Below are positions 1 to 64,000 of a stretch of DNA of 64,000 nucleotides, piece by piece. The stretch comes from Acidiferrimicrobium sp. IK (GTDB lineage Bacteria > Actinomycetota > Acidimicrobiia > Acidimicrobiales > Palsa-688). Under the pieces are notes generated by a model. That model was given only the letters and a program-made list of their open reading frames with translations, had not been told where the DNA came from and ran no database searches. The stretch spans positions 186,001 to 250,000 of the forward strand of contig NZ_JAIMCB010000006.1 of NCBI RefSeq assembly GCF_025499425.1. Direction: 5' to 3'. How positions within the stretch are numbered: position 1 is the stretch's first letter; each line of letters begins with the position of its first letter. Position numbers and translations under genes: made by a program.

Positions 1-1
1 C

Positions 2-1255
2 ATCACCGTCGGCATCCGCACCCTGACCGCCGCGGCGAAGCGGGTCCAAGCAGGCGACACGACCACCAGGGCCGGCCTCGAGACCGACGACGAGGTCGGG
101 GTGCTCGGCGCCGCTTTCGACTCGATGGTCGTGGCGATCGAGGAGCAGACCATCGCCCTGCAAGGCGCCGCCGACGACGAAACCCGTTTGCGTAACCGCC
201 TCGAGGCGGTCGTCGCCGGTATGGGAGACGCGCTCGTCGCCCTCGATGCCGGGGGGCGGATCACCGACTTCAACCGGGCGGCCGAGGAACTGACCGGGCT
301 GCTCGCCGCCGACGCGCTCGGCGCCCCCGCCGCGCAGCTGCTCGACTTGAGAGACGACGGCGGCGCCCCGCTCGACGCCGGCATGACCCGTCCCGGCCCC
401 GCCCGATGGGCGGTCATCGCGACGTTGCGCCCGGTTCGAGGGCCGGCGGTGCCCGTCGCGGTGTCCTCCGGCGCGTTGCACGGGCCGGCGGGCGAGGTGG
501 CCGGCGCGGTCTGGGTCCTAAGGGACCTGCGCCGGGAGCACGAGCTGGAGCGGATGAAGACCGAGTTCCTCTCCCGGGTCGGCCACGAGCTGCGTACCCC
601 TCTCACCGGGATCCTCGGTTACGCCGACATCCTCGTCCGCCGGCCGGTGCCCGCCGAACGGGCCGCGGCGTGGCACGAGGAGATCCTCCGCTCCGCCAAA
701 CGGCTGGTGCGGATCGTGGAGATGCTCGAGTTCTTCGCTACTTCCGGGGCCGGCCGGGTGCTGCTGCGCCCCGAGCCGCTCGACGTGCGCGAGCTGGTGG
801 ACGACGTCACCGGCGGGTGGCGGGAGCGGATGCCGGAGGGAACCGAGCTTCTGCGCCGCGTCGCCCGCGGCACCCCGCCGGTCGTGGCGGACCGTCGCTG
901 GGTCGCCCTCGCGGTCGACGAGCTGATCGACAACGCAGTGAAGTTCTCGCCGGGCGGGGGACGGGTCCGGGTCAGCGCCCGCCCCGCCGGCAACGGCGAG
1001 CCTCACGCGGGCGGGTGGGTGGACATCGAGGTGAGCGACCGGGGCAAGGGCATGACCGCCGAGGAGCGGGCCGGCGCGTTCGGTGAGTTCACCCAAGGCG
1101 ACGAGTCCGACACGCGCTCCTACGGCGGCCTCGGCCTGGGGTTGGCCCTGGTCCGCCGAGTGGTCGAAAGCCACGGCGGGTCGGTGTCGTGCACCTCCAG
1201 CCCGGGCCGGGGCTCCACCTTCACGATCCGTCTCCCGGCGGTCGCGCCGAACTGA
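2..1255 (+). CDS. sensor histidine kinase, 5' truncated by window edge
   Basis: The reading frame is open from base 2, so the N-terminus (sensor and membrane segments) lies outside the window. What is visible, in order, is the end of a HAMP linker (around DDEVGVLGAAFDSM), a PAS-like segment (GDALVALDAGGRITDFNRAA), a HisKA dimerisation/phospho-acceptor helix (FLSRVGHELRTPLTGILGY, with His in HELRTP), and a HATPase_c domain with N box (DELIDNAVKFSPGG), G1 (DRGKGM) and G2 (GGLGLGLALV) boxes. It would autophosphorylate and pass phosphate to a response regulator that is not in the window. The signal sensed cannot be told from this part. Confidence 0.93.
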   Translation: MTVGIRTLTAAAKRVQAGDTTTRAGLETDDEVGVLGAAFDSMVVAIEEQTIALQGAADDETRLRNRLEAVVAGMGDALVALDAGGRITDFNRAAEELTGLLAADALGAPAAQLLDLRDDGGAPLDAGMTRPGPARWAVIATLRPVRGPAVPVAVSSGALHGPAGEVAGAVWVLRDLRREHELERMKTEFLSRVGHELRTPLTGILGYADILVRRPVPAERAAAWHEEILRSAKRLVRIVEMLEFFATSGAGRVLLRPEPLDVRELVDDVTGGWRERMPEGTELLRRVARGTPPVVADRRWVALAVDELIDNAVKFSPGGGRVRVSARPAGNGEPHAGGWVDIEVSDRGKGMTAEERAGAFGEFTQGDESDTRSYGGLGLGLALVRRVVESHGGSVSCTSSPGRGSTFTIRLPAVAPN

Positions 1256-1301
1256 GCAACGTCCGCCTGCAGGGACCCGGCGGCCATCTACTCTGGTGAA
1301 A

Positions 1302-3758
1302 ATGACAGGCGACGTGACACACGGTGGAAGCTCCAGGCCCCGCCTGGCTGCCGACCTGATCGCCCAGCGCGGCTTCATGGTGGTCCGCAAAGGCTACGAC
1401 CAAGACGAGGTCCGGGCCTTCCTCGACCAGGTGGCGTCCGAAGTGCGGGCCCTGCACCGCCAGATCGACGAGACCCCCGCGCCGGCTCCGCCCGCCCCGC
1501 CGGCGCCTCAGCCCGCCCCCGCTGCCGAACGCGAGCCCCTCGACGAGGAGAGCATCGTCGCGTTCGTCGGGGAGGAGACGGCCAACGTGCTGCGCGCCGC
1601 CCGCTTGGCGGCGTCGGACCTTCGTCGCCGGGCGGCGGCGGAGGCAGAGCGGATCGTCGACGAGGCCCGCCAGTCGACCGGGGACATGCGCCAGGAAGCC
1701 GAGACGCTGCTGGCCCGGGCCCGCCAGGAGGCCGGCTCCATCGCCGAGGACATCGTGCGCGCCGCCAGAGCCGAGGCCGAGCAGCTGATGGCCAAGGCCC
1801 GGGTCGATGCCGAGGGCGTCAAGGCCCAAGCCGAGCAGGAGCGGCGCCTCACCGTCGAGGGCGCGCAGGCGGTCAGGGAGAAGATCCTCGGCGACCTGTC
1901 CCGCCGGAGGCGAGTCGCGACGGTGCAGATCGAACAGCTGCGCGCCGGGCGGGAGCGGCTCCTCGAGTCCTACGCCGTGGTGCGCCGGACCCTCGAGGAG
2001 GTCCACGACGAGCTGCAGCGGGCCGACGCCGAGGCCAGGGTCGCAGCCGACGACGCCGGCCGCCGAGCGGAGGCGGAGCTGGACCAGGAGCGGCCCGAAA
2101 CCCCCGGGAGCAGCGACCCCAGCCCGAAGCCGGCCGGTCCCGGACCCGGCCACCCCGACAAACCAGCGGACACCGACGTCACCGACGCCTCGAGCGACGC
2201 GACTGGCCGGCCGGACACCGACGCCGCCCCCAAGCCCGGCGGCGCCGCCGCCCCGGGACCGGCCCCGGCCGCGGCGCCCGCCTCTACGGGGGAAACATCC
2301 CGCACCCCTGACCCCGGACCGGGCCCGGTCGCGTGGCAGCGGGGAGGTAACCGACCTGACGCGGCCGGGCCGGGGCCCGGCCGCCCCGCGACCGGCTCAT
2401 CCTCGCCCGCCGGGCCCGTCGCCTGGTCAAGGGGGTCCGGCGACACCGTCACCGTCACCGACGACGGGATCGAGCGGGTACGGGTGCTGCGCTCCGCCGC
2501 CCCCACGCCGGCCGTTGACACCTCCGCCCGAGACGACAGCGGCCCGGCCGGGGCGCCGGTCCTCCGGTCGATCCCCGGCGGGCGGCTCGCGGCCGGCGGC
2601 CAACCCCCCGTCGAGCTGGCCGTCGACGACTTGGCCGGCGACGACTTGGCCGGCGACGAGGCAGCCGACGGCGACGAGTCGGCCGCCCCGGCCGAAGCGG
2701 TCGCCCCGGCCGAAGCGGCCGCCCAGGGCGAGACGGCGACCGAAGCGCTCGAGGAGCGGACCGAGCCGAGCCCCGGGTCCGACCCCGAGGACCTGGAGGT
2801 CGGGTCCCCGGCCGGTCAGCCCACCGGCGCCGTCGAGGGGTTGTTCGACCGGATCCGGACCAGCCGCCAGGCGTCGGTCGACTCCGCACGCCAGGTGCTC
2901 GAGGGCGTCCCGACCGACCAAGACGCCCCGACCGGCGTCGCCGGTCCGCCAGGCGCGGCGCCCGACCAGGCTGCTGTCGCCGCCCACCCCGCCGGCAGCC
3001 TGGCAGAGGCCCCTGACCAGCCGCTGAAGCCCACAGGCGGGGGCGCGGCGGTCGCCGGCGTCGAGGAAGGCCTCGAGCCTCTACGCAGCGACGAGGACGA
3101 GGCGCTGCTGCAACGACGCGACGCCCTCGTCGGCGACATCGAGGCCGGGCTGACCAAAAAGCTCAAGCGCAGCCTGCAAGACGAGCAAAACGAGCTGCTC
3201 GACCAGCTGCGCGGCGTGCGAGGGACGCCGCGGGCCGCTGCGCTGCTACCAGACCAGCCGGAGCACACCGGCCGGGTCGCAGACGCCGCCCGCCAGCTCC
3301 TCGACCAGGCGGTGCGGGCCGGGATGACCTTCGCCGGCGTCGAGGCCGGCGACGACCTGGCCCCGCTGAGCGCGGAGGTGGCCGACGAGCTGGCCGCCAA
3401 CCTGGTGATCCCGCTGCGGCGCCGGCTGAGCGAGGCCATCCGAGACAACGCCGCCGACGAGCAGGCGGTGCTGGTCGAGGCCATCGGCGCCGTCTACCGG
3501 GAATGCAAGACCCAACGGGTCGAGTCTGCGGTCCTCGACGCGGTGGCGACCGCGTTCTCCAAGGGGACCTACCGTGCGGTGCCGCCGACGACCCGGCTGC
3601 GCTGGGTAGTCGAGGACACCGACGGACCCTGCCCGGACTGCGACGACAACGCCCTGGCCGGGCTCCTGCCCCGCGGCGAGCCGTTCCCCACCGGTCAGCT
3701 GCACCCGCCCGCCCATGCCGGGTGCCGGTGCCTGCTCAGCCCCGAAGGGCCCGCCTGA
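1302..3758 (+). CDS. DivIVA-domain protein with phage Mu gpF-like C-terminal Cys/His motif
   Basis: The start at ATG 1302 is chosen because the DivIVA homology begins about 15 codons later (IAQRGFMVVRKGYDQDEVRAF); upstream in-frame codons overlap the kinase gene. The protein is 818 aa. Residues 1-60 are DivIVA-like, 90-260 form an alanine/glutamate-rich coiled coil, and 270-620 are Pro/Ala/Gly/Asp-rich low complexity containing two DDLAGDDLAGDE-like repeats. Residues 620-818 are folded-looking helices that end in CPDCDD followed by HPPAHAGCRC. That CxxC...HxxCRC ending resembles the C-terminus of phage head-morphogenesis (Mu gpF-like) domains, by pattern only. DivIVA proteins act at curved membranes, poles or septa; the role of the tail is unknown. 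Confidence 0.82.
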   Translation: MTGDVTHGGSSRPRLAADLIAQRGFMVVRKGYDQDEVRAFLDQVASEVRALHRQIDETPAPAPPAPPAPQPAPAAEREPLDEESIVAFVGEETANVLRAARLAASDLRRRAAAEAERIVDEARQSTGDMRQEAETLLARARQEAGSIAEDIVRAARAEAEQLMAKARVDAEGVKAQAEQERRLTVEGAQAVREKILGDLSRRRRVATVQIEQLRAGRERLLESYAVVRRTLEEVHDELQRADAEARVAADDAGRRAEAELDQERPETPGSSDPSPKPAGPGPGHPDKPADTDVTDASSDATGRPDTDAAPKPGGAAAPGPAPAAAPASTGETSRTPDPGPGPVAWQRGGNRPDAAGPGPGRPATGSSSPAGPVAWSRGSGDTVTVTDDGIERVRVLRSAAPTPAVDTSARDDSGPAGAPVLRSIPGGRLAAGGQPPVELAVDDLAGDDLAGDEAADGDESAAPAEAVAPAEAAAQGETATEALEERTEPSPGSDPEDLEVGSPAGQPTGAVEGLFDRIRTSRQASVDSARQVLEGVPTDQDAPTGVAGPPGAAPDQAAVAAHPAGSLAEAPDQPLKPTGGGAAVAGVEEGLEPLRSDEDEALLQRRDALVGDIEAGLTKKLKRSLQDEQNELLDQLRGVRGTPRAAALLPDQPEHTGRVADAARQLLDQAVRAGMTFAGVEAGDDLAPLSAEVADELAANLVIPLRRRLSEAIRDNAADEQAVLVEAIGAVYRECKTQRVESAVLDAVATAFSKGTYRAVPPTTRLRWVVEDTDGPCPDCDDNALAGLLPRGEPFPTGQLHPPAHAGCRCLLSPEGPA

Positions 3759-3804
3759 CCCGTCCCGGCGTCGGCGCGCCGCTGTAGTCAGCGCCACCTG
3801 CCTG

Positions 3805-3825
3805 GCGCCCCGATGGTCGGGGCGC
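3805..3825 (+). terminator. hairpin after divIVA-like gene
   Basis: Perfect 7-bp arms GCGCCCC and GGGGCGC enclose a 7-nt loop. It sits between the stop at 3758 and the next start at 3854. There is no clear T tract, so a terminator role is inferred from position. Confidence 0.5.
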
Positions 3826-3853
3826 GGGCCCCGCCGATAGAGTCGCCGTCCGC

Positions 3854-6800
3854 ATGCGCACACCCGCCGAGATGCCCCGCCGCCTTCCCGTCGCATCACG
3901 CCGGCTGCGCATCAGCCTGCTCGTCGCGGTGCTGGTCGTCATCATCGGCTTGATCTCGCTGCGAAGCCTGGCCCGGTTCTGGACCGACTACCTGTGGTTC
4001 CAGGAGGTCCATTTCACGTCGGTGTTCCGCGGCGTGCTTTTGACCAAGGTGTTCCTGGCCGCGGTGTTCATCGCGGTGTTCTTCGTGATGATGCTGGCCA
4101 GTCTGACCGTCGCCGACCGGGTCGCGCCGGCGATCCTCGGCCCGGGTCCCGAAGACGAGCTGGTGGCGCGCTACCGGGAGGCCGTCGCGCCGCGGGGGCG
4201 TCTGGTGCGGCTCATCACCGCCGCGGTGTTCGCGGTGTTCGCCGGGGCTGGTGCCAACAGCCAGTGGAACAACTGGGACCTGTTCCGCTACCACGTCAGC
4301 TTCCACACCGCCGACCCGCAGTGGCACCGCGACGTCGGCTTCTACGTCTTCCAGCTCCCGTTCATCAAGTTCCTGCTGGACTGGTTCTTCGTCGCGGTGG
4401 TCGTCGTGCTCATCGTGACCGCCGTCTCCCACTACCTAAACGGCGGCATCCGCTTCCAGGGGACCGGGCAGCGGGTCAGCAACGCGGTGAAGACCCACCT
4501 GTCGGTGCTCCTCGCCGTCCTGGCGCTCATCAAGGCGGTCGACTACTACTTCCAGCGCCTCGAGCTGGTCCTCTCCACCAACCACGTGGTCGACGGAGCG
4601 ACCGCCACCAACGTCCACGCCGACGCCCCGGCCAAGCAGCTGTTGATGGTCATCGCCATCCTGGCGGCGGTGCTGTTCATCGTCAACGTCCGCCAGAAGG
4701 GATGGACCCTGCCCGCGGTCGCGGTCGCGCTCTGGTTGTTGGTGCTGATCCTGGTCGGCGCGGTGTACCCGGCGCTGTACCAGGCGCTGCGGGTCAGCCC
4801 CTCGGAGCTGACGCGGGAGGCCCCCTACCTGCAGCGCAACATCGACGCCACCCAGGCCGCGTACGCCCTGACACCCACCGACGTCGGGGTCACCAAGAAC
4901 TACGCCGGCAACGCCCAGCTGACCCCGGCCGACATCAACGACAGCCAGCTCAACCAGGACACCATCGCCAACATCCGCCTGCTCGACCCCAACCAGGTGG
5001 TCAACACCTTCGACAAGCTCCAGGCGATCCGCAACTACTACCAGTTCAACAAGCTGAGCGTCGACCGATACGACATCAACGGGCAGCTCACCCAGGCCAT
5101 CGTGTCGGCCCGGGAGCTCAACCCCGGCGGCGTCCCGTCCGGCTTCGTCAACCAGCACCTCGAGTACACCCACGGGTACGGGGCGGTGGTGGCCCCCGCC
5201 GGCCAGGCCGGGGTCAACGCCGACGGCACGCCGGCGTTCTCGCTGCAGAACATCCCGCCCGCCGCCGGCAGCCAGCCGTCGCTCAACACCGGCAGCGGAT
5301 CGCAGATCTACTACGGCTACGGGCAGCAGTCGCCGGGCAGCTACGTCGTCGCCGGGTCCAAGCAGCCCGAGCTGGACTACCAGGACCCGAAGACCAACAA
5401 CCAGATCAGCACCACCTACACCGGCAGCGGCGGCGTCCCGGCGGGGAGCATCATCCGCCGCCTGGCGTTCGCGTTGCGCTTCGGGGACCCCAACATGGTC
5501 CTCTCCGGTCAGATCACCTCGTCGTCGCGGGTCATGTACATCCGCAACGTGTCCGACCGGGTGCAAAAGGCCGCCCCGTTCCTCAAGTACGACGCCGACC
5601 CGTACCCGGTGATCCTCAACAACCAGGTGTACTGGATCCAAGACGCGTACACCACCACCGCCAACTACCCCTACAGCCAGCTGGCCAACACGTCACGGGT
5701 ACCCCAGGCGAGCGGCCTGTCGGGGACCTTCAACTACGTCCGTAACTCGGTGAAGGTCGTGATCAACGCCTACAACGGCAAGATGCGGTTCTTCGTGATG
5801 CAGCCGAGCGACCCGATCATCCAGGTCTACGAGCGGGCGTTCCCCGACCTGTTCACGCCGGTCTCGCAGGCCGAGAAGTTGATCCCCGGCATCACCAGCC
5901 ACTGGCGCTACCCCGAGGACCTGTTCCGGGTTCAGACCAACATGTTCGGCCGGTACCACCTGGCCAAGCCGAGCGACTTCTACACCCAGGCGCAGGCGTG
6001 GGCCATCAGCCAGGACCCCGGCAGCGGGCAGCTGTCGAGCACGTCGACGGGCGCCGCGGTCAGCGTCAACGCCAACGGCACGATCAACATCCCGACCATC
6101 CCCCGCCTCGACCCGGAGTACCTGCTGGCCCAGTCGCCCAAGACCGGCGGCGGCAGCGGCGGCAGCGGCGGGAGTGGCGGCTTGACGTTCATGGCCCTGC
6201 AGCCCTACGTGGCGCTCACCCAGTCCGACAAGCAGCAGAACCTGACCGCGTTCATGACTGCGTCGATGACCAACAACGGCACGCCGCAGTTGCAGGTGTA
6301 TGAGACCATCCCCGGAGCGAACGTGGACGGTCCGGCGTTGATCACCAACGCCATCCGGTCCAACAATGAGATCTCCAGCGAGCTGACCCTTCTCAACCAG
6401 GGCGGCTCCGAGGTGGTCCTCGGCCAGGTGGAGGCCATCCCGATCAACCAGACGCTCCTCTACGTGGAGCCGATCTACGTCGAGTCGACCGGTAACCCGG
6501 TCCCGACGCTCCACGACGTCGTGGTGGTCTACGACTCGACGGCGTTCCACTCCGGCAACGCGTCGCTCGACAAGGCCCTCTGCAACGTCACCAACGCGGA
6601 CGGCACCACCCACCCGTTCGCGATGTACTGCAACACCGCGGCGGCCAAGGCGCCCAGCACGCCGATCAGCACCTCCGGCGGCACCGGGACCGGTTCCACC
6701 CCGACCACCACCACCACGACGACGCCGTCGTCGACGGCGACCACGGTGCCCGGCGCCCCGTCGGGGTCCACCGCGCAGGGTCTGCTTGCCCAGGCCCAGG

Positions 6801-6994
6801 CCGCGTTCAGCGCAGCCCAGGCAGCCCTCAAGAACGGGGACCTGGCCGGCTACGCCACCGACGTCGCCAAGGCCCAGCAGCTGGTCAACCAGGCCCAGGG
6901 CCTGCTCGGCGCCTCGTCGACGCCGACCTCGACGGCCCCAACGACGACCGCGACCACCCTGCCGATCCCGACTACGACCTCGCCCAGCGGATAG
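3854..6994 (+). CDS. UPF0182 family membrane protein
   Basis: This 1046-aa protein has several N-terminal transmembrane segments within residues ~15-320 (for example ISLLVAVLVVIIGLISL and VAVVVVLIVTAVSHYL), then a large extracytoplasmic region with typical UPF0182 stretches (YGAVVAPAGQ, RRLAFALRFGDPN, HWRYPEDLFRVQTNMFGRYH). The last ~130 residues are a Thr/Ser/Pro linker and an Ala/Gln-rich helix ending in another Thr-rich tail, as in many actinobacterial members. The function of the family is unknown. The start ATG 3854 gives a short basic N-terminus before the first membrane helix. Its last 23 bases overlap the 3' end of the convergent AlkB gene. Confidence 0.93.
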   Translation: MRTPAEMPRRLPVASRRLRISLLVAVLVVIIGLISLRSLARFWTDYLWFQEVHFTSVFRGVLLTKVFLAAVFIAVFFVMMLASLTVADRVAPAILGPGPEDELVARYREAVAPRGRLVRLITAAVFAVFAGAGANSQWNNWDLFRYHVSFHTADPQWHRDVGFYVFQLPFIKFLLDWFFVAVVVVLIVTAVSHYLNGGIRFQGTGQRVSNAVKTHLSVLLAVLALIKAVDYYFQRLELVLSTNHVVDGATATNVHADAPAKQLLMVIAILAAVLFIVNVRQKGWTLPAVAVALWLLVLILVGAVYPALYQALRVSPSELTREAPYLQRNIDATQAAYALTPTDVGVTKNYAGNAQLTPADINDSQLNQDTIANIRLLDPNQVVNTFDKLQAIRNYYQFNKLSVDRYDINGQLTQAIVSARELNPGGVPSGFVNQHLEYTHGYGAVVAPAGQAGVNADGTPAFSLQNIPPAAGSQPSLNTGSGSQIYYGYGQQSPGSYVVAGSKQPELDYQDPKTNNQISTTYTGSGGVPAGSIIRRLAFALRFGDPNMVLSGQITSSSRVMYIRNVSDRVQKAAPFLKYDADPYPVILNNQVYWIQDAYTTTANYPYSQLANTSRVPQASGLSGTFNYVRNSVKVVINAYNGKMRFFVMQPSDPIIQVYERAFPDLFTPVSQAEKLIPGITSHWRYPEDLFRVQTNMFGRYHLAKPSDFYTQAQAWAISQDPGSGQLSSTSTGAAVSVNANGTINIPTIPRLDPEYLLAQSPKTGGGSGGSGGSGGLTFMALQPYVALTQSDKQQNLTAFMTASMTNNGTPQLQVYETIPGANVDGPALITNAIRSNNEISSELTLLNQGGSEVVLGQVEAIPINQTLLYVEPIYVESTGNPVPTLHDVVVVYDSTAFHSGNASLDKALCNVTNADGTTHPFAMYCNTAAAKAPSTPISTSGGTGTGSTPTTTTTTTPSSTATTVPGAPSGSTAQGLLAQAQAAFSAAQAALKNGDLAGYATDVAKAQQLVNQAQGLLGASSTPTSTAPTTTATTLPIPTTTSPSG

Positions 6995-7562
6995 ACGCAC
7001 TGATGCGCGGCCCGGCCGCCGCCACCTTGGGCACCGCGTGGTGCCATCCCAGCTGGCACGCGCCGCCCATGACGATCAGGTCGCCGCTGCCGGGGCGCAA
7101 GTCGCGCGACGGGCCGCCGGCGGCGGGGCGCAGCAGGAACGGGCGGGCCGCCCCGAAGGTGACGATGGCTACGAGCGTGTCGTCTAGGTGCCGCAGCTCC
7201 CGGTCGGCGTGCCAGGCCACGCTGTCGGAGCCGTCGCGGTAGTAGTTGAGGCCGAGGGGACCGAAGCGCACCCGGTAGCGGACGGTCATCTCGTCGCGGA
7301 ACTGGGCCAGGGCCGGGTGGGGGAGCGCGTCGCCGGCTCGATGCCAGCGGGTGAGGCGCGGCTCGTCGACCACCCGGTCGTACATCCGCCGCCGGCGCTG
7401 GCGCCACTCGACGGTCCCGGCCAGGCACTCGAGCACCTCGTCGGCGCCGCCCATCCACGATCGGCTGACCTCCACCCAAGCGCCGGCCCCTAGCTCGACG
7501 CGCTCGACTGGCTGGTCCGGGCGGGGCCCCACGGCCCCGAGGGTGAAAAGGTCGCCCTGCAC
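6972..7562 (-). CDS. AlkB-like 2-oxoglutarate/Fe(II) dioxygenase
   Basis: The 196-aa product from GTG 7562 has all AlkB hallmarks: NYYRDGSDSVAWHAD with the HxD iron ligands, a distal His in LGWHHAVPK, and the R-x5-R 2-oxoglutarate clamp in PRISASIRWAR. AlkB enzymes oxidatively remove alkyl groups from DNA or RNA bases. The frame stays open upstream to 7919, but those codons do not resemble the family, and GTG 7562 fits the usual ~200-residue length. It is convergent with the UPF0182 gene, overlapping it at the 3' ends. Confidence 0.9.
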   Translation of the reverse strand: MQGDLFTLGAVGPRPDQPVERVELGAGAWVEVSRSWMGGADEVLECLAGTVEWRQRRRRMYDRVVDEPRLTRWHRAGDALPHPALAQFRDEMTVRYRVRFGPLGLNYYRDGSDSVAWHADRELRHLDDTLVAIVTFGAARPFLLRPAAGGPSRDLRPGSGDLIVMGGACQLGWHHAVPKVAAAGPRISASIRWARS

Positions 7563-7713
7563 ACCGTCAGCGTATCGAACACATGTTCCCAGAGGCCAGC
7601 GGTGGGGCGTGACCTCACGTGCAAGGACATAAAACCTGCAACTTGGGTTGTAACTTTCCTGTTGATCGGGTAGCATGTAGGTACAGCAACGAAGTTCAAG
7701 AAAGGAGCCCGCG

Positions 7714-8133
7714 ATGCTGTTGCGCACCGATACTTTCCGTGACTTGGACCGACTGACCCAGCAGGTGTTCGGCACGCCGGCGCGGCCGAGCGCGATGCCG
7801 CTCGACGCGTACCGCAGCGGTGACCGCTTCGTCGTCGAGATGGACCTCCCAGGGATGGCGCCCGACGCCATCGATGTCACCGTCGAGCACGACGTGCTCA
7901 CCGTGAAGGCGACCCGCATCCGTCACAACGAGAACACCCAGAGCCTGATCGAGGAGCGCCCGTACGGATCCTTCGAGCGCCGGGTGTTCCTCGCCGACGG
8001 GCTCGACACCGAGCACATCGCCGCGTCCTACACCGACGGTGTCCTCCGCCTCGAGCTGCCCGTCGCGGAGCAGGCGAAGGCCCGCCGCATCGAGATCAAC
8101 GCCGGCAAGGCCCCTGTCGCCATCGACGCCTGA
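7714..8133 (+). CDS. small heat shock protein, Hsp20/alpha-crystallin family
   Basis: The 139-aa protein shows the alpha-crystallin fold signature: FVVEMDLPGMAPDAIDVTVE (beta strands), YGSFERRVFLADGL, and the A-x3-DGVLRLELPV strand at residues ~105-120. It is an ATP-independent holdase that binds unfolding proteins. ATG 7714 is set by a strong Shine-Dalgarno AAAGGAG at 7701-7707. A MerR/HspR-like regulator gene follows 145 bp downstream, so control by that protein is a reasonable inference. I saw no clear HspR-type (HAIR) inverted repeat upstream. Confidence 0.93.
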   Translation: MLLRTDTFRDLDRLTQQVFGTPARPSAMPLDAYRSGDRFVVEMDLPGMAPDAIDVTVEHDVLTVKATRIRHNENTQSLIEERPYGSFERRVFLADGLDTEHIAASYTDGVLRLELPVAEQAKARRIEINAGKAPVAIDA

Positions 8134-8152
8134 TCGACGCTCAGGCACGCGG

Positions 8153-8188
8153 CGCCCGGGTGGCTGCGATGCGCCGGCCGCCCGGGCG
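8153..8188 (+). terminator. hairpin between hsp20 and merR-like gene
   Basis: Eight-base arms CGCCCGGG and CCCGGGCG flank a 20-nt loop, directly after the hsp20 stop. It could terminate or attenuate transcription into the regulator gene. There is no T run. Confidence 0.4.
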
Positions 8189-8277
8189 TCGTCGCGTTGG
8201 CGGCCGGCCGGCCGGCCGAGCCGCGGCGGTCAGGCCCGAGCCGTCATTTTCCTTGACCCTGCCGAGGAGGTGGGCTG

Positions 8278-8637
8278 ATGTCTGCGTTCGGCCTCGATGA
8301 TCACGACGCCCCGCTCTACACCGTCGGGCAGGTGGCCTCGCTCCTCGGGGTGGCGCCGTCCTACCTGCGCCGCCTCGACGAGGAGAGGGTCGTCGAGCCG
8401 GCGCGCACCGACGGCGGGCAGCGTCGCTACAGCCGCAACGAGATCCATCGCGCCGAACGGGTCGTCGAGCTGGCCGGTGAGGGAGTGACCCTGGCGGGCA
8501 TCGTCAGGATCATGGCCCTCGAGGTGGAGGTGGCCCGGCTCCGCAAGGAGGTCGCGTCTCTCCAAACTGCCATGGATGGCGACCCGGGCACCGGCCGCGG
8601 CGCGCCCCGCGATGCGAGCCCGCCCACCGGCGCTTAG
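8278..8637 (+). CDS. MerR-family regulator, HspR-like
   Basis: The 119-aa protein has a MerR winged helix-turn-helix at residues 14-55 (YTVGQVASLLGVAPSYLRRL, then GGQRRYSRNEI), followed by a helical dimerisation region and a short Leu/Val heptad helix (ALEVEVARLRKEVASL). The C-terminal tail is short with no metal-binding cysteines. HspR proteins are short MerR relatives that repress heat-shock operons. Placement just behind hsp20 supports such a role, but the target is inferred. A weak Shine-Dalgarno (GAGGAGG) precedes ATG 8278. Confidence 0.87.
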   Translation: MSAFGLDDHDAPLYTVGQVASLLGVAPSYLRRLDEERVVEPARTDGGQRRYSRNEIHRAERVVELAGEGVTLAGIVRIMALEVEVARLRKEVASLQTAMDGDPGTGRGAPRDASPPTGA

Positions 8638-8659
8638 GCATCGCCCGCCCCGGCGGCGC

Positions 8660-9628
8660 TTAGGTGTCGATCGTGCTCATGTCGGCGTAGCGCTCGCCGG
8701 CCGGACGGTCGATGTTGGCGTCGATCCACGCCAGGTCCTCGGCGTCGAGGGTGACGTCGAGCGCAGCGAGGTTCTCCTCGAGGTAGGCCCGGCGTTTGGT
8801 GCCCGGGATGGGCACGATGTCGTCGCCTTGGGCCAGGACCCAGGCGAGCGCGACCTGCCCGGCGGTGGCGCCCTTGCGGGCGGCCAGCTCCTTCACCCGC
8901 TCCACCAACGCCAGGTTCGCCTCGAGGTTGGCGCCCTGGAAGCGGGGGTGATGGGACCGGAAGTCGCCCTGGCCGAACGCGTCGGCGCTGGTGAACCGGC
9001 CGGTGAGGAACCCTCTCCCGAGCGGGCTGTAGGCGACGAACCCGATCCCAAGCTCGCGCACCGTCGGCAGGATCTCGGCTTCCACGTCCCGGGTCCAAAG
9101 GGAGTATTCGGTTTGAAGGGCGGTGATCGGATGGACCGCGTGGGCCCGGCGGATGGTCGCCGCGGAGGCCTCTGACAAGCCGAGGTGACGGACCTTGCCC
9201 GCCGCGACCAGTTCGGCCATGGCGCCGACGGTCTCCTCGATCGGGACGCTTCGGTCGACCCGATGCTGGTAGTACAGGTCGATGTGGTCGACGCCGAGGC
9301 GCCCTAGCGACGCGTCGCAGGCCGCCCGCACGTACTCCGGGCGCCCGTTGACCCCGACGCGCGAACCGTCCTCGCGTCGCTCGTTGCCGAACTTGGTGGC
9401 CAGCTGCACCCGGTCGCGCCGGCCGCTGATGGCCTTGCCGACCAGGCGCTCGTTGGTGAACGGGCCGTACATGTCGGCGGTGTCGAGGAAGCTGCAGCCG
9501 AGCTCGATGGCCCGGTGGATGACCGCGATCGACTCGTTGTCGTCGCCCTCACCGTAGAACTCCGACATGCCCATGCAGCCGAGGCCGATGGCGGAGACGG
9601 TGAGCGACGACAGGGTGCGGGTCTGCAT
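8660..9628 (-). CDS. aldo/keto reductase
   Basis: The 322-aa protein has the AKR (beta/alpha)8 signature in order: [12 protein letters not shown] near the N-terminus, the catalytic Asp and Tyr in [10 protein letters not shown], Lys in LATKFGNE, and His in YYQHRVD, with NADPH-binding segments near the C-terminus ([17 protein letters not shown]). It would reduce aldehydes or ketones with NADPH; the substrate cannot be told. The length is typical for the AKR13-like bacterial group. It is followed on the same strand by otsA upstream (30-bp gap), though co-transcription is not shown. Confidence 0.93.
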
Positions 9629-9657
9629 TCCCTTCTCCTACCCAGCGCCGCCCCGGT

Positions 9658-11106
<1,449 letters not shown>

Positions 11107-11137
11107 GGCTTCACGATAAGGGGTCAGACTGGCGATC

Positions 11138-11989
11138 GTGCACTACCAACAGATCGATCTCTCCGTCGACGGGCCCGTCGCCACCTTGACCCTCGACCGC
11201 CCGGACCGGCTCAACGCGTTCACTGCTGTGATGGCGGAGGAACTGGTCGACGCGTACGACCGCGTCGACGCCGACGACGACATCCGGGTGGTCGTGTTGA
11301 CCGGGAGGGGTCGGGGGTTCTGTGCCGGCGCCGACCTGGGAGCGGGGGCGGCGACCTTCGCCGGCGGCTCCCAAACCGGCGGGGAACGGGTCCATCGCGA
11401 CACCGGCGGCGTGGTCACCACCCGGATGTTCCGCTGCGCCAAGCCGATCATCGCCGCGGTAAACGGACCCGCGGTCGGCGTCGGCGCCACCATGACCCTC
11501 CCCGCGGACGTGCGGCTGCTGTCCACCACGGCGCGCATGGGGTTCGTCTTCGGGGCCCGAGGGATCGTCCCCGACGGCGCGTCGGCATGGTTCCTGCCTC
11601 GGGTGGTGGGTATCTCCCGTGCCCTCGAGTGGTGCCTGACCGCCAGGGTCTTCCCGCCGTCGGAGGCGCTGGAGGCCGGCCTGGCCCGCAGCGTCCACGA
11701 ACCCGACGATCTGCTGCCCGCGGCGTACACGCTGGCCGCTGAGATGGCCGGCGCCGTCGCCCCGGTGTCTGCTGCCATCACCCGCCTGATGTTGTGGCGG
11801 ATGCTCGGCGCGAAGCATCCGATGGACGCCCACCGTGTCGACTCGGTGGCCATCGCCCAGACCGGGTCGATGGCGGACGCGGGAGAGGGAGTGACCGCGT
11901 TCCTCGAGAAGCGACCGCCGCAATGGAAGCTGCGTCCCAGCGTGGACATGCCCGACTGGTGGCCGGGCTGGGAGGAGCCGGCGTACTAG
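11138..11989 (+). CDS. enoyl-CoA hydratase/isomerase (crotonase) family protein
   Basis: The 283-aa protein starts at GTG 11138. It has the crotonase fold: LTLDRPDRLNAFTAVM near the N-terminus, oxyanion-hole segment GRGRGFCAGADLGAG, and VNGPAVGVGATMTLPADVRL. The usual position of the second catalytic acidic residue falls in FGARGIVPDGAS, where an Asp is present. Members hydrate or isomerise acyl-CoA thioesters. The exact substrate is unclear, and no beta-oxidation partner is adjacent. The 3' end faces the acyltransferase-esterase gene across a hairpin. Confidence 0.9.
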   Translation: MHYQQIDLSVDGPVATLTLDRPDRLNAFTAVMAEELVDAYDRVDADDDIRVVVLTGRGRGFCAGADLGAGAATFAGGSQTGGERVHRDTGGVVTTRMFRCAKPIIAAVNGPAVGVGATMTLPADVRLLSTTARMGFVFGARGIVPDGASAWFLPRVVGISRALEWCLTARVFPPSEALEAGLARSVHEPDDLLPAAYTLAAEMAGAVAPVSAAITRLMLWRMLGAKHPMDAHRVDSVAIAQTGSMADAGEGVTAFLEKRPPQWKLRPSVDMPDWWPGWEEPAY

Positions 11990-11995
11990 TCGCCG

Positions 11996-12022
11996 CTCGG
12001 CGCCTGGCGGTCACGCGCCGAG
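11996..12022. terminator. bidirectional hairpin between convergent genes
   Basis: Arms CTCGGCGC and GCGCCGAG (8 bp, perfect) lie between the crotonase stop (11989) and the stop of the minus-strand gene, which falls inside the hairpin (12011). This is the classic place for a shared terminator. Confidence 0.5.
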
Positions 12023-14122
12023 GGCCACGAACCACCGCCACATCAGCGAGGTCTCTCCCGGTGTCGCCCCGACGGTCTCCGGCCAGGAGTGGCTTCCGCC
12101 GGCGTAAAGAGCCAAGGCCACCCTCCGCCCAGCCGCGCACGACCACGTGGTGGTTTGGAGGGTGCCGCTGCTTGTGAGCGAACCGGTCTGGTCGCACTGG
12201 GCGGCGGCCCGAGCCGAGGCCACCTCCGCGGTTATCGTGGGCTCGACGAAACCGTCAACGGTATGCGGCGTCCCGGCCGGTCCGATGGTCAGCTCCGGGT
12301 CGCCCGACGACGCGCTGACCTGGAGGGACACCGCAGGACGCGACGGGCACGCCGACGTCGCGGTTGCGCCGTAGACCGCCACGCCGTTCCAGCGGGCCGG
12401 ATCGTCGCAGGCCAGTTCGAGGGCCAGCTTGCCGCCGTTGGAGTAGCCGGCCAGGAACACGCGGGACCGGTCGGCGACGGGGACGGTGGCGAGGACCCTG
12501 GCGGTGACCGCTTCGACGAACCCGACGTCGTCGACGTGGGACGCGGCGGCCGACCCGCAGCAATGCCCGGCGTTCCAAGTGGCGCCGGTGCCGGTGCCGG
12601 TGTCGGCCGGGAACACGACCACCGCGGCGGTCGTAACTGCCGGCCAGTCCATGCGCTGGGCGTCGCCTGCGGCGCTGATGGCGCTGCCGCTTAGGTCGAC
12701 GATCAAAGGGAGCGGTCCGCTGGCCGCTCGGGGGAAGAACACCAGGTAGCTGCGGGGCGCTCCGTCGTAGGTCATCGCCACCGTCTCCGACACCCACGAG
12801 ACCTCCGCCCCGGTGCGGCTGCTGTTGGCCAGGCCGACCCGCCCGGCCACCGGCCGGCTCGCCGCAGCCTTCTCCGCCGACAGGGTGGTTGCTCCGGAGC
12901 GGCGCTGGGACACGGTCCAAAGCGCCGCGGCCGCGACGACCGACACGACGGCCACCGCCGCGCCGGCCCGGACCGCCGTGGCCCGGGTAAGAGAGGCCAC
13001 GGTGCGCGGCAGCGCCGGCAGCGAGGCCCCACGCTGCGCCCGCCGGCGACGCCCCGTCAACATCACGCTGGCCGGTGTCCGGCGCAGCAGCGCGGTCGCG
13101 GCCGCGGCCGCGGCCAGGAGGGCGGGGGCGACGACGAGGACCACCGCCGCCACCGCGGCGACGGGCGCCAACCCCGCCAGGGCGGCGGCGACGCCCAGGT
13201 GGATGGCCAACTCCAGAAGCATCGGGTGGAGGAGGTAGATCCCGAAAGAAAGATCCGAGCCGGTGCCGATCACTCGCATCGCGGCGGGCCGCGCCCTGGC
13301 CGTCCAACGCTCGCAGGCGCCCAGCTCGAGCGCCGCGAGGGCCAGGCTCTCGAAGACCACCGCGGGCTGGAACACGTCCGACGCCTGTACCGGGTTGGTC
13401 CCCAACACCCTCACGTCCACGCCGTACCAGGCCAGCGACGCGCCGACCACCGCCCCGGCGAGAACGGCGAGGGCCCGGACGTGACGGCTGCACCACTGCG
13501 TGACCTCGTGGATGTGGAGGCCGGCGGCGATCCCGGCGATGACGTAGAGCTGGTACGACGCCAGCCAGGAGCCGGGGTGGGCCGACAGCCAAGACAGCGG
13601 CGGAGGCACGTCGAGATGCCAGCGGGTCACCGCGGTGAACGCCACCTGGAGCGCCAGGCTGGCGGCGCCCAGCCGGAGGAGGCGGCCCTCGCGGGCCCGT
13701 ACCCAGCGCAGCAGCCACGGGAACACCAAGTACAGCTGGAAGGTCAGCAGCACGAAGTACAGGTGGTAGCGGGCGTGCCCGGTCAGCAGGTCGAAGCCGA
13801 GCCGGGACAGGGCGTACCCCGGTGAGCGCAGATCGCCGTCGGTCAGGAGGTAGATCACCGACCACGCCACGTAAGGCGCCGCGATCAGCGGGAACCGGCG
13901 CCGCCAGAACCGGCCGGCGTCTACGGGGCCGGAGCCGGCGGTGTAGGTGAGCACCAACGCGCTCAGGAGGAGGAACACCTCCCGGCTGGAGTGGAACACG
14001 CTGAGCAGCGCACCGGCCGGGCCTCCGTCCTCGGGAACCAGGATCGACAGGGAGTGGACGACGATGACGCTGAGCACCGTGAGAACTCGCACGGCGTCGA
14101 GCGCCGGGAGCCTGGCGCGCAC
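12011..14122 (-). CDS. acyltransferase-3 membrane protein fused to a PHB-depolymerase/LpqC-like esterase
   Basis: The 703-aa protein has two parts. Residues ~1-350 are an acyltransferase-3 (OafA/NodX) domain with about ten membrane segments, starting LPALDAVRVLTVLSVIVVHS with the family His at HS. Residues ~380-400 form one more membrane helix. Residues ~430-703 are an alpha/beta hydrolase of the polyhydroxybutyrate depolymerase/feruloyl esterase type: WNAGHCCG, nucleophile elbow GYSNGGK, and catalytic His in GGSHSWP. The esterase would face outside if the acyltransferase is oriented as usual. An acyl-transfer and deacylation pair acting on a surface glycan is possible but inferred. The start is near the first membrane helix. 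Confidence 0.85.
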   Translation of the reverse strand: MRARLPALDAVRVLTVLSVIVVHSLSILVPEDGGPAGALLSVFHSSREVFLLLSALVLTYTAGSGPVDAGRFWRRRFPLIAAPYVAWSVIYLLTDGDLRSPGYALSRLGFDLLTGHARYHLYFVLLTFQLYLVFPWLLRWVRAREGRLLRLGAASLALQVAFTAVTRWHLDVPPPLSWLSAHPGSWLASYQLYVIAGIAAGLHIHEVTQWCSRHVRALAVLAGAVVGASLAWYGVDVRVLGTNPVQASDVFQPAVVFESLALAALELGACERWTARARPAAMRVIGTGSDLSFGIYLLHPMLLELAIHLGVAAALAGLAPVAAVAAVVLVVAPALLAAAAAATALLRRTPASVMLTGRRRRAQRGASLPALPRTVASLTRATAVRAGAAVAVVSVVAAAALWTVSQRRSGATTLSAEKAAASRPVAGRVGLANSSRTGAEVSWVSETVAMTYDGAPRSYLVFFPRAASGPLPLIVDLSGSAISAAGDAQRMDWPAVTTAAVVVFPADTGTGTGATWNAGHCCGSAAASHVDDVGFVEAVTARVLATVPVADRSRVFLAGYSNGGKLALELACDDPARWNGVAVYGATATSACPSRPAVSLQVSASSGDPELTIGPAGTPHTVDGFVEPTITAEVASARAAAQCDQTGSLTSSGTLQTTTWSCAAGRRVALALYAGGSHSWPETVGATPGETSLMWRWFVALGA

Positions 14123-14205
14123 TCCTCGTGTTTACCCCGTCGCTTTGTGCACCGTATGAGAAGTTCGTAAAAAATGTGTGAGGGTGCCGGATCCGCCGCT
14201 GCGGA

Positions 14206-15138
14206 TCAGGCCTCGGCGGGCGCGACCATGGCGATGCTGGTCGCCACCGCGGCCAGCTTGCCGTCGGGGCGCACGAAGTCGGTGCGCACCGTCGAGAACC
14301 GCCGTCCCTGCCGGACGACCGTGCTGCGGCACTCGACGGTCTCAACGGCGATCGGCACCGGACGGATGTACTCGATCGATGCGCTCAGCGTCGACGCCCC
14401 GTCGGGGTGCACCCGCCGCTGCGCCCGCTCGGCGATGGCGAGCAGGACGCCGCCGTGGACCTGCCGGCGCGGGTTGGACATCGTCTCGTCGAGGGGGACG
14501 TTCGCGGTCAGCGGGTCTCGGCTGTCCCACACCGAGAGACCGTCCAGGGCGACAGGATCGAAGCGGACGGCCGGCGAGGAAGGTGCCTCGAACAGGCCGC
14601 CTCCCGGGTCCGAGGCCCCGCCGGCGGAGGCCTTGGCGCCGACGACCGCCATCGTCGCCATGGCGTGGGCCACCACCACCCCCGTGTCGTCGGTGAGCAC
14701 GGCCCGGCCGACCCCGCTCGAGGCCACCCGGTGAGAGAGGACCCCGTCCACTCGCAGCGCCGCCGCGCCCGGGCCGAGCGGGGCCGAGCGGTCGACGCGC
14801 ATCTCGACGGTGGACCCACCAGTCGGCGTCGAGAACGCGGAGAACACGCTGACGCCGATGGCGCAGTCGGCCAGGCAGGACAAGACGGCCATGATCGGCT
14901 GCCCGTGGCGGTCAAGGCGCCCGGGCAGCAGGTCGCAGCCAAGCGTCACCGCTCCCGGCTCGACCCGCTCGACGACTGCGCCGAGACCTCGCTCCACCGG
15001 CCACTCGGTGATCAGCGAACCCAGGATCGCCGGTCCTGAACCGCTGCGTCCCCCATCCGCGCGACCTCGAACGCCGGCTGGACCCTGGTCCTCAGGGGAG
15101 GGCGGCAGATGGGCGCGCGACGCCGGCTGAGAGCTCAC
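14206..15138 (-). CDS. double-hotdog acyl-CoA thioesterase-like protein
   Basis: Two hotdog repeats are visible. The first spans residues ~45-170 (GQPIMAVLSCLADCAIG, STVEMRVDRSAP, VGRAVLTDDTGVVVAHAMAT) and the second spans the last ~110 residues (RQVHGGVLLAIAERA, LSASIEYIRPVPI, DFVRPDGKLAAVATSIAMV). This is the tandem PaaI/4HBT-like layout; such proteins usually hydrolyse acyl-CoA thioesters. The start is uncertain: the frame is open to 15189, overlapping the MFS gene. GTG 15138 and GTG 14997 are the in-frame candidates, and I list the longer one. Confidence 0.75.
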   Translation of the reverse strand: MSSQPASRAHLPPSPEDQGPAGVRGRADGGRSGSGPAILGSLITEWPVERGLGAVVERVEPGAVTLGCDLLPGRLDRHGQPIMAVLSCLADCAIGVSVFSAFSTPTGGSTVEMRVDRSAPLGPGAAALRVDGVLSHRVASSGVGRAVLTDDTGVVVAHAMATMAVVGAKASAGGASDPGGGLFEAPSSPAVRFDPVALDGLSVWDSRDPLTANVPLDETMSNPRRQVHGGVLLAIAERAQRRVHPDGASTLSASIEYIRPVPIAVETVECRSTVVRQGRRFSTVRTDFVRPDGKLAAVATSIAMVAPAEA

Positions 15139-16372
15139 CGGCGAGCACGGTATCGGGCGCGTCGACGTCGGCGACAACCGGCGGGGCACCCCTCCCGTTC
15201 CTGCTGACCGCCACGCCGGCGAGCCCGGCCAGCACCGCCAGCCCCCCGACCAGGGCGCCGGTGAGGCTCACCCCCATGGCCGCGACCAGCAGCCCGGCGA
15301 CGGGGATGGCGACCACGTCGCCGAGCGAGCTCATGGTCGAAGATAGAGACATCACCCGGCCGTGAGCGCGGGCCGGGGTGGCTCGCTGCAGCAGCGTCTG
15401 CATCGGGGGCAGGAAGAACGCCACGTCGACGCCCCACAGGAACACCCCGACCATGGCGACGGCGATGGAACGGGTCCCGACGTAGAGAGCGGCTGCCACC
15501 CCCGACACCGCCACCGAGATCGCCAGCATCCGCACCGACGCCACCCGGTCGCCGACGCGGGGAAGAAGGGCGGTGGTGGCGAGCAGCCCGACCCCGAACA
15601 CCGTCTGGAACAATCCGAGGACCGCCGGTGAGCGGTGCAGCACGTCGCGGACGTAGAGCGGCTCGATGACGAAGAATGCTCCCCAAGACAGGAACACGGC
15701 GCCGGCCAACGCCAGCGTCCGGCGCACCTCGCCGATACTGCGGGCCAAGCGCAGCCCTTCGACGAGTTCCCCGATGACCGACGTGGCGGCCGTCGCCGCT
15801 TCGCGGCCCGCCACTTCCCGGAGGCGTACCCCGATGAGCGCCAGCGCGCCGACCGCGAAGGTCGCGGCGTCGAACACGAACGCAGCACCGATACCCCACA
15901 GGCCGATGGCCAGCGACCCCACTAGCGGTCCGATCACCAGCGCTGACTGCTCGGCCCCGCCGAGCAGGCTGTTCGCGGCCAGCAGATCCTCGTCGCCGAC
16001 CAGCCGGGCCGGCAACGCCAGCGCCGCCGGTTTGCCGGCTGCGGCCACCACGCCGATCAGCAACGCGAGCAGCAGGAGTTGGGGAAAGGACGCGGCGAAG
16101 GCCAGACCCAGCGCGGCCACCACCCCGACGAGGTCGGACACGACCAGCACCCGCTTCGGCCCGAAACGATCGACCGGGACGCCAGCGAGGGGGCTCAGCA
16201 CCGCGCCCGGAAGGGACCACGCCAGCCCGATGAGCGCGATGCCGTTGGCCCCGGCGTGGAAGTGGACCGCGGCGAAGCCCCACAGTGCGATCAGCGCCGC
16301 CCAAGAGCCGATGGCGTTGAGGGCGCTCCCGAAAACCAGGCGCGCGAAGACCGCCCGGCGAAGCAAGTGCAT
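15092..16372 (-). CDS. MFS transporter, probable drug/metabolite exporter
   Basis: The 426-aa protein has about 12 hydrophobic helices with the MFS signature between helices 2 and 3 (PLAGVPVDRFGPKRVLVVSD), and a related loop in the second half. It resembles the MFS_3 exporters of the EntS/tetracycline-like type. Start ATG 16372 (LLRRAVFARLVFGSALNAIG) is chosen because the frame upstream runs through the tRNA gene. The 3' end overlaps the thioesterase gene slightly. The substrate cannot be predicted. Confidence 0.9.
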   Translation of the reverse strand: MHLLRRAVFARLVFGSALNAIGSWAALIALWGFAAVHFHAGANGIALIGLAWSLPGAVLSPLAGVPVDRFGPKRVLVVSDLVGVVAALGLAFAASFPQLLLLALLIGVVAAAGKPAALALPARLVGDEDLLAANSLLGGAEQSALVIGPLVGSLAIGLWGIGAAFVFDAATFAVGALALIGVRLREVAGREAATAATSVIGELVEGLRLARSIGEVRRTLALAGAVFLSWGAFFVIEPLYVRDVLHRSPAVLGLFQTVFGVGLLATTALLPRVGDRVASVRMLAISVAVSGVAAALYVGTRSIAVAMVGVFLWGVDVAFFLPPMQTLLQRATPARAHGRVMSLSSTMSSLGDVVAIPVAGLLVAAMGVSLTGALVGGLAVLAGLAGVAVSRNGRGAPPVVADVDAPDTVLAGELSAGVARPSAALP

Positions 16373-16445
16373 GCGGCAATCGTACCGTTGGCTCCTTACT
16401 GACCGCAGGCGAATAACGCCCGCCGCCGGCCCGGCGCGGGCCGGC

Positions 16446-16476
16446 TTGCCGGAGCGGTGAGAGTGTCTGGTATGGT
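16446..16476 (+). promoter_or_regulatory. putative promoter of the tRNA-fMet gene
   Basis: TTGCCG at 16446-16451 and TATGGT at 16471-16476 are separated by 19 bp and lie 12 bp upstream of the tRNA. The spacing is slightly long for a housekeeping sigma factor. Confidence 0.4.
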
Positions 16477-16487
16477 GAACGGACCGC

Positions 16488-16564
<77 letters not shown>

Positions 16565-16800
16565 TTGGTTGCCGATTTTGGGCGCCTCCTGCATACGCAC
16601 AAGCCGCTGACCAGCAGTTTTGGGTCGGCGGCTTGTCGTTTATGGGGCGAGTATGTGGGGTCCTACTCAACTTCTGCATAGGGCAAAAAGGCGGCGCGCC
16701 AGGGCAGGCGCGGGCCGGCACGCTGCGGGTTCGCGCCTCGACGTGGGTGCCGAGCGAGCGCTGCACAGGGCGTGCCCTGCGCAGCGCCATGCGGCTGCTC
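16565..16800 (+). repeat. tRNA-downstream repeat, copy A (no gene)
   Basis: This stretch aligns by eye with 44454-44700, with scattered substitutions. Shared blocks include CACAAGCCGCTGACCAGCA, GTGGGGTCCTACTCAACT and GCATAGGGCAAAAAGGCGGC. I see no coding region in it or in the following bases up to 17066. Confidence 0.7.
16600..16635 (+). terminator. terminator-like hairpin after tRNA-fMet
   Basis: The 13-bp stem CAAGCCGCTGACC / GGTCGGCGGCTTG has one G.T pair and a 10-nt loop that contains TTTT. The counterpart in the right repeat is at 44489-44524 with small changes. Confidence 0.6.
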
Positions 16801-17066
16801 TGATCAAAGGCAGTCAGAGTCGCCGGCGTTTCGAGGCCGCTGATCGTGGGGCTGAGCAGTGATCGAGGGCTTTTGCCGGCTCGATGTTCGTCGCTGGCGC
16901 CGCAAGCGACCAGAAGCTCAGCGCCGAGCCAGCACTCCGCCGTGGCCGGCCCTTGGCAGGAGGTCGAGGTACTACACGCCGCGCGGGTCGACGCCCGGCG
17001 GTTTGTAGTGTCCTTCGTTGAGGGCTGGTGTCGATGGTCGGCGAGTACATTGCGAGGAGACCCATT

Positions 17067-17948
17067 GTGACGATCAACATGCCAGCTGGCGCTTCGGCCA
17101 ACGAGGAGCAAGAGCGGTTCTGGAATGACGTGGCCGGCCCGTTGTGGGTGGCAGCCGAGGTGGATATCGAGTGCCACACCGGGCCCTTTGGCGATGTGGC
17201 CCTCGCTGTGGCTCTGCCAGCAAACGGTGAGGCTGTTCTCGACGTTGGCTGCGGATGCGGCTCGACTGCGGTCGCTCTGGCGGAGGCTGTTGGAGCTGGC
17301 GGCACGGTGCTTGGCGTGGACCTGAGTGCTGCGATGCTCGCCCGAGCCGAGGAGCGCCTTGCGGCGGGCGAAGCCCCACAGGTCCGGTTCCGCCGCGCTG
17401 ATGCGCAGAGTGCCGATCTCGGGTCTGGATCAGTTGATCTGGCGTTCAGCCGGTTCGGGGTGATGTTCTTCTCGGACCCGGTGGCGGGTTTCGCCAATCT
17501 GCGCCGGGCGCTACGATCCGACGGGCGGATGGTGTTCGCCTGTTGGCAGGCTCCCTCTGCCAACCCGTGGATGGCGGTCGTTAACCGGGCCGCCGCCCGG
17601 ATCTTCGGTGTGGATCCGCCACCGCACGACGCGCCGGGACCCTTCTCGCTGGCCGATCCCGAGCGGATCAGGGCTGTCCTTGACGCGGCAGCGTTTCGTA
17701 CTGTCGAGATCACTGCTCACCAGGAGCGGCTCCGCCTCGGCGTGGGGCAGGCCGTAGAAGACTGGGTCCACCAGCGCCTGATCATGGGGCCGGCCCGTCC
17801 TGGCTACCTCGGCGCGGATCCGGCCCGCCAAAGCGAGGTTCGCGCCACAATTGCTGAGGCGCTCGCCGGGTACCGGGTCGACGCCGACGATCCGATGAGC
17901 GGTCTCGCCATGGACGCCGCAGCATGGATTGTCGCCGCCCGGACCTGA
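17067..17948 (+). CDS. class I SAM-dependent methyltransferase
   Basis: The 293-aa protein starts at GTG 17067, chosen for the Shine-Dalgarno GAGGAG seven bases upstream. SAM-binding motif I is AVLDVGCGCGSTAVALAE, with the ribose-binding acidic residue in GVDLSAAML, motif II RRADAQSADL, and motif III-like LRRALRSDGRMVFACW. The UbiE/Coq5-like core is followed by a ~110-residue C-terminal region that probably sets the substrate, which is unknown. It is the first gene inside the island. Its 3' ~60% is repeated as a decayed copy at 41668-42120. Confidence 0.88.
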   Translation: MTINMPAGASANEEQERFWNDVAGPLWVAAEVDIECHTGPFGDVALAVALPANGEAVLDVGCGCGSTAVALAEAVGAGGTVLGVDLSAAMLARAEERLAAGEAPQVRFRRADAQSADLGSGSVDLAFSRFGVMFFSDPVAGFANLRRALRSDGRMVFACWQAPSANPWMAVVNRAAARIFGVDPPPHDAPGPFSLADPERIRAVLDAAAFRTVEITAHQERLRLGVGQAVEDWVHQRLIMGPARPGYLGADPARQSEVRATIAEALAGYRVDADDPMSGLAMDAAAWIVAART

Positions 17949-18039
17949 GCGAACTGTCGCGGACCGGATCGTGGTGGTGAGGGCCGGCCAGGGCACCAAC
18001 CACTACCGTGATGTCGTGTCTTGCATCGCCACCCGTCTG

Positions 18040-18309
18040 ATGGTGGCCACCTCCGCCGCCTACCTCTTCGCAAGCCCCTCGCACGATGGGGTAGTGACGT
18101 GGGTCTTCGTTGCCGTGTCTGTGGTAGCGGTGCTGGCGTGGTCCCGTCGGCATGGAGCCTGGCCGCGTCTGGGGGGCCAGTGCGGTCCTTTATGCGCGAA
18201 GCGCGACCAGACCGGGGTGTCTGCGGACCGGCCGCTTCCAGTGTTCGTGGATGTGCCGGCGGGCAGTACAGAGCTGTCTTTTGTCCCTACCGAGGAGCGA
18301 AACCGATGA
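18040..18309 (+). CDS. small single-pass membrane protein coupled to DsrE-like gene
   Basis: This 89-aa protein has one hydrophobic segment (GVVTWVFVAVSVVAVLAWS), then a GQCGPLCAKR motif with two cysteines and a conserved tail (VFVDVPAGSTELSF). Its stop overlaps the DsrE start by four bases (ATGA), which implies translational coupling. A second copy at 42247-42477 keeps the helix, GQCGPxCxKR and the tail, so the ORF is under selection. The frame is open further upstream to 17929; the ATG is my choice. It matches no family I recognise. Confidence 0.65.
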   Translation: MVATSAAYLFASPSHDGVVTWVFVAVSVVAVLAWSRRHGAWPRLGGQCGPLCAKRDQTGVSADRPLPVFVDVPAGSTELSFVPTEERNR

Positions 18310-18650
18310 CCACGACAACAAGTCCGGCCCGGGTGGCCTTCTTGATCTTGAGTGAGGATCCGGCCCGGGCGCTTCCTGGCTTGGTGATGGCGGCGCGGAT
18401 GAAAGTGAATCGTGGCGCCGACGTGCGCGTCCTGTTCTTCGGTCCGGGCGTGAAGCTGGCGGCCAGTGGGGCGGCCGACGAGCATCTCGACGCTCTTCGC
18501 GCCGCGGGCATCGGGGCGAAGGCATGCTCGGCCAACGTCGAGCAGTACGGCCTTGCCGCCGAGGTTGCGACGCGCCCGCTGGAGCTGCTCGCTGCCGGAG
18601 CAGAGGTCGAGGAGTACGCCCGCCAGGGCTACACGGTGCTCAGTTTTTGA
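18306..18650 (+). CDS. DsrE/TusD-like small protein, copy A
   Basis: The 114-aa protein has a DsrE-like fold pattern: strand VAFLILSEDP, helix LVMAARMKVNRGADV, strand RVLFFGPGVKL, then helix DEHLDALRAAGIGAKACSANVEQ with a single Cys at about residue 77. DsrE/TusD relatives carry persulfide sulfur on a Cys or act in sulfur-transfer complexes. A paralogue lies at 42474-42818 with the Cys kept. The neighbouring rhodanese and methyltransferase genes suggest sulfur handling. The exact donor and acceptor are unknown. Confidence 0.75.
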   Translation: MTTTTSPARVAFLILSEDPARALPGLVMAARMKVNRGADVRVLFFGPGVKLAASGAADEHLDALRAAGIGAKACSANVEQYGLAAEVATRPLELLAAGAEVEEYARQGYTVLSF

Positions 18651-18702
18651 TCCTCCGATCAGGGGCGTCGGTCCTCCCGGAGCGCAACGAGTCGAGACCC
18701 GG

Positions 18703-18990
18703 TCAGGCAACCCCTTCGACTGGCTGGCCACTACTGGTCCAGGCGACGAAGCCACCAGCGATCTCCCTCGCACCCCGAGATGCTGGGAGCTTGCTGCGCA
18801 CCGCGTGCTGGCAGAGATAGATGGCGTCGCGGCGTGGCGCCGTGGCGTGCCAGAGGAACGAGACCTTCACCGATCCCGGCGGGAACCCGAATTTCCGCCG
18901 CTCGGCGCGGGTGCGAAGGTCAAGGATCGGCTGGCCGGTCATCTCGCACTCCTGCCACGCTTGTTCGGGTGAGATAGCCCGCACGTTCAT
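18703..18990 (-). CDS. single-domain rhodanese
   Basis: The 95-aa protein is short for a rhodanese. ILDLRTRAERRKFGFPPGSV, the active-site loop CQHAVRS with the catalytic Cys and Arg (CxxxxRS), and the closing GGFVAWTSSGQPVEG are present; the region between strand 1 and the active site is compact. It would move sulfane sulfur as an enzyme persulfide. ATG 18990 overlaps the MarR stop by four bases (ATGA), which fixes both the start and the operon link. It is the last gene of a five-gene operon; a 3' fragment also occurs at ~42870-42952. Confidence 0.75.
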   Translation of the reverse strand: MNVRAISPEQAWQECEMTGQPILDLRTRAERRKFGFPPGSVKVSFLWHATAPRRDAIYLCQHAVRSKLPASRGAREIAGGFVAWTSSGQPVEGVA

Positions 18991-19598
18991 AACGCCCTCT
19001 GGGTTCTCCCGCTCCTTGGGGAACATGTCGGCTGCGTCGAGTCTGCGCTGCCTCTCAAGGCATGCTCCACTTCAGTGCTCTCCTGGCTTGTGAAGACTTC
19101 GGAGGTGGGGTGACCTTCGGTTTTCGTGTCGAGTTCGATGACGGCGCGTAGCGCATTGGTGAGCGATCGGTAGGTGTCGGCTCCGAGGGTGTTGGCGAGG
19201 TGAAGCTCGGCGTCGCTGGCTCTCTCGGCGACCCGCTCGGCGAGCTGCGTTCCCCGATCGGTGGGGTAGAGTGGCCGCCTTCTGGCGTCGGCGGGATCTC
19301 GCCGGGCAGAGCAGAGCCCTCCCGCGACGAGGGTCTCGACGATCCGCTGGGCGTTCATCGCGTCGGTGCCAAGCCGGCGGCCGAGGCCGCGCACGCCCTG
19401 GCCGGGCTCGGCCGTGACGAGTCGGAGCATGGCTGCCTGAGGGGCGGTGAGCCCGAGGTCGGATAGGCGCCCCTCCCATTGGCGGCGGCGGGCCCGGTGG
19501 GCGACGCCGAGAAGGAACCCGACGCCGGCGAGCCCGAACCCCTCCCCCTCCTGGCGTCTTGGATCGGAGCTCGCGGCGGTCAACGGCGCGGTCGTCAC
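18987..19598 (-). CDS. MarR-family transcriptional regulator
   Basis: The 203-aa protein has a winged helix at residues ~45-125 (LGLTAPQAAMLRLVTAEPG, MNAQRIVETLVAGGLCSARR, DARRRPLYPTDRG with the wing), and helical dimerisation segments on both sides. MarR proteins respond to phenolics, oxidants or reactive sulfur; one Cys lies in LVAGGLCSARR. It is translationally coupled to the rhodanese gene and starts two bases after the methyltransferase stop. Autoregulation of this operon is likely but not shown. Confidence 0.85.
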   Translation of the reverse strand: MTTAPLTAASSDPRRQEGEGFGLAGVGFLLGVAHRARRRQWEGRLSDLGLTAPQAAMLRLVTAEPGQGVRGLGRRLGTDAMNAQRIVETLVAGGLCSARRDPADARRRPLYPTDRGTQLAERVAERASDAELHLANTLGADTYRSLTNALRAVIELDTKTEGHPTSEVFTSQESTEVEHALRGSADSTQPTCSPRSGRTQRAL

Positions 19599-19600
19599 CG

Positions 19601-20218
19601 CTAGCCGCCCGGAGCCTCTGGTTTGATGGCCCAGGCGACCACGACCGTGTCGGCCGTGGCCGCATTAGCGCCCTGGCCGTGGCCACCTCGGCGGTCACGG
19701 ATGGCGAGCACCTCGATCCTGAGCTCGGTTGGCAGGGCATCACGGAGCCGTTCGGGAGTGAGGAGCCGGTCGGGGTCAGGCGGCCCTTGACGGCCGAGGC
19801 TGGTGACGTGGTGGCCGACGACGTAGAGATGGCCACCGGGGCGAAGCGCCAGTGCGGCACCGGCGAGAACGGCGACCAAGGCATCCTGGTCCGGATGGAT
19901 GTTGGCCACGATCACGAGATTGAAACTGGCCTCTTCGGGGCGCCAGTCGAAAAGGTCGGCACAGACCGTGGTGATGGTGAGGCCGAGCGCGCCGGCTGCG
20001 TCCCTGGCTTGGTCGAGCCCGACCCTTGAGGCGTCGAGAAGGGTCATGTCCCAGCCCTTTTGTGCGAGCCACAGGCTGTTGCGCCCGGGGCCCGCCCCGA
20101 GGTCAAGGCCCCGGCCAACCGGCTGGCCTTCGGCCAGTTCCACCAGGTAGGGGTCGGGGTCGGTCGGCCAGCCTTTTTCGGAGAATCGGTGGTCCCATAT
20201 CTGTCCGGCGGACGTCAC
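19601..20218 (-). CDS. class I SAM methyltransferase, TehB-like
   Basis: This 205-aa protein is a compact methyltransferase: motif I GRGLDLGAGPGRNSLWLA, acidic residue in MTLLDASRVGL, VCADLFDW, and VIVANIHPDQDALVAVLAG. The size and the WDHRFSEKGW start recall TehB/thiol-type methyltransferases that act on small molecules such as tellurite, selenite or thiols. In a rhodanese operon a thiol or chalcogen substrate is attractive, but that is inference. ATGA overlap with the upstream gene at 20215-20218. Confidence 0.85.
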   Translation of the reverse strand: MTSAGQIWDHRFSEKGWPTDPDPYLVELAEGQPVGRGLDLGAGPGRNSLWLAQKGWDMTLLDASRVGLDQARDAAGALGLTITTVCADLFDWRPEEASFNLVIVANIHPDQDALVAVLAGAALALRPGGHLYVVGHHVTSLGRQGPPDPDRLLTPERLRDALPTELRIEVLAIRDRRGGHGQGANAATADTVVVAWAIKPEAPGG

Positions 20219-20652
20219 CGCCCACCACTGTCGGTTCGGGCAACGTCGGTTCCGTCACCGTTGGGTGCCCCGTCACCGCTGACGCCGGCGATGATCTCGA
20301 CGGCGAGACCGTAGGCGGGCATGCCGGAGGTCACGAGGGATGTTTCGGCTACGCCGACTAGGTCGGTGAGCGTGGCCCCGGCGCGAAGCGCCCCCCCGGC
20401 GTGCAGGCGGGCGGGACCCTCCCGGCCGAGGGCGACGAGCTGGGCGAAGTGGACCAGCTGCTGGACTCGTGGCTCGAGCGGGTTCTCCGCCAGCAGCGAC
20501 CGGCGCAGCGCCTCGATCGCCTCGACGGCACCGAGTCGTCCGGTGGCCTCCGCCACAGAGAGGCGTTCGTCGATTCCTGCCGGGACGTGGCCGAAGACCT
20601 GCCGGTAGCGGTCCCGAAGGGACTCGGCGCGGCCGGCAGTATCCGCGCTCAC
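20215..20652 (-). CDS. carboxymuconolactone decarboxylase (CMD) family protein
   Basis: The 145-aa protein has the CMD/AhpD-like helical pattern (RVQQLVHFAQLVALGREGPARLHAGGALRAGATLTDL, given in part). The conserved His is present, but the CxxC of AhpD is absent, so peroxidase chemistry is unlikely and a lyase or isomerase-type role is more probable. It overlaps the class II aldolase gene by 4 bp and the methyltransferase gene by 4 bp, inside one operon. The function in this setting is unknown. Confidence 0.8.
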   Translation of the reverse strand: MSADTAGRAESLRDRYRQVFGHVPAGIDERLSVAEATGRLGAVEAIEALRRSLLAENPLEPRVQQLVHFAQLVALGREGPARLHAGGALRAGATLTDLVGVAETSLVTSGMPAYGLAVEIIAGVSGDGAPNGDGTDVARTDSGGR

Positions 20653-21317
20653 GAGCGGACCCGGGCCATCGATGCGCGTACCTGCGCCAAGGCGCCAGAG
20701 GGAAAATCGACCGCCCCGCCGATCCCGGTGGCGGCGAGCTCGGCCTCGGCAGATTCTTCGATGGCGACGACGAGCCGGGCGGCGGCCATCGGATCAGCGC
20801 CGAAGGCCAGCAGGCCGTGGTTGGCCAGCAGCACCGCGGAGGTCGTCGGGTGCTCACCGAGCGCGGCTTCGATCCCCCAGACCGAGACGTCCGAACCGCG
20901 GGGTCCCCAGGCGACGACCGGGACCGGTTCGGCCTGGCCGAAGCGCAACAGCGGCTCGGCCCGACACGGCAGCTCCTTGTTGGCCAAGGCGAACGCGGTG
21001 GCGGAGGGGGAGTGGGTGTGGATGATCCCGCCGACCCCGGCCCGGGCACGGTAGATGACGGCGTGCATGGCGACGATCTCGGCGTTTTCGGGAGCGAGTT
21101 CCCCCTCGAGGACGTCGCCGTCCACGTTGACCGTCGCCACCTGGTCGGGGCGCAGGTCGCGGACCATCCCAGTGGTGGTGAGGGCGAAGCGGTCAGCATC
21201 CAGCCTGGCGCTCAGGTTGGCGTGGCCGGCATGGGACATCACGTCGGAGGCGAAGAGATGGCGGGCGGCGGCGACCACCGCCTCGCCGGGGCTGGGGGTA
21301 TCGGATCGAGTGATCAT
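20649..21317 (-). CDS. class II aldolase/adducin family protein
   Basis: The 222-aa protein starts at ATG 21317, which follows a strong Shine-Dalgarno (AAGGAG). It has the family's SHAGHANLSARLD segment, TTTGM, the zinc-binding His pair in GGIIHTHSPSA and a third His in LLANHGLLAFG; the catalytic Glu is in PENAEIVAMHAV. Members cleave or decarboxylate phosphorylated sugars or dehydrate methylthioribulose-1-phosphate (MtnB). A link to sulfur salvage is possible given the neighbours but is inferred. First gene of a five-gene minus-strand operon ending at 18703. Confidence 0.87.
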   Translation of the reverse strand: MITRSDTPSPGEAVVAAARHLFASDVMSHAGHANLSARLDADRFALTTTGMVRDLRPDQVATVNVDGDVLEGELAPENAEIVAMHAVIYRARAGVGGIIHTHSPSATAFALANKELPCRAEPLLRFGQAEPVPVVAWGPRGSDVSVWGIEAALGEHPTTSAVLLANHGLLAFGADPMAAARLVVAIEESAEAELAATGIGGAVDFPSGALAQVRASMARVRS

Positions 21318-21566
21318 GAATGGCTCCTTCGTCGCAACGGGATCAACGTAGCGGTGTCTACGATTGTTCCCCCGTGAACGCCAGCCCCACAGCGGACGAG
21401 TATCTCCCGCCAAGTGGGTACGACCCCGGACATGAGGCCGGCCAGCCCACCCAGGCGTCCTGCAGTGCACCTGCACGGCAGGGCCGATACCTGTGCGTGC
21501 GGAGCAAACATGTGCCCGATGCTGCGCTGAGGAGCCGAACGCGCGGATGAGCCGAAGACGGCACCG

Positions 21567-21671
21567 GTGAGCACCGGCAGCGCCGCCCGGGGCGGTAGCG
21601 CCGGGGCGGTGGTCCACCTGGACGAAGGAAAGCAGGCCAAGCACGAGGCAGTGATCCGCAACGTGGGAACC
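21567..21671 (+). pseudogene. remnant of a DsrE-like gene
   Basis: The translation AGAVVHLDEGKQAKHEAVIRNV aligns with VVVHLSEAGADKHAAVLRNV of the gene at 22735; the similarity stops there. It reads as the N-terminal stub of a second copy. The rest of 21318-22002 shows no intact gene. Confidence 0.45.
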
Positions 21672-21675
21672 TGCT

Positions 21676-21850
21676 CGACTCGCCGCCATCCCCAAAGCCA
21701 CCCACCTCACCAGCTACTCCTACCGGAGGAAGCGGTCCTCCAATCTCGCGCTGTTCGAAGGCCTCGCCCGACAATGCCGAGCGGTCGGGCTGTACTCGGG
21801 CGACCCGGGAGCGAATCCGACGAGGACGCGTTCGCGCGGAACTGATCACG
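21676..21850 (+). pseudogene. possible transposase fragment
   Basis: The frame RLAAIPKATHLTSYSYR followed by LALFEGLARQ resembles the N-terminal part of DDE transposases of the IS1634-like kind, by recollection of their pattern. No catalytic region or inverted repeats are visible. It abuts the DsrE stub. Confidence 0.3.
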
Positions 21851-22002
21851 CCGACGATGCCTGGTCCTTCGGCGAGCGGTCGTTGCGTACGGCTCGGCGC
21901 CCGCCGACCAAAGACGGGGACGCCAACTTTGGCGCGTTGAGGGTCGAAGACATTGGTTTGTGTTGGCGTTGTCGATCTCCCATCGTGGGAAGAACTCTCC
22001 TC

Positions 22003-22605
22003 GTGACCAACGACCATCCCAGCGACCGGCACGAACCTCACCAAGATCCTCGTGGCGGCCAGAGCGCCATCGACGTTTTAGGTACCGAGCACGACCGACT
22101 CCAGGCGCTCTTCGCGCGCGTGTCGAGCCCTGACGAGGATCGCCCGGCGGTTCTCAAGGAGTTGCTGCAGGCCCTGGCGAACCACATGGCGATGGAGAAG
22201 CAGGTCCTGATTCCTATATTGGAGGATCAGATCGAAGGCGGCTCGATGTTGGCTGATCGTATGACTGACGAGCACGACCGCGTAGAGCGCTGTTTGACGT
22301 TGCTCGAACGGAGGAAGGTTAACTCCCCTGATGTCCCTGCGCTGGTCACCGACCTGCTCGACATCACCGATGCCCACATCAGCGGAGGCAACTCGGCGGT
22401 CTTCCCGGCGTTGCGAGACGCGTTGTCAGCGGCGGAGCTCGACGAGTTGGGAGCGGCCATGGTCTCCGATGAGCGCAGGCGCTTGACCCATTCGCATCCT
22501 GCGTTGCCCGACACCGGTCCGGTGGCCGCTGTCACGCGGAAAGTTGCCGAGGTCGTCGACAATGTGCGTGACCGCTCAGCGGACATCGGCCGCACGACAA
22601 CCTGA
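22003..22605 (+). CDS. hemerythrin HHE-domain protein
   Basis: The 200-aa protein has the diiron ligand set in order: EHDRL, ANHMAMEKQVLIP (HxxxE), DEHDRVERCL and AHISGGNSAVFP, with the usual helix lengths. Hemerythrin domains bind O2, NO or sulfur compounds, or store iron. GTG 22003 is chosen because the homology starts ~27 codons later and a GGAAGA lies upstream. The C-terminal ~50 residues are a linker and helix without a known domain. It may protect the island's redox enzymes (inference). Confidence 0.85.
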   Translation: MTNDHPSDRHEPHQDPRGGQSAIDVLGTEHDRLQALFARVSSPDEDRPAVLKELLQALANHMAMEKQVLIPILEDQIEGGSMLADRMTDEHDRVERCLTLLERRKVNSPDVPALVTDLLDITDAHISGGNSAVFPALRDALSAAELDELGAAMVSDERRRLTHSHPALPDTGPVAAVTRKVAEVVDNVRDRSADIGRTTT

Positions 22606-22615
22606 TGGCCATGCC

Positions 22616-22644
22616 GTCTGTCACGTTTACTTGTCGTGACAGAC
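22616..22644. terminator. perfect inverted repeat after hemerythrin gene
   Basis: Arms GTCTGTCACG and CGTGACAGAC (10 bp each) with a 9-nt spacer start 11 bases after the hemerythrin stop. It may be a terminator. The TGTCACG/CGTGACA symmetry could also be an operator for the gene at 22735. Confidence 0.45.
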
Positions 22645-22734
22645 TCCTAGAATGTCCGTACAATGTCGGTCGGAATTTCGGCGGCAGGGCCGTCCGGTTA
22701 GACCCGCTGTGGTCAGTGCCAGAAGGGTGGTCTC

Positions 22735-23187
22735 GTGGACGAAGTGGGAGCAAACGGGGTGGTCGTCCACTTGAGCGAAGCAGGGGCGGATAAGCATGCC
22801 GCGGTGCTGCGGAACGTGGCCAACCTGCTCGACGAGATGGGTCCGGGGCTGCAGATAGAAGGGGTGGCCCACGGCCTTGGGATCGAGGTGTGCCTTCGCG
22901 ATAGCCCGGTGGCGGAGACTCTGAGCGGCCTAGTCGCTCGAGGAGTGACAGTCGCAGCGTGTGAGAACAACGATCGCAGCGCCGGTGAGCGGGAACGAGA
23001 AGGCCGAGACGGTGGTACCGGTCGTTCCGTCCGCGCAGGATCGCCATGGCGTACCGCTGGCGACACCGAACCCCGCAACCATCAAGGCGGCAAGGATCAT
23101 GTGGGTGGTTTCCGGGCCCGTGGCCGGGTTGAACATCGCCGCCCACGGATTGGTGGTCTCAGGAGGCCATGCGGTGGTGGGTGGTGA
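22735..23187 (+). pseudogene. DsrE-family protein, C-terminus replaced
   Basis: Residues 1-80 from GTG 22735 are DsrE-like: VVVHLSEAGADKHAAVLRNV, then IEGVAHGLGIEVCLRDSPVA and LVARGVTVAACENN with the conserved Cys. After about 22970 the frame runs antisense through a cytochrome bd fragment and is meaningless to 23187. The natural C-terminal ~35 residues are missing, so it is probably a broken gene or encodes a chimera. Sulfur-transfer role inferred from family. Confidence 0.55.
22955..23155 (-). pseudogene. cydA: cytochrome bd oxidase subunit I (CydA) fragment
   Basis: The minus strand reads NPWAAMFNPATGPETTHMIL and AALMVAGFGVAS in one frame, then AILRGRNDRYHRLGLLVP in another, matching the central membrane region of CydA with at least one frameshift. 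Both ends of the gene are absent. Orientation is opposite to the adjacent cydB remnant. Confidence 0.6.
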
Positions 23188-23261
23188 TGGTCGCTGCCGA
23201 CTGGGGGGTCGGTGGCGGACCCGTTCCAGGCGTGCCGCGGCGGGAAGCCAGCGCCGACACA

Positions 23262-23850
23262 CCCCGGCGCGATCCTGGCGGCGGTCATGTGGGTAGGCGT
23301 CCGGCGTACGCGCTGTTCGGCGGCACCGACTTCGGCGCCGGGTTCTGGGATCTCATCGCCGGCGGGCCGCAACGCGGCGGCCGGCAGCGTAGGTTGATCG
23401 AGCACCCCACCGGACCGGTCTGGGAAGCCAACCACGTGGTGGCTCATCTTCATCCTGGTCGTCATGTGGACCTGCTTCCCGGGCCTGGTCGGCGCGGGAT
23501 CGTCGACCCTGTGGATACCGCTGACGCTTGTCGCGTTCGGGGTCATCGGGCGGGGTTCCGCTTTCGCGTTCCGCAAGGCTGCAACCGCTGTCTGGCCCAC
23601 CGCGGCCTGCTGCTCGTGATCATCTCTGCCATCCCCGGCGTCACTTCCCTCCTGCTCCTCTACCGCGGCCGGTTCCTCACCGCTCGAATCACGGCCGCCG
23701 TCGCCGTCACCCGGTGCTGCGGGCCTGGGGCGCAGCCCAGTACCCCAAGGCCCGCCAACCTGCTGACCGCCACCCTGATCAGGCCCGGAGCCGGGACCGT
23801 CCTCCTCGTCCAATCTCTCATCTGGCTCTACACCATCTTCCAACGCAACC
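23262..23850 (+). pseudogene. cydB: cytochrome bd oxidase subunit II (CydB) remnant
   Basis: Pieces typical of CydB occur in order but in changing frames: ILAAVMWVGV, AYALFGGTDFGAGFWDLIAG, GPVWEANHV, WLIFILVVMWTCFP, STLWIPLTLVAFGVIGRG, FAFRKAATAVW, then a C-terminal RITAAVAV and LIWLYTIFQR. At least three frameshifts are needed and central helices are lost. It is a dead gene. Confidence 0.7.
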
Positions 23851-23874
23851 CAGCCCATCCTGAAAGCCGACGAG

Positions 23875-24252
23875 ATGACGCCCGTGCGACCTGACCCGGC
23901 ACTGAACACTGTCCCGCTCTCGGACCTCGACGCGACCCAGAGATCGTTCGGTCAGCTGCGGGTACTCCGATCCGGCCTCTTCGACCGTTCCCGGTCATGG
24001 ACCGAAAGCGCCGTGTGCCGACACGTCGACACAGAACTGTTCTTCCCGGTCGGGAGCAACAAAGCGGCCACCGACCAAGCCAATACCGCAAAGGCGATCT
24101 GCGCCGCATGTCCCGTCCGCGCGGCGTGTCTCGAATACGCCCTCGCAACCAACCAAACTGACGGAATCTGGGGCGGCCTCGACGAGGCCGAACGCCTGGC
24201 TATACGCCGACGGGCCCGCCATGGTCAACGAATGCCCTTCCAGGGAATATGA
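23875..24252 (+). CDS. WhiB-family iron-sulfur regulator
   Basis: The 125-aa protein has the Wbl core: SAVCRHVDTELFFPVG, the CAACPVRAAC cluster motif, and the GIWGGLDEAER loop, giving four cysteines for a [4Fe-4S] cluster, followed by a basic C-terminal tail (RRRARHGQR). Wbl proteins are actinobacterial redox/NO-sensing regulators that act with the primary sigma factor. The N-terminal ~40 residues before the core are longer than usual and the start could be further downstream. The placement next to hemerythrin and oxidase remnants fits redox sensing. Confidence 0.88.
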   Translation: MTPVRPDPALNTVPLSDLDATQRSFGQLRVLRSGLFDRSRSWTESAVCRHVDTELFFPVGSNKAATDQANTAKAICAACPVRAACLEYALATNQTDGIWGGLDEAERLAIRRRARHGQRMPFQGI

Positions 24253-24870
24253 CAGGCCACCCGACGTCCCCGACAGGACTGAGTCGGGCCGTGTGGTCCC
24301 ACGGGGTTGCCAACCGCGCCAGCCAGTTGGGGGTGGCCTCGCCGGTGAGCCGGGTGAGCAGCGGCTGATGGACCGTGCGGGCGAGGACGCCCGGCGAGGA
24401 CGAGCAGCCTGGGTCGCTGGCCCGGCGGTCGGTGCCGGCGCACTGGTCGTGGGCTGTTCGGCGGCCTCCTTCACAGGCGGCGGAGAGTCTCGGCTGCCCG
24501 GGCGAGTTGACGGTCCGGTGGACGAGTCGGTAGTAGGCGCGGACGACACGCGTTTCGCCGATCGCGGCACCGCTCGGTGACCAAGCTGCTGTCGGCACCG
24601 GCCGACTCGAAGGTGTAAGGACCATTCCGTGTTTGGTCGCTCGGGGTTGTCCGGTCGCCACTTACCGTAAAGGTGTTGGCAGGAGGTCAGGTCGCTGCTA
24701 TTCACGTGAGCCCCATCAGCTCGGAGGCTGACAGTAAGGCGGGCGACCGAGCGGAGGTCGATCCCAGTGCGCGGGTGAACCGTGTGCGTCGCGGTCGGCC
24801 TCGTGCGCAACCCGCGGTGTTGCGTTCGCTCCAGAGTGGGGACCTCGCCGGGTGCCGCAGCGACCCTAGA
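24253..24870. other. intergenic, no gene recognised
   Basis: About 600 bp with open frames on both strands, but none resembles a protein I recognise, and none has a convincing ribosome binding site. It may hold further decayed sequence. Confidence 0.4.
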
Positions 24871-24873
24871 TAG

Positions 24874-24887
24874 CCCTACGGGTAGGG
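24874..24887. promoter_or_regulatory. palindrome upstream of small Cys-rich gene, CsoR/CstR-like
   Basis: CCCTAC, two G bases, GTAGGG form an inverted repeat, followed by a further GGGGTA half-site. It resembles CsoR-family operator half-sites (TACCC/GGGTA). It lies 41 bp before the start at 24929 and near the CstR-type gene at 25845. Confidence 0.4.
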
Positions 24888-24928
24888 GTAAAGTCGGTGC
24901 GCTACCACTTAGAGGGAGATGCCCGGGT

Positions 24929-25099
24929 ATGTGTCGATCAGTGGCGTGCAAGGTTTGCGGGAAGACGACTTGGGCCGGTTGCGGCCAACACGTCGACCAG
25001 GTCATGATGGCGGTCCCGACTTCGCAGCGCTGCCCGGGCCACCCCCAAGAGGCTAGGGGCGACCGGTCCTTGCTCCGCCGCCTGCTGGGCCGACGCTGA
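24929..25099 (+). CDS. small Cys-rich protein (56 aa)
   Basis: Starting at ATG 24929, with a good Shine-Dalgarno (AGAGGGAG) ten bases upstream, this short ORF reads CRSVACKVCGKTTWAGCGQH near the N-terminus, then a Cys-His pair (RCPGH) and a basic tail. CxxC plus CxxH suggests a small zinc-ribbon-like protein. Similar short proteins exist in actinobacteria to my recollection, without a known role. The palindrome upstream suggests regulated expression. Confidence 0.65.
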   Translation: MCRSVACKVCGKTTWAGCGQHVDQVMMAVPTSQRCPGHPQEARGDRSLLRRLLGRR

Positions 25100-25144
25100 C
25101 GCATCGACGCTGACGGTGCCGCCTCGCGGGGGCGGCGAAGGGGC

Positions 25145-25756
25145 TCATCGCTTGGCGGCGATGCCTTGGTAGAAAGATCCGAAGGTGCCAGGCCCGGGTG
25201 TCTGGTAGGTGTTGAGTTCGGAGATGACCAGGCCTGACGTCTCGATCAGTTCGGCTATCGGTCGGTTGAGATGGCATCCGCCGGCAACCTTTCCCCAGAT
25301 CGGAGTGAGGCGGTCCTGCCACGCCGCCACCCTGCGATCAGCCGAGCGGCCGTGCTCGACGAAGTGGAGGCTCCCGCCGGGGCGAAGCACCCGGCGGACC
25401 TCCAGGAGCGCGCGGTCGACGTCAGGAATGGTGCAGAGGGTCCAGGTCACCAGGACGCTGTCCATGGACTGGTCGTCGAGAGGGAGGTCCTGGCCGTCGA
25501 GGCCGATGTACTCGACGGGTATCGGGCTGGCCGCGACGCGGCGGGCGGCGATCTTGCGGGCCGCCGTCGCCGGGTCGACGGCGCGCACTGCGGTGACCGC
25601 TGCCGGGTAGTGGGGGACGTTGCGGCCTGAGCCGAAACCGACCTCGAGGACATTCCCGCTGAGCCCGGATGCCACCTCGGCGCGGATCGCGTCGAAGGGC
25701 TTACCCAAGGCTACGTCGACGAGCCGCGGGAGTACGACGTCGTCGTAGAAGCGCAC
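25145..25756 (-). CDS. class I SAM methyltransferase
   Basis: The 203-aa protein from GTG 25756 (GAGGGG eight bases upstream) begins RFYDDVVLPRLVDVAL and has motif I NVLEVGFGSGRNVPHYP, VRAVDPATAARKIAA, GLDGQDLPLDDQSMDSVLVT (motif II region) and LRPGGSLHFVEHGRS. This resembles the phospholipid/arsenite-like small methyltransferase group often seen with metal or thiol resistance genes. The substrate is unknown. The gene lies next to the CstR-type regulator on the same strand, downstream of it. Confidence 0.85.
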   Translation of the reverse strand: MRFYDDVVLPRLVDVALGKPFDAIRAEVASGLSGNVLEVGFGSGRNVPHYPAAVTAVRAVDPATAARKIAARRVAASPIPVEYIGLDGQDLPLDDQSMDSVLVTWTLCTIPDVDRALLEVRRVLRPGGSLHFVEHGRSADRRVAAWQDRLTPIWGKVAGGCHLNRPIAELIETSGLVISELNTYQTPGPGTFGSFYQGIAAKR

Positions 25757-25844
25757 GCTCAAATCCCCTCGGTGGCCGGTCGCATTCGAGTTTTGGTGGC
25801 CACGGCGTCCAGTGTGCGACAAGACCCTGGCCGGTGCCACGGCC

Positions 25845-26108
25845 TCAGGCCAGGGACAGGAAAACCTTTTCCATCTTGGCGATGTCGGCTTCGGAGAACG
25901 CGCCATCCGGGGCCAGGCACTGCTTCATCCCCGAAGCGACGATCTTGAAGCCGGCGCGGTCTAAAGCCTTGCTGGCAGCGCACAGCTGGGTGACCACGTC
26001 CTCGCAGTCGCGGCCCTCCTCGATCATGCGAGCCAGACCGCCTACTTGGCCTTCTATCCGACGCAACCGCTTGAGCACGTCGGTGACGATGTCATCGTCT
26101 ATCTTCAC
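25845..26108 (-). CDS. cstR: CstR-type persulfide-sensing repressor (CsoR/DUF156 family)
   Basis: The 87-aa protein from GTG 26108 has the CsoR-family four-helix pattern (VLKRLRRIEGQVGGLARMIEEG). Two cysteines are present where expected: DCEDVVTQL and MKQCL. The His that binds Cu(I) in CsoR (H-x3-C) is replaced (ASGMKQC), and the sequence fits CstR, whose paired Cys form di- or trisulfides with persulfides. It probably represses sulfide-detoxification genes of this island. An inverted repeat over its own start (26119-26137) suggests autoregulation. An upstream start at 26150 is possible. Confidence 0.8.
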   Translation of the reverse strand: MKIDDDIVTDVLKRLRRIEGQVGGLARMIEEGRDCEDVVTQLCAASKALDRAGFKIVASGMKQCLAPDGAFSEADIAKMEKVFLSLA

Positions 26109-26118
26109 GCCCCCACTG

Positions 26119-26137
26119 TACCCAACCTCCCTGGGTA
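26119..26137. promoter_or_regulatory. operator-like inverted repeat upstream of cstR
   Basis: TACCCA and TGGGTA arms are separated by 7 nt just upstream of the regulator start. The half-sites are the CsoR/CstR type. The spacing differs from the 38038-38065 palindrome, so this site is weaker evidence. Confidence 0.4.
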
Positions 26138-26239
26138 TACCGAGGCCCACGAGAGGCCACGCGAGACCGGTGCGGCGGGCGGGGGGTCACAGGGGAGCGC
26201 GCATGTCGCTGCCTGTGGCCGCCCGCCTAGGGTCGGAGG

Positions 26240-26965
26240 GTGGCCGATAGCGCAGAGTCCAATGCAGCCGTCTGGAAGTCCGATGCGGGCATCGTCCAGT
26301 GGGTAGCGACCGCCGAGGAGCGGGAGCGGGGGCGGGTGTGGCCGCGCCGGTTGCTGGCCGAGCTGTTGCCGTTCTCGGAGGCGGATGCCTTCGAGTTTGT
26401 CGATCTCGGCGCCGGGACAGGCGCCGCTGCTCGTGCTGTGCTCGACCGTTACCCCGGGGCGACGGCTGTCCTCGCCGACTACTCCTCGCAGATGATGGAG
26501 GAGGGGAGCCGAGCCCTCGTCGGGTACGACGGGCGGTACCGCTACGTCGAGTTCGACCTTGAAGCTGGTCGCTGGCCGGCTGAGATCACCGGGGGTTTGC
26601 AGGCTGTGATCAGCTCGCTGTGCGTCCATCACCTACCCGACGAGCGCAAACAGGCACTGTTCGAACAGATCCTGGAGCGCCTGGCGCCCGGTGCGTGGTA
26701 CCTCAACTACGACCCGGTCGCGGCCGACGACCCGGCGGTCGAGGCCGCCTGGCGGCGCGTCGTCGACGAGCGCGATCCGGAGGCGGCGGCCAGGAGAGCC
26801 CACCGTGAGCCAGCCGAGCAGGAGCGCTGGGACAACCACGTACGGCACATAGTCCCTCTGGCGCTTCAGCTGGGCTTCTTGCGAGGGGCCGGTTACGAAG
26901 GGGTCGACGCCTACTGGAAAGAGCTCGACCACGCGATCTTCGGGGGACGGCGCCCAACGGGCTGA
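26240..26965 (+). CDS. class I SAM methyltransferase
   Basis: The 241-aa protein has motif I FEFVDLGAGTGAAARAVLD, ATAVLADYSSQMM, YRYVEFDLEAGRWP and AVISSLCVHHLPDERKQALF, the last typical of UbiE-like enzymes acting on small molecules. The N-terminal 45 residues (WVATAEERERGRVWPRRLL) and a C-terminal helix bundle probably make the substrate pocket. Starts at GTG 26240. It is divergent from cstR by about 130 bp and could share its control region. The substrate is unknown. Confidence 0.83.
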   Translation: MADSAESNAAVWKSDAGIVQWVATAEERERGRVWPRRLLAELLPFSEADAFEFVDLGAGTGAAARAVLDRYPGATAVLADYSSQMMEEGSRALVGYDGRYRYVEFDLEAGRWPAEITGGLQAVISSLCVHHLPDERKQALFEQILERLAPGAWYLNYDPVAADDPAVEAAWRRVVDERDPEAAARRAHREPAEQERWDNHVRHIVPLALQLGFLRGAGYEGVDAYWKELDHAIFGGRRPTG

Positions 26966-27136
26966 GAGCGGCGCGGACGGCGGTCGTCGGTGCCAGCGGG
27001 GCAGCCGGGTTCGCTCGCCGCTGCGCCGGGGTATCAGTGCCGGCGCTGCGCCGGCTACGGGGGCCAGCGCGCTGGCTGGTCGATGCTTCAACAAGCTGGG
27101 TCCGTCGGGCGCTCGTCATGGACAGGAGGAGGAGTT

Positions 27137-27634
27137 GTGTCGACAGTCGGGGATTCGAGAGCCGTCGAGCTGACATGGAGGTCGAGGCCGGTCGGCTCAG
27201 GGGCCTTGGTTGGTGTGGGCGCCGCCGCGTTCTTGGACGAGACGCTGTTCCATCAGATCCTTCATTGGCATCACTTTTGGGACGGAGGCTCCCAAAGTGC
27301 AGGGCTGGTGTCCGACGGCTTGTTTCACCTGGCGGGCACCCTGTGCCTCGTCTCCGGTCTGTTCCTCTTCGCTGACCTCCGACGTCGCGGCACCTTCAAC
27401 CGGCCCTTGTGGTGGGCCGGATTCTGTTTCGGCAACGGCGGGTTCGAGCTCTACGACGGGATCGTCCAGCACAAGATCCTGCACCTCCACCAGATCCGCT
27501 ATCACGTGACCCTGTGGCCCTATGACGTCACCTGGAACGTCATCGCGGCGATCATCCTAATCGTCGGGTTCGTCCTCTACCGGAGAGCTGTCCGGGCGCC
27601 GTCCGGGCGACAAGCGGGCGACCTGCATCGATGA
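27137..27634 (+). CDS. DUF2243 membrane protein
   Basis: The 165-aa protein has four hydrophobic segments with conserved histidines: FLDETLFHQILHWHHFW, GLFHLAGTLCLVSGLFLF, FCFGNGGFELYDGIVQHKIL and HLHQIRYHVTLWPYDVTWNV. GTG 27137 is set by AGGAGGAG just upstream. The His-rich membrane layout suggests metal (copper) or heme handling, but DUF2243 has no firm function. Its stop overlaps the CtaG gene by 4 bp (ATGA), so the two are co-translated; both may serve oxidase assembly. Confidence 0.85.
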   Translation: MSTVGDSRAVELTWRSRPVGSGALVGVGAAAFLDETLFHQILHWHHFWDGGSQSAGLVSDGLFHLAGTLCLVSGLFLFADLRRRGTFNRPLWWAGFCFGNGGFELYDGIVQHKILHLHQIRYHVTLWPYDVTWNVIAAIILIVGFVLYRRAVRAPSGRQAGDLHR

Positions 27635-28503
27635 GCTCGGCGGCGGGCTGGCAATCCGGCGCCACTGGCCTCGTCGTAGTTGCGCTCCCCGCGGCCGGCT
27701 ACCTAGCCGGGCGAGTGCGCCTTGCGAGCCGAGGTGGCCACTGGCCGCTGGCAAGGGATGGAGCATTCGCTGGAGGATGGCTGTGCGTCGCCATCGCCGT
27801 CGCCTCGCCGCTAGCGGCCCGAGACGAGCAGTTCCCGGTGCATGTCGTGCAACACATCTTGCTCGGGGTGCTCGCGCCGGTCCTGCTTGCCCTCTCCGGT
27901 CCGGTCACGCTGCTGTTGCGGGTCTCGACGCCGGCGGTGCGTCGTTTCGTGACCCGAGTGCTGCGCAGTCGCGCAGTGGGATGGTTGTCCTGGGCGCCGG
28001 TGGGGGCCGTCCTGTCGGTCGGGGCCATGTACCCCCTGTACCTCACCGGGATCTACCGCTTCACGCTGCGCCATCCACTGGCCCACGCCGCCTTGCACGC
28101 CCACATGCTCCTGGCGGGGTGCCTGTTCGCCTGGGCGCTGGTGGGTGTCGACCCGGTCCACAACCGAGGATCATGGCGGGTGCGGCTCGTCGCGTTGACC
28201 GGGGCCCTCGCGGCGCACGCCATCCTGGCTTTGTACCTCTACGTACATGCCGGCGCCCTGGCCCAGCCGGGGGTGACCGGTACCAGCGGTGACTGGAGGC
28301 TTGGCGCGGAGATCCTGTGGTACGGCGGGGATGCGGCCGACCTGGCTGTGATCGTTGCGTTCTTCGGCCAGTGGTATCGCCGTGGTGGACGTGAGCTGCG
28401 GAGGCAGCGAGAGCTGCAGGCGGTAGGCGTCCGTGGGGCAGCCAGCACCGATCGGCCGCGCCCTTATGAGCCGCAGGCTGGAGCCGGCCCGCTCCCGGAG
28501 TAG
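27631..28503 (+). CDS. ctaG: cytochrome c oxidase assembly protein, caa3-CtaG family
   Basis: The 290-aa protein has seven predicted membrane helices with the family's histidines (FPVHVVQHILLGVLAPVLL, HPLAHAALHAHMLLAGCLF, GAEILWYGGDAADLAVIVAF). CtaG of this type aids copper insertion into or assembly of caa3-type cytochrome oxidase. No oxidase genes are in the window; only dead cytochrome bd genes lie nearby. Translationally coupled to the DUF2243 gene. The C-terminal ~40 residues are polar and probably cytoplasmic. Confidence 0.88.
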   Translation: MSSAAGWQSGATGLVVVALPAAGYLAGRVRLASRGGHWPLARDGAFAGGWLCVAIAVASPLAARDEQFPVHVVQHILLGVLAPVLLALSGPVTLLLRVSTPAVRRFVTRVLRSRAVGWLSWAPVGAVLSVGAMYPLYLTGIYRFTLRHPLAHAALHAHMLLAGCLFAWALVGVDPVHNRGSWRVRLVALTGALAAHAILALYLYVHAGALAQPGVTGTSGDWRLGAEILWYGGDAADLAVIVAFFGQWYRRGGRELRRQRELQAVGVRGAASTDRPRPYEPQAGAGPLPE

Positions 28504-28544
28504 GTGGGTGGTCGACCTCGAGCGCCGGTGCGCATACTTGTGAC

Positions 28545-29399
28545 GTGCGCGTGGATCGCAGGAGTGCTGTGCCGTTGTGGAGCCAGGTGCTCGACGACCT
28601 GCGCGGTCGTTTGTCGGCAGGGGAGTTCGCCGAGGGTTTCCCTGGTGACGTGGAGCTGACGTCGCAGTACCGGGTTAGCCGTCAGACGGTCCGCGAGGCG
28701 CTGCGACGCCTGCAGCAAGAGGGCGTGATCGAGCGGGGTCGCGGGCGCGGCACCTTCGTGCGCCAACGCCCGGTCGAGCAGCAGATGGGCACCCTCTACA
28801 GCCTGTACAGGTCGGCGGAGGAGCAAGGCTTCGTCCAGGAGAGCCAGGTCCGCTTCCTCGAGGTCCGCCGGGATCCGGAGGCGGCGGCGATGCTGGGTCG
28901 GGGGCCGGCGGACCCGCTCGTCTACCTCGAGCGGGTCCGCATGATCGACGGGCACCCGGTGGTGCTCGACTGCTCGTGGTTGCCGGCACAACTGGCCTCC
29001 CCCCTCTTGGACGCCGATTTCCACCGCACCGCCCTCTATCAAGAGATGGATGCCCGCTGCGGCCTGCGCCCCGATGCCGGCTGGGAGCGGGTGTCGCCGG
29101 TGTTGCCCACGCCCGAGCAACGGGCCCTGCTCGGTATGCGGGTCCGCAGCCCGGCCTACGGGATCGAGCGGCTCGCCTGCCAGGGCAACCTGGCCGTGGA
29201 GTGGCGCCACGGCGTGATCCGGGCGGACCGGTTCCGCTTCGTCGCCCGCTGGGGCGGTGGCCGGGTCGACGCCGCCTTCGAGTCCCCCTCGGGAGGGCGG
29301 GCAGCAGCGTGCTCGCAGCCTGTGCCGGCCGCGACCGCAGAGGTCGAGTCGCCTCCCCAGCGACGGGGCGGCCGACGAGGTTCAGCGGTGGGCGGGTAG
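28545..29399 (+). CDS. GntR-family regulator with UTRA domain
   Basis: The 284-aa protein has a GntR winged helix at residues 1-70 (LWSQVLDDLRGRLSAGEF, YRVSRQTVREALRRLQQEG, GRGRGTFV) and a UTRA-type effector domain at ~85-245 (SRFLEVRRDPEAAAMLG-like start, LVYLERVRMIDGHPVVLD, YGIERLACQGNLAVEWRHGVIRADRF). Effector and targets are unknown. Its 3' end overlaps the convergent chloride-channel gene by 18 bp. The last ~45 residues are low complexity. Confidence 0.87.
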   Translation: MRVDRRSAVPLWSQVLDDLRGRLSAGEFAEGFPGDVELTSQYRVSRQTVREALRRLQQEGVIERGRGRGTFVRQRPVEQQMGTLYSLYRSAEEQGFVQESQVRFLEVRRDPEAAAMLGRGPADPLVYLERVRMIDGHPVVLDCSWLPAQLASPLLDADFHRTALYQEMDARCGLRPDAGWERVSPVLPTPEQRALLGMRVRSPAYGIERLACQGNLAVEWRHGVIRADRFRFVARWGGGRVDAAFESPSGGRAAACSQPVPAATAEVESPPQRRGGRRGSAVGG

Positions 29400-30812
29400 G
29401 CGGGCCGAATAGATGGAGTAGCCGTCGACGTGGCGCGCCACGGCAGTGGCGATGAACGTGGCGGCCATGATCGGCACCATCAGCTGGAAGCCACTGTGGG
29501 TCAGCTCGAGGACCAGCACGAGCCCGGCGAGGGGTGCTTGTATCGAAGCTCCGAGCATGCTGGCACCGCCGACGATGGCAAAGGCCCCGACCGGAGCGCC
29601 TGGCCACAGCATCGACCAGGCGATCCCGGTGAAGGCCCCAAAGACCGCCCCGGTGCTCATGAACGGGGTGAACAGCCCTCCGGACGCGCCCCCGCCGATG
29701 CAGAGAGCGGTGACCAGGGGCTTGAGGGCAAACAGAGCGAAGAGGGCCAGCAGGCTGCCCTGGCCTAAAAATGCCCTGTGGGCCATGTCCTTGCCGTTGC
29801 CGAACAGGCCCGGGTAGGCGATGCCGATGACGCCGAGGACCGAGAAGGCGAGGAGGGGACCGGCTATGGCGGCTCGGCCGCTCAGTCGATGGTGCGACAC
29901 CCAGCCGATGAGCCGGATGTAACCGGAGGCCAGCAGCCCGATTATCGGGGCAGCGAGGAGGGCCCAGACGAACAACGACGTCGTGAAGTGGTAGCTGGGG
30001 ATGTCGAGGTAGGTGGCGTGCTGTGGCAGATAGAGCCAGGCGACGGCGGTGGCGATCCAGGCGCACCCCACCGCCGGCAGGACCACGGGCAGGGTAACCG
30101 AGCCGACCAGGAGCTCGGCGGTGAACAGCGCCCCACCCAAGGGGACGTTGTACACCGCGGCCAGCCCGGCGCCGGCTCCGCAGGCCACCAGCAGACGTCG
30201 CTGCGCGGTGTTGAGCCCCAACCATCCTGACGCGACGCTGCCGGACACGCCGCCCATCAGCTTGGGAGCGGCCTCCCTGCCGATCGAGGCGCCCATACCG
30301 ATGACCACCTCGGAGATCAGCCCGGTCAGCAGGCTGCGCCGCGGCGACAGGCGGCCGTCGCCGGTCCAGATCACCTCGTCCACTTCTGAGTGCTCGCCCT
30401 TGGTCCACTTGCGCAGCAGGTACCAGGCAGGACCGGCAAACGCCCCGGCAGCGGCGAGCGACGCCACCCGGTGCAGACCGCTGGCTCGCTCGACGTGGTT
30501 CTGGAAGTCACCGGGTCCTGTTCCGAACACGAGGTGCTCCAGGCCGAAGAGCACCACCATCATCAGGTCCCCGGCAAGGCCTGTCGCCACCCCGGTGATC
30601 GCCAGCGCCAACCAGAAGCGGGGGGTGAGGGTGGCGTCACCCTCGTCGGTGTTGTTGGGCTGCTCAGTGGCCCCGCGCCCCGACGGCAGGCGTCGAGGTA
30701 CCAGAGGCGCGGGCACCCGGACGCGCCGGAGGTGCGGCGGGGCGCCACCGGACCACAGTCGTGCTGCCCGTCGCCGGGGGCGGGAGCTGGGTGGGTTAGT
30801 GGGGTCGTCCAT
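29382..30812 (-). CDS. CLC-family chloride channel/transporter
   Basis: The 476-aa protein has about ten membrane helices and the CLC selectivity motifs: GMGASIGREAAPKLMG (GREGP-like, here REAAP), CIGGGASGGLFTPFMSTGA, and GGASMLGASIQAPLAG. The external gating Glu of GREGP is present as GREAA. CLC proteins exchange Cl-/H+ or F-, aiding acid resistance or ion balance. The first ~60 residues are basic and Pro-rich, so the true start may lie downstream. It is convergent with the GntR gene and divergent from the persulfide dioxygenase gene. Confidence 0.88.
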   Translation of the reverse strand: MDDPTNPPSSRPRRRAARLWSGGAPPHLRRVRVPAPLVPRRLPSGRGATEQPNNTDEGDATLTPRFWLALAITGVATGLAGDLMMVVLFGLEHLVFGTGPGDFQNHVERASGLHRVASLAAAGAFAGPAWYLLRKWTKGEHSEVDEVIWTGDGRLSPRRSLLTGLISEVVIGMGASIGREAAPKLMGGVSGSVASGWLGLNTAQRRLLVACGAGAGLAAVYNVPLGGALFTAELLVGSVTLPVVLPAVGCAWIATAVAWLYLPQHATYLDIPSYHFTTSLFVWALLAAPIIGLLASGYIRLIGWVSHHRLSGRAAIAGPLLAFSVLGVIGIAYPGLFGNGKDMAHRAFLGQGSLLALFALFALKPLVTALCIGGGASGGLFTPFMSTGAVFGAFTGIAWSMLWPGAPVGAFAIVGGASMLGASIQAPLAGLVLVLELTHSGFQLMVPIMAATFIATAVARHVDGYSIYSARLPAHR

Positions 30813-30885
30813 GGTTGGGTGTGCTGATCAGGCCGGTGGCTCGGCCCCGAGCCGCCGGATCGCACCTGGCTCGTGCGATCGATGG

Positions 30886-30917
30886 TTGACAGACGCGGAC
30901 CGAAGCGATTTTATAGT
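30886..30917 (+). promoter_or_regulatory. putative promoter of the persulfide dioxygenase operon
   Basis: TTGACA at 30886-30891 is followed by an AT-rich TTTTATAGT. TTTTAT is at 17-bp spacing (30909-30914) and TATAGT at 20 bp (30912-30917). This AT-rich island stands out in high-GC sequence ~70 bp before GTG 30988. Confidence 0.5.
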
Positions 30918-30987
30918 ACTGACATTCGCACATAGCCGGCTGGGCCATGGCCCTGGCGGCGTGACGGTAGTGGCGAAAGGTGGTGTC

Positions 30988-32358
30988 GTGGCTGAGATCG
31001 TGACGATCGAGACACCGGCGTTGGGGGACCGCAGCTACCTCGTGCATGACGCCGAGGTGGCGGTGGTAATCGATCCTCAGCGCGACATCGACCGGGTGCT
31101 CGACGCGGCGGAAGCACTCGGCGTGCGCGTCACACACGTGTTGGAGACGCACCTGCACAACGACTACGTGACCGGGGGGCTGGCGTTGGCGCAGCGGCTC
31201 GGCGCTGCTTATGTAGTGCCGGAGGGAGATCAGGTTGCGTTCGATCGGGTGCCTGCTCGGGATGGTGACCGCATCGCTACCGGTCGGTTAGTGGTCACGC
31301 CAGTGCATACCCCCGGGCACACACCCAACCACATGGCGTACGTCGTCGGCGAAGACGGGGGGCGGCAGGTGGCGGTGTTCACGGGCGGCTCAATGCTCTT
31401 CGGGGCAGTCGGGCGCACGGACCTGGTCGCCGACGAGCGCACCGACGAGCTGACCCGGGCCCAGTACCGGTCGGTGCGGCGTCTCGCCACCGAGCTGCCC
31501 GACGAGGTGTCGGTTCACCCCACCCATGGGTTCGGGAGCTTCTGTTCGGCCACCAAGACCAGCGGTGACGCGTCCACGATCGGCCAGGAGCGCACCCAAA
31601 ACCTGGCGTTGGTGACCGAGGACGAGGATGCCTTCGTCCAACAGCTCCTCGCCGGCTTGGGCGCCTACCCGAGCTACTACGTCCACATGGGGGCGCTCAA
31701 CGCCGCCGGACCGGAGGCGCCGGACCTGTCCCTGCCACAGGAGGTCGACGCCGAGGAGCTGCGCCGACGGGTCGCCGCGGGCGAATGGGTCGTCGACCTG
31801 CGCCAACGACAGGCGTTCGCCCGGCTGCACATGGCGGGGACGGTGTCGATCGAGATCGGAGATCCCTTCGCCACCTACTTCGGTTGGACGCTGCCCTGGC
31901 ATGCACCGGTGACGTTGGTGGGCGACAGCAGGGAGCAGGTGGCTGCGGCGCGCCGCCAGCTCGTCCGGATCGGTGTGGACCACCTGGCCGGTGCCGCGGC
32001 GGGCGACATCGAGGAGATGGCCGGCGGGCACACGTCGCGCTACCGGGTGGCCAAGTTCGCCGACCTGGCCGAGACCTACGGCCGCGACGGCGTGGTGGTC
32101 TTGGACGTGCGCCGCCCCGACGAGTGGAGCGAGGGCCACCTGGCCGGTGCCGCCCACATCCCGTTCTGGGAGTTGGCTGACCGGGTGGGCGAGGTGCCTG
32201 ACGGTGAGGTGTGGGTGCACTGCGCCAGCGGGTTTCGGGCCTCGATCGCGTCGTCCATCCTGGACCGGGCCGGCCGCCAGGCTGTGCTGATCGACGACGA
32301 CTGGGAGCAGGCCAGGGACGTGGGCCTGCCGATAGCCTCCCCGACCGGCGCCGCTTAG
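30988..32358 (+). CDS. cstB: CstB-like persulfide dioxygenase with two rhodanese domains
   Basis: The 456-aa protein from GTG 30988 (AAAGG seven bases before) has a metallo-beta-lactamase persulfide dioxygenase domain (residues 1-~235; THLHNDYVTGG, HTPGHTPNH, FTGGSMLFGAVGRTDL), a rhodanese-like domain without a catalytic Cys (~255-345, VVDLRQRQAFARLHMAG), and a C-terminal rhodanese with active loop CASGFRAS (Cys at ~411). This is the CstB layout, in which persulfide is oxidised to sulfite and thiosulfate. It fits the CstR-type repressor in the same island. Iron is the usual metal. It heads a run of genes continuing into the Fe-S/Mo genes. Confidence 0.87.
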   Translation: MAEIVTIETPALGDRSYLVHDAEVAVVIDPQRDIDRVLDAAEALGVRVTHVLETHLHNDYVTGGLALAQRLGAAYVVPEGDQVAFDRVPARDGDRIATGRLVVTPVHTPGHTPNHMAYVVGEDGGRQVAVFTGGSMLFGAVGRTDLVADERTDELTRAQYRSVRRLATELPDEVSVHPTHGFGSFCSATKTSGDASTIGQERTQNLALVTEDEDAFVQQLLAGLGAYPSYYVHMGALNAAGPEAPDLSLPQEVDAEELRRRVAAGEWVVDLRQRQAFARLHMAGTVSIEIGDPFATYFGWTLPWHAPVTLVGDSREQVAAARRQLVRIGVDHLAGAAAGDIEEMAGGHTSRYRVAKFADLAETYGRDGVVVLDVRRPDEWSEGHLAGAAHIPFWELADRVGEVPDGEVWVHCASGFRASIASSILDRAGRQAVLIDDDWEQARDVGLPIASPTGAA

Positions 32359-32387
32359 CCCACCCGAGCGACCAAGAGGGAGGACTC

Positions 32388-33932
32388 TTGCGTTACGGCT
32401 TCGCAATTGACCAGCGGACATGTATCGGCTGTCACGCGTGCACGGTGGCGTGCAAGACCGAGCATCAGATACCGGTCGGGCAGTTCCGCACGTGGGTCAA
32501 GTACGTCGACAAGGGGGAGTGGCCGGCCTCGACCCGTGCGTTCGGGGTGATGCGTTGCAACCACTGCACCGACGCCCCGTGCGTCAAGATCTGTCCCACG
32601 CAGGCGCTGTTCAAGCGTGACGACGGGATCGTCGACTTTGACAAGGATCGTTGCATTGGCTGCAAGAGCTGCATGCAGGGTTGTCCGTACGACGCGATCT
32701 ACATAGACGAGGACACACACACCGCGGCCAAGTGCAACTACTGCGCCCATCGGGTCGACGACGGCCTCGAGCCGGCGTGCGTGGTGGTCTGCCCTACCCA
32801 TTCCATCTGGGCCGGCGACCTCGACGACCCGACGAGCGGGGTCGCCCGGCTGGTGGCCACCAACCCCACCGCGGTCCGGTCCCCGGAGCAGGACACCGGA
32901 CCCAACGTCTTCTACCTCGGAGCCGACCGGGCGGTGCTCGACCCGACGCTGGCCCCCGTGGACGGCTCGTACCTGTGGGCCGAGCCCGACGCCCAACGCC
33001 GGGCAGTGGCCGCCGAGTTTGCCCCTGACGCGGTCAGCGGTGCCAAGACGACGCTCAACACCGCTCACCCACGCCCTTGGGGCTGGCGGGTCACCACCTA
33101 CCTGTGGACCAAAGGGGTCGGGTCCGGGGCGCTCCTCGTGACCTCCGGGGCTCTCCTGGCAGGCATCCCCCCGATGGGGGTGCTGCGCCTCGCCGCGCCG
33201 GCGGTGGCCGTGGGCTTCACCGCCGTCACCGGCGGCCTGCTGGTCTGGGACCTCAAGCGTCCCGAACGGTTCTTGTACATCTTCACCAAGCCCAACCCGA
33301 GTTCGTGGCTGTTCTGGGGCTCGGTGTGCCTGGCCGGCTATTCAGCGGTGGGGGGGACGTGGTTGGCCGCTGCCCTGGCTGACTCCGCTGGCCTCCTCGG
33401 ACCCGCCGGTTTCGCCCGGGTCGTGGGCTCCCTGCGCTGGGCGGCGATCCCGACTGCGGTGGCCGCCGCCGGCTACACCGCCTTTCTCTTCGCCCAAGCC
33501 GAGGGCCGGGACCTTTGGCAGTCCAAGATGCTGCTGCCGCACCTCGTCGTGCAGGCCGTCCAGGGCGGCTCGGGCGTACTGCTGGCCCTGTCGGCGGTGA
33601 CCGGCGGGCCGCCGGCTGTGACCCGGATGCTCGCCGGGACCTTCGTGGCGGCGTCAGCCGCCAACACTGCTTCGCTGGCCCTCGAGTACGGCACCGGGCA
33701 TGAGACCAAGCAAGCCGCGGCCGCCGCGCGGATGATCACCCATGGTCGCTACCGCAAGCTGTTCTGGGCCGGGGTGGTCGGTGTCGGGGGCCTGGCGGCC
33801 ACCTTGGCGGTGCCGGGTATCAAGGGCCGCCATCTGCGCCGTGCTGCGCTGGGCGGCCTCCTCGGCCAGGCCTCCCTGATCGCCTACGAGTCGGTGTTCG
33901 TCCGGGCCGGACAGGACGTGCCGCTCTCGTGA
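32388..33932 (+). CDS. ferredoxin-NrfD fusion (electron-transfer and membrane quinone subunits in one)
   Basis: The 514-aa protein is read from TTG 32388 with GAGGGAGG just upstream. Residues 1-~155 are a four-cluster [4Fe-4S] ferredoxin of the PsrB/PhsB/DmsB kind (RTCIGCHACTVACKTEH, CNHCTDAPCVKICPTQA, RCIGCKSCMQGCPYDAI, CNYCAHRVDDG). Residues ~240-514 are an NrfD/PsrC-like membrane domain with about eight helices (YIFTKPNPSSWLFWGSVCL). The two are usually separate genes. It would link the membrane quinone pool to the molybdopterin enzyme encoded next. No signal peptide is seen. Confidence 0.87.
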   Translation: MRYGFAIDQRTCIGCHACTVACKTEHQIPVGQFRTWVKYVDKGEWPASTRAFGVMRCNHCTDAPCVKICPTQALFKRDDGIVDFDKDRCIGCKSCMQGCPYDAIYIDEDTHTAAKCNYCAHRVDDGLEPACVVVCPTHSIWAGDLDDPTSGVARLVATNPTAVRSPEQDTGPNVFYLGADRAVLDPTLAPVDGSYLWAEPDAQRRAVAAEFAPDAVSGAKTTLNTAHPRPWGWRVTTYLWTKGVGSGALLVTSGALLAGIPPMGVLRLAAPAVAVGFTAVTGGLLVWDLKRPERFLYIFTKPNPSSWLFWGSVCLAGYSAVGGTWLAAALADSAGLLGPAGFARVVGSLRWAAIPTAVAAAGYTAFLFAQAEGRDLWQSKMLLPHLVVQAVQGGSGVLLALSAVTGGPPAVTRMLAGTFVAASAANTASLALEYGTGHETKQAAAAARMITHGRYRKLFWAGVVGVGGLAATLAVPGIKGRHLRRAALGGLLGQASLIAYESVFVRAGQDVPLS

Positions 33933-33963
33933 AACCAGCGCCGTCGTCGTGAAAGGGGACCAC

Positions 33964-36831
33964 GTGCCCACCAACCAGCCGCGCCCGACAGTCGTGGCGC
34001 CCGACCCGTCCGGGGTGGCACTCCCCGGGGCTCGCCGCCACGAGCAGCTCGCCAACTTCCCGCCGGTCGGCGATTGGGACCACCACGTCGAGCACGACGC
34101 CAAGGCCCATCCCCGCAAGGTGGCGCACGAGTACATGCTGGTGCCGACCACCTGCTTCAACTGTGAGTCGGGCTGCGGCCTGCTGGCCTACGTCGACAAG
34201 TCCGACCTGTCGATCCGCAAGCTGGAAGGCAACCCTGCCCACCCGGGCTCCCGTGGCCGTAACTGCGCCAAGGGGCCGGCGACGGTCAACCAGATCGACG
34301 ATCCCGAGCGGATCCTTTATCCGCTGCGACGCGTCGGCGCCCGCGGTGAGGGCAACTGGGAGCGGGTGTCGTGGGACGAGGCGCTCGACGACATTGCCGG
34401 GCGGATCCGTCGGTCGATCACCGAGGGCCGCCCCGAGGAGGTGATGTACCACGTCGGTCGCCCCGGCGAGGACGGGTTCGCCGAACGCTTCCTCACCGCG
34501 TGGGGTGTGGACGGGCACAACAGCCACACCAACGTGTGCTCCTCGGGGGCCCGGTTCGGGATGACGCTGTGGACCGGCTACGACCGGCCCAGCCCCGACC
34601 ACGCCAACGCCAAGGTGATCCTGTTGCTGTCGAGCCATCTCGAGACCGGCCACTACTTCAACCCGCACGCCCAGCGGATCATGGAAGGCAAGCTCGACGG
34701 CGCCAAGCTCGTCGTCGTCGACCCCCGCCTGTCCAACACCGCCGCGCACGCCGACCTGTGGCTGTCGCCGTGGCCGGGTTCGGAGGCCGCCATGCTGCTG
34801 TCTGTGGCGTCGTTCCTGCTCCGCACCCGCCAGATCGACACCGACTACATGCGCCGCTGGTTCAACTGGTCGGATTACCTGGCCAACCTCCATCCCGACG
34901 ACCCGGTGGACTTCGACGTCTTCCTCGACCGGCTCGAAGCCGACTACTCGCAATACACCTTCGAGTTCGCCGCCGCGGAAGCCCAGATCGAGCCCGAACG
35001 CATCGAGGAGCTCGCCCGGCTCGTCGCCGGGGCCGACCACCGCCTCTCCGCACACGTGTGGCGCTCGGCGTGTGCCGGCAATCTGGGCGGTTGGCAGGTG
35101 GCGCGAGCCCTGTGGTTCTTGCTGGCGTTGACCGGCAGCATCGGGACCGTCGGTGGCACCAGCCCCAACGGATGGGACAAGTTCATCCCCAAGGGACCCA
35201 CCATCCCCGAGGGCCACGACCATTGGAACGAGTTGACGTGGCCCGGTGAGTACCCCCTGGCCACCAACGAGATGTCGATCCTCCTGCCGCACTTCCTGGA
35301 GGAGGGCCGCGGGAGGCTGGAGGTGTACTTCTCCCGGGTGTGGAACCCGATCTGGACCGCCCCGGACGGGTTCACTTGGCTCGACGCCCTCACCGATTCC
35401 GACAAGGTCGGCCTGCACGTGGCGCTCACCCCCACCTGGTCGGAGACCGCCACCTTCGCTGACTACGTGCTGCCGATGGGCCACGCCCCCGAACGCCACG
35501 ACACCATGTCCTACGAGACCCACGCCGGCAAGTGGCTGAGCTTTCGCCAGCCGGTACGGCGTGTGGCCATGCAAAAGCTGGGGATCCCGGTCGACGACAC
35601 CCGCGACGCGAACCCGGGTGAGGTGTGGGAGGAGAACGAGTTCTGGTTCGACCTGTCATGGCGGATCGACCCCGACGGGGCTTTGGGGATACGCCGCCAC
35701 TTCGAGTCGCCGTACCGTCCCGGTGAAAAGGTCACCGTCGACGAGTACTACCGCTGGATCTTCGAGAACCAGGTGCCGGGGTTGCCCGAACGGGCAGCCG
35801 AGGCCGGCCTCACCTGCCTCGAGTACATGCGCAAGTTCGGGGCGGTGGCGGTCGGTGACGCCGCTTACCGCCTCGACGAACGCACCCTCGACGGCGCCGA
35901 GACCGAGGGCGCGCAGGTCGATCAGCTCGGGGTGCTGCGCCGCCCCGTCGGCCTCGACGACGAGCCGCCGCTAATCGGCGAGGCCGGGTCGCTCGGCGTG
36001 CGCCACGACGACGGCACCGTGACCGTCGGCTTCCCGACCCCCTCGCGGCGGTTGGAGATCTACTCGGCCACGATGCGCGACTGGGGCTGGCCCGAGTACG
36101 CGGCCCCCGGCTACATCGAGTCGCACATCTCCCGCCGCCAGATCGACCTCGAGGCCGGCCAGCTCGTGTTGGTGCCCACCTTCCGCCTCCCGGTCCTCAT
36201 CCACACCCGCTCCGGCAATGCCAAGTACCTCAACGAGATCGCCAACAGCCACCCCTTGTGGTTGCATCCCGACGACGCCCAACGCCACCAGGTCGGCACC
36301 GGAGGCCTGGTGAGGATCAACACCACCATCGGCTACTTCGTGGCCCGGGTCTGGGTGACCGAAGCCATCCGTCCGGGGGTGTGCGCCCTCAGCCACCACA
36401 TGGGTCGCTGGCGCCTCCACGACACCGACGGCAGCCGGTGGGTCACCGGTCAGGTCGACCTCACCCACCCCGACGGCCCCGACACTTGGCTGTTGCGCTA
36501 CCGCAGCGGCGTCGAGCCGTTCACCTCCGACGATCCCGACAGCGAGCGAATCTACTGGACCGACCCCGGCGTCCACCAGAACCTCGCCTTCGCCGTCCAA
36601 CCCGACCCACTGTCGGGCATGAACTGCTGGCTGCAGAAGGTCACCGTCGAGCACACCCAAGCCGGTGACCACTACGGCGACGTGTACGTCGACCGGCGCC
36701 GCTCGCGCCAGGTCTACCAGGAATGGCTGTCTATGACCCGCTCCACCACCGGCCCCGAGGGCCAACGCCGTCCCGAGTTCATGATGCGCCCGGTCAAGCC
36801 CAAGCGCAGGGCCTACCGGGTCGCGCAGTGA
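33964..36831 (+). CDS. molybdopterin oxidoreductase (PhsA/PsrA/DmsA-like)
   Basis: The 955-aa protein starts at GTG 33964 with AAAGGGG five bases before. A [4Fe-4S] motif is at residues ~64-101 (CFNCESGCG, then NCAKGP). A likely Mo-ligand Cys is at ~192 in NVCSSGARFG, and bis-MGD binding segments follow (VVVDPRLSNTAAHADLW, PTFRLPVLIHTRSGNAKYL). It belongs to the DMSO reductase superfamily of polysulfide/thiosulfate/tetrathionate-type enzymes. No twin-arginine signal is present, unlike most such catalytic subunits, so it probably works in the cytoplasm. The sulfur-gene context points to a sulfur substrate (inference). Confidence 0.87.
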   Translation: MPTNQPRPTVVAPDPSGVALPGARRHEQLANFPPVGDWDHHVEHDAKAHPRKVAHEYMLVPTTCFNCESGCGLLAYVDKSDLSIRKLEGNPAHPGSRGRNCAKGPATVNQIDDPERILYPLRRVGARGEGNWERVSWDEALDDIAGRIRRSITEGRPEEVMYHVGRPGEDGFAERFLTAWGVDGHNSHTNVCSSGARFGMTLWTGYDRPSPDHANAKVILLLSSHLETGHYFNPHAQRIMEGKLDGAKLVVVDPRLSNTAAHADLWLSPWPGSEAAMLLSVASFLLRTRQIDTDYMRRWFNWSDYLANLHPDDPVDFDVFLDRLEADYSQYTFEFAAAEAQIEPERIEELARLVAGADHRLSAHVWRSACAGNLGGWQVARALWFLLALTGSIGTVGGTSPNGWDKFIPKGPTIPEGHDHWNELTWPGEYPLATNEMSILLPHFLEEGRGRLEVYFSRVWNPIWTAPDGFTWLDALTDSDKVGLHVALTPTWSETATFADYVLPMGHAPERHDTMSYETHAGKWLSFRQPVRRVAMQKLGIPVDDTRDANPGEVWEENEFWFDLSWRIDPDGALGIRRHFESPYRPGEKVTVDEYYRWIFENQVPGLPERAAEAGLTCLEYMRKFGAVAVGDAAYRLDERTLDGAETEGAQVDQLGVLRRPVGLDDEPPLIGEAGSLGVRHDDGTVTVGFPTPSRRLEIYSATMRDWGWPEYAAPGYIESHISRRQIDLEAGQLVLVPTFRLPVLIHTRSGNAKYLNEIANSHPLWLHPDDAQRHQVGTGGLVRINTTIGYFVARVWVTEAIRPGVCALSHHMGRWRLHDTDGSRWVTGQVDLTHPDGPDTWLLRYRSGVEPFTSDDPDSERIYWTDPGVHQNLAFAVQPDPLSGMNCWLQKVTVEHTQAGDHYGDVYVDRRRSRQVYQEWLSMTRSTTGPEGQRRPEFMMRPVKPKRRAYRVAQ

Positions 36832-37067
36832 GAAATCCCTTCCGGGTGCTTCGCCGGCGACGACCGGCCAGCGTGACCCCCGAGGGATCACGGAGCGACC
36901 GGGTGAGGGCGCGCCTGCCCGGACCCCCGGCGGACATCCACACCGCACGCAATGCCACCGACACGTGGCCGGGTCGGCCGCCGACGCTGCCGGTGGGGGC
37001 GACGGGATCGTCCCGCCGCGCCCACCAGCAGCCGATGGGCTCCGGTGGCGAGGGACCTTCTGGCTAG
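36828..37067 (+). CDS. short basic ORF overlapping the molybdopterin gene stop
   Basis: An open frame of 79 codons starts at GTG 36828, overlapping the TGA of the molybdopterin gene by 4 bp (GTGA), as real coupled genes here do. The product begins RNPFRVLRRRRPASVTPEG and is Arg/Pro-rich, with no domain I recognise. A small partner protein is possible; a chance ORF in GC-rich DNA is as likely. Confidence 0.35.
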   Translation: MRNPFRVLRRRRPASVTPEGSRSDRVRARLPGPPADIHTARNATDTWPGRPPTLPVGATGSSRRAHQQPMGSGGEGPSG

Positions 37068-37084
37068 CGCGCCGTCGCTCGATG

Positions 37085-37144
37085 GCGGCCCGCTGGCCTG
37101 ACGCGGCCCGCTGGCCTCAGGCGGCCCGCTGGCCTCAGGCGGCC
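37085..37144 (+). repeat. 18-bp tandem repeat at the thioredoxin 3' end
   Basis: Three tandem copies of an 18-bp unit GCGGCCCGCTGGCCTCAG (first copy ends GAC instead of CAG) plus a partial fourth occupy 37085-37144. The minus-strand thioredoxin stop codon (37135-37137) falls in the third copy. Confidence 0.8.
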
Positions 37145-37563
37145 GGCCGGTCCAGGTGCCGGCTCAGCCACGATTCGAGCGCCGGGCGGCCTGCCGCGCC
37201 GACCTGGCGGTCGACCTCCTCGCCGTGGCGCAGCAGGACGAGGCACGGGATGCCCTGGACCCCGTACCGGGCGGCGAGCCCGGGGGCGTCGTCGACGTTG
37301 ACCTTGACGACCTTGAGCCGGCCGGCCAGGTCGGCGCCGAGGGCCTCGACCGTGGGGCTGACCGCCCGGCAAGGCCCGCACCACGGGGCCCAGAAGTCCA
37401 CCAGCACCGGCACCGACGTGTCGACCACGGCATCGAATGACGGCGCGCCCGCCTCGACCGACCAGGGCAGCGCCACCTTGCATTTGGCGCAGCGGGGGGT
37501 GCCGCCGGCGGCGTCGGGCACCCGGTTGCGGGCATGGCACGCCGGGCAGGCGACGGTGCTCAC
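37135..37563 (-). CDS. thioredoxin-2-like protein with N-terminal zinc ribbon
   Basis: The 142-aa protein from GTG 37563 begins VACPACHARNRVPD and has a second CAKC, making a CxxC...CxxC zinc ribbon as in thioredoxin 2. The thioredoxin core follows: VLVDFWAPWCGPCRAVSP with the WCGPC active site at about residue 60, and GIPCLVLLRHG with the cis-Pro (IP). It reduces disulfides or protein persulfides. The GTG overlaps the DUF302 stop by 4 bp (GTGA), so both genes are co-translated and likely under the 38038-38065 operator. Confidence 0.92.
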   Translation of the reverse strand: MSTVACPACHARNRVPDAAGGTPRCAKCKVALPWSVEAGAPSFDAVVDTSVPVLVDFWAPWCGPCRAVSPTVEALGADLAGRLKVVKVNVDDAPGLAARYGVQGIPCLVLLRHGEEVDRQVGAAGRPALESWLSRHLDRPAA

Positions 37564-37967
37564 CCGCGGTCCCGGTCGGCGTCGGCCAGATCGGTGAGGG
37601 CTTCGCCGATCAGACGGGCTGCCTCGTCGGCGATAGGCCCGAGCGCCGGGCTGTCGGGGACCGTCGCCAAGATCGACGGGTCCAGCGCGTCGACGATGAT
37701 GCCGTTGTCGCCTTGGCGGACCACCACGTTGCACGGCAGGAGGGCCCCGACCTGGCGATCGGCGTCGAGGGCACGCTTGGCAAGGCCGGGGTTGCAGGCT
37801 CCGATGATCAGGTAAGGCTCCATGTCCGCGCCGAGCTTGTCGTGCAGCGTGGCTCGGACGTCGATCTCGGTGAGGGTACCGAACCCCTTGGCTTTGAACG
37901 CCTCTTTCACCTTGGCGACGGCCTCGTCGTAGGTGGCGTCGAGGGTGATGGTCTTGACATATCCCAT
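37560..37967 (-). CDS. DUF302 protein
   Basis: The 135-aa protein has the DUF302 pattern (YVKTITLDATYDEAVAKVKE, GFGTLTEIDVRATLHDKLG, PYLIIGACNPGLAKRALDAD, GALLPCNVVVRQG) with two Cys at conserved sites. An AAGGAGGAG lies six bases before ATG 37967. The biochemical role of DUF302 is not settled; it is often found near sulfur and rhodanese genes. Coupled to the downstream thioredoxin gene; its promoter region faces the MMPL gene across the palindromic operator. Confidence 0.88.
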   Translation of the reverse strand: MGYVKTITLDATYDEAVAKVKEAFKAKGFGTLTEIDVRATLHDKLGADMEPYLIIGACNPGLAKRALDADRQVGALLPCNVVVRQGDNGIIVDALDPSILATVPDSPALGPIADEAARLIGEALTDLADADRDRG

Positions 37968-38037
37968 GGCTTGCTCCTCCTTGGTTGGGGGTACTTACCC
38001 ATCGGTCGGGTCAGCGCACCTGCGGTCCCCGGTTGTA

Positions 38038-38065
38038 TGAATCATACCCCAGGGGGTATGATTCA
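38038..38065. promoter_or_regulatory. perfect 28-bp palindrome, CstR/CsoR-type operator
   Basis: Arms TGAATCATACCCC and GGGGTATGATTCA (13 bp each, perfect) are separated by AG. The TACCCC/GGGGTA core is the CsoR/CstR operator type. It lies in the divergent gap between DUF302 (start 37967) and the MMPL gene (start 38094), so it can control both directions. The likely regulator is the CstR-type protein at 25845. Confidence 0.75.
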
Positions 38066-38093
38066 GTCATGGGAAGACCGAGGAGGACGACCG

Positions 38094-40295
38094 TTGTCGA
38101 CAACTGAGCGGACCCAGGCCAGGGTGGCCAAGCCCGGCAACCCCGAGGCAGGTGAAGGGCCTACAGGGCTGTTCGCCAGGATCGGGCATTGGACGGGCCT
38201 GCACCTACGTCCCGTGCTCGTGGTGTGGTTGATGGTGCTGGTCGTCTTCGGCGTCTTCGCTCCCAAGGTGGAGTCGGCGCTCGCCGGGGCCGGCTGGCAG
38301 GACTCGACCAGCCAATCGGTGCACGCCCGCCAGCTCATCCGCCGAGACTTCTCCGGTCTCGGCTCGAGCGCCCTGCAGGTGGTCGTGGTCGACCGCAGCG
38401 GCCCGATCGCCGCGGACCCGGCCGCAATTGCGACGCTCTCCAAGGTCGAAGCGACCCTGCGCGCCAACAAAGATGTCTCGACCGTGGTCCCCCCCCAGGC
38501 GGGCTCGTCGATCTCAGCTGACGGGCGCACCGCTGTGGTAATCGCCGGCGCGGCCGCCAGCACTAACCAGATGGTCACCGCCGCCGATCACCTTGCGACA
38601 CCCCTCTCGCGCCTTGGCCACAGCCACATCAGCGTCACCCTCACCGGTGACAGCGCCCTGTGGGCCAACTTCAACTCGGCCAACCACTCGGCGATGCTCC
38701 GCTCGGAGATGTTGTCCTGGCCCGTCACGTTGGCAATCCTGGCCGTGGCGTTCGGCAGCCTGATCGCTGCCGGCCTGCCCCTGATGCTGACAATGGCCGG
38801 ACTGCTCGTCGCCGCCGGCGCCCTGGTGCTGGCCAACCACATCGCTCCGGTGTCGATCTGGGCCCTCAACTTCGCGCTGATGTTCTCCCTGGCACTCGGG
38901 ATCGACTACGCCCTGTTCCTGGTCGTGCGCTTCCGCTCCGCGCTCGAGCATCGCGGAGTTCAACCCGGGGACCGTGGCGCCGCAGCCGCAGCCGCAGCCG
39001 AGACCCTCGCCACGGCCGGCAAGGCGGTGGCGTTCTCCGCGGTCACCGTGCTGGCCTCGCTCGCTTCGATCCTCATCGTGCCGAGTCCCGCATTCCGCTC
39101 GATGGCCATAGGGATCATGCTGTCGGTCCTCGCCGTGCTGGCCGCCACCCTCACCCTGCTCCCCGCAGTGCTGGGCAAGCTCGGGACCCGCATCAACTCG
39201 GGGCGCGTGCGCCTCCGTCGGGGCGGCCCCGACCTCCCCGCCGGGCACAAGCTCGAGCAGCGCCTCCACGCCTGGGGCCGGTTGCTGTGGGCTCACCCCT
39301 GGCCGGCGGCCGTCGCCGGGCTGGTGGTGCTTCTCCTCGCTGCCGCTCCGGTGATCGGCCTGCGGACATCCATGCCGTCGATCACGATCATCCCGGCTTC
39401 TTCCAACGCCCGGGTCGGCTACAACCAGGTCTCCGCCGCCTACGGAGTTGGGTTCCCCGGCACCCTGCAGGTGGTGGTGCCCGCCGGCGAGCAGGCTGCC
39501 GCCCTCGCAGCGGCACGCCGCACCCCCGGTGTCGCCGCCGTGATGCCCGGCCCGACCAACGCCGGCTCGACCATGGACCAGGTCGTCCCCACCACCGGGC
39601 CGTCCGCCGCGGCGACGGGTGCAACCATTGACCGGCTGCGCCGCAACCTGCCTCCCGGCGCCCTGGTCGGAGGGGCGGCGGCAGAAAACCATGATCTGCA
39701 GCACGCCCTGGCTAGCCGCACGCCCATCGTGTTCGGGATGCTCGCGGCCATGGGCTTCATCCTGCTGCTGGTCGCCCTCGGCGCGCCGCTGGTGGCCTTC
39801 GGCGGGGTGGTGATCACCGGGCTTTCGGTTGCCGGCGCCTTCGGGATCGCCCGGCTGATCTTCCAGAACGGGGACTTGTCGGGGCTGTTGGGCTTCACGC
39901 CGCAAGGCTTCGTCGACGCCTGGGGCCCGCTGTTCTTCGGGGCGATGGTCTTCGGCGTCGCCATGGATTACACCCTGTTCCTCCTCTCGGCGGCCAAGGA
40001 GCGCTACGAGACCCACGCCGACCCCGAAAAGTCGATGGTGGGATCGGTCCAGACCTCCGGGCGGGTGGTGGTCTCAGCTGCGGCCGTGATGATCGCAGTG
40101 TTTCTCACCTTCGCCCTCTCTGGACCGCTCGCCCCCAAGGAGATGGGTGTGATCCTCGCCGTGGCCGTAGCGCTCGACGCCCTAGTCGTCCGCCTGGTGC
40201 TCCTGCCGGTGCTACTGCGCCTCACCCATCACGCCGCATGGCACCAACCCCACTGGCTCGGTCGGATCCTGCCGACCGTCCGCTTCGCCCACTGA
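38094..40295 (+). CDS. MMPL-family (RND) membrane transporter
   Basis: The 733-aa protein is read from TTG 38094, seven bases after AGGAGG. One membrane helix near residue 40 (VLVVWLMVLVVFGVFAP) is followed by a large extracytoplasmic domain and five helices with the RND acidic pair in ALGIDYALFLVVRFR. A second periplasmic loop and a second five-helix set follow (GVAMDYTLFLLSAAKERYE). MMPL proteins export lipids or small hydrophobic compounds with proton motive force. The start lies 29 bp from the palindromic operator, so sulfide/persulfide control is likely. The substrate is unknown. Confidence 0.9.
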   Translation: MSTTERTQARVAKPGNPEAGEGPTGLFARIGHWTGLHLRPVLVVWLMVLVVFGVFAPKVESALAGAGWQDSTSQSVHARQLIRRDFSGLGSSALQVVVVDRSGPIAADPAAIATLSKVEATLRANKDVSTVVPPQAGSSISADGRTAVVIAGAAASTNQMVTAADHLATPLSRLGHSHISVTLTGDSALWANFNSANHSAMLRSEMLSWPVTLAILAVAFGSLIAAGLPLMLTMAGLLVAAGALVLANHIAPVSIWALNFALMFSLALGIDYALFLVVRFRSALEHRGVQPGDRGAAAAAAAETLATAGKAVAFSAVTVLASLASILIVPSPAFRSMAIGIMLSVLAVLAATLTLLPAVLGKLGTRINSGRVRLRRGGPDLPAGHKLEQRLHAWGRLLWAHPWPAAVAGLVVLLLAAAPVIGLRTSMPSITIIPASSNARVGYNQVSAAYGVGFPGTLQVVVPAGEQAAALAAARRTPGVAAVMPGPTNAGSTMDQVVPTTGPSAAATGATIDRLRRNLPPGALVGGAAAENHDLQHALASRTPIVFGMLAAMGFILLLVALGAPLVAFGGVVITGLSVAGAFGIARLIFQNGDLSGLLGFTPQGFVDAWGPLFFGAMVFGVAMDYTLFLLSAAKERYETHADPEKSMVGSVQTSGRVVVSAAAVMIAVFLTFALSGPLAPKEMGVILAVAVALDALVVRLVLLPVLLRLTHHAAWHQPHWLGRILPTVRFAH

Positions 40296-40318
40296 CCGGA
40301 GCGATCCGGTGATCGTGA

Positions 40319-40348
40319 GCAGGACGGCCGACGCACCGGCCGTCCTGC
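40319..40348 (+). terminator. strong hairpin after the MMPL gene
   Basis: Arms GCAGGACGGCC and GGCCGTCCTGC (11 bp, perfect) with an 8-nt loop lie 24 bp after the stop. A smaller hairpin ACCGGA-GCGA-TCCGGT (40295-40310) precedes it. There is only a short T-containing tail. Confidence 0.6.
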
Positions 40349-40467
40349 TCTTCGATGCAGACGAGCAGAAAGCGAGTCGCATGCCAGACCTCCGACACGG
40401 CGTAGTCCCTCCGACCTGGCCGGTTCGCCTCCCCTTGTGGGTGTGCCGAGCACCCCGTCCGCCCCGC

Positions 40468-41616
40468 TCAGGCAACCATCCGGTACTCGTGGATGAGGCC
40501 ACCAGACGATCGGCTCTTCGTAGCCAGGCCGCGTCAACGTCGCCGATGGTGTGGGAGGGGTCGCATCGGAGTATGCGGGCGGTCGTTGCCTGAGGGGCGG
40601 TGGGGCCGGTGGGGCCGGTGGGGGTCGTAATGCTTGACATAGTTGGCAAGGACTGCTTCGAGGTGACGGCGACCGAAAAGGAGCATCCGGTCGAGGCACT
40701 TGCGCCGGATGGTGCCGATGACCCGCTCACAGACGGCCTTAGCCCGGGGGCTCGGCGGGGGGTGGTGAACACGCTGGCGCCCTCGCTGCGAAGACGGCGT
40801 CGAAGGAGGCGGTGAACGGTGTCACGAATGCGGATGAGGAACTTCACGGCGTTGACTTGTTCGGCGAGTTACATCGAGAGAATCCGGGCTTCCTGGTCAC
40901 CCAGGCGGGAGACCCGCTTCGCGGTCACGCCGGCGATCCGTACGAGAGCGTGTCGTAAACATGAGGACGTAGAGCCTGCGGATAAGAACGGTGTCAACAT
41001 GGAAAGAAGTCCCACGCCATCAGCCCCTTCGCCTGTGCGGCAAGGGACTCCGCCCAGGTCGGTGCTGCCGCGGCGACGGTTCGACGCCGTGACCCTTCAG
41101 GTCACCCAGCTGCTCGATGACGATGCCCATGGTGGCCAGTTCGCCGTGGATACGGCGGTAGCCCCACTGGGGCTCTCCTTCGCCAGTCGGAGCACCAAGG
41201 CGGTGGTGCCCTCGGGATCGCCGGTCGACCGGGCCGGCCGCGCGGTAGGCCCAGCGGTTGGCGACCAGGTCCCGGTGCCAGTGCAGCAAGGTCGACGCTT
41301 GACGAAGGAGCGTTCGAGGCGGCGGCGCGGAGCAGTCGTGCCAGCGCGGCCAGCACCGCTCTCTGCCGGCTCCAGCGCGGGTAGCTGCACCTGGCGCCGA
41401 AGCACCGCCGCCCCGGCGCAGCACGACGATCTCGATCGCGAGCTCGGTATCGCTCGGACCGATGAGGCGGACCAACCGAAGTACCCCGCAATACGCCCGG
41501 AAGAGGACCAAGAGAGTCACGGCCCGGGCGCTCGCTGCGCGCCGCCGCCATCGGTCAAAGTCCGGCTCACAGCCCATGGTGACATTATCGGCACGCACAG
41601 GGTGCGGGTGACGCAT
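40468..41616 (-). pseudogene. decayed insertion-sequence transposase (integrase core)
   Basis: Minus-strand fragments match integrase-core transposases: N-terminal HWHRDLVANRWAYR and PQWGYRRIHGELATMGIVI, and C-terminal CERVIGTIRRKCLDRMLLFG, RRHLEAVLANYVKHYDPHRP and IHEYRMVA, ending near 40468. They lie in different frames and the central catalytic DDE region is mostly lost. No intact inverted repeats were identified. Confidence 0.75.
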
Positions 41617-41667
41617 ATACGTGCGTGCGGCGGTCGAGCAGGCGAGTTGCCGCGCGGCCAGCGGGAT

Positions 41668-42120
41668 AGGTTTCGTTAATCTCCGCCAGACGCTACGACC
41701 CGCCGGCGGATGGTGTTCGCCTGCTGGCAGGCCCCTCTCCTACCTGGGGATGGCGGTCGTCAACCGGTCCGCCGCCCAGATCTTCGGTGTGGATCCGCCA
41801 CCGCACGACGCTCCGAGACCCTTCTCGCCGGCCGCTCCTGACGGGTCAGGTCTGTGATCGAAGCGGCAGCGTCTCCTGCTGTGAGACTACTCACCAGGAG
41901 CGGGCTCCGCGTCCGGCAGGCCGTCGAGGACTGGGTGCACCAGCGCCTGCTCATGGGGCTGGCCCGTTCGAGCTACCTCGATGCGAAACCAGGCCGCCAG
42001 CGCGAGGTTCGCCCCATTATTGCTGAGGCACTCGCCGCGTACCCGGTTCGACGCCGAGGACCCAATGAGCGGTCTGGGGAGCGACGCCACAGAATGGGTC
42101 GTGGGCGCCCGGACCTGCGA
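41668..42120 (+). pseudogene. methyltransferase remnant (copy B)
   Basis: This copies the 3' part of the methyltransferase at 17067-17948 (GGATGGTGTTCGCCTG, GTGTGGATCCGCCACCGCAC and later blocks are shared). Frameshifts and small deletions break it, and the 5' 40% is absent. Confidence 0.75.
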
Positions 42121-42246
42121 GCCGTAGAGGCCGAATGGTGGTGACGAGGACCATACGAGGACGCCAACCATTACCCTGATGTCGTGTCCTGTATCGTCAC
42201 CCGTCTCATGGTGGCAGCCTCCGCTGCTTACCTCCTCTGAGGCCTC

Positions 42247-42477
42247 GTGCACGACGAGTTAGTGACGTGGCTCGTCGTCGCGGTGTCCGTCATAGCCGTC
42301 CTCGCGTGGTCCCAACCGCATGGAGCTGGCTGGCGCCTGGGCAGCCAATGCGGGCCTGCATGTGGGAAGCGCAAGCGGACGGGCTCGTCAGCGCACCGGC
42401 CGGTTCTAACGTTCGTGGATATGCCGACGGGCAGAACAGAACTCTCTCTTGACCCTACCGAGGAGGAAAACCGATGA
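42247..42477 (+). CDS. small single-pass membrane protein, copy B
   Basis: This 76-aa protein, starting at GTG 42247, has helix ELVTWLVVAVSVIAVLAWS, motif GQCGPACGKRKR and tail TFVDMPTGRTELSLDPTEEE. It is clearly homologous to the product of 18040-18309. An in-frame TGA lies 9 nt upstream, at the place where copy A reads through, so copy B must start here. The stop overlaps the DsrE start (ATGA), as in copy A. Conservation of the ORF beside a dead methyltransferase copy indicates selection on this pair. Confidence 0.7.
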   Translation: MHDELVTWLVVAVSVIAVLAWSQPHGAGWRLGSQCGPACGKRKRTGSSAHRPVLTFVDMPTGRTELSLDPTEEENR

Positions 42478-42818
42478 ACACGACAACAAGTCCAGCCAGG
42501 GTGGCGTTCTTGATCTTGAGTGATGATCCTGCCAGGGTGCTTCCTGGCTTGGTGATGGCGGCGCGGATGAAAGCGAATCGTGGTGCGGACGTGCGCGTCC
42601 TCTTCTTCGGGCCTGGTGTGAAGCTGGCAGCTAGTGGGACGGCCGATGAGCAGCTCGACGCCCTCCGTGCGGCTGGTATCGGGGCGAAGGCCTGCTCGGC
42701 CAACGTCGAGCAGTACGGAGTGGCCGCCGAAATTGCGACGCGCCCACTGGAGCTGCTCGCCGCAGGAGCAGAGGTCGAGGAGTACGCTCGCCAGGGCTAT
42801 ACGGTGCTCAGTTTCTGA
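42474..42818 (+). CDS. DsrE/TusD-like small protein, copy B
   Basis: The 114-aa protein differs from the 18306-18650 product at about a dozen positions, mostly conservative (for example SDDPARVL for SEDPARAL, TADEQLDALRA for AADEHLDALRA). The Cys in KACSANVEQYG is kept. An AGGAGG lies a few bases before ATG 42474. As with copy A, it probably handles sulfane sulfur. Both copies intact may mean dosage or two different partners. Confidence 0.75.
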   Translation: MNTTTSPARVAFLILSDDPARVLPGLVMAARMKANRGADVRVLFFGPGVKLAASGTADEQLDALRAAGIGAKACSANVEQYGVAAEIATRPLELLAAGAEVEEYARQGYTVLSF

Positions 42819-42954
42819 TCTTCTGTCAGGGGTTTCGGCACCGCCGAGCGCAACCCGTTGAGCCCGTCAGGCGGCCCCTTCGGCGCTGGCCGCTGCCTTT
42901 CCAGGCGACGAAGCCATCAGCAACTTCCCTCCACCCCGAGATGCTGGGCGCGGT

Positions 42955-43200
42955 CAGACGGCGGCCAAACACCGGAGGGCCGCGGTCAAGGCGGCAACCG
43001 AGCTGAAACCTGACACCATCCTCCTCGACCTGTCACTCCCGGACACCGCAGGGAAGACATTCTCGCCGACCTGTTCCGAGCGTCCCCCGGCGCAAAGATC
43101 GTCATCTTGTCGAACAACTCGAGGATCGCAGGGCCCGACTTGGTGGCCGAGGGAGCAACCGGCTTCATCGAAAGGGACTCGCGCCATCAGCGCTCGTAGA
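42955..43200 (+). pseudogene. response-regulator receiver-domain remnant
   Basis: In one frame ELKPDTILLDLSLPDTAG includes the phospho-acceptor Asp region of a CheY-like domain; in another ADLFRASPGAKIVILSNNS and LVAEGATGFIERDS continue it. A frameshift lies between, and no start or output domain is seen. Confidence 0.6.
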
Positions 43201-43307
43201 GCAACTCTCCACCGTGTTGCAGAGACCCCTCACCCTCACCGCTGCCCTCCCGGAATTTTGAGGGACACGCCAGGGTCAACCGGCGCTTCGGTTCCGCAAA
43301 TCCGGGC

Positions 43308-43934
43308 TCAGATAACATCGAGCTCTTGGTGCATCCCGTCGGCGTAGTGGTTGGGGAAGTTGCAGATCAGTTCGTAGTGGCCGGGCGGGAGAGTGATGGT
43401 CACCCAACTGACGGTACCGGCGGTGATGCCTGCGCCAGTCCCGTTCGTGCAGCTGTTAGACGCTTCGCCGAGGCTCCCTGTCTCGCTGACCTTGCCGTCC
43501 CCGCCTGGCACGCGCAGGCCGGCCGTAGCACCAGCGGCAAGTGGGAGGATCACCAGCTCGTGGGTGCGCCAGCCTACGTTGGACGCAACGAGCGTGATCT
43601 GTCCTGCAGCGACGATATCCGGCGTGGCGTGCAACATCATCAGTGCCCCCCTTGGAGCGGTGCCGCCCATCATTTGGGTCATGCCCATGTCAGCCAAGGT
43701 CACGTCAACTCGTTTCCCCGGCAGCGACGGGGGGGTCGAACAGCTCAGGCGGCGGAAGTGGTAGCCCCCGGGGCCGGAGGACATCCCGGTAGCAGCAGGA
43801 GAGGGACCTGAGCTGCCGCCCATCATCCCGGCGCTGGCCGAGTAGCCGACCGAGCCGCAGCCGGCCGCCGCGAGCATACCGATGAGCGCTCCGGCGAGCG
43901 CAGCCCTCCTGTCCCAAGCCGAATATGTGATCAC
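43308..43934 (-). CDS. cupredoxin-domain lipoprotein, sulfocyanin-like
   Basis: The 208-aa protein has a lipoprotein signal with lipobox AAAGC at residues ~22-26, a Met/Gly/Ser-rich stretch, and a blue-copper domain with ligands His in WRTHELVILP, and Cys, His and Met in CNFPNHYADGM (C-x4-H-x4-M). The layout recalls sulfocyanin, a membrane-bound electron carrier of acidophilic Fe/S oxidisers. It would carry electrons outside the membrane. No oxidase partner is adjacent. It faces away from the PIN remnant. Confidence 0.8.
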   Translation of the reverse strand: MITYSAWDRRAALAGALIGMLAAAGCGSVGYSASAGMMGGSSGPSPAATGMSSGPGGYHFRRLSCSTPPSLPGKRVDVTLADMGMTQMMGGTAPRGALMMLHATPDIVAAGQITLVASNVGWRTHELVILPLAAGATAGLRVPGGDGKVSETGSLGEASNSCTNGTGAGITAGTVSWVTITLPPGHYELICNFPNHYADGMHQELDVI

Positions 43935-43959
43935 CTGAACACTTCACCACCCTGCGAGC

Positions 43960-44286
43960 TTGTTCAAGCAGAGCACAAGGTCACATAGTCGCCGGGAGCT
44001 CGATCCGACCGGCGCCTATCTCGGTCACCTGGGCGCCGCCCTCGACTACCGGGACTGGCACCGCTTCGCCGTCCTCGTCATCGACGACGCCCGGCCCGGC
44101 ACGGCGGCGCCCCGTGACGTCATCGCCAACTACAAGGACCAGGAGATTGGCGTTGCGGACGCGTCGAGCGTGGTTCTGGCTGACCGGTATCGGACGCGTA
44201 CGATCGCCAGCCTGGATCACCGGCACTTCGACACTCTTGGGTCGCTCGATGGCGGCTACTTCGAGGTGCTCCCGCGGGTGGGTTGA
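43960..44286 (+). pseudogene. PIN-domain (VapC-like) toxin remnant
   Basis: The C-terminal half of a PIN domain is visible: VADASSVVLADRYRTRTIASLDHRHF, given in part, with the acidic residues, and GGYFEVLP at the end. The N-terminal half with the first catalytic Asp is missing or scrambled. No antitoxin gene precedes it. Probably non-functional. Confidence 0.55.
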
Positions 44287-44439
44287 CGGGGCCCCCGGCG
44301 CCCCTCACCGGGACGGGGTTCTCGGGACTCGGCGGTCGAGGTCATGCGCCGAGTGGGGCCGCCCAGGCGGCTGCATAGAGCAGACGCCGTGACCGGCGGC
44401 TTCGTCGCGTCTGAGACCGAGGGTCACACGATGGTCCTA

Positions 44440-44453
44440 AACCCCCGCCACCA
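44440..44453 (+). repeat. right putative att core
   Basis: AACCCCCGCCACCA is identical to the last 14 bases of the tRNA-fMet gene. Upstream bases do not continue the tRNA, while downstream bases resemble the native tRNA flank. Confidence 0.6.
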
Positions 44454-44700
44454 AGTAGGGGCATTTTTCGCGCCTCTTTGCATATGCACAAGCCGCTGAC
44501 CAGCATGTTTGGGTCGGCGGCCTGTGGTTTATGGGGTGAGTTTGTGGGGTCCTACTCAACTCCCGCATAGGGCAAAAAGGCGGCGCGCCAGGGCACGGGC
44601 GGGCCGGCACGCTGCGGTTTCGTGCATCGAGGTGGGCAGCCTTCGAGTGCTGCACAGGGCATGCACTAGGCAGCGCCATGCAGCTGCCCTACTCAATGGC
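44454..44700 (+). repeat. tRNA-downstream repeat, copy B (no gene)
   Basis: Collinear with 16565-16800, including the hairpin at 44489-44524. Apart from a remnant PIN gene, the region from 44287 to 44889 shows no coding sequence. Confidence 0.7.
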
Positions 44701-44889
44701 GCTCGGAGTCCTCGGCACCTCAGGGGCGCTGATCGTGCTGCTGGCCGGCGATCGGGCGCCCCTGGCCCGCTGTCGCTGTCGCTGTTCCGCCGTCGACCGA
44801 ACGCCTCCTCAGCACCTGACCGGGGCCGTTCGACTCCGCCCCGTAGCGGGATCGGCGACCGGCACGGTGGGCGCCGCGCCACCGCGGCT

Positions 44890-45603
44890 CTAGGTGCGTG
44901 ATCGTGGTACGTGGCCGGTGGGCGGCTGGCCCTTGCTCCACCCTCGCGTGGGATGGGCAAGAGCGTCCGGTCCCCCGGCTGCGAGCGGCCCGGTGAGGTA
45001 GCGCTGGACGCTGCCGGCGAGGTCGGCGACGAGGGACTCGGGGTCCTCGCTGGCGATCGGCTCCAGCCTGAGCACGTATCGGCACAGGGCCACACCTAGC
45101 AGTTGGGCGCCGACCAGCCCTGCTCGGCGTTCACCATCGGGGCCGCCCGCCACCGCGCTGACGGCGGGCACGGCCTGGGTCCTGAAGATCTCCCGCATGC
45201 GCTCGGCGCCCCCCTCGTGGGTGGTGGCGGTCCGGAGCAGCACCACCAAGGCGTCGTCGGCTCGCCCGCCCTCCCACAGCGAGACGAAGTGGCGGGCGAG
45301 GACCTCGCCCAGACGCCCTGGTTCGACCCCATCCAGGTCCGGCAGGCGCAGGTCGATGTCGGCGGCCGCGGCGAACAGCCCCTCCTTCGAGCCGTAGTAG
45401 CGCATCACCATCGAGGCGTCGATCCCCGCGTCTGCGGCGACGGCCCTGACCGTCGTGCGCTCGTAGCCCTCGGCTGCGAAGCGGGCCCGCGCCGCGTCGA
45501 GGATCGCCTGGCGGCTGCGCTCGGAGCGGGCCCCGGGCCTCGGCCAGGGGCCAGGGGCCGATGTCGGGGCGGTGGGCGCACTACTGGCCATGGCGATCAC
45601 CAT
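44890..45603 (-). CDS. TetR-family transcriptional regulator
   Basis: The 237-aa protein has the TetR N-terminal helix-turn-helix (RQAILDAARARFAAEGY, TTVRAVAADAGIDASMVMRYYGSKEGLFAAA) and a helical effector domain (LGVALCRYVLRLEPIA). The start is ATG 45603 or ATG 45591. It is divergent from a membrane protein gene, with a 10-bp palindrome and a good promoter in the 100-bp gap, so it probably represses that gene and itself. The ligand is unknown. Confidence 0.9.
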   Translation of the reverse strand: MVIAMASSAPTAPTSAPGPWPRPGARSERSRQAILDAARARFAAEGYERTTVRAVAADAGIDASMVMRYYGSKEGLFAAAADIDLRLPDLDGVEPGRLGEVLARHFVSLWEGGRADDALVVLLRTATTHEGGAERMREIFRTQAVPAVSAVAGGPDGERRAGLVGAQLLGVALCRYVLRLEPIASEDPESLVADLAGSVQRYLTGPLAAGGPDALAHPTRGWSKGQPPTGHVPRSRT

Positions 45604-45615
45604 ACCTCACCGTGC

Positions 45616-45659
45616 GTTGGCCAACCAGTGTTGACTCCGATCCCATCGAGCCGTATCCT
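45616..45659 (+). promoter_or_regulatory. promoter and palindrome in the TetR divergent gap
   Basis: TTGACT (45631-45636) and TATCCT (45654-45659) at 17-bp spacing point to the gene at 45704. GTTGGCCAAC at 45616-45625 is a perfect palindrome abutting it, a likely TetR operator. Confidence 0.6.
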
Positions 45660-45703
45660 GGTCAACGGCCGTTGGCATTCGTCCTCGGCGGAAAGGAGCC
45701 GAA

Positions 45704-46729
45704 ATGCAACCTCGCCGGATCCTTGGAGCAGCGGTCCTCGGCGCGGCACTGGTGTCGGGGTGCTTCGCGCTGTCCTTCGTCGGCGCCCTGCATGATCCGA
45801 GGCCCCACCACCTGCCCGTGGCGGTGGTCGCCCCCGCACCGGTGCGCCACCTGCTCGCCGCCGGGCTGGGCGCGCACGCCCCCGGCGCCTTCTCACTGCG
45901 CTACTACCGCTCGGCCTCCGCGGCGCGCTCTGCGGTGCGCGACCGAGCGGTGGACGCGGCTTTCGTGGCCAGTCCAAGCGGGGCGCGCCTGTACGTGGCC
46001 GGCGCGGCCGGCCAGGGTCCCCGCCAGGTCATCCAAGGCGCATTCGGGGCGCTCGCCGGCGCGTCTCATCTCTCCGTGTCCACCCAGGATCTCGTTCCCC
46101 TCGGCGCTGGCGACCCCCTCGGGCTGTCGACGTTCCTGATGGTCCTCGGGATCGTTATCCCAAGCGTCGGCGCGGGCGCGGTGGTGGGCCTCGCTGCGGG
46201 CCGGGCCGGCACCGGCCAACAGGCCCTGGCGCTCGTCGCTGCCGCAGTGGGGGTGGGCTCGGTGGTCACCTCGGTGGTAGACGGCTGGCTCGGCGCGCTG
46301 GTCGGACACCCCCTGGCACTGTGGGGCCTAGCGATGCTCGCCTCCCTCGCGGTGTCATCGGCGACCGCAGGACTGGCCCGGGCCCTCGGGCCCCCCGGCG
46401 CCGCGCTCGGGGCGCTCGTGGTCGTGGTCGTTGGGATGCCCGCCACCGGCGGCCCCGCGGGCCTCGGGGGCTTCTTGCCGGCCTTGTTCCGCCCGCTGCG
46501 CCACGCCCTGCCACCAGGAGCCGCGCTCGAAGCGCTCCACGGCGCCCAGTACTTCTCCGGCCACTCGGTTGCCGGGGCGGCGTGGGTCCTCGCCGCCTGG
46601 ACCGCCGGTGGCCTGGCGTTGCTCGCCGGCGCTTCCGCGGTCCACCACCGCCTTGCGGTGAGCGCTGCGGGGAAGGGCTCCGAGCGCCCAGTGAGCGTGG
46701 TGCGCGATGACTCCGGCACGGTCGGCTGA
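45704..46729 (+). CDS. ABC-2/YhgE-like membrane protein
   Basis: The 341-aa protein has an N-terminal membrane helix (LGAAVLGAALVSGCFALSFV), an extracytoplasmic region of ~120 residues, and then five hydrophobic helices from residue ~140 (STFLMVLGIVIPSVGAGAVVG, GALVVVVVGMPATGGPAG). This is the layout of YhgE/Pip or DUF3533 membrane proteins, related to ABC-2 permeases; no ATPase is adjacent. An AAAGGAG lies upstream of ATG 45704. The divergent TetR regulator suggests control by a toxic compound and an efflux role (inference). Confidence 0.75.
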   Translation: MQPRRILGAAVLGAALVSGCFALSFVGALHDPRPHHLPVAVVAPAPVRHLLAAGLGAHAPGAFSLRYYRSASAARSAVRDRAVDAAFVASPSGARLYVAGAAGQGPRQVIQGAFGALAGASHLSVSTQDLVPLGAGDPLGLSTFLMVLGIVIPSVGAGAVVGLAAGRAGTGQQALALVAAAVGVGSVVTSVVDGWLGALVGHPLALWGLAMLASLAVSSATAGLARALGPPGAALGALVVVVVGMPATGGPAGLGGFLPALFRPLRHALPPGAALEALHGAQYFSGHSVAGAAWVLAAWTAGGLALLAGASAVHHRLAVSAAGKGSERPVSVVRDDSGTVG

Positions 46730-46966
46730 CGGCTTCGGCCGGCAACACGCGCCAGCGGTCGCGCCGCACGTCGAGACAGCTGGTCGATCCTTCCCAGCTC
46801 CCTGTCTCCGCCAAGCTGGACCCGTCGCATCCACTGTCGTTCATCGGCTGACTGGACAGGATGCCCTGGCTCTCGGGCAGCCGGTTTACGGGCCAGCGGC
46901 GCTGGCGGTCCTCCTCTTCACATACGCAGCGCGTGGTGTCTCGCCGGTCGGTCGATCGGGTGAGGC

Positions 46967-47377
46967 ATGACCGACCACAGATCGGACCCGAAGGCGATCA
47001 GCACACGATCGTTCGCCGACATGTCTGACCGTTGGCGTCCACCTCATCGCCTCGTCGGTCTGGTCGGGGGGCGCTGGACTCTGGCGGTGCTCGCCGAGCT
47101 CTCCGATCGCGGGCGGCGCTACCAGGATCTTCATGACTCGCTGGAGGGGATCTCGCACAAGGTGCTTACCGACACGCTGCGACGCGCCGAGCGCGATGGC
47201 CTGATCGGCCGTACCCTCGATCCTGGGCGGGTCGACACCTCGACGCTCTACGAGCTCACCGCTCTTGGCCGATCCCTCGACGAGCCGCTCGCCGCCCTTG
47301 GGCAGTGGGTGGACGCGAAGTGGGACCTCGTCGATGCGGCCCGCCACCGCTGGGATGTCAAGGCGGACGGTCGGTGA
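46967..47377 (+). CDS. HxlR-family transcriptional regulator
   Basis: The 136-aa protein has an HxlR winged helix: LVGGRWTLAVLAELSDRGRR, DLHDSLEGISHKVLTDTLRR, ERDGLIGRTLDP and STLYELTALGRSL. The sensing Cys often found near the N-terminus is absent. Target genes are unknown; the next gene downstream begins the pilus locus after a 157-bp gap. ATG 46967 is the first start before the homology. Confidence 0.88.
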   Translation: MTDHRSDPKAISTRSFADMSDRWRPPHRLVGLVGGRWTLAVLAELSDRGRRYQDLHDSLEGISHKVLTDTLRRAERDGLIGRTLDPGRVDTSTLYELTALGRSLDEPLAALGQWVDAKWDLVDAARHRWDVKADGR

Positions 47378-47534
47378 ATGGCCACCCTTGTACTCTCTTT
47401 CCGGTTCCGGCGGGCACTTCGAGGTGAGCCAGCTCTCGTTGAAGTGCCTTTTGGATCGGGTGTATGGCTGGTAGTGGAGGAGACAACCCCTCATCCACGG
47501 TGTGGGGATCATGCTCCTGTGGAGGTCATCGCCC

Positions 47535-48104
47535 ATGCGACTTGGTCGACGAAGTGGTCACTCGAAGATTCTCGCCGTCGGCGTGAGCCTGTCGGTCCTG
47601 TTGTCGGCTTGCGGCACCGCCCATCCCTCGGCTGGATCAAGGTCGCGTGCCAAGGCGACCACCTCGTCGACCACTTCAGCGATCTCGACGACGCTCGACC
47701 CCACCTCCATCGCTGTCCTTTCCGCCTACCGGGCGGCATCGGGAGCGTTCGAGCAGGCTCTCGCGACAGCGAACCCCGCAGATCCGGCACTTGCGACGAC
47801 CATGGTCGACCCGCAGCTCCAATCTGTGAAGGCGAACCTGCTCGCCGACCAGCGTCAGGGGATCGTCGGGCGGGGATCGGTGACCCTGCACCCGAAGGTT
47901 GTCGCGCTTTCTGGCTCTACCGCAACGGTGATCGATTGCGCCTACAGCACGACTGAGCTCGTGTACAAGGCGACCGGTAAGCCGGTGCCGCCGGTGACGC
48001 CGCCGGAGAACGACGGGATCCGAGCCACGCTCGACCTGACCGGCGGCTCGTGGAAGCTTGCCAAGCAGACCGTGACGGAGGGGTCATGCGCGCCGGGCTC
48101 ATGA
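47535..48104 (+). CDS. lipoprotein, first gene of the Tad locus
   Basis: The 189-aa protein from ATG 47535 (GGAGG nine bases before) has a basic start, a hydrophobic stretch and lipobox LLSACG. A Thr/Ser-rich linker follows, then a ~130-residue domain (SAYRAASGAFEQALATANPAD, VVALSGSTATVIDCAYSTTEL). It resembles secreted actinobacterial proteins of the unknown nuclear-transport-factor-like type. It is probably anchored outside the membrane. Its end overlaps the next gene by 19 bp, linking it to the pilus cluster. Confidence 0.75.
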   Translation: MRLGRRSGHSKILAVGVSLSVLLSACGTAHPSAGSRSRAKATTSSTTSAISTTLDPTSIAVLSAYRAASGAFEQALATANPADPALATTMVDPQLQSVKANLLADQRQGIVGRGSVTLHPKVVALSGSTATVIDCAYSTTELVYKATGKPVPPVTPPENDGIRATLDLTGGSWKLAKQTVTEGSCAPGS

Positions 48105-48976
48105 TCGCCACCACGGCCGCAGTCGCCGCGACGATCCTGGTCGTTGGCGCAGAGCCGGCGTGGGCGGGCGACGGATATGGCCAGGACAACTATTCGAACG
48201 CGCAGGTGTCGGGCGGGCAGTTGACGGTGCAGGCCGGCGTGACCGAGTGGACCCCGCCGTCGAGCTCCTCCTGGGCGACTCGGGCCCAGCCCGATCCGCC
48301 GGCGGACAAGCCGAACCCGAACCAGCCCTACGGATGCACCTACACCGCCGACCCGCAGGCCCAGCAGACCCTCGGCGCCGGGGGGCCGACGCCGGGCCAG
48401 TGGATCATCCCGGTGTGCGCGGGGCCGGGGGTGATCGACCCGATGCCGCCGTTTTGGGTTTCCGGTGCGAAGCCGGTTGCGGTCACCGTGCAGGTCGCGC
48501 CGATCGTGGTGGCGGAGCAGGCCGCGAAGACTCTCCCGCTTTCGTCGCCGGTGATCGAGATGGCCCCGCCCGACGGCGCCTCCCAGCTGGTGCGCGTCGC
48601 GACCTGGCTGTGGGTGAACCCGGCTGGCTGGCGGCCGGTGAGCGCGTCGGCGACGGCGGGGGCGGTGACGACGACGGCAACCGCGACGCCGACGAAGGTG
48701 GTCTGGGTGATGGGCGACGGCTCCACGGTCACCTGCGACGGTCCCGGCACGCCGTATGACCCGTCGGCGCCGAACGCGTCGTCGAGCTGCTCGTACACGT
48801 GGACGACCGCCGGCACCTACACGGTGACGGCGACGACCTACTGGTCGGTGACGTGGAGCGCGGCGGGGGCGGCGGGCGGAGGGACTCTCGGCGTCCAGGC
48901 CGGACCGCCGGCCCGGGTGACGGTGCATGTCGTCCAGTCCCAGGCGATCAACACGGCGAGCAGCGGAGGCGGCTGA
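48086..48976 (+). CDS. secreted protein of the Tad locus
   Basis: The 296-aa protein has a signal peptide (IATTAAVAATILVVGAEPAWA, cleavage after AWA), then a beta-rich secreted region with aromatic motifs (PVCAGPGVIDPMPPFWVSGA, VWVMGDGSTVTCDG, YTWTTAGTYTVTATTYW). The last part recalls a PKD-like fold. An Ala/Thr-rich C-terminus ends GTASSGGG-like. The function is unknown; proteins of this sort sit upstream of SAF and tad genes in actinobacteria. ATG 48086 follows GGAGGGG. Confidence 0.7.
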   Translation: MRAGLMIATTAAVAATILVVGAEPAWAGDGYGQDNYSNAQVSGGQLTVQAGVTEWTPPSSSSWATRAQPDPPADKPNPNQPYGCTYTADPQAQQTLGAGGPTPGQWIIPVCAGPGVIDPMPPFWVSGAKPVAVTVQVAPIVVAEQAAKTLPLSSPVIEMAPPDGASQLVRVATWLWVNPAGWRPVSASATAGAVTTTATATPTKVVWVMGDGSTVTCDGPGTPYDPSAPNASSSCSYTWTTAGTYTVTATTYWSVTWSAAGAAGGGTLGVQAGPPARVTVHVVQSQAINTASSGGG

Positions 48977-48990
48977 GGAAAGGCAGGCCC

Positions 48991-49698
48991 ATGGCGATCA
49001 CGACGTCTCGACCCTCGACCAACGGCCGCCCTGCGGCCGGCGGCGCCAGCACTGGGGGAAAGCCGGGCCGCCGCCTTGGTGGCGGTCCCCGAGGGGGCTC
49101 GGGTCGCCGGCGCCAGATGCCGCTGGTCGTGGTGGGGGTGCTGCTGGTGGTCGGCTGCGCCCTCGGGTTCGCCGACGCGTCGCTGAGCCTGGCGAGCCAC
49201 CAAGACGTCCTCGCTGTCGCGCAGCCGGTCGCAGTCGGCCAGGTCCTGACTGCCGGAGACCTGCGGTCGGTGCGGGTGTCGACTGGCGCCGGGCTGGCGG
49301 TGGTGCCGGCAGGAGAGGAGGCGGGCGTGGTGGGCCGGCCGGTCGCGGTGCCCCTGGTGGCGGGGGCGCTGCTCGTCCCCGGCGACATCGGTACCGTCTC
49401 CCCGGCGGCCTCGGGTGCGGACGTCGTCGCGGTCGCGCTGAAGGCGGGGCTGTTCCCCCCTGACCTCGCCCAGGGCGACCGGGTGCAGATCGTCCCGGTG
49501 GTCACCTCCGCGTCGAGCACCCCGACAGTGTCGGGAGGCCCGGTCGACGCCACGGTGCTCGGTGTCCAGGCGGCTGTCGCCTCCTCGAACGCGGACACGG
49601 TGTTCTCGTTGCAGGTGGCATCGAGCGAGGCGGACGGGATGGCCTCGCTCGCGGCGGCGGGCGACGCGAGCCTGGTCCAGGTCGGGGCGGGAAGCTGA
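48991..49698 (+). CDS. SAF-domain protein (CpaB-like)
   Basis: The 235-aa protein has a Gly/Arg-rich cytoplasmic start, one membrane helix (PLVVVGVLLVVGCALGFADA), and an SAF domain (VLAVAQPVAVGQVLTAGDLR, LVAGALLVPGDIG) as in the pilus assembly protein CpaB/RcpC. This is expected in the periplasmic or cell-wall side of the Tad machinery. It starts 14 bp after the preceding stop, with GAAAGG upstream of ATG 48991. Confidence 0.83.
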   Translation: MAITTSRPSTNGRPAAGGASTGGKPGRRLGGGPRGGSGRRRQMPLVVVGVLLVVGCALGFADASLSLASHQDVLAVAQPVAVGQVLTAGDLRSVRVSTGAGLAVVPAGEEAGVVGRPVAVPLVAGALLVPGDIGTVSPAASGADVVAVALKAGLFPPDLAQGDRVQIVPVVTSASSTPTVSGGPVDATVLGVQAAVASSNADTVFSLQVASSEADGMASLAAAGDASLVQVGAGS

Positions 49699-49700
49699 CC

Positions 49701-50633
49701 ATGGGTGCCGTCGTACTTGGGTCGGTCCGCTCGTGCGGCACGACGACTGCGGCGGTCGCGTTGGCGGCCACCTGGCCGGCGGGGCGCCGCGTTGTGGTAA
49801 TAGAGCTCGACCCTGCCGGCGGCTCATTGGCGGCCGCGTCGGGGTGGGCGGGGGAACCGAGCCTGGTGACGCTCGCTGCTGCCGCCCGGCGCGACTCCGA
49901 CCCGGAGGCGATCTGGGCGCACTGCCACCAGCTGCCTGGCGGCGTCGCGGTGCTGGCGGCACCGGCGTCGGCCAGCCAGGTCCGCAGCTCGGCGGGGATG
50001 CTGCGCGGGCTGTTGGACCGGCTCGGCGAGCTCGACGCGGACGTGCTGGTCGACGCCGGCCGCATCGACCCCGGCCGCGTCGACTCCGCCACGGCCCTGC
50101 CTGGGGTTGTCGGCGGTGCGGGGCGGGTCGTGCTCACCGTCCGGCCCAGGCTCGCCGACCTGCAGTCCCTCGCCACCTTCGTCGAGACCCGTGTCGACCC
50201 GGACAGCCGGCTGCGGGCGAGCCTCGCGTTGGTGTTGGTCGGCGACGGCCCCTATCCCGACGCCGAGATCACGGAGGCGCTCGGCGTCGACGTGCTCGGA
50301 CGGATCCCCTGGGACCCCCAGGCCGCCGAGCTGCTGACCGCGGTGTCGGCGTCGGACCGGCGGCTTCGGCTCTCCCCGCTGGTGCGTGCGGCCCGGAGCC
50401 TCGCCGAGACCCTCGTGGACGAGACGGCACCGGATCTGGTGCCCGAGGGCGGCCTCGACCAGACGCCGCCACCATCCGGCGCCACGCGAACCCGATTGCT
50501 GCGGCGGTTCCGGGCGCCCGCAGCTGTTGCGACCGCGGGCACCAGCGACGGGAACGCCGCCGCCTGGGACGCCGCCGCCTGGGACGGCGTACGCACCAAT
50601 GGCAGCTCGCCCGGTGGGGAGGTGGCGCGGTGA
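49701..50633 (+). CDS. TadZ/CpaE-like MinD-ParA ATPase
   Basis: The 310-aa protein has a deviant Walker A region (GSVRSCGTTTAAVALAA) and VVVIELDPAGGSLAAASG, where the usual Lys residues are not all in place. The MinD fold continues with DADVLVDAGRIDPG and LALVLVGDGPYPDAEI. TadZ proteins localise the pilus machine to a site in the cell. The C-terminal ~80 residues are Pro/Ala-rich. It overlaps tadA by 4 bp (GTGA). Confidence 0.8.
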   Translation: MGAVVLGSVRSCGTTTAAVALAATWPAGRRVVVIELDPAGGSLAAASGWAGEPSLVTLAAAARRDSDPEAIWAHCHQLPGGVAVLAAPASASQVRSSAGMLRGLLDRLGELDADVLVDAGRIDPGRVDSATALPGVVGGAGRVVLTVRPRLADLQSLATFVETRVDPDSRLRASLALVLVGDGPYPDAEITEALGVDVLGRIPWDPQAAELLTAVSASDRRLRLSPLVRAARSLAETLVDETAPDLVPEGGLDQTPPPSGATRTRLLRRFRAPAAVATAGTSDGNAAAWDAAAWDGVRTNGSSPGGEVAR

Positions 50634-52003
50634 CCACCGAGCACCAGTCGCTGGGCCATCTGCTCGCAGCCGGGGGAGGCGCTGGTGGCCCGGCGGCTGA
50701 CCGGGACCTGGTGGAGGGCCTGCGAGCCGACGTACTCGCCGCGCTGACCGAGCGCACCGCGGCCCGCCAGGCGGCCGGAGGCCTACCACTCGGTCCGGCC
50801 GACGAGCAGGCGCTGGGTCGCCAGCTGATCGCCGAGGCCCTGGAGCGCCGGGCCCGCCAAGCGCTGTCGGCCGGGGACACGGTGATGTCCGGGGTCGGCG
50901 AGGACCGCCTCGCCCGGGCAGTCTTCGACGCGCTGTTCCGCCTGAACCGCCTGCAGCGCCTGCTGGACGACCCGGGGATCGAGAACATCAACGCGAACGG
51001 CTGTGATGTGGTGTGGGTCCGCTACGCCGACGGACGCCGGGAGCAGGCGGAACCGATCGCGGAGTCCGACGCCGAGCTGGAGGACATGCTGCGCACCGCG
51101 GCAGCCCGCGTCGGGATCGGCGAGCGGCGCTTCGACCGGGGATCGCCCCGGATCTCGCTGCAGCTGCCCGACGGCTCCCGGCTGTTCGCGTTGATGGCGG
51201 TGGCGGCCCGGCCGTGCGTATCGATCCGCCGGCACCGCTACCTGAAGGTCACCTTGGACGACCTGATCGCGACCGGCACCGTCGACATCGCGCTTCGCGA
51301 GTTCCTCCGGGCGCTGATGGCGGCGAAGAAGTCCTGCATCATCTGCGGGGGGACCGGGGCAGGCAAGACCACCCTCCTTCGGGCGATGGCAGCCGACATC
51401 CCGGCCTCGGAGCGGCTGATCACCATCGAGGACTCCTTGGAGCTCGGCCTGGACCGCTACCCCGACCTGCACCCGGACTGCATCGCCTTGGAATCCCGGG
51501 AGGCGAACCTCGAAGGCCAGGGCGGGGTCAGCCTGGCGGAGCTGGTGCGCTGGGCGCTTCGCATGTCACCTGACCGGGTGATCGTCGGCGAGGCCCGAGG
51601 CGATGAGGTCCTCGCTCTACTCAACGCCATGAGCCAGGGCACTGACGGGTCGATGGCCACCCTGCACGCCTCGTCGTCGCGGGGTGCGTTCTCCAAGCTC
51701 GCCACCTACGCCATCCAAGCCCCCGAACGCCTCCCCTTGGAGGCGACGAACCTGCTCGTCGCTAACGCCGTGCACTTCGTCATCCACCTCGCACGCGACG
51801 GTGAGCGCCGGGTGGTCTCCTCGATCCGGGAGGTGACCGGGGCGGAGGGCCCGATGGTCGCCTCGAACGAGGTCTTCCGGCCCGACCACAGCCGTCGGGC
51901 GGTGCCGGGCGCCCCCCTTCGCAATGACACCCTCGACCAGCTGGTAGCGGTCGGTTTCGACCCTGGCCTGCTGGAACGGCCGGAGGGGTGGTGGGAGCAG
52001 TGA
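50630..52003 (+). CDS. tadA: TadA/CpaF secretion ATPase
   Basis: The 457-aa protein from GTG 50630 has the full GspE-type ATPase: Walker A IICGGTGAGKTTLLRAM, an Asp box (RLITIEDSLELGLDRYPDLH), Walker B VIVGEARGDEVLALLNAM and a His box (SQGTDGSMATLHASS). The N-terminal ~160 residues are the linker/N1 domain. It powers Tad pilus assembly. Overlaps of 4 bp at both ends couple it to TadZ and TadB. Confidence 0.95.
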   Translation: MTTEHQSLGHLLAAGGGAGGPAADRDLVEGLRADVLAALTERTAARQAAGGLPLGPADEQALGRQLIAEALERRARQALSAGDTVMSGVGEDRLARAVFDALFRLNRLQRLLDDPGIENINANGCDVVWVRYADGRREQAEPIAESDAELEDMLRTAAARVGIGERRFDRGSPRISLQLPDGSRLFALMAVAARPCVSIRRHRYLKVTLDDLIATGTVDIALREFLRALMAAKKSCIICGGTGAGKTTLLRAMAADIPASERLITIEDSLELGLDRYPDLHPDCIALESREANLEGQGGVSLAELVRWALRMSPDRVIVGEARGDEVLALLNAMSQGTDGSMATLHASSSRGAFSKLATYAIQAPERLPLEATNLLVANAVHFVIHLARDGERRVVSSIREVTGAEGPMVASNEVFRPDHSRRAVPGAPLRNDTLDQLVAVGFDPGLLERPEGWWEQ

Positions 52004-52863
52004 CCGCCCTCGCCGGGCTTCTCGGGGCCGGCGTCGGGCTGGGGCTGGTGCTGGTCTGGGCCGGCTGGCACGGTGTCAGCCTTCCCCGCCGGACTAGAGC
52101 GTCGGCGGGTCCGAGGGCCGAGCGGGCGACGTTGCGCCTCGGCCTCGCCGCTGGTGCTGCGGTGCTCGTCGGGGCGGCGACGGGCTGGCCGGTCGGGGCG
52201 CTCCTGGCCGGGCTGGCCGGGTGGGGGCTGCCGGGCCTGCTCGCGGGACCGAAGGGACGTGCCGGGGGGCTGGCCCGGGTGGAGGCGGTGGCCGGGTGGG
52301 CGGAGATGCTGCGCGACACGATGGCCGGCGCCGCCGGGTTGGAGCAGGCGATCGTCGCCACCGCACCGGTCGCGCCGCTTGCGATCCGGGCCGAGGTCGC
52401 CACCTTGGCGGTCCGCCTCGACGGCGAGCGGCTCGCCCCGGCGCTGCGGGGCTTCGCGGATGAGGTGGCCGACCCGACCATGGACCTGGTCGTCGCCGCG
52501 TTGGTGCTAGCGGCGGAGCATCAGGCGTCCCGGCTCGGCGAGCTGCTCGGCTCGCTCGCCCAAGCCGCCCGGGACCAGGCCACCATGCGCCTGCGGGTCG
52601 AAGCCGGACGGGCCCGGGCGCGTACCTCGGTCAAAGTCGTTCTCGGGGTGACCGCCGGATTGGCGCTCGGCCTCGCCGTGTTGAACCGCTCCTATCTCTC
52701 CCCTTACGACACCGCCGTCGGCCAGCTCGTGCTGCTCATGATCGGGGCGATGTTCGCCGGGGCGTTCACCTGGCTGTCGCGCATGACCCGCCCGGCCGCC
52801 CCCGAACGGTTCCTCGCCGCCGGGCACGCCGAGCCGGCCGTCGCCCACGGTGTCCGGCCGTGA
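52000..52863 (+). CDS. tadB: TadB, pilus inner-membrane platform protein
   Basis: The 287-aa protein has two N-terminal hydrophobic helices, a ~150-residue cytoplasmic GspF-like domain (WAEMLRDTMAGAAGLEQAI, LAQAARDQATMRLRVEAGRARARTS) and two C-terminal helices (LVLLMIGAMFAGAFTWLSRM). It forms the membrane platform with TadC. GTG 52000 overlaps tadA by 4 bp and the stop overlaps tadC by 4 bp. Confidence 0.9.
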   Translation: MTALAGLLGAGVGLGLVLVWAGWHGVSLPRRTRASAGPRAERATLRLGLAAGAAVLVGAATGWPVGALLAGLAGWGLPGLLAGPKGRAGGLARVEAVAGWAEMLRDTMAGAAGLEQAIVATAPVAPLAIRAEVATLAVRLDGERLAPALRGFADEVADPTMDLVVAALVLAAEHQASRLGELLGSLAQAARDQATMRLRVEAGRARARTSVKVVLGVTAGLALGLAVLNRSYLSPYDTAVGQLVLLMIGAMFAGAFTWLSRMTRPAAPERFLAAGHAEPAVAHGVRP

Positions 52864-53765
52864 TCACCGCCCTGTTGCTCGGAGCGGGCACCGGGCTCGG
52901 GTTGTGGTTGGTGGTGCGCGGCCTGTTCCCGCCCCGACCGTCGCTCGCGGATGCCCTCGCCCAACTGAAACGAGTACCACAAGCGTCCCCGGTGCTCGCC
53001 CCGGTCGCCGACGGCGGCATCGCCGCCCGGGTCGGCGCGCCGGTCGCCGGGCTGCTCGGCCGCGTCGGGGCGGGCTGGCTGGTACCGGGCAGGATCCGCC
53101 AGGACTTGGCGGTGCTGGAGCGCAGCACCGAGCGTCACCTGGCCGAGAAAATCACCCTCAGCCTGGTCGGCCTGCTCGTCGTCCCCGCCATGGCCGCACT
53201 GCTGGCCCTCGGCGGAGCGCGCCTGCCGCTCGCCGTGCCGGTCTGGGGGGCGCTGGTGCTCGCAGTGGTCGGTTTCGTGATCCCCGACCTTGGCATCCAC
53301 ACCGACGCCACCCGACGACGCCGCGACTTCCGCCATGCGCTCAGCTCCTTCCTCGACCTGGTCGTGGTCGCCCTCGCTGGCGGCGGCGGGGTCGAGAGCG
53401 CGCTCGGCGACGCCGCGAGCATCGGGGCCGGCTGGCCGTTCGCCTACCTGCGCCGAGCCCTCGACCAGGCGCGCCTCGCCCGCGAAGCACCGTGGGCCGC
53501 GCTCGGACGGCTCGGGGTCGAGCTCGGCGTCGGGGAGCTGTCCGAGCTCGCCGCCTCGGTCGCCCTGGCCGGCACCGAAGGCGCCAGGGTCCGCGCCAGC
53601 CTGGCCGCCAAGGCCACCTCGCTTCGCACACACCAGCTCGCCGAAGCCGAGACCGCCGATCAGGCCGCCAGCGAACGGATGAGCCTGCCCATCGTGCTGC
53701 TCTTCGCCGGGTTCCTGTTCTTCATCGGCTTCCCCGCCGTCGAACGAGTCCTCCACAGCGTCTGA
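52860..53765 (+). CDS. tadC: TadC, pilus inner-membrane platform protein
   Basis: The 301-aa protein pairs with TadB: a helix near the start (ITALLLGAGTGLGLWLVV), two central helices, a GspF-like domain with the conserved RRDFRHALSSFLDLVVVALAGG and an end helix (SLPIVLLFAGFLFFIGFPAVERVL). GTG 52860 overlaps tadB (GTGA). Predicted to form the platform that TadA drives. The length matches TadC. Confidence 0.9.
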   Translation: MITALLLGAGTGLGLWLVVRGLFPPRPSLADALAQLKRVPQASPVLAPVADGGIAARVGAPVAGLLGRVGAGWLVPGRIRQDLAVLERSTERHLAEKITLSLVGLLVVPAMAALLALGGARLPLAVPVWGALVLAVVGFVIPDLGIHTDATRRRRDFRHALSSFLDLVVVALAGGGGVESALGDAASIGAGWPFAYLRRALDQARLAREAPWAALGRLGVELGVGELSELAASVALAGTEGARVRASLAAKATSLRTHQLAEAETADQAASERMSLPIVLLFAGFLFFIGFPAVERVLHSV

Positions 53766-53800
53766 CCATCCATCCAACAAACAGAAAGAAGGCCAATACC

Positions 53801-54004
53801 GTGTTCCCCGAGCTGACCGTCCTCAAGAACCTCATCGGGGTGCTCTTCGCCCGATGGCAGGCGCTGCGAGCCGACCCCGAGGCCGCCTACTCCACCGAGA
53901 CGGTGATCGTCACCGCCCTCCTCGCCGCGCTGGCCCTCACCGCCGTCGGCATCATCGTCGCCAAGGTCGTCGCCAAGGCCAACAGCATCACCACCGGCCC
54001 CTGA
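53801..54004 (+). CDS. small Flp/TadE-like pilin
   Basis: The 67-aa protein from GTG 53801 has a ~35-residue leader, Glu in STETVIVTALLAALALTAVG, and one hydrophobic helix with a short polar tail. This is the size and shape of a Flp-type prepilin with a Glu at the cleavage side, to be processed by the peptidase encoded at 58573. It follows tadC by 35 bp, with AGAAGG upstream of the GTG. It is the likely major pilus subunit. Confidence 0.7.
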   Translation: MFPELTVLKNLIGVLFARWQALRADPEAAYSTETVIVTALLAALALTAVGIIVAKVVAKANSITTGP

Positions 54005-54257
54005 CCCCAACGGTGGACAGCTCTGTAGGGAGGCCGAATTCATGTCGGTTGGGCCGTCTTCTTGTCGGTGGCGTGTCGCTCGCGGCTGGATTCATGTCGG
54101 TTGCAAGCCGCCTCCTGTCACCTCCCGCCCGATCCGAGCGCCCGTGCATGGACGCAGGTCACGGCGTTGACCAGCTACTTCGCGACTCGCCCCAGAGCCA
54201 CACCCGCCGACACGCGGCGACGTCCAACTCGCGTCGGCCAGATGAGAAGTCCCGACC
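54005..54257. other. gap in the Tad locus with short direct repeats
   Basis: The gap holds two exact 14-bp repeats ATTCATGTCGGTTG (54038-54051 and 54090-54103) and no convincing gene. The direct repeats could bind a regulator or be the mark of a past insertion. Confidence 0.4.
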
Positions 54258-54863
54258 ATGACCGAGGAAACCGACAAGTCGATGGTCTTTCGGTCGCGAC
54301 GGAGAAGGGAACCGAACGATGTTCTCCCTGGACCGAACCGACAAGAAGCCTGCCACAACCGACATATTCGCGGAATCCCTACAAGCTCCTCCTCCGCTCG
54401 CGCTCGACGGTTGCGGCCACGCTGTCGATGGCGGCCGGCACGGCACCGGCGCGCTCGGCGGTTTCCACGCTGGGGCGGTGAGAGCGGCGCGGTCGCAGCC
54501 GAGCTGGTCATCGCCACCCCGCTGCTGCTGCTGCTCATCTTGGGTGTCGTCCAGTTCGCCCTGTGGGAGCACGCCACCGGTATCGCCGAAGCGGCAGCCC
54601 AGCAAGGCCTCTCAGTCGCCCGGCTCCAGGGTGAGACCGCCCAGGCCGGCACCGCCGAGACCCGCACCATCCTCGACCAGCTCGGCACCGGCGTCCTCGT
54701 CGCCCCGCAAGTGACCGCTATCCGCACAGGAGTCACCACGACGGTGGTGGTCAGCGGGCACGCCGAGAGCGTCGTCGGCATGTTCACCCTGCCGGTACGT
54801 GCCACCGCCGTCGGCCCGACCGAGCCGCCCGCGACCGTGACCGCGGCCGGAGCCGGGCCGTGA
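54258..54863 (+). CDS. TadE-like pilus protein
   Basis: The C-terminal ~130 residues are TadE-like: GESGAVAAELVIATPLLLLL followed by FALWEHATGIAEAAAQQGLS, and a beta-rich domain outside. The first ~75 residues (Arg/Ser/Pro-rich) are poor in character and the true start may lie near 54470, or a frameshift may have lengthened the ORF. The product is a pseudopilin-type component. 4-bp overlap with the next gene. Confidence 0.7.
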   Translation: MTEETDKSMVFRSRRRREPNDVLPGPNRQEACHNRHIRGIPTSSSSARARRLRPRCRWRPARHRRARRFPRWGGESGAVAAELVIATPLLLLLILGVVQFALWEHATGIAEAAAQQGLSVARLQGETAQAGTAETRTILDQLGTGVLVAPQVTAIRTGVTTTVVVSGHAESVVGMFTLPVRATAVGPTEPPATVTAAGAGP

Positions 54864-55333
54864 GCGCCCGCGCGGTGACCGCGACCGCCGGTCGCTGCGG
54901 GGCAGGTCGCTGCCGGGGACTTGGGGACGAGCGGGGGTCGGTGACCACCGAGCTGGTGCTGCTCACGCCGTTGCTGATCCTCCTGCTGCTGTTCGTCGTC
55001 GCCCTCGGCCGCCTGGCCGGGGCGCGCATCAACGTCGACGGCGCCGCCACCCAGGCCGCCCGGGCGGCCTCCATCGCCACTACGCCCGCAGAGGCCACTG
55101 TCGAGGCGCGCCAGACCGCTATTTCTGCGCTCGGCTCCGACCACGTCACCTGCGCCGACCTCCAGGTCGCGACCGATACCGGCGCCTTCGCCCCCGGCGG
55201 CTCGGTCACGGTGACCGTCACCTGCGCGGTCACCCTCGGCGACCTGACCGGGCTGCGCCTGCCCGCCACCCAGTCGATCGCCTCGACGGCGACCTCGGTC
55301 ATCGACACCTACCGCTCCATCCCCGGGCCATGA
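54860..55333 (+). CDS. TadE/TadG-like pseudopilin
   Basis: The 157-aa protein from GTG 54860 has the same class signature: DERGSVTTELVLLTPLLILL and a Glu at +5 of the helix, then ARINVDGAATQAARAASIATT and a beta-sheet region (CADLQVATDTGAFAPGGSVTV). It is a second minor pilin-like subunit and overlaps both neighbours by 4 bp. Confidence 0.8.
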   Translation: MSARAVTATAGRCGAGRCRGLGDERGSVTTELVLLTPLLILLLLFVVALGRLAGARINVDGAATQAARAASIATTPAEATVEARQTAISALGSDHVTCADLQVATDTGAFAPGGSVTVTVTCAVTLGDLTGLRLPATQSIASTATSVIDTYRSIPGP

Positions 55334-55755
55334 CATACAGCCGCCTGCGGGCTCGGCTCGGCGACGGTGAAGCGGGGATGGTCACCGCCTTCGTCGTCAT
55401 CTTCACCCTGGCAATCCTCGCCATGGCCGGCCTCGTCACCGACGGCGGCCTCGCGCTGGCGGCCAAGGTGCGCGCCGTCGACGACGCCCAAGCCGCGGCC
55501 AGAGCCGGAGCCCAGGCCATCGACATCCCCCTCTACCGCCAAACCGGCCAGATCACCCTCGACACCTCCCAGGCGATCGCCGACGCCCAAAGCTTCCTCG
55601 CCGCGGCCGGCGAGCACGGCACCGTGACCGTCACCGGCGAGACCGTCACGGTCACCGTGACCATCACCCGGCCCACCCAGATCCTCTCGATCGTCGGCGT
55701 GAACCAGCTCACCGCCACCGGCTCGGGCAGCGCCACCGCCCAGCAGGGCCCCTGA
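55330..55755 (+). CDS. TadG-like protein (Tad N-terminal helix)
   Basis: The 141-aa protein has a Tad-type helix (GEAGMVTAFVVIFTLAILAM), followed by GLVTDGGLALAAKVRAVDDAQAAARAGA, in part, and a Thr/Val-rich beta region. This is the N-terminal part typical of TadG; the von Willebrand domain of larger TadG proteins is absent. It is probably a minor pilus component. Confidence 0.75.
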   Translation: MTYSRLRARLGDGEAGMVTAFVVIFTLAILAMAGLVTDGGLALAAKVRAVDDAQAAARAGAQAIDIPLYRQTGQITLDTSQAIADAQSFLAAAGEHGTVTVTGETVTVTVTITRPTQILSIVGVNQLTATGSGSATAQQGP

Positions 55756-55756
55756 C

Positions 55757-58576
55757 ATGGGCCGCCTCGCCGCTGCCGCCAAAGGCCTCGCCGCACTCGT
55801 GCTCCTCGCCGCGCTCGTCGCCGGCGTCCCGCTCGTCCTGTGGCACTTCGTTGGCTGGCCCCTCCCACACCACATCCCCTCGCTGTCGACGATCGGCCAC
55901 GCCGTCACCCGCCATGGCATCCCAGCACGCACCCTCGTCGAAGCGCTCGCAGTCGTCGTGTGGATCACCTGGGCTGTCCTCGTCGCCTCGGTCGCTGCCG
56001 AGATCCCCGCCGCGCTCGGCGGCCGGCGCGCCCCGAGGCTCCCTATCGCCGGCGTCTTCCAGCCCGTCACTGGCCGCCTCGTCGCCGCGGTCGTCGTGGC
56101 CTGCCTCGCTTTGGCGCCGCGGCCCGCGCACACCGGCACTCTCGGACGCGGGATGGCCGCGATCAGCCTCCGGCCGCCAGTCGCGACGCTCGTCGCCAAC
56201 GACGGCACCATCACCGACACCGACCTCGCCGCCGCAACCCGCCCCGTTGCGCCGGCCCCCGCGCCGCCCATCCCTGCACGGGCGACCACCACCGACGCGC
56301 CGCCTGGCGCCGACGCGTCGGCCATGGCACCCGTCCCGACGGCCGCCCCAGCCACCTACATCGTCCAGCGCGGCGACACCCTGTGGGGCATCGCCGAGCG
56401 GGAGCTCGGCGACCCGTTGCGCTGGTCGGAGATCTTCCAGCTCAACGAGGATCGACCCCAGCCCGGCGGGGTCACGCTCACCGACCCGCATTGGATCGAC
56501 CCCGGCTGGACGCTCCTCCTGCCCGCCCCAGCCGCCGCCGGGTCCGCCTCGACGCCGGCACCGCCGACCAGCCAGTCGCACCAGTCGCCCGCCACCGTGC
56601 GTCCGGCGACAGTGCCCCCGTCAACATCCCCACCGGCGACCACGCCACCGACCACGTCGCCCAGCACCGGGGCTCCGCCGACCACGACGCCGTCCGAGCT
56701 GTCACCGACGACGGCCCCCCACCGCGTCGACGCGGAGCCCGTCGATCGCAGCGGAGAACCGGTGCGACTGCCGTCAGGCTCGGTCGTCGCCGGCTCGTTC
56801 GCCGCCGCTGTGGCCGCCACCGTTGCCATCGGGCGGCTCCGTCGCCGCCACGCCTACCGCTACCGGCCACCCGAGCCGGGCCGCACCCTCGCCACCGAGC
56901 CGGCCCGCCCCACCATCCACCACCTGCGCCAAGCGGCTGCGGCGACCGCGCCGCTCGACGGGTCGGGTCCGGTCCCGGTCATGCCGGTCGGCGAGGAGGA
57001 ACGAATCGGCGACCCCGGCCACCTCGACGTGGCGTCGCGCGGCAACGAGGTCGTGACCATCGAGCTCACCGACCTCTCCGGCGTCGCCCTCGTCGGCCCG
57101 GGTGTCGACGACGTCGCCCGCGCCCTGCTCGCCGCGCTCTTGGTCCGGGCCGAGCCGGGCGCGGCCGAGGTGCTCCTCACCGACGACCTCGCCGAGCGAC
57201 TGCTGCCCGGCCTGGATCCGAACCGCGCCATCCGTCGGCTAGTGACCACCGACCAGGCGGCCCGGGCCGTCGAGTCCGAGCGCGTCGCCCGCAGCCGGCG
57301 CTTCGAGGCCGCCGGAGCGGCCGACGCCACCCAGTTCCGGGCCGAGAACCCCGAGAACCCGCTGCCGTTGCTGCTCGTGCTCCTCGACACGCTGCCCGCC
57401 GAGTCACTCGGCCGGTGGGCCGCGCTCGTCGCCGACGCCCCCCGCCTGGCCATCTGTGTCGTGTCCCTCGCGCCGTCGCCGATCGCCGCCGGACAGCTGC
57501 GCATGGACGCCGCCCGCCGAGTGCTCGACGCCACGCCGGTTGACCGTCTCGGAGCGCTGCTCGGCACTCAGCTGTTCGGGCTGCGCGCCGACGAGGCGAC
57601 CGAGGTGATCGCCGCGGTCGCCGAGGTGGCCGGCGAGGGCGACCTCGACGAAGAACCCTTCGCCACCAACGCCACCGTCATCCCCTTGCGGGCCGACGGC
57701 CCGTCAACCGACGACTTATCAACCGACGACCCCGGCGAACCGTGGCCCGAGCCGTCACCGTCTCTCTCAGCGAACGGAAGCGGCGACCGGCAGGCGGAGC
57801 GGCCGATCGCCGTGCGGATGTTCGGCCACTTCGAGGTGGCGGTGCACGGCGAGGCGGTGGTGACCGGGCTGCGCAGCCGGGCCCGCGACGTCTTCGCCTG
57901 GTGCCTGCTGCGCCCGGAGGGCGCGACGAGCGACGAGGCCGTCGACGCCCTGTGGCCCGACACCGCGCCCGGCCGGGTCCACGGCCAGTTCTGGAGGTCC
58001 TTCTCCGACCTGCGGGCCCGGCTCCGAGAAGCCGGTGGCGGCGACCTCGAGGTGCTCACCAAGGCCGGCGAGCACTACCGGCCGTGTAGCACCGAGATCG
58101 CCTGTGACCTGTGGGAGTTCCAGGCCGCCCTCGGCGAGGCCGCCCGGGCCGACGACGACGAGGTCGCCCGGGCCGCGCTGCGCCGGGCGGTCGAGGTTTA
58201 CCGGGGCGACCTTCTGGCCGGGATGGACCGGCCCTGGGTCGAGCCGGTCCGCCAGGACCTGCACCGCCGGTCCCTCGACGCCCACCTGCGCCTGGCCGAG
58301 CTCGAGGAGCAGACCGGGCGCCCCGACGCCGCGGTCGAGGTCCTCGAACAGGCCATTACCCGGGACCGCTACGCCGAGGAGCCCTACCGGCGTCTCATGG
58401 TCCTCCACGCCGCCCACGGCCGTCCCAGCGCGGTCACCGACGTCTGGCGCCTCCTCCAGGGCCGCCTCGCCGAACTCGACCTCGACGTCGAGTCCGCCAC
58501 CGCCGGCCTCTACCATCAGCTCACGGCCGACCAGCAGCCCCGGCCGGGCCCCGACCGAGTGCGCTCGCCGCGGTGA
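55757..58576 (+). CDS. transmembrane LysM protein with SARP/BTAD output domain
   Basis: The 939-aa protein has several N-terminal helices (residues ~10-120), a LysM domain at ~200-250 (YIVQRGDTLWGIAERELGD), a Pro/Thr linker, one more helix at ~340, a central domain (VALVGPGVDDVARALLAALL), and at ~680-930 an OmpR-type winged helix with a bacterial transcriptional activation domain (MFGHFEVAVHGEAVVTGLRS, RAVEVYRGDLLAGMDRPWVE, YRRLMVLHAAHGRPSAV). It looks like a membrane-tethered SARP regulator that could bind peptidoglycan outside and DNA inside. It lies between TadG-like and prepilin peptidase genes, so it probably controls the pilus. Confidence 0.87.
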   Translation: MGRLAAAAKGLAALVLLAALVAGVPLVLWHFVGWPLPHHIPSLSTIGHAVTRHGIPARTLVEALAVVVWITWAVLVASVAAEIPAALGGRRAPRLPIAGVFQPVTGRLVAAVVVACLALAPRPAHTGTLGRGMAAISLRPPVATLVANDGTITDTDLAAATRPVAPAPAPPIPARATTTDAPPGADASAMAPVPTAAPATYIVQRGDTLWGIAERELGDPLRWSEIFQLNEDRPQPGGVTLTDPHWIDPGWTLLLPAPAAAGSASTPAPPTSQSHQSPATVRPATVPPSTSPPATTPPTTSPSTGAPPTTTPSELSPTTAPHRVDAEPVDRSGEPVRLPSGSVVAGSFAAAVAATVAIGRLRRRHAYRYRPPEPGRTLATEPARPTIHHLRQAAAATAPLDGSGPVPVMPVGEEERIGDPGHLDVASRGNEVVTIELTDLSGVALVGPGVDDVARALLAALLVRAEPGAAEVLLTDDLAERLLPGLDPNRAIRRLVTTDQAARAVESERVARSRRFEAAGAADATQFRAENPENPLPLLLVLLDTLPAESLGRWAALVADAPRLAICVVSLAPSPIAAGQLRMDAARRVLDATPVDRLGALLGTQLFGLRADEATEVIAAVAEVAGEGDLDEEPFATNATVIPLRADGPSTDDLSTDDPGEPWPEPSPSLSANGSGDRQAERPIAVRMFGHFEVAVHGEAVVTGLRSRARDVFAWCLLRPEGATSDEAVDALWPDTAPGRVHGQFWRSFSDLRARLREAGGGDLEVLTKAGEHYRPCSTEIACDLWEFQAALGEAARADDDEVARAALRRAVEVYRGDLLAGMDRPWVEPVRQDLHRRSLDAHLRLAELEEQTGRPDAAVEVLEQAITRDRYAEEPYRRLMVLHAAHGRPSAVTDVWRLLQGRLAELDLDVESATAGLYHQLTADQQPRPGPDRVRSPR

Positions 58577-59142
58577 CCGGCGACCCTCTCGCCCCCGCCC
58601 TGGCGTCGGCACCCTGGCGGGCGCTCACCCTCACCTCGATCGCCGCGGTCGAGTTTGCGCTCGTATGGCGGTTCGGTTGGACGGCGCCGCTTGCCGCCTA
58701 CCTCTACTTCGGGATGGTGGTGACGGTCGCTGTGGTGATCGACGCCCGTACGCTGCGGATGCCCAACCTGCTGCTCCTGCCGTCCTATCCGATCGGCTTG
58801 GCGCTTCTTGGCGCCGCGGCAGCAGCCGACGGGCGGTGGTGGCCGCTCGGGCGCGCGGCCATCGCCATGGGGGCCGTGGCTGGCTTCTACCTCGCCATCG
58901 CCCTGGTGGCCGGCGGGCAGCGGCTCGGCCTCGCCGATGTCACCTTGGGCGGCCTGCTCGGCCTCGTGCTCGGCTGGGTGAGCTGGTTGGCGCTCTCCAC
59001 GGGGGTGATCCTCGGCTGGGTCATCGCCCTGGTCGCCGTCGTGGTCTGGCGCCCTGGTTGCCGCCCGGGCCGAACCCCCGCCATACCGGCGGGACCGTGC
59101 CTGTGGCTCGGCGCCCTGGTCGCAGTTCTCGCCGCCAGGTAG
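58573..59142 (+). CDS. A24 prepilin peptidase (CpaA/TadV-like)
   Basis: The 189-aa protein has six hydrophobic helices with one catalytic Asp in IDARTLRMPN and the second in RLGLADVTLGGLLG (usual GxGD site; here GLAD). The short form without an N-methylase domain is typical of TadV. It would cleave the Flp-like and TadE-like prepilins. GTG 58573 overlaps the SARP gene by 4 bp. It is the last gene of the Tad locus. Confidence 0.85.
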   Translation: MTGDPLAPALASAPWRALTLTSIAAVEFALVWRFGWTAPLAAYLYFGMVVTVAVVIDARTLRMPNLLLLPSYPIGLALLGAAAAADGRWWPLGRAAIAMGAVAGFYLAIALVAGGQRLGLADVTLGGLLGLVLGWVSWLALSTGVILGWVIALVAVVVWRPGCRPGRTPAIPAGPCLWLGALVAVLAAR

Positions 59143-59165
59143 GTCGCCGCGGGCCGCCCGCAGCG

Positions 59166-59549
59166 TCAGCGCGCGGCGGCGCCAACCAGATCGGCGAGCG
59201 CCAGGTTGGCCACGAGACGGGCGAAGCGCCGACCCGCAGCGGGCCGAAGGACCACGACCCGCACCCCCGCGCCGCCCAGCTGGGCCAGAAGTGCCTGCAG
59301 CTCACGGTGGTCCGGCGACAGGCGTCCGTACCCGTCGGCCACCACCAGGTCGAAGTAGCTCCGCGCGTCGGCCAGCATTCGGGACAGGCCCGGCCGGACA
59401 GTGCCGGTGCCCTGATCCGCGTAGGTGACAACGTGGCACCACCCCGGCTGGCGGGCTACCTGCGCCGCGAGGCTGGCCACCTGCCAGTCAAGCCTCGCCT
59501 GCCCGGCGCGCCCGGGCGCCTCCCGGGCGTAGATCGCGACTCGCCACAC
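59166..59549 (-). CDS. serine-recombinase-like protein lacking the catalytic Ser
   Basis: The 127-aa protein from GTG 59549 (AAGGAG six bases before) has the resolvase N-terminal fold: RVAIYAREAPGR at the usual YxRxS position, DLVVADGYGRLSPDHREL and GVRVVVLRPA. The active-site Ser after YxR is replaced (REA), so it probably cannot cut DNA in the normal way, and there is no C-terminal DNA-binding domain. It may be a regulatory relative of mobile-element resolvases. Confidence 0.7.
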   Translation of the reverse strand: MWRVAIYAREAPGRAGQARLDWQVASLAAQVARQPGWCHVVTYADQGTGTVRPGLSRMLADARSYFDLVVADGYGRLSPDHRELQALLAQLGGAGVRVVVLRPAAGRRFARLVANLALADLVGAAAR

Positions 59550-59724
59550 GGTCGTCTCCTTCCTGATCACCTTCCGGTGGCGATGAGACCTCCGCTGGGC
59601 CCGGATTGCAAGGCCGCGCAGCTGGATCGGGCCTTCTTACGCCGATACCAGTCCTTCCGGCACCAGCTCCGGGTCGCATGTTTCTCCGCTGCGATCCTCG
59701 CTCACGCCACCGGGTCAGGCATGC

Positions 59725-60687
59725 TCACAGCAGCGCGTGCTGCTCTGCCACACGACCGCAGACCTCGTCCCAGGTAGGAAGCGGTCCGGCGCCGAAGTAC
59801 AGCTCGGGCATGGTCGACTCGTAGGCGGCTCGGAGCCGGGTCGAGATGTCGCTGGTCGGATCGAATGCCGGGCAGCTGGCAAAGCCGCCCGCCGGGCGAA
59901 CCTCGATGCCGTCGCCGCCGAAGAAGGCCCGGTTGATCTCCTCGACGCTGCGCATCACCTGTTCGGTCTGATCTCGATCCGCGAGCAGGTCGAGCACCTG
60001 TCGGTCCCCCATGAGCTGGTAGACGTCGTAGAAGTGCCGGCCGCTGCGCCGGTCGATCGACCCGCCGGTGCCGGCGGCGAGCTGCTGGGCCAGGGCGTGG
60101 ATGAGGACGAGCTTTTCGAGGAGGGTGCGTCCCGGATGAAGAACGGCGACCTCGAACGGCTTCAGGTCGTCGAACTCGCCGAGGTCGGTCCCAGCGGCCT
60201 CGAGCACATCGCCGAGGAGGGAGCTGATCGGCACGGGCGCGTGGGGATGGGGCCCTCCCCGGACACCCATCTCGAGGAGCACGCTGGTGCGGATGAGCGC
60301 GGTCGGCGCTCGGGTGGCGGGGTAGGCGATCTCGTAGGAGCGGTGCCGGCCGGTCTCGCTTCCTCCGACCCCAACGGCGGAGCCGCCGACACCGGTGGCC
60401 GATGCGTCGGCCATGGCCTTCATGAGCCTGTCGGTCGTCCCACGCCCCCGCTCTCCCGGCAGGACGAGGACGTCGATATCTTCGGAGAATCGCTCCACCA
60501 ACCGGTAGCCCTTGGAAAGGCTGGTGCCGCCTTTGAAGATGAAGTCACCGCCGAAGTCACGGCCGAGCAGACGGAGGACCTGGCTGACCCAGTAGTCCTT
60601 CTCGACCGCGGTGGGGCTGATCCCGAGCCGCTCGGCGGCGGCGTCGAGCGTCGGGGCGAACTCACCCAGGTCAGCGAAGCGGGCCAC
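59725..60687 (-). CDS. AbiEii/AbiGii nucleotidyltransferase toxin
   Basis: The 320-aa protein has the DUF1814 nucleotidyltransferase core: EKDYWVSQVLRLLGRDFGGD, FKGGTSLSKGYRLVERFSEDID with GGTSLSK and the DxD acidic pair, and TLLEKLVLIHALAQQL. AbiEii toxins add pyrimidines to tRNA 3' ends and arrest growth, serving phage defence. GTG 60687 lies four bases after the antitoxin stop, in the usual AbiEi-AbiEii order. Confidence 0.88.
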   Translation of the reverse strand: MARFADLGEFAPTLDAAAERLGISPTAVEKDYWVSQVLRLLGRDFGGDFIFKGGTSLSKGYRLVERFSEDIDVLVLPGERGRGTTDRLMKAMADASATGVGGSAVGVGGSETGRHRSYEIAYPATRAPTALIRTSVLLEMGVRGGPHPHAPVPISSLLGDVLEAAGTDLGEFDDLKPFEVAVLHPGRTLLEKLVLIHALAQQLAAGTGGSIDRRSGRHFYDVYQLMGDRQVLDLLADRDQTEQVMRSVEEINRAFFGGDGIEVRPAGGFASCPAFDPTSDISTRLRAAYESTMPELYFGAGPLPTWDEVCGRVAEQHALL

Positions 60688-60691
60688 CGCC

Positions 60692-61378
60692 TCAGCCGGC
60701 GAGGGCTGGATCGCGGCGGACGGACCGGCTGCGCGCCGGGCGGACGACGTCGGTCATGTCCGCCCGTCCGAGCGCGGCGAGGAGGCGGCGCAGCCGCTCG
60801 CGGACCCGGGGCGGCTCGGTATCCGACGCCCGAGCGACCCGGTCGAGGCGGACCGTGCCATCGTTGGCGAGCCGAGCGATCCGCGCGACGGCATCGACGG
60901 GGGGGACCTCCACGAGGCCGTCCCAGTCCCGCAACACTTCCAACAGCGCGACCTCGGTCGGGCGCAGCCGCTCGTCGCGACGCTTGGTGCTGGCCGCCCG
61001 GCTGACGTAGCGGACAGAGCCGGGACTGCGAGGTGATCTGCCCGGAACGGCGACCGCCTCCCGGCGGGCCACCTGGGTGGACAGGCCGAGCGCCACGGCG
61101 GCGCTCCATCCGGCCGGACCGGAGCCCCTCCCGCCCGTGACCGCGCTGGCGAGGCGACCCGCCGGCGGGGGAGCCATGCCAAGCCGGGTCGGCGTGCCGC
61201 GCCAGTACAGGCCACGCCGGACACGGCGTACCTCCCCGGAACGGGCCATCCGCGACAGGGCTTGGGCGACCGCGTCGGGGGAGCCGGCGAAGTCCTCGGG
61301 ACGCCAGAAACGGTCCCGCGAGGCGAGGACCCGCTTGCGGACCTCCGGTGCCACGCTCGTCGTGCTCATGGTCGACAT
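60692..61378 (-). CDS. AbiEi-like antitoxin
   Basis: The 228-aa protein has an N-terminal winged helix-like stretch (RVLASRDRFWRPEDFAGSPD, ALSRMARSGEVRRVRRGLYW), a central GWSAAVALGLSTQV and a C-terminal helical part (LRDWDGLVEVPPVDAVARIA). This is the AbiEi/DUF6088-type antitoxin, which represses the operon and neutralises the toxin. Gene order and spacing to the toxin support it. Confidence 0.83.
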   Translation of the reverse strand: MSTMSTTSVAPEVRKRVLASRDRFWRPEDFAGSPDAVAQALSRMARSGEVRRVRRGLYWRGTPTRLGMAPPPAGRLASAVTGGRGSGPAGWSAAVALGLSTQVARREAVAVPGRSPRSPGSVRYVSRAASTKRRDERLRPTEVALLEVLRDWDGLVEVPPVDAVARIARLANDGTVRLDRVARASDTEPPRVRERLRRLLAALGRADMTDVVRPARSRSVRRDPALAG

Positions 61379-61430
61379 CGTACCAGCAGTGTCGGCAAAG
61401 CGATACGCGAAGTTGACAACCTAGTGCCTC

Positions 61431-62408
61431 TCACGCCGCCGGGTCGGTGACGCCGACGACGACGTCGGTCCCCCAGGACGCCCCTGGGGTAGTCGGCGTG
61501 GCCTCGACCCGGACGTCCGCGCCGGTGTGAGGGGCATCGACCATCTGGCCGTTGCCGACGTAGATGCCGACGTGGGTGACGTCGCTCGGTCCGCCGCCGA
61601 AGAAGATCAGGTCACCTGGCTCGACGGGGTTGCCGGGTCCGAGCTTGGTCGTGCGGTCGTACTGGTCCTGGGCGACCCGGGGAAGGCTGATCCCGGCCAC
61701 CTTGTAGGCGGCCTGGACCAGTCCGGAGCAGTCGAAGCCGACACCGGGGGTCTCGCCGCCCCAGATGTAGGGGGTGCCGACCTGGGCGAGGGCCCAGTCG
61801 ACGGCGACGCCTCCGGCGGTGCCCGCGGCGACGGTCTGGGCCTGGGTCTGGCCGTAGGTCTGTGCGAGGGACATGACCTCGCTGACGTACCAGGTCGCGT
61901 GGTTGTAGTCGAAGATGGCCTGGTTGAGATTGGCGCCGTTGGCCGCGCCGTTGGCGCACAGCATCCGGGCCGCCGCGTACACCGCGTCGGTCGGGTCGTA
62001 GGGCGACGGCGGGGCTGCCCCGCCGGGCGGGACCGGTTGGTCGTATTCAGCGAACGTGGAGGCGAGCTCCTGCATGTCACCTTCCGCACCGGCCGAGTTT
62101 GCGCCCGAGTGGACCCCGGGGAGAGTGGAGGTGCCGTTTCCGGATTCGACGGTGCCGATAGCGGCGAGCACGGTCCAGGGGAGCCCCGGGCAGGTGGTAG
62201 CGGCCTGCTGGTAGAGGGCGAGCATCGCCGGGGGAATGGCGCTCGTGGCGCTCGCCGAAGGGGCCGCTGCTCCGCCGCCGAGGAGCGAGGCGATCCCCGC
62301 CCCCGCTCCTGCGGCGAGGAGCGCGACGAGGAGGCACAGCCCGCCGGCCACGGCAGCGAGCTTGGTGGCCAACCCGGAGGCGGCGCTGTCGTCGAGGGCG
62401 ATGCTCAC
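61431..62408 (-). CDS. lytic protein: lysozyme-like domain plus NlpC/P60
   Basis: The 325-aa protein from GTG 62408 has an N-terminal membrane anchor (LAAVAGGLCLLVALLAAGAG), a lysozyme-like domain with Glu in WTVLAAIGTVESGNGTST, and a C-terminal NlpC/P60 (C40) peptidase with Cys in VGFDCSGLVQ and His in DVTHVGIYVGNG. Such two-domain muralytic enzymes (VirB1-like) open peptidoglycan for conjugation machines. Overlaps the replication-relaxation gene by 4 bp. Confidence 0.85.
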   Translation of the reverse strand: MSIALDDSAASGLATKLAAVAGGLCLLVALLAAGAGAGIASLLGGGAAAPSASATSAIPPAMLALYQQAATTCPGLPWTVLAAIGTVESGNGTSTLPGVHSGANSAGAEGDMQELASTFAEYDQPVPPGGAAPPSPYDPTDAVYAAARMLCANGAANGANLNQAIFDYNHATWYVSEVMSLAQTYGQTQAQTVAAGTAGGVAVDWALAQVGTPYIWGGETPGVGFDCSGLVQAAYKVAGISLPRVAQDQYDRTTKLGPGNPVEPGDLIFFGGGPSDVTHVGIYVGNGQMVDAPHTGADVRVEATPTTPGASWGTDVVVGVTDPAA

Positions 62409-63535
62409 GCGCCAGCGAGGGACAGCTCGACCAGGCGGACGCGTGCCGTGCCGGTGGACCTCGCGGGGAGCCACACCGGGCCGTCTGGTGCGCCACGGCC
62501 GGCCCGGGCGGTGGTGGCGACCGGGACGACCGGGTGGCGGAGCACCCGGCGGGCCTCGGCCTCACGGCGCGGGCTCGGGAAGCTGAACAGGACCCAGTTC
62601 GGATGCCCTGCGGCGGCGGCGAGGCGGGCGTAGCCGTCGAGCTTTCGGGCGAGGCGCTCCAGGCGTTCGGTGCCGTTGTCGTACTCGATGAGGAACGGCA
62701 GGCTCGTCGCGTGGTCGGTCCACACCCCGTAGCCGTCGGGTCGGACGACCTCGCCCCACTCCGCGGCGCAGCGCCGCTCGGACCACCACTGTTCGAGCCG
62801 GCAGCCTTCCCGGGCGCGCGCCGAGCGGGCGAGGGCGCAGAAGAGGCCGTTGGTGCCCACGAGATGGGCAAGGCGCTGGCTGGCGGCGAGGTCGTAGACG
62901 AGGCGGCGGCGCCAGGCGAGGTCGGCCACCTCGACGCCGTGCTCGGCGGCTATGAGGGCGGCGCCGAGCGGGCCGAGGACCCAGTGGAAGGGGACCGGGC
63001 TGCCACCGCGCCGTGGTCGGAAGCGATCGAGGACGTCGAGGGCGTACAGCTCGGCGAGGCGCATCCGGGCCCGGCGCTCCCCGGTGAAGCAGACGTCGGC
63101 GACCTGGGAGCTGGTGAGCACCCGGTGGTCGTCGAGGAGGCGGCACAGATGGCGGTCGCGTTCGGTAAGCCGGCCGAGGACGGGGAGCAGCCGGGAGTCG
63201 AGGTCCCGCCAGCCACGGCGGCTGGTGTCGCTCGGCCCGCTGCGATGCGGAGCGCCGTCGGGCTGTGGCGAGAGGCGATGCGGAGCGCCGGACGGCGCCG
63301 GACCACCTGCCGAGACGGATGCGGGCGGGAGCCGAGCTGCCGAGGACCGAGTCGTCGACGACCGAGCGGCGCTGGCTGGAGCTGCCGGCGATGCCGGTGA
63401 TACCGGAGCGGATAGACCAGCTGCCGGCGTGAGCGGCCCAGCGGCTCCAGCCGAGTCCGACCCAGTGCCAGCCGACGCAGTACCAGCCGACCCAGTGCAG
63501 ACCGGCCCCCGGCCGGCATCATCGACCACGCTCAC
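62405..63535 (-). CDS. replication-relaxation family protein
   Basis: The 376-aa protein has an Ala/Ser/Pro-rich N-terminal ~110 residues and then the replication-relaxation domain (RLTERDRHLCRLLDDHRVLT, RMRLAELYALDVLDRFRPRR, RPDGYGVWTDHATSLPFLIEY with EYDNGTERLERLARKL). Such proteins occur on actinobacterial plasmids and integrative elements and may initiate transfer or replication. GTG 63535 overlaps the upstream gene by 4 bp (GTGA) and the stop overlaps the NlpC/P60 gene. Confidence 0.83.
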   Translation of the reverse strand: MSVVDDAGRGPVCTGSAGTASAGTGSDSAGAAGPLTPAAGLSAPVSPASPAAPASAARSSTTRSSAARLPPASVSAGGPAPSGAPHRLSPQPDGAPHRSGPSDTSRRGWRDLDSRLLPVLGRLTERDRHLCRLLDDHRVLTSSQVADVCFTGERRARMRLAELYALDVLDRFRPRRGGSPVPFHWVLGPLGAALIAAEHGVEVADLAWRRRLVYDLAASQRLAHLVGTNGLFCALARSARAREGCRLEQWWSERRCAAEWGEVVRPDGYGVWTDHATSLPFLIEYDNGTERLERLARKLDGYARLAAAAGHPNWVLFSFPSPRREAEARRVLRHPVVPVATTARAGRGAPDGPVWLPARSTGTARVRLVELSLAGA

Positions 63536-63999
63536 ACCCCCCTACCCCTTGAGTCCGCCGGCGCGGTGGAGCCCTCTCCGGCGCCGTGTGCTGGTGGTTC
63601 AGCCGGTCCCGAGGGCTCCGATCCAGGTCGGAGCCCCTCGTGGAGCCCCTGACGGAGCCCGTTATGGAGCCCCTCGTGGAGCCCCTGTTCGACGTCGCCC
63701 GCTCCGGCCCGTGACTCGGCCTGTCGGGCGGCTCGGGCGGCCCGTGCAGCGGCGATGGCGGTGACCGTGCCGGCGCTGTCGTTGCTCTCGCCCTCGGCGG
63801 TGGCGGTACGCGTGCCGGCGGGAAGCGTGCGTCCGGCGAGGGGCTTCGTGCCCTCGGGCCGGGGCCGGTGATGCGCAGCCCGGTTGGCGGCGCGGACCGC
63901 GTCGGCCCGGCCGGGCTGGGGTGGTGGTGCGGGTCGGGTGCGAAGGGTGAAGGCGGGGGTCTCCTCGCCGCCGACGACGAGGCGTGCCGCCGCGACATA
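63532..63999 (-). CDS. C-terminal fragment of an upstream conjugation-type protein
   Basis: A frame of 155 codons is open to the window edge and ends in a TGA overlapping the replication-relaxation start (GTGA). It begins YVAAARLVVGGEETPAFTLR, followed by an Ala/Arg-rich stretch and a Gly-Leu repeat (EQGLHEGLHNGLRQGLHEGL). By position this should be the end of a conjugative ATPase or coupling protein, but no motif proves it. Confidence 0.5.
   Translation of the reverse strand, partial: YVAAARLVVGGEETPAFTLRTRPAPPPQPGRADAVRAANRAAHHRPRPEGTKPLAGRTLPAGTRTATAEGESNDSAGTVTAIAAARAARAARQAESRAGAGDVEQGLHEGLHNGLRQGLHEGLRPGSEPSGPAEPPAHGAGEGSTAPADSRGRGV
63630..63689 (+). repeat. 12-bp tandem repeat (five copies) coding a Gly-Leu repeat
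   Basis: Five copies of GGAGCCCCTnnn (one with GGAGCCCGTTAT) run in tandem. On the minus strand they encode a four-residue repeat with G-L and a charged or polar residue, ending the fragment at 63532. Confidence 0.8.
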
Positions 64000-64000
64000 C

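What the first reader, a model, noticed from the sequence alone, without database searches (positions are those of the whole stretch)
38038..38065. Perfect 28-bp palindrome controlling a divergent DUF302-thioredoxin / MMPL unit
Arms TGAATCATACCCC and GGGGTATGATTCA are perfect with a 2-nt spacer, between two divergent genes. The TACCCC/GGGGTA core is the CsoR/CstR type. It ties an RND-type exporter, DUF302 and thioredoxin to sulfide or copper sensing. What the MMPL protein would export (for example sulfur-containing lipid or thiol) is open.
Basis: partly seen in the sequence, partly recalled or inferred. Interest (0 to 1): 0.7.

Follow-up and report, generated by a model that had tools for sequence, protein, structure and literature searches.

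The report
Sulfur-stress switch beside an MmpL exporter
The palindrome is very probably the docking site of a repressor that senses reactive sulfur; relatives show that the same switch follows one particular branch of MmpL-type membrane exporters across many actinobacteria, which suggests that these otherwise unexplained pumps work against sulfur stress.

Summary
The 28-bp palindrome is real: the longest perfect one in the window, with no chance match in shuffles. Only its 16-bp core, ATACCCC-AG-GGGGTAT, is conserved; the outer arms occur only here. The core fits the 16-bp site (ATACCn6GGTAT) bound in vitro by the sulfane-sulfur sensor ScCsoR of Streptomyces coelicolor. In this genome all six perfect ATACCC-N4-GGGTAT sites, and two near-perfect ones, precede sulfur-type genes: DUF302-thioredoxin/MMPL, thioredoxin-cstR-DUF302, rhodanese-persulfide dioxygenase, a second MMPL, TauE/SafE, SQR-like, another cstR, OsmC. 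Three CstR-type regulators (two cysteines, no copper histidine) are encoded; two copper csoR genes have sites one base longer. So: a CstR persulfide regulon rather than copper. The unexpected result: the MMPL protein belongs to a distinct, nearly cysteine-free clade that carries this operator in 63 of 91 loci and a CstR-type neighbour in 44 of 91, against 0 of 39 for other MMPL loci. It spans Acidimicrobiia, Thermoleophilia, Streptomycetaceae and plasmids of Rhodococcus, Nocardia and Tsukamurella. I found no paper describing a CstR-controlled MMPL. The cargo is unproven; a thiol persulfide or other sulfane-sulfur species is my best guess. No binding or expression was measured.

The parts
38038..38065 (.). 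28-bp perfect palindrome (arms 13, spacer 2)
38044..38059 (.). 16-bp core ATACCCCAGGGGGTAT, predicted CstR operator; the only part conserved among sites
   Evidence: fits the ScCsoR site ATACCn6GGTAT (PMC7533328)
38057..38062 (+). TATGAT, candidate -10 of the MMPL promoter (weak TTGTAT at 38034-38039, 17 nt upstream)
   Evidence: read from sequence; did not pass the consensus scan
38041..38046 (-). TATGAT, candidate -10 of the DUF302-Trx promoter
   Evidence: 9 of 12 matches, spacer 18
37560..37967 (-). DUF302 protein, two cysteines (ACNP, LPCN) also present in the solved relatives
37135..37563 (-). Thioredoxin, start overlapping the DUF302 stop
38094..40295 (+). MMPL/RND exporter, 733 aa, TTG start after GAGGAGG, no cysteine
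25845..26150 (-). CstR-type DUF156 regulator encoded in the window, one of three in the genome; reading frame as listed, the true start may be an internal GTG

Best explanation
The palindrome is a CstR-type operator placed over two back-to-back promoters. With little reactive sulfur in the cell, a CstR-type repressor (most likely the one encoded in the thioredoxin-cstR-DUF302 operon, whose own operator has the same core) sits on ATACCCCAGGGGGTAT and blocks both DUF302-thioredoxin and MMPL. When persulfides or polysulfides rise, its two cysteines react, it leaves the DNA, and both transcripts start together with the rest of a regulon: persulfide dioxygenase, rhodanese, TauE/SafE, SQR-like, OsmC, a second MMPL and cstR itself. 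Thioredoxin (and perhaps DUF302 through its two cysteines) would reduce or carry sulfane sulfur. The MMPL protein is a proton-driven RND exporter of a sulfur-stress clade; my best guess for its cargo is a low-molecular-weight thiol persulfide, its processed product, or another sulfane-sulfur species. Shown by computation: the site, its gene set, the regulator type, the conservation with the MMPL clade. Inferred: binding, persulfide trigger, which CstR acts, direction and cargo of transport. The confidence given is for the regulatory part; for the cargo it is about 0.3.
For: Core fits the ScCsoR site ATACCn6GGTAT, shown by EMSA to be lost on polysulfide treatment (PMC7533328). Six of six perfect ATACCC-N4-GGGTAT sites in 5.08 Mb, plus two near-perfect ones, precede sulfur-type genes, and the core pattern read backwards gives none. 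Three DUF156 proteins have two cysteines 29 apart and no histidine at the copper position. Clade against control MMPL loci: operator 63/91 against 0/39, CstR-type neighbour 44/91 against 0/39, DUF302 17 against 0, PDO 21 against 0. Operators concentrate upstream of the MMPL gene: 35/77 within 350 bp, 0/77 inside, 2/73 downstream, shuffles 0. Annotated plasmids of Nocardia, Rhodococcus and Tsukamurella repeat the association.
Against: No binding, expression or transport data exist for this organism. Many clade members, most of all in the Thermoleophilia, show no site at <=1 mismatch near the gene, so control there may differ or lie upstream in an operon. The window's own cstR lacks a standard N4 site. 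The window's persulfide dioxygenase-rhodanese gene (30049-32358) has no matching site. Loci are related by descent, so Fisher p-values overstate independence.
Confidence: 0.82

Rival explanations
1. Copper-responsive CsoR operator: the palindrome is bound by one of the three copper CsoR proteins, and MMPL, DUF302 and thioredoxin belong to copper resistance.
For: CsoR and CstR operators are similar, and three true CsoR genes are in the genome.
Against: Two copper csoR genes have 15-nt TACCC-N5-GGGTA sites upstream, while the window site is 14-nt N4 like the sulfur genes. MMPL neighbours are CstR type in 44 loci and CsoR type in 3.
Confidence: 0.06
2. The regulation is by CstR as proposed, but the MMPL protein exports lipids or repairs the envelope (as MmpL3 does) and is induced as a general envelope response to sulfide, without moving any sulfur compound.
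For: The closest solved relatives are lipid exporters (MmpL3, TM 0.82); no cargo data exist.
Against: The tight link of one clade with a persulfide sensor, PDO, TauE, SQR-like and DUF302 genes, and the lack of such links in other MMPL loci; near absence of cysteine in the clade; PIG-L thiol-type enzymes across the same operator in some members. None of this names the cargo.
Confidence: 0.4
3. The inverted repeat acts as an RNA hairpin or terminator, not as a protein site.
For: A perfect 13-bp inverted repeat with a 2-nt loop could form a hairpin.
Against: It lies between two divergent gene starts, and no terminator-like site was found there; the conserved part is an invariant letter sequence; dispersed copies share the core sequence, not the long stem.
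Confidence: 0.03

Closest known systems
ScCsoR sulfane-sulfur circuit of Streptomyces coelicolor (sco0618-sco0621; PMC7533328)
   Same: 16-bp site ATACCn6GGTAT; CsoR-like regulator with two cysteines 29 apart; control of PDO-rhodanese, rhodanese, TauE and itself; actinobacterial.
   Different: No MMPL, DUF302 or thioredoxin is described in the circuit; here the regulon is dispersed over several contigs and the genome has three such regulators.
CstR of Staphylococcus aureus (cst operon; PMC5480029)
   Same: Two-cysteine DUF156 repressor controlling tauE, cstA, cstB (persulfide dioxygenase-sulfurtransferase) and sqr.
   Different: Distant sequence; one operon; no MMPL. I could not read its operator sequence (papers not held).
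TTHA1953 of Thermus thermophilus (PMC10318464)
   Same: CsoR-family regulator of sulfur genes, including a thioredoxin and a methyltransferase, some in divergent pairs.
   Different: Different consensus (TACNNTACNNNNGTANNGTA); controls the Sox pathway; no MMPL.
MmpL3 and mycobacterial MmpL exporters
   Same: MMPL/RND fold and Asp-Tyr pairs in both membrane halves.
   Different: About 22% identity in the structural match; below all NCBIfam cut-offs; nearly cysteine-free; under CstR-type operators.
SUL module of Arthrobacter plasmids (PMC6305408)
   Same: CsoR-family regulator with sulfur dioxygenase, rhodaneses, TauE/SafE and DUF302.
   Different: Its transporter is described as a major facilitator, not MMPL.

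Membership tests
CstR persulfide-sensor regulon | DUF156 repressor with two cysteines and without the copper histidine encoded in the genome | tested here: met
   Three of six DUF156 proteins; Gly in place of His four residues before the second Cys in the three I read
CstR persulfide-sensor regulon | Operator of the type ATACCn6GGTAT at the regulated promoter | tested here: met
   38044-38059 fits letter for letter
CstR persulfide-sensor regulon | Regulon holds PDO, rhodanese, TauE and/or SQR | tested here: met
   Sites precede all four kinds; the SQR-like protein is a PF07992 member below NCBIfam cut-offs
CstR persulfide-sensor regulon | Regulator binds the site and is released by persulfide or polysulfide | not testable with these tools
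   Needs purified protein
Copper CsoR regulon | Operator spacing as upstream of the copper csoR genes of this genome (TACCC-N5-GGGTA) | tested here: not met
   Window site is N4; csoR sites at C34:287118 and C47:55597 are N5
Copper CsoR regulon | Cys-His-Cys regulator linked to the gene pair | tested here: not met
   The three CsoR genes lie on other contigs; of clade neighbours 44 are CstR type and 3 CsoR type
MMPL/RND exporter | PF03176 match and RND fold | tested here: met
   199 bits against a cut-off of 20.5; TM 0.82 to MmpL3, model mean pLDDT 75.5
MMPL/RND exporter | Asp-Tyr pairs of the proton relay in both halves | tested here: met
   D271-Y272 and D625-Y626 invariant in 13 members, aligned with the same motifs of MmpL3
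MmpL3 (trehalose monomycolate exporter) | NCBIfam NF052608 score above cut-off (1400 bits) | tested here: not met
   161.9 bits

The most novel reading that the evidence does not exclude
The clade is a dedicated sulfane-sulfur exporter: a nearly cysteine-free MmpL pump, switched on by CstR, that expels persulfide- or polysulfide-bearing small thiols (perhaps after processing by the PIG-L enzymes of the MshB/BshB/Mca family that several members face across the same operator). It would be a bacterial export route for sulfane sulfur beside oxidation by PDO and sulfite export by TauE.
Probability: 0.3. Interest if true: 0.85.

Novelty: new variant of a known kind. Interest (0 to 1): 0.58.

Why it matters
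MMPL proteins are numerous in actinobacteria and most have no known cargo. A clade tied by operator and neighbourhood to a persulfide sensor gives a whole group of them a physiological trigger and a testable role, in organisms from acid soils to plasmid-bearing Rhodococcus, Nocardia and Tsukamurella. The genome also suggests that CstR and CsoR keep apart by one base of operator spacing, which can be tested directly.

Tried and rejected
The 28-bp palindrome as the functional unit was rejected: the outer arms are not conserved. Copper CsoR control was judged unlikely on spacing and regulon. Terminator or hairpin was rejected. NCBIfam gave no specific family for this MMPL clade and none for DUF302. 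Searches for MMPL with persulfide, CstR, rhodanese or DUF302-thioredoxin found no paper describing the link; only open-licence papers are held, and three CstR papers cited in those I read could not be opened. Four further TACCC-N4-GGGTA matches (C1, C3, C16, C17) lack both A/T end bases and were set aside as chance, without annotating their surroundings.

Full report
Observation. The palindrome stands at 38038-38065 as described. It is the longest perfect one in the window and has no chance match in 100 shuffles. It separates DUF302-thioredoxin (minus strand) from an MMPL gene (plus strand). The MMPL gene most likely starts at TTG 38094 after GAGGAGG. Each arm holds TATGAT reading outward, so the operator probably sits on two overlapping promoters; the minus-strand one passes a consensus scan, the plus-strand one is weak.

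Core and regulon. Searching the genome (5.08 Mb, 47 contigs) for ATACCCCNNGGGGTAT with one mismatch gave five sites, and none for the pattern read backwards. With TACCC-N4-GGGTA the list grows to eight sites that keep at least one A/T end base; six of them are perfect ATACCC-N4-GGGTAT. They precede: DUF302-Trx and MMPL (window); thioredoxin-cstR-DUF302 (C45:12617); rhodanese and persulfide dioxygenase-rhodanese (C45:18098); OsmC, with an FtsX gene on the other side (C45:20864); a second MMPL, with a CMD-PIG-L pair on the other side (C46:51926); TauE/SafE (C46:54882); a cstR (C45:68687); and an SQR-like flavoprotein (C45:68398).

Regulators. The genome has six DUF156 proteins. Three carry the copper set Cys-His-Cys. 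Three (window 25845-26150, C45:13081, C45:68475) carry two cysteines 29 apart and no histidine, as CstR does (the C45:13081 protein aligned with 7mq1/7mq3, entries whose depositor name is 'CsoR' and which I take from memory to be the streptococcal CstR). Two of the copper csoR genes have 15-nt TACCC-N5-GGGTA sites just upstream (C34:287118, C47:55597), one base longer than the sulfur sites. Spacing would thus separate the two regulons in one genome; this rests on few sites and is a prediction. The window cstR has no N4 site; upstream of it lies ATACCC-N9-GGGTAC.

Literature anchor. ScCsoR of S. coelicolor, a CsoR-like protein with Cys37 and Cys66, binds ATACCn6GGTAT, is released by polysulfide, and controls PDO, TauE, rhodanese and itself (PMC7533328). 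The window core ATACC-CCAGGG-GGTAT fits that sequence. S. aureus CstR controls tauE, cstA, cstB and sqr (PMC5480029). TTHA1953 is a CsoR-family regulator of sulfur oxidation in Thermus (PMC10318464).

The MMPL clade. Searching 247 genomes of the class with the MMPL protein gave a gap between matches above 410 bits and those below 300. The twelve loci above the gap that were examined there (window MMPL plus eleven from other genomes) all hold an operator at <=1 mismatch, as does the second MMPL of the window's genome; the next 18 MMPL loci hold none. A scan of named genomes gave 80 more loci: Acidimicrobiaceae, Aciditerrimonas, Thermoleophilia/Solirubrobacterales, Paraconexibacter, Kitasatospora, Streptomyces. 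In all, 63 of 91 clade loci against 0 of 39 control MMPL loci have an operator, and 44 against 0 a CstR-type neighbour. Sites concentrate upstream of the gene: 35 of 77 within 350 bp, 0 of 77 inside, 2 of 73 downstream; Markov shuffles gave 0.0. In a FastTree tree the clade is one side of a fully supported branch, with the program's warning about long branches. Letter identity of the 49 best upstream sites is confined to the 16-bp core; as these were picked by that core, the telling part is that the flanks are not conserved. In plasmids of Nocardia farcinica, Rhodococcus and Tsukamurella the MMPL (about 53% identical) stands beside a 'metal-sensitive transcriptional regulator' of CstR type, with DUF302 in three of the four loci read, and with FAD/NAD(P)-oxidoreductase, MBL-fold, rhodanese and TauE genes in some. 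Loci are related by descent, so these counts are not independent events.

What the exporter may do. The predicted fold matches MmpL3 (mean pLDDT 75.5; TM 0.82) and both Asp-Tyr pairs are kept, so proton-driven transport is likely. 89 of 96 clade proteins have no cysteine and none has more than one; controls range from 0 to 3, with 4 of 18 at zero. A pump without thiols would suit a persulfide-rich cell, though cysteine is scarce in these proteins in general. PIG-L proteins related to MshB, BshB and Mca (all far below the equivalog cut-offs) face the MMPL across the operator in the second MMPL locus of this genome and in L114, L121 and L128. This suggests small-thiol chemistry and is why I favour a thiol persulfide or related species as cargo; it is inference. 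No bacterial persulfide exporter turned up in the papers held.

Verdict. Observation confirmed; regulator class supported, with sulfur rather than copper as the signal; a conserved CstR-MMPL association, apparently undescribed in the papers held; exporter cargo unknown.

Noticed in passing
L012:6693-7756 (C46), also L114, L121, L128: PIG-L (MshB/BshB/Mca-related) gene divergent from MMPL with the operator between; in this genome paired with a CMD/AhpD-like gene. PIG-L relatives occur in 8 of 91 clade loci against 0 of 39 controls; an annotated PIG-L gene lies about 5 kb from the MMPL on the R. antarcticus plasmid.
   Followed up: partly
window 25145-25756 (-) and L012:10188-10799 (+): Paralogous class I methyltransferases (64% identical) next to a cstR and behind the second MMPL; relatives in 11 of 91 clade loci against 0 of 39 controls. 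They recall METTL7-type thiol methyltransferases (from memory, not tested).
   Followed up: partly
window 26240-26965 (+) and L011:7854-8609 (-): Another pair of paralogous methyltransferases (75% identical), each divergent from a cstR gene or its operon.
   Followed up: partly
window 38069-38107 (+): ATG at about the expected MMPL transcript start opens a 12-codon frame (MGRPRRTTVVDN) overlapping the TTG start; a possible leaderless leader peptide.
   Followed up: no
window 37987-38000: Everted half-sites GGGGGTACTTACCC just upstream of the DUF302 start; may be chance.
   Followed up: no
L184 (Tsukamurella plasmid), upstream of 8941: Same DUF302-cstR/MMPL divergence, but the palindromes there read CCCCCTGGGGGG, twice, without the ATA/TAT ends; possibly a co-evolved variant site.
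   Followed up: no
window 18315-18650 and 42474-42818: Two very similar DsrE-family genes 24 kb apart.
   Followed up: no
window 30049-36831: PDO-rhodanese, 4Fe-4S/NrfD fusion frame and molybdopterin oxidoreductase in a row, without a matching CstR operator.
   Followed up: no
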